This document shows, piece after piece, positions 1-27,145 of a stretch of DNA of 27,145 bases (the first letter of the stretch is position 1; each line of letters begins with the position of its first letter). The stretch lies in IMG/VR virus record IMGVR_UViG_3300014820_000009, positions 1 through 27,145 of that record. The stretch is one strand, 5' to 3'. The stretch is from a virus. The notes under the pieces are model-generated. The model made no database searches. It saw nothing but the letters and a program-made list of their open reading frames with translations, and had not been told where the DNA came from. Position numbers and translations under genes: made by a program.

Positions 1-883
1 TCTAAAACGTATGATGTTTGAAGAGTGGGAAGTAATGAACATTTTAAGGAAGAAATATGGTTTTAAAATAGTTTTAGATATAGATGACTACTATATACTT
101 CCTTATAATCACTTATACTACACAGATTGGAATAGGGTAAAGTTGGGAGAACGTTTAATAGAAGCATGCAAACAGGCAGATTTAGTATTTGTAACCAATG
201 AGTTACTAAGGGATGTTTATAAAGTATATAATAAAAATATTTTTGTTATACCAAATGCACTTTCCTTTGATGTAGAGAATAGAAAAACTGATTCAGATAA
301 ATTAAGATTCTTATATGTATCAGGAAGTACACATTATAATGACTTAAAATCCATTAGTGGTTTGTTTCAAAGGCTTGGAACAGATACAGACTTCAAAAAA
401 AAGGCTAATTTTACTCTTTGTGGATATAACAACCCTACAAATAGTAAACAAAATGCTTGGTATAGTATGGAATCTATATGTAAAAAGTCTAATTCATATA
501 TTAGAAGAGACACTCTTACTTTAGATAAGTATATGGAGCATTATAATTATGGAGATATAACAGTTGCACCATTAGAAGACACTTTTTTTAACAGTTGTAA
601 GTCAAATCTAAAGTTTTTAGAGGCATCCTCTACAAAAAAACCCTTTATTTGCAGCAATGTTTTACCATTTACAGCAGATAAAGACCATAAAGGTATAGTT
701 TTTTGTGACAAAGGTCAGGATTGGTATAAAGCTTTTAAATTTTTTATAAATAACCCAAATGCAGTAGAAGATTATGGAGAAATGAATTATGAATATGGAA
801 AAAGACATTATAATATAATAGAAACAAATAAACAAAGAGTAGAAATACTTAGAGAATTAATAGAGCACAGGTCAAACGGATAA
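1..883 (+). CDS. Glycosyltransferase, GT4-like, 5' end outside window
   Basis: The reading frame is open to the first base of the window. The first ATG is at 11, but three in-frame codons precede it and the protein starts in the middle of a fold, so the gene is probably cut by the window edge. Visible parts are KIVLDIDDYY, typical of the N-terminal Rossmann domain of GT-B enzymes, a VIPNAL segment, and near the C-terminus SNLKFLEAS followed by KKPFICS, the usual sugar-nucleotide-binding region of GT4 enzymes. It probably transfers a sugar to a virion, DNA or host surface target; donor and acceptor cannot be read from sequence. The stop codon at 881-883 lies inside the tRNA-Asp gene that starts at 862, so the last seven codons are shared with the tRNA. 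Fold assignment is fairly sure, function is not. Confidence 0.72.
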   Translation, partial: LKRMMFEEWEVMNILRKKYGFKIVLDIDDYYILPYNHLYYTDWNRVKLGERLIEACKQADLVFVTNELLRDVYKVYNKNIFVIPNALSFDVENRKTDSDKLRFLYVSGSTHYNDLKSISGLFQRLGTDTDFKKKANFTLCGYNNPTNSKQNAWYSMESICKKSNSYIRRDTLTLDKYMEHYNYGDITVAPLEDTFFNSCKSNLKFLEASSTKKPFICSNVLPFTADKDHKGIVFCDKGQDWYKAFKFFINNPNAVEDYGEMNYEYGKRHYNIIETNKQRVEILRELIEHRSNG

Positions 884-937
884 GATGTCACCCTGTCAAG
901 GTGCACGGAACGGGTTCAACTCCCGTGTGTTCTGCCA
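862..937 (+). tRNA. tRNA-Asp (GUC), with encoded CCA
   Basis: A full cloverleaf can be drawn: a 7-bp acceptor (862-868 with 927-933, one G-U), a D loop with GG, an anticodon loop CTGTCAA giving anticodon GTC, a 5-bp T stem around TTCAACT, discriminator G at 934 and an encoded CCA at 935-937. The D stem is only 3 bp and the first anticodon-stem pair is mismatched. The 5' half lies inside the end of the glycosyltransferase gene. It reads GAU and GAC. Confidence 0.9.
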
Positions 938-1089
938 GGTTTTGCTATTTTTCACTATATTTAAGCCTTATTAGATAAAAGGAAGTTCTTATTAAGGATT
1001 GAACTTTCAAAATAGCACCTTAGTGGAAATGCGCTTCCCATCTCGAAGGATAAAAAAGAAAATAATACGTTTCCTAATTTCCATTATAT

Positions 1090-1161
1090 TGATGCATAAT
1101 TCAATGGTAGAGTGCGGAGCTTATATCTCCGTGATTGTTGGTTCGATTCCATCTGCATCAA
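1090..1161 (+). tRNA. tRNA-Ile (UAU), reads AUA
   Basis: The acceptor is 1090-1096 with 1154-1160 (7 bp). The D stem is ATTC/GAGT around a short loop with GG. The anticodon stem is CGGAG/CTCCG with loop CTTATAT, giving anticodon TAT. The T loop is TTCGATT with one T-T mismatch in the T stem. The discriminator is A and no CCA is encoded. Most bacteria read AUA with a CAU anticodon modified to lysidine by TilS; a UAU anticodon needs no such step. AUA codons look common in this phage, so this tRNA probably supports its own translation. Confidence 0.85.
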
Positions 1162-1166
1162 CATAT

Positions 1167-1240
1167 TGTCGAATGGCGCAGCTTGGTAGCGCAATTTCCT
1201 GATAAGAAAGAGGCCGTAGGTTCAAATCCTACTTCGACAA
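1167..1240 (+). tRNA. tRNA-Ile (GAU)
   Basis: This is a regular cloverleaf: 7-bp acceptor (1167-1173 with 1233-1239), GCGC/GCGC D stem with TTGGTA in the loop, anticodon loop CTGATAA (anticodon GAT), T arm GTAGG/CCTAC around TTCAAAT, and discriminator A. No CCA is encoded. It lies 5 nt after tRNA-Ile(UAU), so both are probably cut from one precursor. Confidence 0.92.
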
Positions 1241-1303
1241 CTAAGTCCAAGCCAACAGTATAGAAGCACATCCTTGCGTGATGGATTGAGCTTGGAATTT
1301 TAT

Positions 1304-1377
1304 GGGCGTGATGCCAACGGCAGGTCAACTCCTTTGCAAGGAGATTGTTTGGGTTCGACTCCCACATCTGTCCACCA
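1304..1377 (+). tRNA. tRNA-Ala (UGC), atypical, with encoded CCA
   Basis: The anticodon arm is clear: CTCC/GGAG with loop TTTGCAA, anticodon TGC. The T loop is TTCGACT on a CCCA-type stem, and ACCA ends the gene. The acceptor is weak: five pairs GGGCG/TGTCC, then a mismatch and a G-U. The third pair is G3-U70, the main identity element for alanyl-tRNA synthetase, which supports the call. The D stem is 3 bp (GAT/GTC), with GG in the loop. One extra A sits between the T stem and the acceptor. It may be functional or partly degenerate. Confidence 0.62.
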
Positions 1378-1432
1378 TTTATACTACTAAAACTACATAT
1401 TTTATATTTATGACTGACTAAGAATAATGGGA

Positions 1433-1464
1433 TTTGGTAATTCCAATTATTTTACGTATATTTG
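1433..1464 (+). promoter_or_regulatory. Bacteroidetes-type promoter for the gene at 1473
   Basis: TTTG at 1433-1436 and TATATTTG at 1457-1464 are separated by exactly 20 nt, matching the known Bacteroides -33 / -7 pattern (TTTG, TAnnTTTG). Only 8 nt separate the -7 box from the ATG at 1473, so the mRNA should have an extremely short leader. Confidence 0.78.
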
Positions 1465-1472
1465 TATAACTT

Positions 1473-1937
1473 ATGGATGATAATGAAGAAGTAGCAATAA
1501 AAAATGCAGCCGATGCAGTTAAACTAATTAATAAGGCAGCAGAACAGGCAGCAACAGTAATTGCTAATGCCGCACAATCCGCAAGTAAATTAGTTGCCAG
1601 TAACGCTATTGATGCAAGTAGAGTATTGGTCAATACCAATGGAAATGACCATGACCTACTTGTAGAACTAAAAGTAAGAATAGAAGGTGTAAGGGAAGAT
1701 ATTAAAAATCTTGCAAATGGAACAGAAAGAAGAATTGAGAGTTTAGAGAAGGAAAAACTAAATGTTTCAGATTCTTATGATGCCTTATATAAAGCTAATT
1801 TTGAAGCATCTTTGCAAGATATTGATACGAGAGTCAGATTTATTGAGAAGAAGGTTACACAAATAACAACCTATGGAACAGGATTATTAATTTTATTAGG
1901 GGTAATAGAGTTTTTAGTAAGTAAAATTATTCATTAA
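1473..1937 (+). CDS. Alanine-rich coiled-coil protein with C-terminal membrane anchor
   Basis: 154 residues. Residues 5-55 are rich in Ala, with repeated AA and NAA steps, and probably form a long helix. Residues 60-130 carry charged heptad-like repeats (VELKVRIEGVREDIKNL, RVRFIEKKVTQI). Residues about 131-152 form one hydrophobic span (YGTGLLILLGVIEFLVSKII) followed by a short tail. A coiled coil with one C-terminal membrane helix resembles XhlA-type holin accessory proteins, so a lysis role beside the small membrane protein at 1969 is possible but unproven. It is the first gene behind the promoter at 1433-1464 and is followed by a small membrane protein, a small unknown gene and a glycosyltransferase, probably co-transcribed. 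I do not recognise the family. Confidence 0.8.
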   Translation: MDDNEEVAIKNAADAVKLINKAAEQAATVIANAAQSASKLVASNAIDASRVLVNTNGNDHDLLVELKVRIEGVREDIKNLANGTERRIESLEKEKLNVSDSYDALYKANFEASLQDIDTRVRFIEKKVTQITTYGTGLLILLGVIEFLVSKIIH

Positions 1938-1968
1938 TTAATCTTTTTAAATAAATAAATAATAAACA

Positions 1969-2130
1969 ATGTTAACAGCAGTAATCTTAGTTTTAATATT
2001 TTATGTAATAGCTTTTCTGTTACTTGATTTAATAACACTAACCCAGCCAAAAAGAAAATTATTTTCAGCACTAATAATAATTATAGGTCTTTTATGGTTA
2101 TTAAAAGAGTTTACCAATTTTCGTTTTTAA
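1969..2130 (+). CDS. Small two-helix membrane protein, holin candidate
   Basis: A 53-residue ORF starting at ATG 1969 and ending at TAA 2128-2130. Two hydrophobic segments (about residues 3-24, AVILVLIFYVIAFLLLDLI, and 32-46, FSALIIIIGLLWLL) flank a short basic loop TQPKRK. By the positive-inside rule the loop is cytoplasmic with both ends outside. The size and two-helix hairpin are typical of small class II/III holins. The gene lies 31 nt after the coiled-coil membrane protein and 10 nt before the next gene, with an A-rich stretch before the start in place of a Shine-Dalgarno site. The call as a real gene rests on position and amphipathic design; the holin role is inferred, and the endolysin lies far away at 21707. 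Confidence 0.68.
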   Translation: MLTAVILVLIFYVIAFLLLDLITLTQPKRKLFSALIIIIGLLWLLKEFTNFRF

Positions 2131-2140
2131 AATGTAAATA

Positions 2141-2368
2141 ATGCCAATAAATGTAATTCCTCCTGTAGCATTCACTGTAGATCCACAAAATGATATTGCG
2201 CAATTATCTAATTTGTTAGTGTTAATAAGTACTATATTAGATAATGAATCAGCAATAACTCCAAGTGGAAATACAATGACCGCAGGAGCAATAGCTTCAC
2301 TAAATAGCACACTAACAGATGCTTCAGATAGAATTGATGTAACAATAAACCCAGCCCCAGCAGTATAA
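2141..2368 (+). CDS. Small protein of unknown function
   Basis: 75 residues, acidic, with no Cys, beginning MPINVIPPVAFTVDP and ending in a Pro/Ala tail (INPAPAV). The central part (QLSNLLVLISTILDNE) is helical and hydrophobic but too polar for a sure membrane span; the second half is rich in Thr, Ser and Asp. It has 1-nt overlap with the downstream glycosyltransferase (TAATG), so the two are translationally coupled. It could be a small virion or assembly protein, like the low-complexity phage proteins further downstream. No family recognised. Confidence 0.65.
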   Translation: MPINVIPPVAFTVDPQNDIAQLSNLLVLISTILDNESAITPSGNTMTAGAIASLNSTLTDASDRIDVTINPAPAV

Positions 2369-3381
2369 TGAAAATACTTTTTCTTTTAAAAAAACAAAAT
2401 AATTACGGAAACTATTCTTTCAAAGGCTTGTCATCAGGATTATTTAATTCTGCAAAGATGACCGAAGAGAGCTTAGAAGAACACTTAGACATAGAAGCTG
2501 ATCTAAAAATCTGTATAGATGGAAATAGCATAGACAAAGAACTTAATGAATATAGACCGGATGTATGTATAATAGAAGCTATTTGGGTTACACCCAAAAA
2601 AATACAAGAATTACAGAAACTATATAAAGATTTGTTATTTGTAATAAGGATTCACTCAGAAGTTCCATTTTTAGCTAATGAGGGTGTAGCAATAGATTGG
2701 ATAAAAGAATACAAAAAGATTTCTAATGTATCAGTAGCTTTTAATTCTAAAGAAGCTCAAACTTCCTTTATGGCTACACTTTATACAAATTTTCCATATC
2801 TTCCAAATATTTATAGTGGTTGTGATGATAGAAATTTTTTGGGAGAGTTTAAAAATAAAAAGGTAATTGATATAGGTTGTTTTGGAGCCTTAAGACCAAT
2901 GAAAAATCAACTATTTCAAGCTTTTGCCTCTATAAGTTTAGGCAATTACCAAAATAAATTAATACGCTTTCATGTAAATAGTACAAGACAAGAACAAGGC
3001 GGAGAATCTGTAGTTAAGAATTTAAGAGCTTTGTTTAAGAATACTAAGCATGAGTTAGTTGAGCATTCTTGGCTTCCACATGAGGAGTTTTTAGGACTTA
3101 TTTCAAATATGGATTTAGGAATGCAATTATCATTTAATGAATCTTTTAATATTGTAGCCGCTGATTTTGTATCACAAGGAATTCCTATAATAGTAGGAAA
3201 CACAATAGAGTGGTTGCCAGAAGAAAGCAAAACATCCACTACAAACATAGAAGCAGTAGTAAAAAAAATGTTACACGCTCTAAAAAATGGAAACTCCTTA
3301 GTAAGAAAAGAAAAAAAATCTCTAAAAAGGTATAATGAAGAAGCTTTAGAAGCTTGGGAAGACTTTATAACTACTTGTTAA
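2368..3381 (+). CDS. Glycosyltransferase, GT-B fold, GT4-like
   Basis: 337 residues. It starts MKILFLLKKQNNYG, as expected for the first beta strand of a GT-B enzyme, with YRPDVCIIEAIWV and LLFVIRIHSEVPF as later Rossmann strands. The C-terminal domain starts near residue 165 with DIGCFGALRPMKNQLFQA and carries the nucleotide-sugar-binding motif near residue 255 (ESFNIVAADFVSQGIPIIV). It is the second glycosyltransferase in the window, 1.5 kb from the first, and shares an operon with small membrane proteins. Phage enzymes of this type decorate capsid, DNA or host envelope; the target is unknown. The start at 2368 overlaps the preceding stop by 1 nt. Confidence 0.82.
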   Translation: MKILFLLKKQNNYGNYSFKGLSSGLFNSAKMTEESLEEHLDIEADLKICIDGNSIDKELNEYRPDVCIIEAIWVTPKKIQELQKLYKDLLFVIRIHSEVPFLANEGVAIDWIKEYKKISNVSVAFNSKEAQTSFMATLYTNFPYLPNIYSGCDDRNFLGEFKNKKVIDIGCFGALRPMKNQLFQAFASISLGNYQNKLIRFHVNSTRQEQGGESVVKNLRALFKNTKHELVEHSWLPHEEFLGLISNMDLGMQLSFNESFNIVAADFVSQGIPIIVGNTIEWLPEESKTSTTNIEAVVKKMLHALKNGNSLVRKEKKSLKRYNEEALEAWEDFITTC

Positions 3382-3389
3382 AATAAATA

Positions 3390-3421
3390 TTTGGCAATGT
3401 CAAAAATTTTACGTATATTTG
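3390..3421 (+). promoter_or_regulatory. Promoter of the 27-codon ORF unit
   Basis: TTTG at 3390-3393 and TATATTTG at 3414-3421, with 20 nt between. The flanking bases match the promoters at 1433, 4162 and 5133 (TTTGGYAAT, then TCAA). It lies just after the stop of the glycosyltransferase gene. Confidence 0.78.
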
Positions 3422-3436
3422 CATTTTAAATAAATA

Positions 3437-3520
3437 ATGAAACAATTTACATCATATAGTCTCTATAGTTTATCGCTACAAAATAGCGACAGGGGAATGT
3501 ATGATATAGAATTAGGATAA
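3437..3520 (+). CDS. 27-residue small ORF behind its own promoter
   Basis: ATG 3437 to TAA 3518-3520. It begins MKQFTSYSLYSLSLQNS and ends DIELG. The start lies 15 nt after the -7 box of a clear promoter, and a strong terminator follows at 3548-3580, so this short ORF is the only coding content of its transcript before the tRNAs. A small hairpin (TCGCTA / TAGCGA, about 3473-3489) lies inside it. It could be a real micropeptide, a leader peptide, or the chance coding content of a small RNA. Confidence 0.45.
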   Translation: MKQFTSYSLYSLSLQNSDRGMYDIELG

Positions 3521-3547
3521 TACCTATAATCATTCAAACACATATAC

Positions 3548-3580
3548 ACCTTGTTGCTTAATTGAGACAAGGTTTTTTTA
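3548..3580 (+). terminator. Rho-independent terminator before the second tRNA cluster
   Basis: A perfect 7-bp stem ACCTTGT (3548-3554) / ACAAGGT (3567-3573), 12-nt loop, then a run of T (3574-3579). The tRNA-Leu gene starts at 3582, so transcription into the tRNAs depends on read-through or on a promoter I cannot see. Confidence 0.85.
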
Positions 3581-3581
3581 T

Positions 3582-3653
3582 GCCCTTATAGCCCAATGCA
3601 GAGGCGTTACCCTCAAAAGGTAATCAGTGTAGGCTCGTGACCTACTAAGGGTA
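3582..3653 (+). tRNA. tRNA-Leu (CAA), short variable loop
   Basis: The acceptor GCCCTTA/TAAGGGT has 7 bp (first pair G-U). The anticodon stem TTACC/GGTAA encloses loop CTCAAAA, anticodon CAA, reading UUG. T stem GTAGG/CCTAC has a non-standard loop CTCGTGA. Discriminator A fits LeuRS. The variable loop is only 5 nt, whereas bacterial tRNA-Leu normally has a long arm. The D loop has GC rather than GG at the 18-19 position. Confidence 0.75.
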
Positions 3654-3658
3654 CAAAC

Positions 3659-3733
3659 GTTCCTATGGCGCAGTAGGTGGACGCAAAGGTCTTAAAAATC
3701 TTACAAGGCTGAGTTCGAATCTCAGTAGGAACA
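3659..3733 (+). tRNA. tRNA-Leu (UAA), short variable loop
   Basis: Acceptor GTTCCTA/TAGGAAC (7 bp), D stem GCG/CGC with TAGGTGG in the loop, anticodon loop CTTAAAA (anticodon TAA, reads UUA), T arm CTGAG/CTCAG with TTCGAAT, discriminator A. The variable loop is 6 nt instead of the long arm expected for tRNA-Leu. No CCA is encoded. Confidence 0.88.
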
Positions 3734-3738
3734 CAAAC

Positions 3739-3812
3739 GCCGACATGAGGTAATTGGTACGCCTTACATTCTTAGAAAGTGTAGTTTGTCCGTTCAAATC
3801 GGACTGTCGGTA
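3739..3812 (+). tRNA. tRNA-Leu (UAG), short variable loop
   Basis: Acceptor GCCGACA/TGTCGGT (one G-U), D stem AGGT/GCCT with TTGG in the loop, anticodon loop CTTAGAA (anticodon TAG, reads CUA), T arm GTCCG/CGGAC with TTCAAAT, discriminator A. The variable loop is 5 nt. This anticodon reads a leucine codon; it is not an amber suppressor, which would be CTA. Confidence 0.88.
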
Positions 3813-3817
3813 CAAAT

Positions 3818-3903
3818 AGTAGGTTGCCAGAGTTTGCTAATGGCGCAGTCCTGAAAACTGAAGGCGGGTAACACCGACGGGGGTTGGAATCCTCCACCTA
3901 CTG
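3818..3903 (+). tRNA. tRNA-Ser (UGA), unusual elbow and C33
   Basis: Acceptor AGTAGGT/ACCTACT is a perfect 7 bp and the discriminator is G, as in serine tRNAs. The variable arm is long (CGG/CCG hairpin). The anticodon stem CAGT/ACTG encloses loop CCTGAAA, giving anticodon TGA but with C in place of the nearly universal U33. The D loop lacks GG and instead has GC at the 18-19 position, while the T loop is TTGGAAT, with G in place of C56. These two changes would restore a C19:G56 pair. Confidence 0.72.
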
Positions 3904-3908
3904 CAAAA

Positions 3909-3997
3909 GGAAAATAAAGCTATATTAGGACAATAGCAACGCCCTGCTAAGGCGTATGTACCCTGTGAGGTATGTGTTTCGAGTACACTGTTTTCCG
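3909..3997 (+). tRNA. tRNA-Ser (GCU)
   Basis: Acceptor GGAAAAT/GTTTTCC, D stem GCT/AGC with GG in the loop, anticodon stem ACGCC/GGCGT with loop CTGCTAA (anticodon GCT, reads AGC and AGU), long variable arm with TACC/GGTA, T loop TTCGAGT, discriminator G. All agree with a class II serine tRNA. No CCA is encoded. Confidence 0.88.
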
Positions 3998-4075
3998 CAT
4001 GTTTATAATTAACTTAAATAATATTCTTTGGTTAGTAGAGTTTAATGGAACTAATACTGATTGGATATGTATATT

Positions 4076-4147
4076 GGGATAATGCTCAGCGCAAGTCAGA
4101 CCGTCTGTAAAACGGAACTGCATGGAGATGGTGACTCCTCTATCCCA
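4076..4147 (+). tRNA. tRNA-Tyr (GUA), degenerate D arm
   Basis: Six good acceptor pairs (GGGATA/TATCCC), discriminator A, anticodon stem CCGT/ACGG with loop CTGTAAA (anticodon GTA), and a T-arm stem GGAG/CTCC. The D arm shows no clear stem and no GG; a GC can be placed at 18-19. The T loop is ATGGTGA, without the TTCRA motif and with G at position 56. The variable loop is short although bacterial tRNA-Tyr is class II. The anticodon arm and acceptor make the call; function is uncertain. Confidence 0.62.
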
Positions 4148-4161
4148 CTTTTAAAAATAAA

Positions 4162-4193
4162 TTTGGTAATATCAAAAAGTTTTTATAATTTTG
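4162..4193 (+). promoter_or_regulatory. Promoter of the first GIY-YIG gene
   Basis: TTTG at 4162-4165 and TAATTTTG at 4186-4193, again exactly 20 nt apart. The ATG at 4200 is 6 nt after the -7 box, so the mRNA should be leaderless or nearly so. The stretch TTAAAAATAAATTTGGTAA is shared with the promoter at 5133. Confidence 0.78.
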
Positions 4194-4199
4194 TATGCA

Positions 4200-4817
4200 A
4201 TGACATCAGGAATATACAAAATAACTTCTCCTACTAATAAAATTTACATAGGAGAATCTTTAAATATAGAAAGAAGATGGTCACATTATAAAACTTTAAA
4301 CTGTAAGCAACAACATAAACTATTAAATTCTTTTAAAAAATATGGTGTAATAAATCATAAATTTGAAATTTTAGAAGAATTACTATTTTTAAATAAACAA
4401 ATTCTTCTAAGCAAAGAAAAATATTATATAAATCTTTATTTAGATAAGGGTTTTCAACTTTTAAATATTTTAAAAGGGGATGAAGTAAGAAAAAAATGGA
4501 AAACTTATGTTCCTGTAGAACCCAAAAAAGTTTATCAATATGATTTATTTGGAGAGTTTATAAAAGAATTTATAAGTGCTAAAGAAGCTTCTAAGGAATT
4601 AAAAATTAGATATACTGGCATTATAAATTGTGTAGCTAAAAGGCAATTTACTACTAAGGGATTTATATTTTCTTATGAAAAATATGAAAAACCTTTTAAA
4701 GAAAAAGTAGAACTCCCTTTAGAAGTATATGAGTGTGAAAAAGAGACAATAATTAAAGATTTAAGTATTGAATTAGTAGAAATAGAGGAAAATTCCTGGA
4801 TTTTTAATTATTTTTAG
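4200..4817 (+). CDS. GIY-YIG homing endonuclease with NUMOD1-like domain
   Basis: 205 residues from ATG 4200. An in-frame TTG at 4191 lies inside the -7 promoter box, so it cannot be the start. The GIY-YIG nuclease domain is at residues 3-80: GIYKI (4-8), IYIG (15-18), catalytic Arg in ERRW (24-27) and Glu in KEKYYI near residue 75. A second domain at about residues 108-158 (VYQYDLFGEFIKEFISAKEAS ... GFIFSY) fits NUMOD1, a helix-turn-helix DNA-binding module of homing nucleases. The gene is free-standing, has its own promoter and sits at the end of the tRNA cluster. It is expected to cut a specific site in a related phage lacking the gene and be copied in by repair. The last 45 residues are acidic and match nothing I know. 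Confidence 0.9.
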   Translation: MTSGIYKITSPTNKIYIGESLNIERRWSHYKTLNCKQQHKLLNSFKKYGVINHKFEILEELLFLNKQILLSKEKYYINLYLDKGFQLLNILKGDEVRKKWKTYVPVEPKKVYQYDLFGEFIKEFISAKEASKELKIRYTGIINCVAKRQFTTKGFIFSYEKYEKPFKEKVELPLEVYECEKETIIKDLSIELVEIEENSWIFNYF

Positions 4818-4834
4818 TTATTTTTTAAAATAGT

Positions 4835-4866
4835 TTTGGTAGTTTCAAGAAAATTACTTAGTTTTG
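4835..4866 (+). promoter_or_regulatory. Promoter of the 34-codon ORF unit
   Basis: TTTG at 4835-4838 and TAGTTTTG at 4859-4866, 20 nt apart. The ATG at 4871 is only 4 nt after the -7 box. Confidence 0.72.
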
Positions 4867-4870
4867 CTTT

Positions 4871-4975
4871 ATGAAAAATTTAGTATCTCGATTTTGGCAT
4901 CAACAAACTACACAGCCGTGTTTTACATACGACAAGAAGGGTTATGTTAATACGAGAGATACAGATTGGGCTTAA
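4871..4975 (+). CDS. 34-residue small ORF behind its own promoter
   Basis: ATG 4871 to TAA 4973-4975. It starts MKNLVSRFWHQQTTQPCF, has the stretch YDKKGYVNTRDTD and ends WA. It is rich in aromatic and polar residues, with no membrane span. The start is almost at the predicted transcription start, and strong terminators follow at 5014-5045 and 5051-5100, so the transcript appears to carry only this ORF. It may be a micropeptide acting on the host or a small RNA with an incidental ORF. No family recognised. Confidence 0.5.
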   Translation: MKNLVSRFWHQQTTQPCFTYDKKGYVNTRDTDWA

Positions 4976-5013
4976 AAGACTCATAAAAAATAAACTTGGT
5001 ATTGAAAATATAT

Positions 5014-5045
5014 AAGTCCTAAGATTTCCATCTTGGGACTTTTTA
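5014..5045 (+). terminator. Rho-independent terminator after the 34-codon ORF
   Basis: An 11-bp stem AAGTCCTAAGA (5014-5024) / TCTTGGGACTT (5031-5041) with one G-U, 6-nt loop, followed by T residues. Confidence 0.85.
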
Positions 5046-5050
5046 ATTTA

Positions 5051-5100
5051 AGCTGTCAGCATAGGACAGGGGTATCCCCTATCGGCTGATGGCTTTTTTT
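5051..5100 (+). terminator. Long hairpin with T run; terminator or structured RNA end
   Basis: An outer 10-bp stem (5051-5060 with 5085-5094, two G-U) and an inner GGGG/CCCC helix (5069-5072 with 5076-5079) or the alternative ATAGG/CCTAT, followed by seven T. It is a second terminator in tandem, only 6 nt after the first, and is far more elaborate than termination needs. Confidence 0.75.
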
Positions 5101-5132
5101 AATTAAAATAATCAACAAAGATTAAAAATAAA

Positions 5133-5164
5133 TTTGGTAAAGTCATAAAAATTGATTATATTTG
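5133..5164 (+). promoter_or_regulatory. Promoter of the pre-terminase operon
   Basis: TTTG at 5133-5136 and TATATTTG at 5157-5164, 20 nt apart. It should drive the run of closely packed genes from 5186 onward. The leader is about 15-20 nt. Confidence 0.8.
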
Positions 5165-5185
5165 CTCTTTATAAACCAAATAGTT

Positions 5186-5599
5186 ATGGAAAAAGATAAA
5201 AAATACTTCACCCCCGAAATAGAAGACATAAGAGTAGGGTATGAATATGAAATAGAAAATGATCCTGTAAGAGGTATTTGGGATAAAGAAATAATAGAAA
5301 ATTTATATGATTTAGAAAACTTCTGTAAATATAATAAAAAGGATAATGATGCTGAAATCAGAACTCAATACCTAACAAAAGAACAAATAGAAGAAGAAGG
5401 GTGGAAACAAGCAAAGTGCAGCAATCCTGAAATATTATCATTTACCAAAGATAAGTACTGGCATTGTTGGTATACATCAGGTGGGAATGTTTTATCTATA
5501 GATAAAGGTACAAGACCTTTATTACCTAATCAATATTTTAGAGGATACTGCCCTTCTATAAATGAATTTAGACAAATAATGAAACTATTAGGAATATAA
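5186..5599 (+). CDS. Conserved-looking phage protein starting KKYFTPEIEDIRVGYEYE
   Basis: 137 residues from ATG 5186; an upstream in-frame TTG at 5162 lies inside the -7 box and is not the start. The protein opens with YFTPEIEDIRVGYEYEI and includes LTKEQIEEEGW (59-69) and a Trp-rich stretch KYWHCWYTSGG. I have the impression this opening is common in Bacteroidetes phages and prophages, but no function is known to me. It is first in the operon behind the promoter at 5133 and overlaps the next start by 1 nt (TAATG). The mix of acidic, aromatic and Gly residues suggests a compact cytoplasmic protein. Confidence 0.75.
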   Translation: MEKDKKYFTPEIEDIRVGYEYEIENDPVRGIWDKEIIENLYDLENFCKYNKKDNDAEIRTQYLTKEQIEEEGWKQAKCSNPEILSFTKDKYWHCWYTSGGNVLSIDKGTRPLLPNQYFRGYCPSINEFRQIMKLLGI

Positions 5600-5937
5600 T
5601 GCAACTAATAAAAATTAATAAAAAAACAAATAGTAAGATAGAACAAGCAAAGTCTTTAATTTCAGTTTATTGCTTATTGTCTTCTATTAAACTATCTGAT
5701 ACAGACATTACTGTACTTTCTTATTTTATGGTGTATAAGATTACACAAACTACAAAAGATTTAATACTTAATAGTAAAATATTACAAAGTGTAGATTCAG
5801 TAAAAAACACTATGAGCAAACTAAAAAGTGTAGGACTTATTAAAAAAGTAGCAATAAATGAATATGTAGTTAATGATAATCTAAATGTTAATTTAGACAG
5901 TATAGTGGCACTCCTAATTAAGATAGATAATAAATGA
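5599..5937 (+). CDS. Small winged-helix-like protein
   Basis: 112 residues. The middle (residues 35-86) reads as a winged helix: DTDITVLSYFMVYKI as helix 1, TTKDLILNSKILQS as helix 2, DSVKNTMSKLKSVGLIKK as the recognition helix leading into the wing strand AINEYVVND. Such small wHTH proteins occur in phages as replication initiators, repressors or regulators of the next module; nothing here separates these roles. It overlaps its upstream neighbour by 1 nt and its downstream neighbour by 4 nt (ATGA), so translation is coupled. Confidence 0.7.
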   Translation: MQLIKINKKTNSKIEQAKSLISVYCLLSSIKLSDTDITVLSYFMVYKITQTTKDLILNSKILQSVDSVKNTMSKLKSVGLIKKVAINEYVVNDNLNVNLDSIVALLIKIDNK

Positions 5938-6302
5938 AGACTATAAATATAGTAAATAAGATGGTTGCAACTAATCTAAACTTAGATGTAAAGATAGTGG
6001 AGAAGGTTAATAAACTTTATTGGAAAGAAATAGTGAGAAACCTCACTACGTTAGCAGAAGAGCCAATACACATCAAAAAAATAGGTACAATAGTTGCAAG
6101 TCCTTATAAAACAAACAATTATATTAAATATTTACTAAATAAAATAAAAAAAGTAAAAAGCAGCCCTAAATACACAGATTTAACAAAAGAAAGAATAGTA
6201 ATAGGAATAAAAGAGCAAATTGCAAACTTATGGAAAAAAAGAGATCAATTTGCTTTAGAATTTTATAATAAACAAAACCAAAATAAAAATGTCACTATTT
6301 AG
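5934..6302 (+). CDS. HU/IHF-like DNA-binding protein
   Basis: 122 residues. Residues 10-60 match the start of the HU/IHF fold: a helical region with KIVEKVNKLYWKEIVRNLT, then EPIHIKKIGTIVAS, equivalent to the beta strand with the KxxGxGxF-type motif after helix 2 of HU. The C-terminal half is strongly basic (KKVKSSPKYTDLTKERI) and longer than a bacterial HU (about 90 residues). IHF-like genes are known in crAss-like phages. It could bend DNA during packaging, replication or late transcription. Gene overlaps at both ends (4 and 14 nt) put it firmly in this operon. Confidence 0.62.
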   Translation: MKTINIVNKMVATNLNLDVKIVEKVNKLYWKEIVRNLTTLAEEPIHIKKIGTIVASPYKTNNYIKYLLNKIKKVKSSPKYTDLTKERIVIGIKEQIANLWKKRDQFALEFYNKQNQNKNVTI

Positions 6303-6645
6303 TGAATACGCTGATTTAGTTCCTTTAGCTTTAAAAAATAAAGAAAAGATATTGGAAGCAGTAGTAAATAAAGTAAAAGATAAACTTGGAAAACTACCAA
6401 AGGATAAACAAGATGAAATAATTAGAAGAAGATTGATATGTGAATCTTGCGAATTTATGAGTAAAAATGCAAAACTTATCAGTGATTATAGCTCTAATAG
6501 ATTAGATGATCATTGTACACTATGCGGATGCAATATTGATTTAAAAACTGAAAGTTTGATGTCTAATTGTGGAATAGAAACTTGGAATTTAAAAAATCCT
6601 GATGAAAAACTACCGCTAAAGTGGGAAATATATAAATCTAAATAA
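6289..6645 (+). CDS. Small zinc-ribbon protein
   Basis: 118 residues. An N-terminal helical half (LVPLALKNKEKILEAVVNKVKDKLGKL) is followed by a cysteine cluster: C51 and C54 (CESC), C76, C79 and C81 (CTLCGC) and C94 (SNCGIETW). CxxC plus CxxCGC with a later CG is a zinc-ribbon pattern seen in many small phage proteins near packaging genes (DUF6171-like is possible). A structural zinc is likely; DNA binding or adaptor function is inferred. It overlaps the HU-like gene by 14 nt. Confidence 0.75.
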   Translation: MSLFSEYADLVPLALKNKEKILEAVVNKVKDKLGKLPKDKQDEIIRRRLICESCEFMSKNAKLISDYSSNRLDDHCTLCGCNIDLKTESLMSNCGIETWNLKNPDEKLPLKWEIYKSK

Positions 6646-6646
6646 C

Positions 6647-6910
6647 ATGGATAAAACACTAAAAAAAATAAACAACGCTATAACTACTTACTGTACAACA
6701 GTTGGTAACTTTCCTTCTTTTTTAAGAAGGCTGGATATTTATATTACAGAGGAGCAAAAAAGTGAGATAAAAAAAGAATTAGTTACAATTCTTGGCTGCA
6801 CTCAGGATTATGCAGATAAAGTAGCAGAAGGAGAAATTTGTTTTGGGGATGAAAAACATTTTCTGAAAACAGGAGAACACTTTGGAATAGAAGAAATAAA
6901 AAATACCTAA
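6647..6910 (+). CDS. Small protein of unknown function
   Basis: 87 residues, mostly helical, beginning MDKTLKKINNAITTYCTTVGNFPSFLRRLDIY and containing ILGCTQDYADKVAEGEICFGDE. One nucleotide separates it from the zinc-ribbon gene and 5 nt from the next, so it belongs to the operon. There are three Cys but no paired motif. No family recognised; regulation follows the promoter at 5133. Confidence 0.7.
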   Translation: MDKTLKKINNAITTYCTTVGNFPSFLRRLDIYITEEQKSEIKKELVTILGCTQDYADKVAEGEICFGDEKHFLKTGEHFGIEEIKNT

Positions 6911-6915
6911 ATAAA

Positions 6916-7332
6916 ATGAAAAAAATAACAATCTCCGCAGCTTTCATGCTGTTAGCCTCTGTACTGATGGCGCAAATACAGTTTCGTCCGACAAATGACA
7001 ATATTAACTTCTCAAATCCTGTCACACTAAAAAATGATACCCTTTATGTGCCAGCAGGGTCGGCGAAATTCATTAAATTAGGTGATAAAGTTTATAAACT
7101 TGTCACTTCAATTGAAGAAGTAAAGGCAGAGACTGCAATATCGGCTTTGGGTTGGGATAGTGGCACAACTAAAATTAACGGAGTTCAGTATTATGCCAAT
7201 CAGAGTATGTTACTAAACCAAAGTATAGATACTACTGAAAGTTTGCGACAGTATCTGTTACACCCTCAATTTACCGATTCATTAATAATACCTCGTAAAA
7301 CAATTCATCCTAAAAAACACAAAACCAAATAA
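6916..7332 (+). CDS. Exported protein with Sec signal peptide
   Basis: 138 residues. MKK start, hydrophobic core ITISAAFMLLASVLMAQ, and a good signal peptidase I site after LMA (residue 19-20). No Cys follows, so it is not a lipoprotein. The mature part has beta-rich stretches (NDTLYVPAGSAKFIKLGDKVYKLV) and ends in a basic tail HPKKHKTK. The codons are richer in G and C than those of the flanking genes (for example CAG, CGT, CCG, GCG), suggesting a later arrival, perhaps from a bacterial chromosome. A secreted protein between DNA-binding and packaging genes is unexpected; envelope change or superinfection exclusion are possible roles. No family recognised. Confidence 0.75.
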   Translation: MKKITISAAFMLLASVLMAQIQFRPTNDNINFSNPVTLKNDTLYVPAGSAKFIKLGDKVYKLVTSIEEVKAETAISALGWDSGTTKINGVQYYANQSMLLNQSIDTTESLRQYLLHPQFTDSLIIPRKTIHPKKHKTK

Positions 7333-7333
7333 A

Positions 7334-7582
7334 ATGAGCCTAACAATAACAGATAAAGAAGAGATGCAGGTTAAGCAACTTATTTTTCATAATTTAATGC
7401 AAATTGTGGAACAGTTTCCACAATACACTGTAGCACAACACTTATATTTTATTCTAAGACGCAAAGGAGATAAAGAAGAAATATATAACTGGCCAGATAA
7501 AAAAGTATTAAAGAAATTTGAAGATTATAAAGATGAACTTGAAACAGAGTTAGCTAATACTCCCACAGAAGATGAATATTAA
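7334..7582 (+). CDS. Small acidic helical protein
   Basis: 82 residues, with MQVKQLIFHNLMQIVEQFPQYTVAQHLYFILRRKG in its first half and an acidic tail ending TPTEDEY. It looks all-helical and cytoplasmic. It starts 1 nt after the exported-protein gene and its end overlaps the GIY-YIG gene start by 11 nt. Similar small phage proteins often occur near terminase genes, but I cannot assign a role. Confidence 0.7.
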   Translation: MSLTITDKEEMQVKQLIFHNLMQIVEQFPQYTVAQHLYFILRRKGDKEEIYNWPDKKVLKKFEDYKDELETELANTPTEDEY

Positions 7583-8333
7583 TACTCCTACAATTTATAA
7601 AATAACTAATCCCGCAGGAGCTGTTTATATAGGACAATCATGGTATCTAACTAAGAGAAAGTCTGCTTATAAAAACCTTAATTGCAAGGGACAGAAAAGA
7701 TTATATTACTCATTACTTAAATATAGGTGGGAAAATCATATATTTGAAGTAGTTCAAATATTACCAAAAGAAATCTCTCAAGAAATATTAGATAACTATG
7801 AAATATTTTATTGGAGACAATATAAAGAAGCAGGATATAATCTTTTGAATATAAAAGAGCCAGGAAAAGGAGGAAAACATTCAGAAGAAACGAAAGAAAA
7901 GATAAGATTAAATAAAATAGGCACAATAAATTCTGATGAAACAAGAAGAAAAATTAGTGAGTCTAATAAAGGAAGAAAGTTATCTAAAGAAACAAAAAAT
8001 AAAATGTCTTTGTATGGAAAAACAAAAATATTGCCTTTTAATTTAGATACTGAGAGGAAGCGTTTAAATACAATAAAATTAAATAAAAAGCAATTAGAAC
8101 CTTTTAGTTTAGAAGAAAGAAGAAATATTCATTCTAAAAAAAGATTAGAGGCATTAGATTCTCACAAAAAAGAAGTTTTACAGTATGATTTAAAAGAAAA
8201 CTTTATCAAAGAGTGGTCATCTATAACGGATGTTTTCAGGAAACTTAGTATAAATAATAGGCATATTTCTGAAGTTTGCTTGGGAAAAAGAAAAAGTAGT
8301 GGGGGATTTAAATGGAAGTATAAATATGTTTGA
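7572..8333 (+). CDS. GIY-YIG homing endonuclease with NUMOD3 and NUMOD1 modules
   Basis: 253 residues. Nuclease domain at residues 6-95: TIYKI (GIY replaced by TIY), VYIG (18-21), KRK near the catalytic Arg region and Glu in NYEIFYW. NUMOD3-type repeats follow (GKHSEETKEKIR and GRKLSKETKNKMS, about 98-140), then a NUMOD1-like end (VLQYDLKENFIKEW ... GFKWKYKY, 206-251). This order matches T4 SegA / I-TevI-like free-standing nucleases. It overlaps its upstream neighbour by 11 nt and the Band-7 gene by 8 nt, so it is fitted into the operon without a promoter of its own. The altered GIY motif and the basic pair in place of a single Arg make activity uncertain. Confidence 0.88.
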   Translation: MNINTPTIYKITNPAGAVYIGQSWYLTKRKSAYKNLNCKGQKRLYYSLLKYRWENHIFEVVQILPKEISQEILDNYEIFYWRQYKEAGYNLLNIKEPGKGGKHSEETKEKIRLNKIGTINSDETRRKISESNKGRKLSKETKNKMSLYGKTKILPFNLDTERKRLNTIKLNKKQLEPFSLEERRNIHSKKRLEALDSHKKEVLQYDLKENFIKEWSSITDVFRKLSINNRHISEVCLGKRKSSGGFKWKYKYV

Positions 8334-8856
8334 CAAATTAATTGATTGGTTGGTTTCATTAGTAAATGAAATAAAACCTTTTTTTATAATAAAAGAATAT
8401 GAAGAAGCTGTGCGCCTAAGAGGAGGAAAATATAGTAAAAGTTTTAAAAAAGGATTTTATCTAAAAATACCTTTTTATGATGAAATAATAGCACAACATG
8501 TAGTTATAACTACCTTAGACTTACCTTCTCAGTCTTTAGTAACAAAGGATGGGAAAAATATTGTTATTAAAGCTATTGTTAAATATAAGATATATGATGT
8601 AAAGATTTTTTTATTAGAAGTCTATGATGCAAAAGACGCACTTTCAGATGTTGCACAAGGAATAATAAAAGATATAATGATTTCTTCTTCTTGGGAAGAC
8701 TGCATAAATATAGAAATAGATACTTTAATAACAAGAAAAGTGAAAAACGAAGTGAAGAAATTTGGCGTTCTTATAGAGAAAGTGACTTTAACTAATATTG
8801 GTATAATACGATCTATTAGATTGTTTAATGAAAATGAGATTATAAAAAATGAGTAG
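8326..8856 (+). CDS. Band-7 / SPFH (stomatin-like) protein
   Basis: 176 residues from ATG 8326. An in-frame ATG at 8299 lies deep in the upstream gene, and 8326 gives the usual 8-nt overlap. The start is amphipathic (FDKLIDWLVSLVNEIKPFFII) and may touch the membrane. The Band-7 core is visible: EYEEAVRLRGGKYSK, FKKGFYLKIPFYDEI, TLDLPSQSLVTKDGKNIVIKAIVKYKI, then DVAQGIIKDIMIS and VKKFGVLIEKVTLTNIGI. Bacterial SPFH proteins form ring or cage assemblies at membranes. It is shorter than bacterial stomatins (about 250 or more) and lacks the usual C-terminal coiled coil. Its place two genes before the terminase is odd for a membrane scaffold; a role in host membrane organisation or packaging is possible. 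Confidence 0.82.
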   Translation: MFDKLIDWLVSLVNEIKPFFIIKEYEEAVRLRGGKYSKSFKKGFYLKIPFYDEIIAQHVVITTLDLPSQSLVTKDGKNIVIKAIVKYKIYDVKIFLLEVYDAKDALSDVAQGIIKDIMISSSWEDCINIEIDTLITRKVKNEVKKFGVLIEKVTLTNIGIIRSIRLFNENEIIKNE

Positions 8857-8858
8857 TA

Positions 8859-9173
8859 ATGGCAACTAAAAATACAAATAAATATATAGGAAAAGAATTA
8901 GAATGGCTTGACGCACAATGGAAAAGCCTACAGGATTATGTAGATTCTAATCCCATATCCGATATGCAAGATAGAATAGTACAACTTCAAGCAGGAAAAT
9001 CTATAGTGGATAAAGTAGCCGCTACAATAGAACAACAGATAAAATCTGTGAGAGATACCATTAAAGAAATGCCAGAACTCCTTGCAGCAATTTCTACCTT
9101 ACGTGAAAAAAATGAACAAAAAGACATCAGTGTACGTGGAACAGGAAAAATCCCGCACATGATGAGAACTTAA
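8859..9173 (+). CDS. Candidate terminase small subunit
   Basis: 104 residues, helical and coiled-coil-like (ELEWLDAQWKSLQDYVDS; KSIVDKVAATIEQQIKSVRDTIKEM), with a short basic tail SVRGTGKIPHMMRT. It starts 2 nt after the Band-7 gene and ends 2 nt before the large terminase gene, the common place of the small subunit. No clear helix-turn-helix can be seen, so the role is inferred from position and oligomer-type helices only. Confidence 0.5.
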   Translation: MATKNTNKYIGKELEWLDAQWKSLQDYVDSNPISDMQDRIVQLQAGKSIVDKVAATIEQQIKSVRDTIKEMPELLAAISTLREKNEQKDISVRGTGKIPHMMRT

Positions 9174-9175
9174 CT

Positions 9176-11203
9176 ATGTCACTAAGCACTTCCCCCGAAT
9201 TATTTTTAAATATAAAATCTATCCCCGACGAGGATAGTGAAGAGTATGTACCCTTTTTTGAGAATGAGTTAAAGAAGATTAGATATGGAGTCACTATCAA
9301 TGGGGTATATATTCATGGTTGGTTGTATTGGCATCTAAATCATTGGCACATTTATCTTGATGAATTAGATGAAGCTAACAATGATATTGTTAGAAAATTT
9401 TCTCATCCTGATTTTAGAGATAATGAATGGCTTGTAGCTGAACATATAGAGAAAGCGGAAAAAGCAAAGAAAGGATTATTAATATTTGGAACCCGAAGAT
9501 TTTCAAAAACAATCTTTGAATCTTCTTGGATAGCTCGTGGAGCTACTATTTATGAGGGGTCAGAGAATGTATTATCAAGCACTAATTCTGATGATATTGC
9601 CCTTCTTTCCTCAGCATTAGAAAAAGGAGTAAATGCTCTACATCCTTACTTTCAATTTGAAAGAATATCAAACGACTTTAAAAAGAAAGTAACACTTGGT
9701 TTTAAAGATAAAAAAGGTAAAAGACATATATGGTCTGACATTTTAATTAGAAACCTGGATGAAGGTAGAAATACAGAAGCAATAGCAGGTACTACACCCA
9801 AAACTCTTGTTATAGATGAAATAGGTAAAGCAAACTTCCTTGAAGCCTTTGCAGCAGCAAAACCAGGATTTACTTCTCCTTTTGGATGGAGATGTACTCC
9901 AATCTTGACTGGAACCGGAGGATCATTCCTACCTAATTCAGATGCTCAGAAATTCTTTGAAAATCCTGAATCACAAAACTTCTTAGCCTTAGACATTCCT
10001 AATAGGAAAAAGAAGTATGGATTATTCGTTCCTGGAACTTATAGAATGGAGGGTAAAGTTAAGACAACCTTTGGAACTTTTATAGAAAATAAAAGTGGTA
10101 TCTTACTTCCTGAAACTTCTGAATTGTTTGATTTTCCTTTTTACGTTTCTGATGAAGAGAAAGCTAAAAAAGTTATAGCTGACGAAATCGAACAAGCAAA
10201 ATTAGATAATGATGCAAAAACTGCATTAAAGGCAAGAATGTATTATCCTCTAACAGTAGAAGACTGCTTCTTAAATGAAGAGGTTAATAACTTTCCTACA
10301 GAGGCTATAGAACAACAAATTATTTATTTACAGGAAAGATATTCAGATGGAAAAGGATTACAATATGTAAAATTTTATCTTGATGTAGATGGGAAAGTTA
10401 AAAAAAGTTTTAACACACCGCTCCTTCCTATAACAGAATTCCCTGTTAATAAAAATACATTTAAAGATGCTCCAGTAGTAATATATGAAGATAGGATCTC
10501 TGAAAATCCCACGCCTGGATTGTATATAGCAGGAGGAGATACTTATGATACAAATAAGTCAGCAAACTCAAGTTCTCTTGGAGTAGTATACATATATAAA
10601 AGAATGTATGACCCTATTGGTGGAACATTTCAGGATATGATTGTAGCATCTTATGCTGCTCGTCCAGAAGAAATGAAAACATGGAATGAAACAGTGGAGA
10701 TGTTAATGGATTATTATAATGCTGTCAATATGTTTGAAGCTACAAATATGACTTTTACAAACTGGTTTGACCAACGTAATAAAGCTCATATGTTAGCGGA
10801 TGGTTATGATGCTTTAAAGGAAATCTCACCAACTACTTCTGTAACAGGAAGAGTAAAGGGACTACCAGCAACAGTAAAAGTTCAAGCTCACTATATGAAC
10901 TTAGAATATCAATATACAAAAGAAAAACTACTTATAGGAACTAATCCAATTACAAATGAACCTATTACTAAATTAGGAGTATTTAGAATTCCCGATATAA
11001 TGTTACTCAGAGAAATGTTAGCTTTTTCTAAAGGTGGTAACTTTGATAGAATTGTAGCTTTTGGTCATATATTAGCTTACGATGCTTATTTACAAAAATA
11101 TAACCCCGTTGTAAATATTCCTGAAGTTGGAGAAAAAATTGATTTCAAAAAACCATATGTTAAATCTCCTTTTCTTGCAGGCAGGAGGTCAAGCCCCTTT
11201 TAA
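9176..11203 (+). CDS. terL: Terminase large subunit (packaging ATPase and nuclease)
   Basis: 675 residues. Walker A is at 105-112 (GTRRFSKT, with the Arg pair seen in some phage terminases instead of a classic P-loop), and Walker B at 211-215 (LVIDE) followed by IGKAN. A coupling-type motif TGTGGSF follows near 245. The C-terminal RNase-H-like nuclease is marked by GGDTYD (about 453-458), FEATN (about 518) and ILAYDAY near 630, placing the three acidic metal ligands. It packages the genome into the prohead through the portal. It ends the operon that starts at 5133 and is separated from the portal gene by a promoter. This is the anchor of the packaging module; the N-terminal segment (YWHLNHWHIYLDE) resembles terminases of crAss-like phages. 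Confidence 0.93.
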   Translation: MSLSTSPELFLNIKSIPDEDSEEYVPFFENELKKIRYGVTINGVYIHGWLYWHLNHWHIYLDELDEANNDIVRKFSHPDFRDNEWLVAEHIEKAEKAKKGLLIFGTRRFSKTIFESSWIARGATIYEGSENVLSSTNSDDIALLSSALEKGVNALHPYFQFERISNDFKKKVTLGFKDKKGKRHIWSDILIRNLDEGRNTEAIAGTTPKTLVIDEIGKANFLEAFAAAKPGFTSPFGWRCTPILTGTGGSFLPNSDAQKFFENPESQNFLALDIPNRKKKYGLFVPGTYRMEGKVKTTFGTFIENKSGILLPETSELFDFPFYVSDEEKAKKVIADEIEQAKLDNDAKTALKARMYYPLTVEDCFLNEEVNNFPTEAIEQQIIYLQERYSDGKGLQYVKFYLDVDGKVKKSFNTPLLPITEFPVNKNTFKDAPVVIYEDRISENPTPGLYIAGGDTYDTNKSANSSSLGVVYIYKRMYDPIGGTFQDMIVASYAARPEEMKTWNETVEMLMDYYNAVNMFEATNMTFTNWFDQRNKAHMLADGYDALKEISPTTSVTGRVKGLPATVKVQAHYMNLEYQYTKEKLLIGTNPITNEPITKLGVFRIPDIMLLREMLAFSKGGNFDRIVAFGHILAYDAYLQKYNPVVNIPEVGEKIDFKKPYVKSPFLAGRRSSPF

Positions 11204-11210
11204 TTTATAG

Positions 11211-11250
11211 AGAAATAATCGTTTTTCATTAATAATTGTTTCTGATTTTT
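11211..11250 (+). terminator. Weak AU-rich hairpin after the terminase gene
   Basis: AGAAATAAT (11211-11219) can pair with ATTGTTTCT (11235-11243) with one G-U, 15-nt loop, followed by TTTTT at 11246-11250. Only a weak terminator is possible, because the stem is nearly all A-T and the T run overlaps the -33 position of the portal promoter. Confidence 0.3.
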
Positions 11251-11277
11251 CTGTCTGCAAAATTTTTAGTATATTTG
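11246..11277 (+). promoter_or_regulatory. Promoter of the portal gene, variant -33
   Basis: TATATTTG at 11270-11277 is a perfect -7 box. The site 20 nt upstream is TTTT (11246-11249), not the TTTGG of the other promoters. The start codon at 11283 is 5 nt after the box. Possibly a different promoter class. Confidence 0.62.
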
Positions 11278-11282
11278 CTAAT

Positions 11283-13967
11283 ATGTTTAATTATAACAAC
11301 TCATTAGCAGCTATGCTTCCTCCGCAGATGCTTTCATCATCTCAAAAAGATGAGGAATGGAGACACAGCACAATGGATGCTCTCGAAAGAATAGGAAGGA
11401 TACAATACCAGGAAAACATAAAACTTATAGAGAATTATGAAATGATCAAAGGAAAGTTTATATTTAAACATTACTTTGAATCAGAAGCTCATGGGGATAT
11501 GTTAGGTCAGTTAACCAGAGAATTTGAAATTCCTACATATCTACGACATTATGATATTATCTCTCAGGTAATAAACACAATGTCAGGAGAATACCAAAAA
11601 AGACCTGATAATTTTAGAGTGAGAGGAAATGATGAAGGAACTACTAATGAATATATCAGGCAAAAAACATCTATGCTTATTAATTATGTTCAAGCAAAAA
11701 TAGATGCAGAAATAAATGCTAAACTCTCTCAAATGGGTTTAGATCCTAATAAAACAGATTTTAATTCTCCTCAAGAACAACAACAGTACCAACAACAGAT
11801 ACAGCAACAAAAACAAGCTCTCACTCCTCCTGAGATTCAGAAGTATATGGATATGAGTTGGATGGACACAGCAGAAATATGGGGACAACATCAATTAGAA
11901 TTAGATAAAGAAAGATTTAAATTTTCTGAAAAAGAAAAGGTAGAATTTGAAGATATGCTTGTTGCAGATAGATGCTTTAGACATTATTATATTACTTCAA
12001 ACGGATATGAACAAGAAACATGGAATCCTATAAATACTTTTTTTCATAGATCTCCAGAAGTACAATATACAGAAGATGGGGATTATGCAGGAAGAGTTTT
12101 TTATATTACAACTCCAGCAGTTATAGATCGTTATGGTTTTTTAATGACAAAAAGCCAAATAGATTCTTTACAAGAAGATTTAAGTAAAGATAAGACTAAG
12201 TGGAATGAAGCCACTGGAACGGATTATGTATATAAAGAATATTTAGAACCTTTTAAAGGAGCTAAAGAGTACACTTTAATGCAGCAAACCTTAGGATTTA
12301 AGAATATAGAATCACAAGGAATTCCTTTCTTAGATAGTGGAACTCTTAGTGGAATTTATAATGGGACATTATTTAGTGCAGCAAGAGGCTATCATTTAGT
12401 TACAGAAGCTTATTGGAAATCGCAGAAAAAAATAGGAAAAGTAATTTACCCAGATCCAGAAACAGGAATGATGGTTAAAATGCTTGTTGATGAGAATATT
12501 ATTATTCCTCCCGATTTTAAACAAAAAGATTCCTCTTTTGACGATAGAGAAGAACCTTTCACTGTTATATGGACTTGGATTAATGAGGTGTGGAAAGGTA
12601 AGAAAATAAGTAGAAGAGGAGTGTCTGCTACTTCAAATACAGATGATATATATTTTGATATTAAACCTTTAGAGTTTCAATTTAAAGGAGATATAAATCC
12701 TTATAAGGCAAAACTTCCCGTTTGTGGTGGAAGATTTAGCCCAAGAAACTCAGAATCAATGTCTTTAGTTGACATGATGAAGCCTTTCCAAATAGGACAC
12801 AATGTAGCAATGAATCAGTTATATCAAATAATGGAGCGTGAGGTTGGGAGATTTATAGTGATGGATGTGAATATGTTTCCAGCATTAAAAGATTGGGGAG
12901 GGGAAAAAGGTTGGGAGAAAGCTATGTTAGTAGCTAAGAGTTTGGGAATGTTTCCTGCTGATACTTCCCCACAAAATACAAAAGGTTCAGCGGCTGCCGC
13001 TGGTGGGCAGTACCCAAAAATGATTGATTTAGATGAGTCTGCTCGTATGCTATCAAGAATTAAAATTGCAGCAGAGTTTGAACAGTTTGCTTTGAAACAA
13101 GTAGGATTTAATGAATATAGACTTGGACAACAAGCTGCCTCTTCTACTGCTAAAGGTGTAGAAGTAGGACAACAAGCTTCATATTCTCAGACAGAATCTT
13201 ATTTTACAAACTTCTCTAATTATATTAGGAGATGCTTAAAAATGGACTTAGATATAGCTCAGTATGTACAATCAAAAGAAAAAGACATCACTGTATCTTA
13301 TACTAAATCAGACATGTCAAGGGCATTTATAAAATTAAATGGTACTGATTTATTATTATCTGATTTACATGTCTACGTGTCAAATTCCCAAGAACAGTTA
13401 AGACAACTCGAAATGCTTAGACAACTTGGACTTGAAAATAACACCTCAGGAGCTACTATAGTTGACTTAGCTAATATTATTACAATGAATTCTCCTGCTG
13501 AGATCAAGTTACAACTTGAAGAATCTTACAAAGCTAAGACGGCATTAGAACAACAGCAGTATCAAATACAACAACAGCAAATAGAACAAGAGAAAGAACT
13601 TAAGATTGAAGAACTTAACAGAGAAGATTCTAATATAGAAAAACAAATTCAGGGAAGACAAGATGTTGCTTATATACTGACTTTTGCTAAACAAGCTGAT
13701 AATCTAAAAGATACAAATGCAGACCAAGTTCCTGATTTATTAGAATACGATAAACTAAGTGCTAAAACATCATCAGACACTTCAAAAGTACAAGTGCAGC
13801 AAGAAAAAAATAACTTGGCAAGAAATAAAATGATTGCTGACAAAGAGTTTAATGTTAAAAAATTAAAATTAGACCAACAAAGACTTGCAAGCAATGAAAA
13901 AATAGAGAATAAAAAATTGGCTGTTGTGAAGGCGTTAAAAGGACAGAATGTAACAGCTAAAAAATAA
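11283..13967 (+). CDS. Portal protein
   Basis: 894 residues, immediately after the terminase. Opens with a helical region and the segment EFEIPTYLRHYDIISQVINTM followed by GEYQKRPDNFRV, which is portal-like in Bacteroidetes phages. A glutamine-rich insert (residues about 160-180, QQQYQQQIQQQKQ) separates the first stem-like part from the core. Other landmarks are PICGGRFSPRN-type residues near 480 (PVCGGRFSPRNSES), long helices, and a Gln- and Lys-rich coiled-coil C-terminus (ALEQQQYQIQQQQIEQEKELK, residues 756-780, then a charged tail). Expected to form the dodecameric vertex channel and to bind terminase and adaptor proteins. Function is inferred from position, length and the portal-like segments, as no single motif proves it. 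Confidence 0.85.
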   Translation: MFNYNNSLAAMLPPQMLSSSQKDEEWRHSTMDALERIGRIQYQENIKLIENYEMIKGKFIFKHYFESEAHGDMLGQLTREFEIPTYLRHYDIISQVINTMSGEYQKRPDNFRVRGNDEGTTNEYIRQKTSMLINYVQAKIDAEINAKLSQMGLDPNKTDFNSPQEQQQYQQQIQQQKQALTPPEIQKYMDMSWMDTAEIWGQHQLELDKERFKFSEKEKVEFEDMLVADRCFRHYYITSNGYEQETWNPINTFFHRSPEVQYTEDGDYAGRVFYITTPAVIDRYGFLMTKSQIDSLQEDLSKDKTKWNEATGTDYVYKEYLEPFKGAKEYTLMQQTLGFKNIESQGIPFLDSGTLSGIYNGTLFSAARGYHLVTEAYWKSQKKIGKVIYPDPETGMMVKMLVDENIIIPPDFKQKDSSFDDREEPFTVIWTWINEVWKGKKISRRGVSATSNTDDIYFDIKPLEFQFKGDINPYKAKLPVCGGRFSPRNSESMSLVDMMKPFQIGHNVAMNQLYQIMEREVGRFIVMDVNMFPALKDWGGEKGWEKAMLVAKSLGMFPADTSPQNTKGSAAAAGGQYPKMIDLDESARMLSRIKIAAEFEQFALKQVGFNEYRLGQQAASSTAKGVEVGQQASYSQTESYFTNFSNYIRRCLKMDLDIAQYVQSKEKDITVSYTKSDMSRAFIKLNGTDLLLSDLHVYVSNSQEQLRQLEMLRQLGLENNTSGATIVDLANIITMNSPAEIKLQLEESYKAKTALEQQQYQIQQQQIEQEKELKIEELNREDSNIEKQIQGRQDVAYILTFAKQADNLKDTNADQVPDLLEYDKLSAKTSSDTSKVQVQQEKNNLARNKMIADKEFNVKKLKLDQQRLASNEKIENKKLAVVKALKGQNVTAKK

Positions 13968-13996
13968 TGCTATAATAGCCTGTTAATCTGCCTCTT

Positions 13997-14028
13997 TTTT
14001 TATAATTGAGAATAATTATTTAAGTTTG
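13997..14028 (+). promoter_or_regulatory. Promoter of the scaffold-like gene, variant -33
   Basis: TAAGTTTG at 14021-14028 fits TAnnTTTG. The position 20 nt upstream is TTTT (13997-14000), as in the portal promoter. The leader before ATG 14054 is about 20 nt. Confidence 0.55.
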
Positions 14029-14053
14029 CATTACAAAACCAAAAAACATTTAA

Positions 14054-15286
14054 ATGGCTGATTTACAAACAAGCATTTCTACAATATCTGAAGAGCAATT
14101 AAACGCTCTTTTTGGAGATGAAACGACTAAAAATGTTAATGAAAATGACATAGCTCTTGGAAAAAGTCCTGCTGTAAAAGTAGGTAACTCTGCGCAAGAT
14201 GATGTTTTTTCAGTTAAGAATACACATAATGACATCCCATTTGTAGATTTAGATAATTTAGAGGATTTATCTGAAAAAAAGAAAGAAGAAACTAAAGTAG
14301 TAGAGAAAACTGAAGAAGAACTTTCTGTGGAAGCTAAAAAAGCAGAAAAAAAGATCCCCTCTAAAAAAGAAGAAACTAAAGTAGATACAACTCCATCAGG
14401 AGTTTTAGAAACTCTTAGGAATACTGCAAGATTTCTTATTGAAAAAGGTCAATGGAGAGATTTTGAAAATAGTGAAGAAATTTTATCAACTTTGGATGAG
14501 GCTGGTTATGAAGAGTTAGCCTTGAAACAACAGGAAGCTATTTTAGAAGATGGTTATAAAGAAAAAATTGATAAAACAGGAGATTACGGAAAAGCTATCT
14601 TAGAATACATAGAAAACGGAGGAAATCCTGATGAGGTTATAGACTTATTTAAAGAACAAAAAGTTGTAGAAGCAATTCCTATTGATACAGAAGATGGTCA
14701 AAAAGACTTAATTCAAAAATTCTATACAGAAGTATATGACTGGTCTTTAGAAAAGGCTAAAAAATATATTAACACATTAATTTCTAATGATGAGTTAGAA
14801 AGTGAAGCGCAGGAAGTAGATACAAAGTATAAAAAATTCTTTGAAGAAGAAGTAGCTACTTTACAATTACAGCAAAAAGCTGTAGAACAACAGAACAGAG
14901 AAAAGCAGAAGATATTTGCCCAAACTATAAACTCTAAACTGACCGAAAGGAAAGACTTTACAGACAAAGAAAGGAAATTAATAGTAGATTCAATATTTAA
15001 GTATGATTCTGCCCTCCCTGACGGGACTAAAGTAAATAAATTTTACTTAAAGTTTGCAGAAATGCAAAAAAATCCTGATGATTATTTAGATTTAGTAAGC
15101 TTTGTAATGAATAAACAAGCTTATAATGATAAAGTAAAAATTAAGGAAGACAATAAAAAAGTAGAAAAGAAATGGAGTTGGATTAAGAGTAACTCTGCTG
15201 TTGATAAAACAAAGGGTGGTTCTTTTGAAGATGACGATAAAACAACTAAGTCCAATCTGGATTTTAGTAGCATTTTGAACAAATAA
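14054..15286 (+). CDS. Acidic, Lys/Glu-rich protein, probable capsid scaffold
   Basis: 410 residues placed between portal and capsid genes, the usual scaffold site. It is rich in Glu, Lys and Asp: a low-complexity stretch at residues 70-115 (EKKKEETKVVEKTEEEL ... KKAEKKIPSKKEETK), a folded-looking middle (VLETLRNTARFLIEKGQWRDFE; ALKQQEAILEDGYKEKI), a helical segment LQLQQKAVEQQNREKQK at 274-290 and a C-terminal end LDFSSILNK. Scaffolds of this type are long, charged and helical and leave the head before packaging. A head-decoration or portal-associated role is the alternative. Confidence 0.68.
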   Translation: MADLQTSISTISEEQLNALFGDETTKNVNENDIALGKSPAVKVGNSAQDDVFSVKNTHNDIPFVDLDNLEDLSEKKKEETKVVEKTEEELSVEAKKAEKKIPSKKEETKVDTTPSGVLETLRNTARFLIEKGQWRDFENSEEILSTLDEAGYEELALKQQEAILEDGYKEKIDKTGDYGKAILEYIENGGNPDEVIDLFKEQKVVEAIPIDTEDGQKDLIQKFYTEVYDWSLEKAKKYINTLISNDELESEAQEVDTKYKKFFEEEVATLQLQQKAVEQQNREKQKIFAQTINSKLTERKDFTDKERKLIVDSIFKYDSALPDGTKVNKFYLKFAEMQKNPDDYLDLVSFVMNKQAYNDKVKIKEDNKKVEKKWSWIKSNSAVDKTKGGSFEDDDKTTKSNLDFSSILNK

Positions 15287-15303
15287 AATAAAAATAAAGA
15301 AAA

Positions 15304-16965
15304 ATGGCTGATTTTCCATTACCAAGTTTAAACTCCCTTAACGGTGCAGTAATTGTTGCTCAAAGTAAGTTTGAGCCAAGTAAATTTACTGACCTAAACT
15401 CTTTGTATGCAAATTACAAAAAGGATTCCTTCACAGTATATAAAGGATTATTAGCTCTTTGGAATCAAAGAAGTTTAATCAACACTCCTTTGTTAAACAT
15501 GACAGAGTTGAAAAACAACGTTATGTATATACCAAACGTAGAAGGACGTTTTCGTTATGATGTACCTTATGAAATGAGTTTCCCATTTATTGTGGAAGAC
15601 TTAACTATAGATTTGGATAAGCCAGGTCTTGATGGTCAGAAGTTTCAGGTTAAGATAAATGAAAATGTATTCACTAACACTGACCGTATTATCGCTGATT
15701 TACGTGATGGAATAGAATTATACATCGCAGAAGATGAAATTGTAGAAGAAACTGATGGGTGGATTTATACAGTTGAAATTGTAAATAAAGACCGTAAAGG
15801 TACTTTCTATCCTAAAGAATTCTTACAGCCAGGTGTGCAGTATATGAAAATATCTAACATCAATGGTGAGTATGATACTCAGAAATCTTCTATAACAACA
15901 GGTAGTGGCTTTATGCAACTACAAATGGAGTTGGGTGGTGGACACCGTTCAGCTACACACTGGTGTACAGGTTACGGAGATATGGCTCGTATCAACGAAC
16001 AGAAAAATCCTCAATTAGCTTTTATCAACCAACGTCTTGAAAACATGGGTGGAGCAATGCTCTATATGAATAAAGATGCTAATGGTAATGTTATTAAAGA
16101 TTCTATTAGATGGCAACCAACAATTGAAATGTTGTTACGTGTTGAAATGGAAACAATGACAGAGAAAGATTTGATGTGGGGTAAAGGTGGTTTCGTTAAA
16201 GGATCAGGCCGTAGAGCAATTAGAGTGGGAGCAGGTTTATACGAACAGTTGCGTAATGGTAACAGATATGTATATAATAAGATTACTCTTACATTAATTG
16301 AAAACGCTATTGCTAATCTTTATAGTAAATCAGGTATTCCAGTTGAACAACGTAGAACTAAGATTCAAACAGGAACAGGAGGTTTAATACAGATTTCTAA
16401 AGAATTAGAAGAAAGATACAAACAAACAAATATATTCCTTACTAACACAGGAGATGTTCCAGGAAATGCATTGTTCGGTAACGACGCTATGCATCTTGGA
16501 TTTGGTCACAGATTTACTTCATTCATTTCACCTGTTGCAGGTTTACTTGAATGGGAATTGAATCCAGCTCTTGACAGTGTTTCAGGATTAAGAAAGCAAG
16601 ATGGTTTAATTGGTGAATATCCAATTGAATCATACACTTACATGATTATGGACATCACTGACAGCAAAACTTCAAATGCTGCTGCTCGTGTTGCTAATGT
16701 TAAATATCGTGTAGAAGATGGTTTTAACTCAAATGCAAATATTGTTCTTGTTAAACCACAAGATTATGGTGAGTTGTATTGGGGTTACATTCAAGGTACT
16801 CAGTCTCCATTTGGGCCAAGCTCAATGCAAGGTATGTATTCAGCAAATAGTTTTGACGGATGGCAGATTTGGATGAAATCATTTGCTAACGTATGGATCA
16901 AGGACGTAACACGTACTATGATTATAGAAAAGGCTCGTCCTACTTCTATTGGTCAATTAGCATAA
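15304..16965 (+). CDS. Major capsid protein
   Basis: 553 residues. Begins DFPLPSLNSLNGAVIVAQSK and continues into a beta-rich protein with repeated aromatic stretches (FRYDVPYEMSFPFIVEDL; GGGHRSATHWCTGYGDM; LLEWELNPALDSVSGL). Size, position after scaffold, and richer use of abundant-gene codons (GGT, CGT, GTT; fewer AGA and ATA than neighbours) point to the most abundant virion protein. I judge it homologous in layout to capsid proteins of crAss-like phages. An A-rich leader precedes the start. Structural prediction for an HK97 fold would settle it. Confidence 0.8.
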   Translation: MADFPLPSLNSLNGAVIVAQSKFEPSKFTDLNSLYANYKKDSFTVYKGLLALWNQRSLINTPLLNMTELKNNVMYIPNVEGRFRYDVPYEMSFPFIVEDLTIDLDKPGLDGQKFQVKINENVFTNTDRIIADLRDGIELYIAEDEIVEETDGWIYTVEIVNKDRKGTFYPKEFLQPGVQYMKISNINGEYDTQKSSITTGSGFMQLQMELGGGHRSATHWCTGYGDMARINEQKNPQLAFINQRLENMGGAMLYMNKDANGNVIKDSIRWQPTIEMLLRVEMETMTEKDLMWGKGGFVKGSGRRAIRVGAGLYEQLRNGNRYVYNKITLTLIENAIANLYSKSGIPVEQRRTKIQTGTGGLIQISKELEERYKQTNIFLTNTGDVPGNALFGNDAMHLGFGHRFTSFISPVAGLLEWELNPALDSVSGLRKQDGLIGEYPIESYTYMIMDITDSKTSNAAARVANVKYRVEDGFNSNANIVLVKPQDYGELYWGYIQGTQSPFGPSSMQGMYSANSFDGWQIWMKSFANVWIKDVTRTMIIEKARPTSIGQLA

Positions 16966-17030
16966 ATTAAATTTGGTTGTAAGTATATTTAATATAAGAA
17001 CTTTCAATTTTTTTAAAACCAACAACAATT

Positions 17031-17906
17031 ATGGACGCAATTATTAAAGTAAAACAGGTTCCTGACTCGTTTGCAATTTCTACAGGACTTGATAAGTATG
17101 GTAAAAGTAGAATGCCTCATTGTAGGGATATGTACCAAGCTGCTCAAGGCTATGATTTAAGGTATCAGACAGGAATAGATGAAGACTCCGCTGAAATTAA
17201 TTCCATGAGGGATGAAGCAGCACAAATTGCTAAAAAAGAAGAAGTTAAATCTCTTCGTTTAAAGTTAGAAAAATTAGTAGGCAAAGATTTATCAGGAACA
17301 AGTGATTTTTGGGAAACTTTCTTTGTGAATATTTCAACAGATGATGATTTGACTTTAAATATGTCAAATCCTTATGATGTTATAAAACACAGAGTTTTAG
17401 TAGCAAATGGTCTCGCAGCTCCTAATTTTGAATCATCAGGGATGCCACAGTATAGAAATGCTAAATATTATTGCTTTACTGAAGAAAGATTTGAACAACA
17501 GAATGTTTCAAGTCAGAAACTTAAAGATAAGGCAAGAGCAGCATTACTTGATATGTCACAGAATGATGACAAGATGATTATAATGGGTCAATATCTTGAA
17601 GGATTTAAGTATAAAAAAGGAATGAAGCCTGATACTTTGTACACAATGTTATCAAACTATATAAATGATGTAGCAAATTCTGATAATGTAACTAATTTTA
17701 TTAAAGCTTCAAACATTTCAGTAGAAGACTTGCAATATAAAATTACTGTAGATAAGGCTATTAAAAGCAAAAAAATTAAGTTTAAAGATGGTCAGTTTTT
17801 TAGAGGTGGTGTAAACTTAGGTAAAGACATCTCCGAAGTATTAGAAAACTTAAAATCACCAGAATACGCAAACGAATTTATTGCAATACATGAAGAAGTT
17901 AGCTAA
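17031..17906 (+). CDS. Probable virion protein after the capsid gene
   Basis: 291 residues with a 65-nt gap after the capsid gene. Starts MDAIIKVKQVPDSFAIS, includes DSAEINSMRDEAAQIAKKEEVKSLRLKLEKLVGKDL (helical) and NPYDVIKHRVLVANGLAAP, and ends SPEYANEFIAIHEEVS. The segment FKYKKGMKPDTLYTMLSNYIND suggests a mixed helical fold. Head-associated or vertex proteins usually occur here, but there is no diagnostic motif. The next gene follows 2 nt later, so both share a transcript. Confidence 0.68.
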   Translation: MDAIIKVKQVPDSFAISTGLDKYGKSRMPHCRDMYQAAQGYDLRYQTGIDEDSAEINSMRDEAAQIAKKEEVKSLRLKLEKLVGKDLSGTSDFWETFFVNISTDDDLTLNMSNPYDVIKHRVLVANGLAAPNFESSGMPQYRNAKYYCFTEERFEQQNVSSQKLKDKARAALLDMSQNDDKMIIMGQYLEGFKYKKGMKPDTLYTMLSNYINDVANSDNVTNFIKASNISVEDLQYKITVDKAIKSKKIKFKDGQFFRGGVNLGKDISEVLENLKSPEYANEFIAIHEEVS

Positions 17907-17908
17907 AA

Positions 17909-18604
17909 ATGAAGTCAATAGAAATATACAAAAAGATTTTACTAAAAGTAAATCTAAATGACACTAATGGGAATATTCATGCTCCAAAGTCAAATGCTGT
18001 ATTAATTTTTAATGAAGAATCAAGAAAGTGGTTAAATTCAAGATTAGAAAATTCTAATAATTCTGACGAAAAGGATGAGTTACATGAGTTTCTTATTTCT
18101 GACGTAGAATTGAAAAAAGTAGAAGATTTAAAAGATAGTTCTGATTTTGCTATTCCTAATGATTATTTTAGGTACTCACGATCATATTCTTTAGCTTCTA
18201 AGGGGGAATGTAAAAATAGGGTAATCGTTAATTGGGATATTAAAAATAAGAATATCAATACTATATTGACAAACTCTAATGAATCCCCTTCCTTTGAATA
18301 TGAGGAATCTCCTGTAAAATTAGCAAACTTTAAATTAAAGGTATATAAATCAGATTTTTCAGTTGATAAGGTGTTCTTAGATTATTACAAACTTCCACCT
18401 ATATTAGATATATCAGGATATACAAGATTTGATGGAACAAAATCAGAAGACGTAGATTTAAAATACTCAGATGATTTATTAGATCAGATAATTTCACAAA
18501 CTGCTTTAGCAATAGTAAGAAATTCCCAAAATACTGAAGGTTTTCAATTCGCAAAAGATAGAATAGCGAGTGAACCAAGAAGCAGTGGTAATAATGGGAC
18601 TTAA
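17909..18604 (+). CDS. Probable head-tail connector or adaptor protein
   Basis: 231 residues. Acidic, with FLISDVELKKVEDLKDSSDFAIPNDYFRY and a conserved-looking C-terminal helix region (YSDDLLDQIISQTALAIVRNSQNTEGFQFAKDRI). In Bacteroidetes phages proteins ending in a NxEGFQ-like stretch after a DxxxxQI helix are common after capsid genes, consistent with a connector role. It lies 2 nt after the preceding virion gene; a LAGLIDADG gene follows 5 nt later. Function is inferred from order. Confidence 0.65.
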   Translation: MKSIEIYKKILLKVNLNDTNGNIHAPKSNAVLIFNEESRKWLNSRLENSNNSDEKDELHEFLISDVELKKVEDLKDSSDFAIPNDYFRYSRSYSLASKGECKNRVIVNWDIKNKNINTILTNSNESPSFEYEESPVKLANFKLKVYKSDFSVDKVFLDYYKLPPILDISGYTRFDGTKSEDVDLKYSDDLLDQIISQTALAIVRNSQNTEGFQFAKDRIASEPRSSGNNGT

Positions 18605-18609
18605 AAAGA

Positions 18610-19422
18610 ATGGCAAATAACCAAATATATAAAATAGATGATATTTTATTTGAAAAAATAAAAGTTCATTATAATAATGGAAAATCTTTTGGAGAGCTGG
18701 CTACTGATTTTAAAATGTCAAAAGCTACTATTTACAAAAGTTTTAAAAAAAGAAATGAAGAAGTAAGGAAACACAATAATAAATACATTTGTGATGAAAA
18801 TTACTTCAATAATATTGATAATGGTAATAAAGCATATATTTTAGGATTTATCGCCGCAGATGGTTGTCTTTATAAACATAGAAATTGTCATACCCTTTCT
18901 ATAGGACTTCATCTAAAAGATAGAGAAGTTTTAGAATTTATTAAAAAAGAATTGCAAAGTAATTCTGATGTAGTAGATTCTTTAGTAAGCGAAAAATATC
19001 ACAGAACATTATTTAGAGTCCACTCTTCAAAAATTGTTTCAGATTTAGAGAGATTAGGATTGACAGAAAGGAAAAGTTTAACTCTTACATTCAATGGAGT
19101 TTTAATTCCTGAGATTTACAAATTTGATTATCTCAGAGGTTATATTGATGGAGATGGCCATGTTGATAGTAAGATAAATTTAATAACTTTATTAGGAACA
19201 GAAATATTTTGCAAAGAATTACAAAGTTATTTAAAAGAAAAAGAAATAAATTCTTCTGTAAGAAGAGCAGTTAAAAATAAAGATTTACATGAATTAAGAA
19301 TACTTAAGGATAGTAAAGAAAAAATAATAAAATTACTCAATTATAACTCCTTCGCATTGAGTAGAAAGAAAAAAGAAATGGAGGAGATATTAAATAAAAT
19401 TAAAATTTATATTGAATGTTGA
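18610..19422 (+). CDS. LAGLIDADG homing endonuclease
   Basis: 270 residues. Two LAGLIDADG motifs are visible: AYILGFIAADG (75-85) and DYLRGYIDGDG (173-183), each with the catalytic acidic residue and spaced about 98 residues, as in monomeric two-motif enzymes. An N-terminal helix-turn-helix is likely at 24-50 (SFGELATDFKMSKATIYKSF). The gene sits between connector-like and large virion protein genes and its stop overlaps the next start by 7 nt, so it is a free-standing invader in the late operon. No inserted-gene split is visible on either side. It probably cuts the junction of related phages lacking it. Confidence 0.92.
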   Translation: MANNQIYKIDDILFEKIKVHYNNGKSFGELATDFKMSKATIYKSFKKRNEEVRKHNNKYICDENYFNNIDNGNKAYILGFIAADGCLYKHRNCHTLSIGLHLKDREVLEFIKKELQSNSDVVDSLVSEKYHRTLFRVHSSKIVSDLERLGLTERKSLTLTFNGVLIPEIYKFDYLRGYIDGDGHVDSKINLITLLGTEIFCKELQSYLKEKEINSSVRRAVKNKDLHELRILKDSKEKIIKLLNYNSFALSRKKKEMEEILNKIKIYIEC

Positions 19423-21305
19423 ATCAATCGTTTAGACAGGTATTTGTTACAAACAGTCCTGCCTTACTCGCAGATGGAGCAACCGTAGAGAATATCGGTG
19501 TTGGTCAAGTTGGTTTCGTAGATGCCAAGACCTACAAAGGTGTGACTTCTCCCACATATGCGAAAAATAAAGCTCTTCAGATAGTACAAGGTACTCCTGA
19601 TTTAAGTTACTTGCCACTTATGGCAGGTGTTCCTAATGAAAATGTTTATTCACACCTTATTAAAGGTAAATTGATTAAAAATTTCAGAGGAAAAGCCGCT
19701 AAAAGAGGCCGTAACCAAATTATTACCGTTGGTAATAGTGGAGACGTATCAGATACTGATACCATATCTGCAAAATCAGGAGATCAAAAATTCTTCTATT
19801 TAAAACTAACTGGCCCAGCTATAGATAAGTTATACTCTAATCAGGGTATTACTCGTCAATATGAAGTTAACGGTGGATGCGTTGATGATTGTACAGACAC
19901 TTGTGCTGTACTTGCTGATCCTCGTCCGCTTGCAGAAAGCTTGGCTTTGCAAATTAACACAGATCCTTACGTAAATAAGTTTGTAAAGGCTTCTGTTATT
20001 ACACAATGTACTCCAGCATTAGGAGCTGCAACAACAGTAAATTGTTACAGATTTGAAGTTAGAGTGTGTGATACGCAAGATGACATTTCATTAGGAATTG
20101 TTCAAGGACAATATGCTGATGATAAGGTTACACGTATTGGTAAAGAAGGAAGTTTGTCAGTTTATCAAGTAGTAAGAGATACAAATACTCTTCCTGCTGA
20201 TGTTTCAAATGCAGGATTTATATTAATTCCTGATTGTCCTACATGTCCATCAGGATATACAGAAGTGACTTCAGGATATGTTTACACTGTAACCAGACAA
20301 GACGCTGGTGATGCAGGTGCATTAAATTCTGTTAAGGCTACTTATGGAATTTCTTCTTCAACCGAAAGTGGAGCAAGGATTAGTTATCAGTTTGGCCAAT
20401 CAATTTATGTATTGGTTTCAGATACTGCCCAAACTGTACAAGGTTCAGATGGTTTTGTATTTGCAGGACAAACTCGTAATAGTTGTGTAATAGCAGCTCC
20501 ATCAACTGTAGCATGGGGATTAGCTGAAACTCAAGTTAAGTATACTCAGACTTATCGTATTACTATCGCTGATAGTATTTGCGGTACTGATAGACTTACT
20601 GATATTCAAGCTGCTTTCCCAGCATTAGTTGTTACATTGGTAAATGCAGCAGGTTCATGTGTTCATACATATGAAACAACTGTTTATTCTCAATGTGTGT
20701 CTACAGGATGTTCTTTAGATACCTTGGTTTTCTCTGCTCCACAGCCTTTTGAAGGTTCTGAGTGGGTTAAGCAAGCTGAAGCTGCACTTCCAACTGGAAC
20801 TGTTTGTTTAGTAGGGGTTAAAATAGAAGTTGCTTTTGTTAATAGAATAACAGGAGAATGTACTTATGACTACTTCCCTTATGAATCAGACACTATTCAC
20901 ATACAGGCATCTAACTATGATCCTAATTACAATAATTCACCTGAAGCTTGTACTACTTACTGGCCAGTGAAGGAAATTCAATCTTTCCAACACCCAGCAG
21001 GATTTGGTGCTCACATCAGAAAAATGGAAGAAAAATCTAAGTCTTATGACTTAAGAGAACGCTCTTTCGACCCTGTAGTTAGAGAAATAGAAGGATATTC
21101 TTTCCAAGCTATTCCTAATGCTTATTATGATGAGTATGTATTAGATTTTGAATTTGAATACAAAGTAGGTGGATGGTCAGAAAAATATACAGATAGCTAT
21201 AGTATTAGTATCTTTGTTCCAGAAGGACAAGGTACTTCTGTAGAAAATGCTGTTAACTCTTACATCTCAAGTGTAGGAATTGATATTGACCCAGTAGTAC
21301 TTTAA
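19416..21305 (+). CDS. Large cysteine-containing virion protein
   Basis: 629 residues from ATG 19416, which overlaps the nuclease gene. The start reads MLNQSFRQVFVTN, a virion-protein-like opening. It has three Cys clusters in the middle: GCVDDCTDTC (near 153-163), CPTCPSG (near 275) and several single Cys up to residue 515. Beta-strand repeats and Ser/Thr-rich spans fit a tail sheath, tube or major spike. The C-terminal third (AHIRKMEEKSKSYDLRERSFDPVVREIEGYSF) is a folded end domain. The codon use resembles that of the capsid gene, so high expression is likely. The exact virion role is unknown. A terminator follows. Confidence 0.7.
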   Translation: MLNQSFRQVFVTNSPALLADGATVENIGVGQVGFVDAKTYKGVTSPTYAKNKALQIVQGTPDLSYLPLMAGVPNENVYSHLIKGKLIKNFRGKAAKRGRNQIITVGNSGDVSDTDTISAKSGDQKFFYLKLTGPAIDKLYSNQGITRQYEVNGGCVDDCTDTCAVLADPRPLAESLALQINTDPYVNKFVKASVITQCTPALGAATTVNCYRFEVRVCDTQDDISLGIVQGQYADDKVTRIGKEGSLSVYQVVRDTNTLPADVSNAGFILIPDCPTCPSGYTEVTSGYVYTVTRQDAGDAGALNSVKATYGISSSTESGARISYQFGQSIYVLVSDTAQTVQGSDGFVFAGQTRNSCVIAAPSTVAWGLAETQVKYTQTYRITIADSICGTDRLTDIQAAFPALVVTLVNAAGSCVHTYETTVYSQCVSTGCSLDTLVFSAPQPFEGSEWVKQAEAALPTGTVCLVGVKIEVAFVNRITGECTYDYFPYESDTIHIQASNYDPNYNNSPEACTTYWPVKEIQSFQHPAGFGAHIRKMEEKSKSYDLRERSFDPVVREIEGYSFQAIPNAYYDEYVLDFEFEYKVGGWSEKYTDSYSISIFVPEGQGTSVENAVNSYISSVGIDIDPVVL

Positions 21306-21331
21306 TAAGTATAAATACCAAGTTAATTTAT

Positions 21332-21369
21332 AAAAGGAGAGGAGGAAATTATATCCTTTTCTCCTTTTT
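21332..21369 (+). terminator. Rho-independent terminator after the large virion gene
   Basis: AAAAGGAGAGGAGGA (21332-21346) pairs with TCCTTTTCTCCTTTT (21354-21368) over 15 positions using several G-U pairs, with a 7-nt loop and T run. It closes the head operon. Confidence 0.83.
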
Positions 21370-21387
21370 AAGTTTAAAATAAAAAAA

Positions 21388-21690
21388 ATGGCAAATAAAA
21401 ATACATCTCCTTTAGAATTATATGTGGAATCTTATCTTAGAGGAACTTCAAGAAAATTAATAAATAAAAAGTTTATACAAAAAGCATTAGCTTTAGTAGA
21501 TGAAAAGTTAGGAGTTCCATGTTGTGCAAATCCATCCGCTACTATAAATTTATTTACAAGATTTGACAATGATCTTACTAATACAGTAAGAATGATGTTA
21601 GTATCCTTACCTAAAAAAGGAAATGTTCAAGCATTAAATAGGGTACATAAACTACTAACTAATTTTTTAACTCCACCTTGTTGTATCTAA
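21388..21690 (+). CDS. Small protein with paired cysteines
   Basis: 100 residues. It begins MANKNTSPLELYVESYLRG and has CC pairs near residue 45 (GVPCCANP) and at the C-terminus (PPCCI). The rest is helical and basic (KKFIQKALALVDEKL). It is the first gene after the terminator and 16 nt upstream of the endolysin, so it may be on the same transcript; no clear TTTG / TAnnTTTG promoter is visible in front of it. No family recognised. Confidence 0.68.
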   Translation: MANKNTSPLELYVESYLRGTSRKLINKKFIQKALALVDEKLGVPCCANPSATINLFTRFDNDLTNTVRMMLVSLPKKGNVQALNRVHKLLTNFLTPPCCI

Positions 21691-21706
21691 TAAATTAAGC
21701 AAGAGA

Positions 21707-22645
21707 ATGGAACAATTATCTATATATAGAATAAATCATCTTCATCCAAAACTAAGGAAAGCTGCTTTAGATGCTTATGTAGAAGCTGTAAAAGCAACAC
21801 CTATTGGTGTGCATCCTTTTATAACTAATACTTTTAGAACTTTTGAAGAGCAGTCTGCTAAGTATGCAATAGGAAGAACAGTAGTAAATCCTAATGGAAG
21901 AAAATCTGCTGCTAAACCACTTGGAAATACTATTACAGATGCCAAAGCAGGACAATCTTACCACAACTATGGACTTGCTTTAGATTTTGATATAGAAATT
22001 AATGGAGTTGAAGAATGGGATGTAGACAAAAATTGGATGATAGTTGTAAATTGTTTTAAAAAACATGGATTTACATGGGGAGGAGATTGGAGTGGTTTTA
22101 AAGATACACCACATTTAGAAAATAAATTAGGGTACACTTGGCAAGATCTGTTAGTAAAGTATAACAAAAAAGATTTTATAATAGAAGCAAGTACTAATTA
22201 TATTAATTTAAAAACTATGTCAGATAAATGGTCTATATTATCAGTATTTCTTCCTGAGGTAGAAGGATTTATTCCTTACCCAAGATGGGATTATAAACAA
22301 TGGAGTTGGGGATATGGAACTGCTGCTGGTTTTGATAAAAATAAAAAACCTTCAGGAAGTATAACCAAAAAAAAAGCACTTGCAGATGCTTTAGAGCATT
22401 CTAAAAGTGACTATACTACTCTTTTACCTAAGATTACAAAGAGTCTAACTGAAAGTCAGTGGGCTGCCCTTCTTTCATTTTCTTATAATGAAGGAGTTGG
22501 AAATGCAGAGAATTTAATAAGTGATATTAATTCAAACTCAGCTAATCTTGAACACCATTTTAAAAGGTATATATTTGCAGGAGGTAATGTAAATTCAGAT
22601 TTAGTGGATAGACGTAACAAGGAATGGAATTTATGGAATAGTTAA
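21707..22645 (+). CDS. Two-domain endolysin: M15 peptidase plus GH24-like lysozyme
   Basis: 312 residues without a signal peptide. Residues 1-150 form an M15 (VanY / endolysin L-Ala-D-Glu peptidase type) domain: FRTFEEQ (43-49), SYHNYGLALDFD (84-95) with zinc ligands H86 and D93, and WGGDWSGFKDTPHLE (124-138) with H136. Residues about 178-312 form a lysozyme domain: EGFIPYPRWDY (186-196) with the catalytic Glu186 and Asp195, WGYGT ending at 205, SQWAALLSFSYNEGVG, and DRRNKEWNLW near the end. It should cut both peptide and glycan parts of the cell wall. Holin candidates lie at 1473-2130, not next to it. Neighbours are unknown small proteins and tail genes. Confidence 0.9.
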   Translation: MEQLSIYRINHLHPKLRKAALDAYVEAVKATPIGVHPFITNTFRTFEEQSAKYAIGRTVVNPNGRKSAAKPLGNTITDAKAGQSYHNYGLALDFDIEINGVEEWDVDKNWMIVVNCFKKHGFTWGGDWSGFKDTPHLENKLGYTWQDLLVKYNKKDFIIEASTNYINLKTMSDKWSILSVFLPEVEGFIPYPRWDYKQWSWGYGTAAGFDKNKKPSGSITKKKALADALEHSKSDYTTLLPKITKSLTESQWAALLSFSYNEGVGNAENLISDINSNSANLEHHFKRYIFAGGNVNSDLVDRRNKEWNLWNS

Positions 22646-22655
22646 AACATAATAA

Positions 22656-23189
22656 ATGAAGGGAGTACACGAAAATATTTTGGATTTTGAAATAATTGAA
22701 ACAGGAAATCTAAAAACCTTAGTTTTTATAGATTCCTCTCAATATATGGAAAATCCTGAAAAACCCATCCTGGAAATAATACTTCCAGGAATGAATAAAT
22801 ATATATTAGTAAATATAGCAGCACGTAAAGTAAATACTTTTACTTCTAATACTCTTAATCTAACTCCTACAATTCTAAATGATTATAGTTTATTAGATCT
22901 GCCTGATGGAGTGTATGTTTTTAAGTATAAAATTTGCCCTTATCAATATGTTAATAGAGTTAAAACTTATCTAAGGGTTACAAATATTTTAAGCAGATTA
23001 AAAACTGTTTTAGATACTTTACAATTTGCAGATTGTGATGAGGAAGATATTAAACAAGAAATTTCAAATATTTTTATTTTAATAGAATCAGCAAAAGCAA
23101 GTGCAGAGTTAGGTAATACAGATAGAGCTTCTAACAAGTATCAATTAGCAGATAAGAAAGTAAATTTTTTATTAGATAAATTAACATAA
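22656..23189 (+). CDS. Unknown protein, beta-rich N-terminus and helical C-terminus
   Basis: 177 residues. The first half (FEIIETGNLKTLVFIDSSQYM; ILEIILPGMNKYILVNI) looks beta-rich and ends with DGVYVFKYKICPYQYVNRVKTYLRV. The second half is helical and ends LADKKVNFLLDKL. It is 10 nt downstream of the endolysin gene. I have the impression that similar proteins occur in Bacteroidetes phages next to tail genes, but I know no function. The 1-nt gap to the following gene shows coupling. Confidence 0.7.
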   Translation: MKGVHENILDFEIIETGNLKTLVFIDSSQYMENPEKPILEIILPGMNKYILVNIAARKVNTFTSNTLNLTPTILNDYSLLDLPDGVYVFKYKICPYQYVNRVKTYLRVTNILSRLKTVLDTLQFADCDEEDIKQEISNIFILIESAKASAELGNTDRASNKYQLADKKVNFLLDKLT

Positions 23190-23190
23190 T

Positions 23191-23502
23191 ATGGCCTGTA
23201 GTTCATGCGGAGGTGTATCGGCATCAAGTGCTCAAGTAAGAAAGATTGTTAGACTTCAAGAAGAACCTATACAACCTTGTAATTATACACAAGAAATGCT
23301 AAGTAGTTGGTTAATATATTTTCAATGTGTTAAAACTAATAATTTATATTCATTTTTTAACATAACCTCAGCAAAAGTAAATTCAATTATAGGAACTATA
23401 AAATCGGCAATTAATTATTCTACTAATCCTTGTTATTTTAAAATAAAACTTGACGAGATTCAACCAATTGAATTAGTTATACAAAATAGTGGAAAATGTT
23501 AA
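23191..23502 (+). CDS. Small protein with N-terminal CxxC
   Basis: 103 residues. It begins MACSSCGGVSASSAQVRK, has further Cys residues (QPCNYTQEML; YFQCVKTNN; TNPCYFKIK; SGKC at the end) and a hydrophobic middle. It is the first of four nearby genes that open with N-terminal cysteine motifs. It overlaps the next gene by 7 nt. Function unknown; metal binding or disulfide linking of tail parts is possible. Confidence 0.7.
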   Translation: MACSSCGGVSASSAQVRKIVRLQEEPIQPCNYTQEMLSSWLIYFQCVKTNNLYSFFNITSAKVNSIIGTIKSAINYSTNPCYFKIKLDEIQPIELVIQNSGKC

Positions 23503-23681
23503 AATTAATAAAAAGAATTGAGGATATTGGAGAGTATTTAAGAGCTAATATAAGATATGACCTGTCTACTAAAATAGACTATTTTGATTTTTTTAAAAAT
23601 AGAAATCAAAAAGATATTTTATTGAAACAAAAAATTGATAAAAATTTAAATAGACAAATAACAGCAGATGATAAATTGTAA
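23496..23681 (+). CDS. Small basic helical protein
   Basis: 61 residues with no Cys, beginning MLKLIKRIEDIGEYLRANIRYD and ending RQITADDKL. It overlaps the previous gene by 7 nt and the next by 14 nt, which is the main support that it is real. It could be a small assembly factor. No family recognised. Confidence 0.6.
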   Translation: MLKLIKRIEDIGEYLRANIRYDLSTKIDYFDFFKNRNQKDILLKQKIDKNLNRQITADDKL

Positions 23682-24138
23682 TGACCCAAGAAAAAATTGT
23701 GGAACAATAGTTCCATCAAGTTGCGTTTCTTTTACAGGAACTCAACCTGCTTTTATTGCAAATATAGATTTTCCATGTGATGTAAATGTTACAGATGTAA
23801 TAGATTTAACTACTGCTGAAATAGATAAAATAAAAGCAGGAGAAGATTTAACAGGTTTAAATAAAAGATGTCTTGTATTTGATCCACTTACAATAGACAT
23901 TAAAGGATTAACACAAGTTCAAATTGATGAACTTTGTGCTTTAGATGCAAGCGTGGCTGCTCTTCAAACTACACTATCCGCTTTAGATATAGGAACAGAA
24001 TTAGTATCTGTAGATTTAGGTGCTATGACTCCTATTACAAATCCTTGTAGTGCTACAGTTAATCAATATACATTGTTTTATGTGTTACAGTCATTTGCAA
24101 ATGAATTGAATTTAATTAAAACAACTTTAGGAATATAA
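23668..24138 (+). CDS. Probable tail-associated protein with N-terminal cysteines
   Basis: 156 residues. Starts MINCNDPRKNCGTIVPSSC (Cys at 4, 11 and 19), then an Asp/Thr-rich middle (DVIDLTTAEIDKIKAGEDL; LTQVQIDELCALDASVAAL) and a helical C-terminus. The start at 23668 overlaps the preceding gene by 14 nt. The next gene follows 14 nt later and opens in the same Cys-rich style. It may be a tail fibre or adaptor subunit. Confidence 0.68.
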   Translation: MINCNDPRKNCGTIVPSSCVSFTGTQPAFIANIDFPCDVNVTDVIDLTTAEIDKIKAGEDLTGLNKRCLVFDPLTIDIKGLTQVQIDELCALDASVAALQTTLSALDIGTELVSVDLGAMTPITNPCSATVNQYTLFYVLQSFANELNLIKTTLGI

Positions 24139-24152
24139 ATAAAAAATATAAA

Positions 24153-24581
24153 ATGTACTGTAATTCTTGTAATCAAACTATAACTTCTGATGGTTGTGGG
24201 TGTTCTTCAACACAAATAGATGATTCTAATGTAATTTACCACAAAAGTAATGGAGAACTATCTGCTTTAACTAACTTGGGATTATCTAATGGTTCTACCC
24301 TTGAACTTGCTCTTGAAGCAATAGATGTTAGTATAGCTCCTCTTACTTCTATTCTGTCTACAACACTTACTTATTTAAGAACTAAATATACAATAAATAA
24401 TTTAACGCAATTTTTAATAGCTGTTAGTCAGGAATTAGATTCTTTAAACACAACAGTGGTAACAGGTCAGGAATGGACTACAGTAACAAGACCCTCCACT
24501 CCTATTGAAGGAGAAGATGGGTATAATCTAACTTTACATCAAAGAGAGTACTACAATGGTACTTCTTGGATTTCTTATTAA
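24153..24581 (+). CDS. Short tail-fibre-like protein with Cys-rich N-terminus
   Basis: 142 residues. Begins MYCNSCNQTITSDGCGCSS, then VIYHKSNGELSALTNLG and LELALEAID (27-58). This N-terminus is shared with the protein at 25100 (see there). The C-terminal part ends TPIEGEDGYNL ... REYYNGTSWISY, of a type found at the ends of phage fibre subunits. It is 14 nt after the previous gene and is followed by an endonuclease VII gene that separates it from its larger relative. Confidence 0.72.
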   Translation: MYCNSCNQTITSDGCGCSSTQIDDSNVIYHKSNGELSALTNLGLSNGSTLELALEAIDVSIAPLTSILSTTLTYLRTKYTINNLTQFLIAVSQELDSLNTTVVTGQEWTTVTRPSTPIEGEDGYNLTLHQREYYNGTSWISY

Positions 24582-24593
24582 AACTAAATAAAT

Positions 24594-25100
24594 GTGATAA
24601 AATTATTAAAAACTCATTGTGCTAATGGACATGAACGCATAGAAGAAAATCTTATTATATATAAAGATGGGAGAAAACGATGTAGATTATGCCGCAGAAA
24701 AATCCCTACACATTGTCCAAAAGGACATTTACATGAAGAAGGTAATTGGTATTATAATAAAAGAGGAGACAGACATTGTAAAGCTTGTAGAGATATACAA
24801 ACAAGAGAAAATAGGGAGAAACATTCTGAAAAACATATAGTATATCAAAACAGAGCAAAAGTTAAAAAATACGGAATAACTTTAGAAGAGTATAATACAT
24901 TACTGGAAAAACAGAATTTTGTATGTGCAGTTTGTAAAAATGAATATCCTTCTGATAAACAACTTGCAGTAGATCACGACCATAAAACTAACAAAGTAAG
25001 AGGATTACTTTGTAATAATTGTAATGTAGGAATAGGCATGTTAAATGACTCTATAGAAACATTAGAAAAAGCAATAAACTATTTAAAAAATAATAATTAA
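24594..25100 (+). CDS. HNH endonuclease of the recombination endonuclease VII family
   Basis: 168 residues from a GTG start at 24594. The C-terminal half matches endonuclease VII: KKYGITLEEYNTLLEKQ (91-107), CAVC (111-114), LAVDHDHKTNKVRGLLC (124-140) with the DHDH metal site, and NNCNVGIGML (141-150), giving zinc-binding C111, C114, C140 and C143. The first 66 residues carry two zinc-finger-like repeats: C9-x3-H13 with C30 and C33, and C41-x3-H45 with C62 and C65. These are probably extra DNA-binding modules, which suggests homing of the gene rather than the resolvase role of T4 gp49. It lies 12 nt after one tail gene and overlaps the next by 1 nt. Confidence 0.88.
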   Translation: MIKLLKTHCANGHERIEENLIIYKDGRKRCRLCRRKIPTHCPKGHLHEEGNWYYNKRGDRHCKACRDIQTRENREKHSEKHIVYQNRAKVKKYGITLEEYNTLLEKQNFVCAVCKNEYPSDKQLAVDHDHKTNKVRGLLCNNCNVGIGMLNDSIETLEKAINYLKNNN

Positions 25101-26461
25101 TGAGCTGTCCAATATGTAATTCACCAGACTATATTCAATGTGGTTGTGACCTTGAACCTTATTGCTTACCTTGTTCGAGTGATTCAAACTGTGTTCAAAA
25201 AATAGATGCTGAATGTGTTATTTATCATAGAGATGATAATAAGCCTTCTAAGCTTACATGCATGGGAATTCCTAATAAGACACCAATAGAGACTATTTTA
25301 GAAACTATTGATGGATTTATTTGTCAATTAAATACGGTTCAAACTCCTTTAACGGCGATAGATTCACCCACTATAGATTTGACTGCTTGGGGAGTATTAA
25401 AACACACTTTACAAGCAGATGTTAAAATCTCATCAGCAAGTGGAAATACATTAGTAGCTTTAGGAGATGGATTATACATTTCTCAAGCGGGTTCTCAAGT
25501 TCCTATTACACCAATTGATTCTAATTCAGTGAATCTCACTGCTTTTGGAACACTTGATCATACTCTTCAGGCAGATGTTATAATATCCCCAGACGCAGGA
25601 AATGCCTTAGAAATAAGGAGTAATGGATTATTTGCAGTAGATGCAAGTGGAAACACTGTAGCTACTACAGCAGATAATGGTCTTACAAAGACTTTAAATA
25701 ATATACAGCTTGGGGGTGTATTATTACATGATACTTCTATTGCTACTACAAATCACAGTTTTAATATACTTACAGACGGAGGTCATTTTAATTTTGATCC
25801 CTCAGACTACATAGCTGGTATACAGGATGGTATTGATCCTACATCCAATCAATGCTTACAAGTACATAATGCAGGAACATTCGCAGTTCAATGTGCTACA
25901 TTAGCTGATTTGGCTCTTTTGTCTTTTTATTCAAGTGGATTTTCCAGTACAGGAATAGGAGAGGTTATAATGGCAGTTCATTATCCACAATCTAATGATT
26001 TGTCTATTCCACTGCCTCTTATTGATGCAAGTTTAACTGCATATGCAAAAGTATCTAAAAATGTTTTAGGTGGAACGGGATTAATAGAATTATATGCAAA
26101 AGACGTTTTAATAACTCAGGTAACTAATGCTGTAGATGATACAGCAACTTATGCTCAATCAAATGTTTTATATACTAACACAGTTGGAAAAGTTTGTTCA
26201 GCTCCGTTATTAACAGCAAGTGCTGTTTTAGACTTTCTAAGTACCCCTTCAAACGCTTCATCTGATTTAACAATATCTGTGCCAGGAGCAGCAGATGGAG
26301 ATGTAGTTGCAATAGGAGTACCAGCAGCAAGTGCTGCAATAGGAACATTTTGGGGATTTGTAAGCGCAGATAATACCGTTACAATAAGATTTCATAATAC
26401 TGCTGGCGGTGCAACCGATCCTGCAAGTGGTACATTCAAAGTTAAAGTTTTTAAAGGTTAA
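25100..26461 (+). CDS. Tail-fibre-like protein
   Basis: 453 residues. N-terminus: MSCPICNSPDYIQCGCDLEP ... CLPCSS, then VIYHRDDNKPSKLTCMGIPNKTP and IETILETIDG (40-72), shared in plan with the protein at 24153. Two tandem repeats follow, about 83-128 and 135-180 (period 52): LTAIDSPTIDLTAWG ... HTLQADV and ITPIDSNSVNLTAFG ... HTLQADV. The middle is beta-rich and the end (residues about 386-453, LTISVPGAADGDVVAIG ... PASGTFKVKVFKG) is a module known from C-termini of many phage and prophage fibres. It probably binds the host surface. A terminator follows. Confidence 0.82.
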   Translation: MSCPICNSPDYIQCGCDLEPYCLPCSSDSNCVQKIDAECVIYHRDDNKPSKLTCMGIPNKTPIETILETIDGFICQLNTVQTPLTAIDSPTIDLTAWGVLKHTLQADVKISSASGNTLVALGDGLYISQAGSQVPITPIDSNSVNLTAFGTLDHTLQADVIISPDAGNALEIRSNGLFAVDASGNTVATTADNGLTKTLNNIQLGGVLLHDTSIATTNHSFNILTDGGHFNFDPSDYIAGIQDGIDPTSNQCLQVHNAGTFAVQCATLADLALLSFYSSGFSSTGIGEVIMAVHYPQSNDLSIPLPLIDASLTAYAKVSKNVLGGTGLIELYAKDVLITQVTNAVDDTATYAQSNVLYTNTVGKVCSAPLLTASAVLDFLSTPSNASSDLTISVPGAADGDVVAIGVPAASAAIGTFWGFVSADNTVTIRFHNTAGGATDPASGTFKVKVFKG

Positions 26462-26545
26462 TATAAATTTTTAATACTAAGTTATTGGTAAAAATATTTT
26501 AAAGATACAGTTTTTGAAGTTTATTGGTTTTCTTCAAAAATACAG

Positions 26546-26570
26546 CACCTATTTCTATAGGTGTTTTTTT
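26546..26570 (+). terminator. Rho-independent terminator after the fibre gene
   Basis: Perfect 7-bp stem CACCTAT (26546-26552) / ATAGGTG (26557-26563) with TTCT loop, followed by seven T (26564-26570). It closes the fibre operon. Confidence 0.9.
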
Positions 26571-26584
26571 ATTTTAAAGATTTA

Positions 26585-26616
26585 TTTGGTTATTTAAAAT
26601 ATTTTTAGTATCTTTG
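26585..26616 (+). promoter_or_regulatory. Promoter of the last gene
   Basis: TTTG at 26585-26588 and TATCTTTG at 26609-26616, 20 nt apart, in the same TTTGG-type setting as the other five. ATG 26640 follows after 23 nt. Confidence 0.8.
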
Positions 26617-26639
26617 CTTTTCTAACAAAAATTTTAAAC

Positions 26640-27145
26640 ATGAATTATTCAGAAATTGAGAAGTATTTATTAGAAAATCCTATTAATAGAATGCAGCAAA
26701 ATCCTTATGATAATACTGCCTTAAAATTGGGAGTTGATAAAGAAATAATAAGACAAATATGGAGAAAGTTAAGAAGAAAAGGATTGGCAGAAAATGGTGA
26801 ACAAGAGTTAAATAAAAAAAAGGAAGACTTTATTGCAGCTATTAATGAATATAGAGAAGATAGAAAAGAAGATGGTTCAGTAAGAATACAAGATACAGTA
26901 GACAGAAAATTAACTGACAAAGAATTATTTGAAAGATATGGAAGAAATCAAAAGGAGTGGAAAATAATCTCAGTTTGGTTTAAGGATAATTCCAATGGAT
27001 TTTTGCTTTCTGTGCATTTTGCTCCAATAAAACAAGGAATACAAACTCTTGATTATCAAAAACAATTTAAAGATTTTGTAGAGGGGATATATATAAAAGA
27101 CAAAGTTAATATTATTTTAGAACCATCTATTGATGGAGTTACGGC
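26640..27145 (+). CDS. Gene cut by window end: HTH-like start, possible phosphoesterase
   Basis: 168 codons from ATG 26640 to the window edge without a stop. Residues about 28-52 (TALKLGVDKEIIRQIWRKLRRKGL) read as a helix-turn-helix with a basic recognition helix. A charged linker follows (KKKEDFIAAINEYREDRKEDG), then the segment DRKLTDKELFERYGRNQKEWKIISVWF and, later, a beta-strand end VNIILEPSIDGV. The combination of an HTH, a linker and a 'xDKELFERYGRNxKEW' stretch reminds me of phage proteins whose C-terminus is a calcineurin-like phosphoesterase, but the catalytic part lies beyond the window. A clear promoter supports the start. Confidence 0.7.
   Translation, partial: MNYSEIEKYLLENPINRMQQNPYDNTALKLGVDKEIIRQIWRKLRRKGLAENGEQELNKKKEDFIAAINEYREDRKEDGSVRIQDTVDRKLTDKELFERYGRNQKEWKIISVWFKDNSNGFLLSVHFAPIKQGIQTLDYQKQFKDFVEGIYIKDKVNIILEPSIDGVT

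Follow-up and report, generated by a model that had tools for sequence, protein, structure and literature searches.

The analysed stretch of DNA, referred to as the window, comprises 27,145 nucleotides (positions 1 to 27,145 of the IMG/VR virus record IMGVR_UViG_3300014820_000009). The tRNA and structural genes described here are all located on its plus strand. Three neighbouring genes were identified by both ARAGORN and Rfam as tRNA-Leu(CAA) (3582..3654), tRNA-Leu(UAA) (3659..3734) and tRNA-Leu(UAG) (3739..3813). They are followed by two class II genes, the long-armed tRNA-Ser(UGA) (3818..3904), which ARAGORN detected at a lowered threshold only, and tRNA-Ser(GCU) (3909..3998), which has an arm of 17 nt according to ARAGORN. 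The same array contains tRNA-Asp(GUC) (862..934; Rfam), tRNA-Ile(UAU) and tRNA-Ile(GAU) (1090..1241; ARAGORN and Rfam) and tRNA-Ala(UGC) (1302..1373; lowered threshold). A tRNA-Tyr(GUA)-like gene at about 4076..4148 is also devoid of a long arm; it has an odd T-loop, scored weakly at the lowered threshold and had been overlooked in the original prediction. Bacterial tRNA-Tyr normally belongs to class II. In the nearest relative of the window (L013), tRNA-Tyr(GUA) is short as well (6201-6270, variable loop of 5 nt); in L014 it has a 14-nt arm. Homing-endonuclease-like ORFs (GIY-YIG, LAGLIDADG or HNH, as judged by a look at the sequences) at 4191-4817, 7572-8333, 18610-19422 and 24594-25100 are interspersed with the tRNA and structural genes.

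Genes coding for the terminase large subunit (TerL; 9176..11203), the portal protein (11283..13967) and the major head protein (15304..16965) were assigned by homology. TerL is 51% identical to its counterpart from Leptolyngbya phage Lbo-JY46, 33% identical to that of csAssE-Sib, and ~30% identical to those of the Cellulophaga phages phi17:2 and phi4:1. Due to its homologous terminase, portal and head proteins, the window can be assigned to a crAss-like phage, of which it would be a fragment. The presence of these three phage proteins also rules out a mitochondrial origin of the Leu genes. The recorded host of Lbo-JY46 (PP438436; L008/L009/L010) is cyanobacterial; Bacteroidota are the hosts of the remaining relatives for which a host is named, and the record for Lbo-JY46 may therefore be doubtful. 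A DNA search of the phage collection with the first 8 kb of the window gave no match except for tRNA-Asp. The IMG/VR contig L006 differs from the window at one position in 12,172 nt.

According to ARAGORN and Rfam, each of the three Leu genes forms a closed cloverleaf with a Leu anticodon. Their variable loops, counted as the nucleotides between the anticodon stem and the T-stem, are TCAGT (5 nt) in tRNA-Leu(CAA), ACAAGG (6 nt) in tRNA-Leu(UAA) and AGTTT (5 nt) in tRNA-Leu(UAG). These values confirm the lengths of the original prediction; a long variable arm (at least 10 nt with a stem) is absent from all three genes. Equally correct were the assignment of A73 to all three Leu sequences and of long arms to both Ser tRNAs. 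The proposed check by means of a covariance model was run with the Rfam tRNA model and yielded 45.9, 51.9 and 49.9 bits for tRNA-Leu(CAA), (UAA) and (UAG), respectively (E values of 1e-8 to 6e-7), well above the cut-off of 29 bits. A longer alternative fold with a real variable arm, named as a possible objection from the outset, was sought by in silico folding of the three genes and was not found. Such a fold is impossible, since all three acceptor stems are closed and 4 nt separate one Leu gene from the next. The minimum-energy fold of tRNA-Leu(UAG) is the short-loop cloverleaf and that of tRNA-Leu(CAA) is close to this shape; for tRNA-Leu(UAA), energy folding alone gives no cloverleaf.

Leucylation in E. 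coli depends on A73, A15-U48, G18G19 and A20a, that is, on the discriminator position and the core formed by the D- and T-loops, and E. coli tRNALeu is still charged when its anticodon and variable arms are missing; serine identity rests on the long variable arm (review PMC9976931). All six scored Leu core elements are kept in tRNA-Leu(UAG), and four each in the other two genes. tRNA-Leu(UAA) is devoid of A15-U48 and A20a. In tRNA-Leu(CAA), one G of G18G19 is missing from the D-loop, so that A20a cannot be placed, and the T-loop reads CTCGTGA, with T54 and A58 lost. This degenerate core had escaped the original prediction. For a broader comparison, short-armed tRNA-Leu from phages were contrasted with 858 class I control tRNAs, using features that are not forced by the search pattern; A14, A15 and G18G19 are partly forced and were left out as evidence. 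U48 occurs in a fraction of 0.98 of the phage sequences versus 0.39 of the controls, A20a in 0.96 versus 0.48, a non-Watson-Crick pair 13-22 in 0.96 versus 0.41, and A73 in 0.99 versus 0.59. Most short-armed tRNA-Leu retain the core nucleotides used by LeuRS. An isotype profile that is blind to the arm placed 94 of 202 short-armed and 50 of 51 long-armed tRNA-Leu as Leu. None of the three genes of the window was placed in this way, and for tRNA-Leu(UAG) Leu was second best.

The short variable loop is conserved in crAss-like relatives. L013 contains Leu CAA, UAG and UAA, all with loops of 5 nt, and L014 contains short-armed tRNA-Leu with loops of 5 and 4 nt. In Lbo-JY46, Leu(UAA) with 5 nt and Leu(UAG) with 4 nt are accompanied by one long-armed Leu(UAA). 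Loops of 6 nt are found in Leu(UAA) of L032, whose Leu(UAG) has an arm of 19 nt, and in Leu(UAG) of phi17:2, whose Leu(UAA) is intermediate with 11 nt. The Leu(UAA) of L048 also has 11 nt. Every Ser tRNA that ARAGORN reported in the loci of these relatives is long-armed.

Viral contigs were then searched with a short-armed Leu pattern that accepts any YAR anticodon, and 80 loci among the matches listed were checked by means of ARAGORN. At least 120 short-armed tRNA-Leu were found, in 75 of these 80 fetched IMG/VR loci; 100 of them have a variable loop of 5 nt and 119 have A73. Among the matches listed, the anticodons UAG, CAA, UAA, GAG, CAG and AAG are represented, and the genes with loops of at most 7 nt form at least about 85 clusters at 85% identity. 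Short and long Leu genes occur together in 25 of the loci listed. In the same 80 viral loci, ARAGORN gave no short arm among 74 Ser and 26 Tyr tRNAs. Escherichia phage 4MG, whose listed host is E. coli K-12 MG1655, contains Leu(UAA) and Leu(UAG) with loops of 5 nt. The short Leu genes of this phage (L375) are located at 3132 and 5994 and offer a handy laboratory test system. Further examples come from the isolates Av-05, Proteus phage 1 and Mycobacterium phage Kykar. For T4 and T5, the Leu genes seen are of the long type (85 nt as annotated in T5).

Among the matches of the short-armed Leu pattern listed for genome contigs, single chromosomal genes of Actinobacteria prevail, complemented by cyanobacterial tRNA arrays. 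The latter (L178, L201, L205, L209, L222, L245) comprise 12-26 tRNAs in at most 8 kb, including short-armed tRNA-Leu. For Mycolicibacterium sediminis (G001; L337, L349), ARAGORN was applied to the regions of all 46 Rfam matches and yielded 46 tRNAs. Among these, Leu(UAA) and Leu(CAA) are represented by genes with loops of 5 nt only, so that no other readers of UUA and UUG were found in this genome; Leu CAG, GAG and UAG are all long-armed. The naming of tRNALeu-2, 3 and 5 as the long-looped Leu tRNAs of M. tuberculosis (PMC11541572) agrees with this result. Short-armed tRNA-Leu are core genes in some Actinobacteria. As sampled, they are present in a minority of this phylum: two strict patterns found them in 18 of 296 genomes and in 9 of 149, respectively. 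In 395 genomes of Bacteroidota, which are the likely host phylum of the window phage as inferred from its relatives, the long-arm Leu pattern matched 266 and the short-arm pattern four. Of these four matches, one is a real tRNA, located in a small cluster of tRNA genes, and three look like chance; host Leu tRNAs are therefore normally long.

In the literature searched, outside of which most subscription papers lie, no general account of short-armed tRNA-Leu was found, and the one report is made in passing: a tRNALeu(UAG) with a short variable loop from a tRNA cluster of Mycobacterium mucogenicum/phocaicum, which was horizontally acquired, is probably phage-derived and contains homing endonucleases (PMC6582537). 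The window resembles this cluster in having a Leu isoacceptor without long arm within a mobile array of tRNA genes that also holds homing endonucleases. It differs in that three isoacceptors are found in a crAss-like phage, with many further phages alongside, whereas the report concerns one mycobacterial gene. Animal mitochondrial tRNALeu (PMC9976931) likewise has a short variable loop and is charged without a long arm, with A73 and A14 as LeuRS elements; however, these organellar tRNAs have their own LeuRS, whereas the genes of the window belong to a phage of a bacterial host. The arm-deleted E. coli tRNALeu of Larkin et al. 2002, as summarized in the review PMC9976931, is also armless and leucylated by virtue of A73 and the D/T-loop core. 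It was engineered, whereas the phage genes occur naturally, in some cases with a drifted core. Canonical class II tRNALeu, as present in Aequorivita G002 (Bacteroidota) and phage T4, shares anticodons and A73 with the genes of the window, and A14, A15-U48, G18G19 and A20a with tRNA-Leu(UAG), but has arms of 13-15 nt. The genes of the window match a short-armed type found in phages, mobile arrays and Actinobacteria, which is defined by variable loops of 4-7 nt, a Leu anticodon, A73 and long Ser arms at the same locus. The trait is not unique to the window, which represents a widespread but little-noticed variant of tRNA-Leu.

The original prediction had left two options, namely leucine tRNAs that the host LeuRS accepts, or tRNAs carrying another amino acid and altering the meaning of UUA, UUG and CUA during infection. 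The second option could draw on the arm-blind profile, in which the CAA gene is nearest to Met and the UAA gene nearest to Cys, both at low scores. It was rejected on the basis of a codon test, in which the genes of the window were aligned to relatives and UUA, UUG and CUA were left out among the partners. The best-scoring residue is Leu at UUA (168 columns), UUG (36) and CUA (32), with a small margin for CUA (Leu 0.57, Met 0.52); in the calibration of the test, 48 of 52 codons were called correctly. Furthermore, UUA is the commonest Leu codon of the window (331 of 610), and a changed meaning would be ruinous as long as the host tRNALeu remains. Together, UUA, UUG and CUA make up 454 of the 610 Leu codons (74%) in the genes examined. 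Anticodon-reading synthetases should reject the anticodons UAA, CAA and UAG. Among the anticodon-independent enzymes only LeuRS fits, because A73 and the lack of a long arm speak against SerRS and the lack of G3-U70 against AlaRS. We therefore give practically no credence to a recoding of these codons.

More serious is the possibility that only part of the set works and that some genes, chiefly tRNA-Leu(CAA), are decaying pseudogenes. The losses of one G of G18G19, of T54 and of A58 in the CAA gene, all of which are kept in its L013 homologue, point in this direction, as do the missing A15-U48 of tRNA-Leu(UAA) and its failure to fold into a cloverleaf in silico. On the other hand, all stems are intact, A73 is kept and the Rfam scores exceed the cut-off by a wide margin; moreover, a sequencing error is unlikely, given the near-identical contig L006, although this contig may represent the same phage. 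We consider decay somewhat doubtful. Of the three genes, tRNA-Leu(UAG) makes the strongest case; tRNA-Leu(UAA) and especially tRNA-Leu(CAA) have drifted and may be poor substrates of LeuRS, and the CAA gene may be decaying.

It is thus highly probable that the three genes code for leucine tRNAs of a class-I-like shape, which supply additional carriers for UUA, UUG and CUA and are expected to be charged by the host LeuRS. Of the two options, this one is supported by the conservation of the trait in relatives, the retained LeuRS core elements, the sole UUA/UUG readers of the mycobacterial genome and the leucylation of arm-less E. coli tRNALeu (PMC9976931). Charging is predicted because recognition by bacterial LeuRS relies on A73 and the D-loop/T-loop core and not on the arm. 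During infection, the tRNAs would add to the pool of leucine carriers for the three codons. As LeuRS needs A73 and the D/T-loop core and serine identity rests on the arm, Leu arms can go and Ser arms cannot; the former would be free to shrink, and the latter would be held by the grip of SerRS. We infer that the tRNAs of the window are expressed and charged, and that relaxed constraint is the reason for the loss of their arm.

Alternatively, the arm might have been lost under selection, as an escape from enzymes or toxins of the host by which long variable arms are recognised; tRNA-Ser could not do likewise, as its arm is required by SerRS. Such a scenario bears on the cause of arm loss and is compatible with the genes being leucine tRNAs. 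A precedent is MenT3 of M. tuberculosis, which depends on the long variable loop: long extension is abolished when this loop is deleted from tRNASer and arises when it is grafted onto tRNAMet (PMC11541572). Moreover, the loss is specific for Leu and occurs in many unrelated phage tRNA sequences. However, MenT3 favours Ser over long-armed Leu, the actinobacterial core genes have the short arm outside a phage context, and 25 of the viral loci listed hold both short and long Leu. A toxin directed against class II arms is, to our knowledge, not known for these hosts, which also counts against selection. Taken together, we regard an origin by selection as unlikely. Similarly speculative, and in our opinion improbable, is a neglected natural class of short-armed tRNALeu that is common to bacteria and phages and whose arm loss is adaptive. 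If it existed, phages would free their leucine supply from host factors recognising class II arms, or would alter LeuRS proofreading, and Mycobacteriales and some other Actinobacteria would split UUR from CUN leucine decoding.

The textbook view of a long arm in bacterial tRNA-Leu is contradicted by the sequences of many phages and by core UUA/UUG-reading genes of some Actinobacteria. For annotators, this argues for caution against labelling short-armed tRNA-Leu as mis-typed or recoding. The phages, including E. coli phage 4MG on K-12, may serve as natural tests of how LeuRS selects its tRNAs and proofreads.
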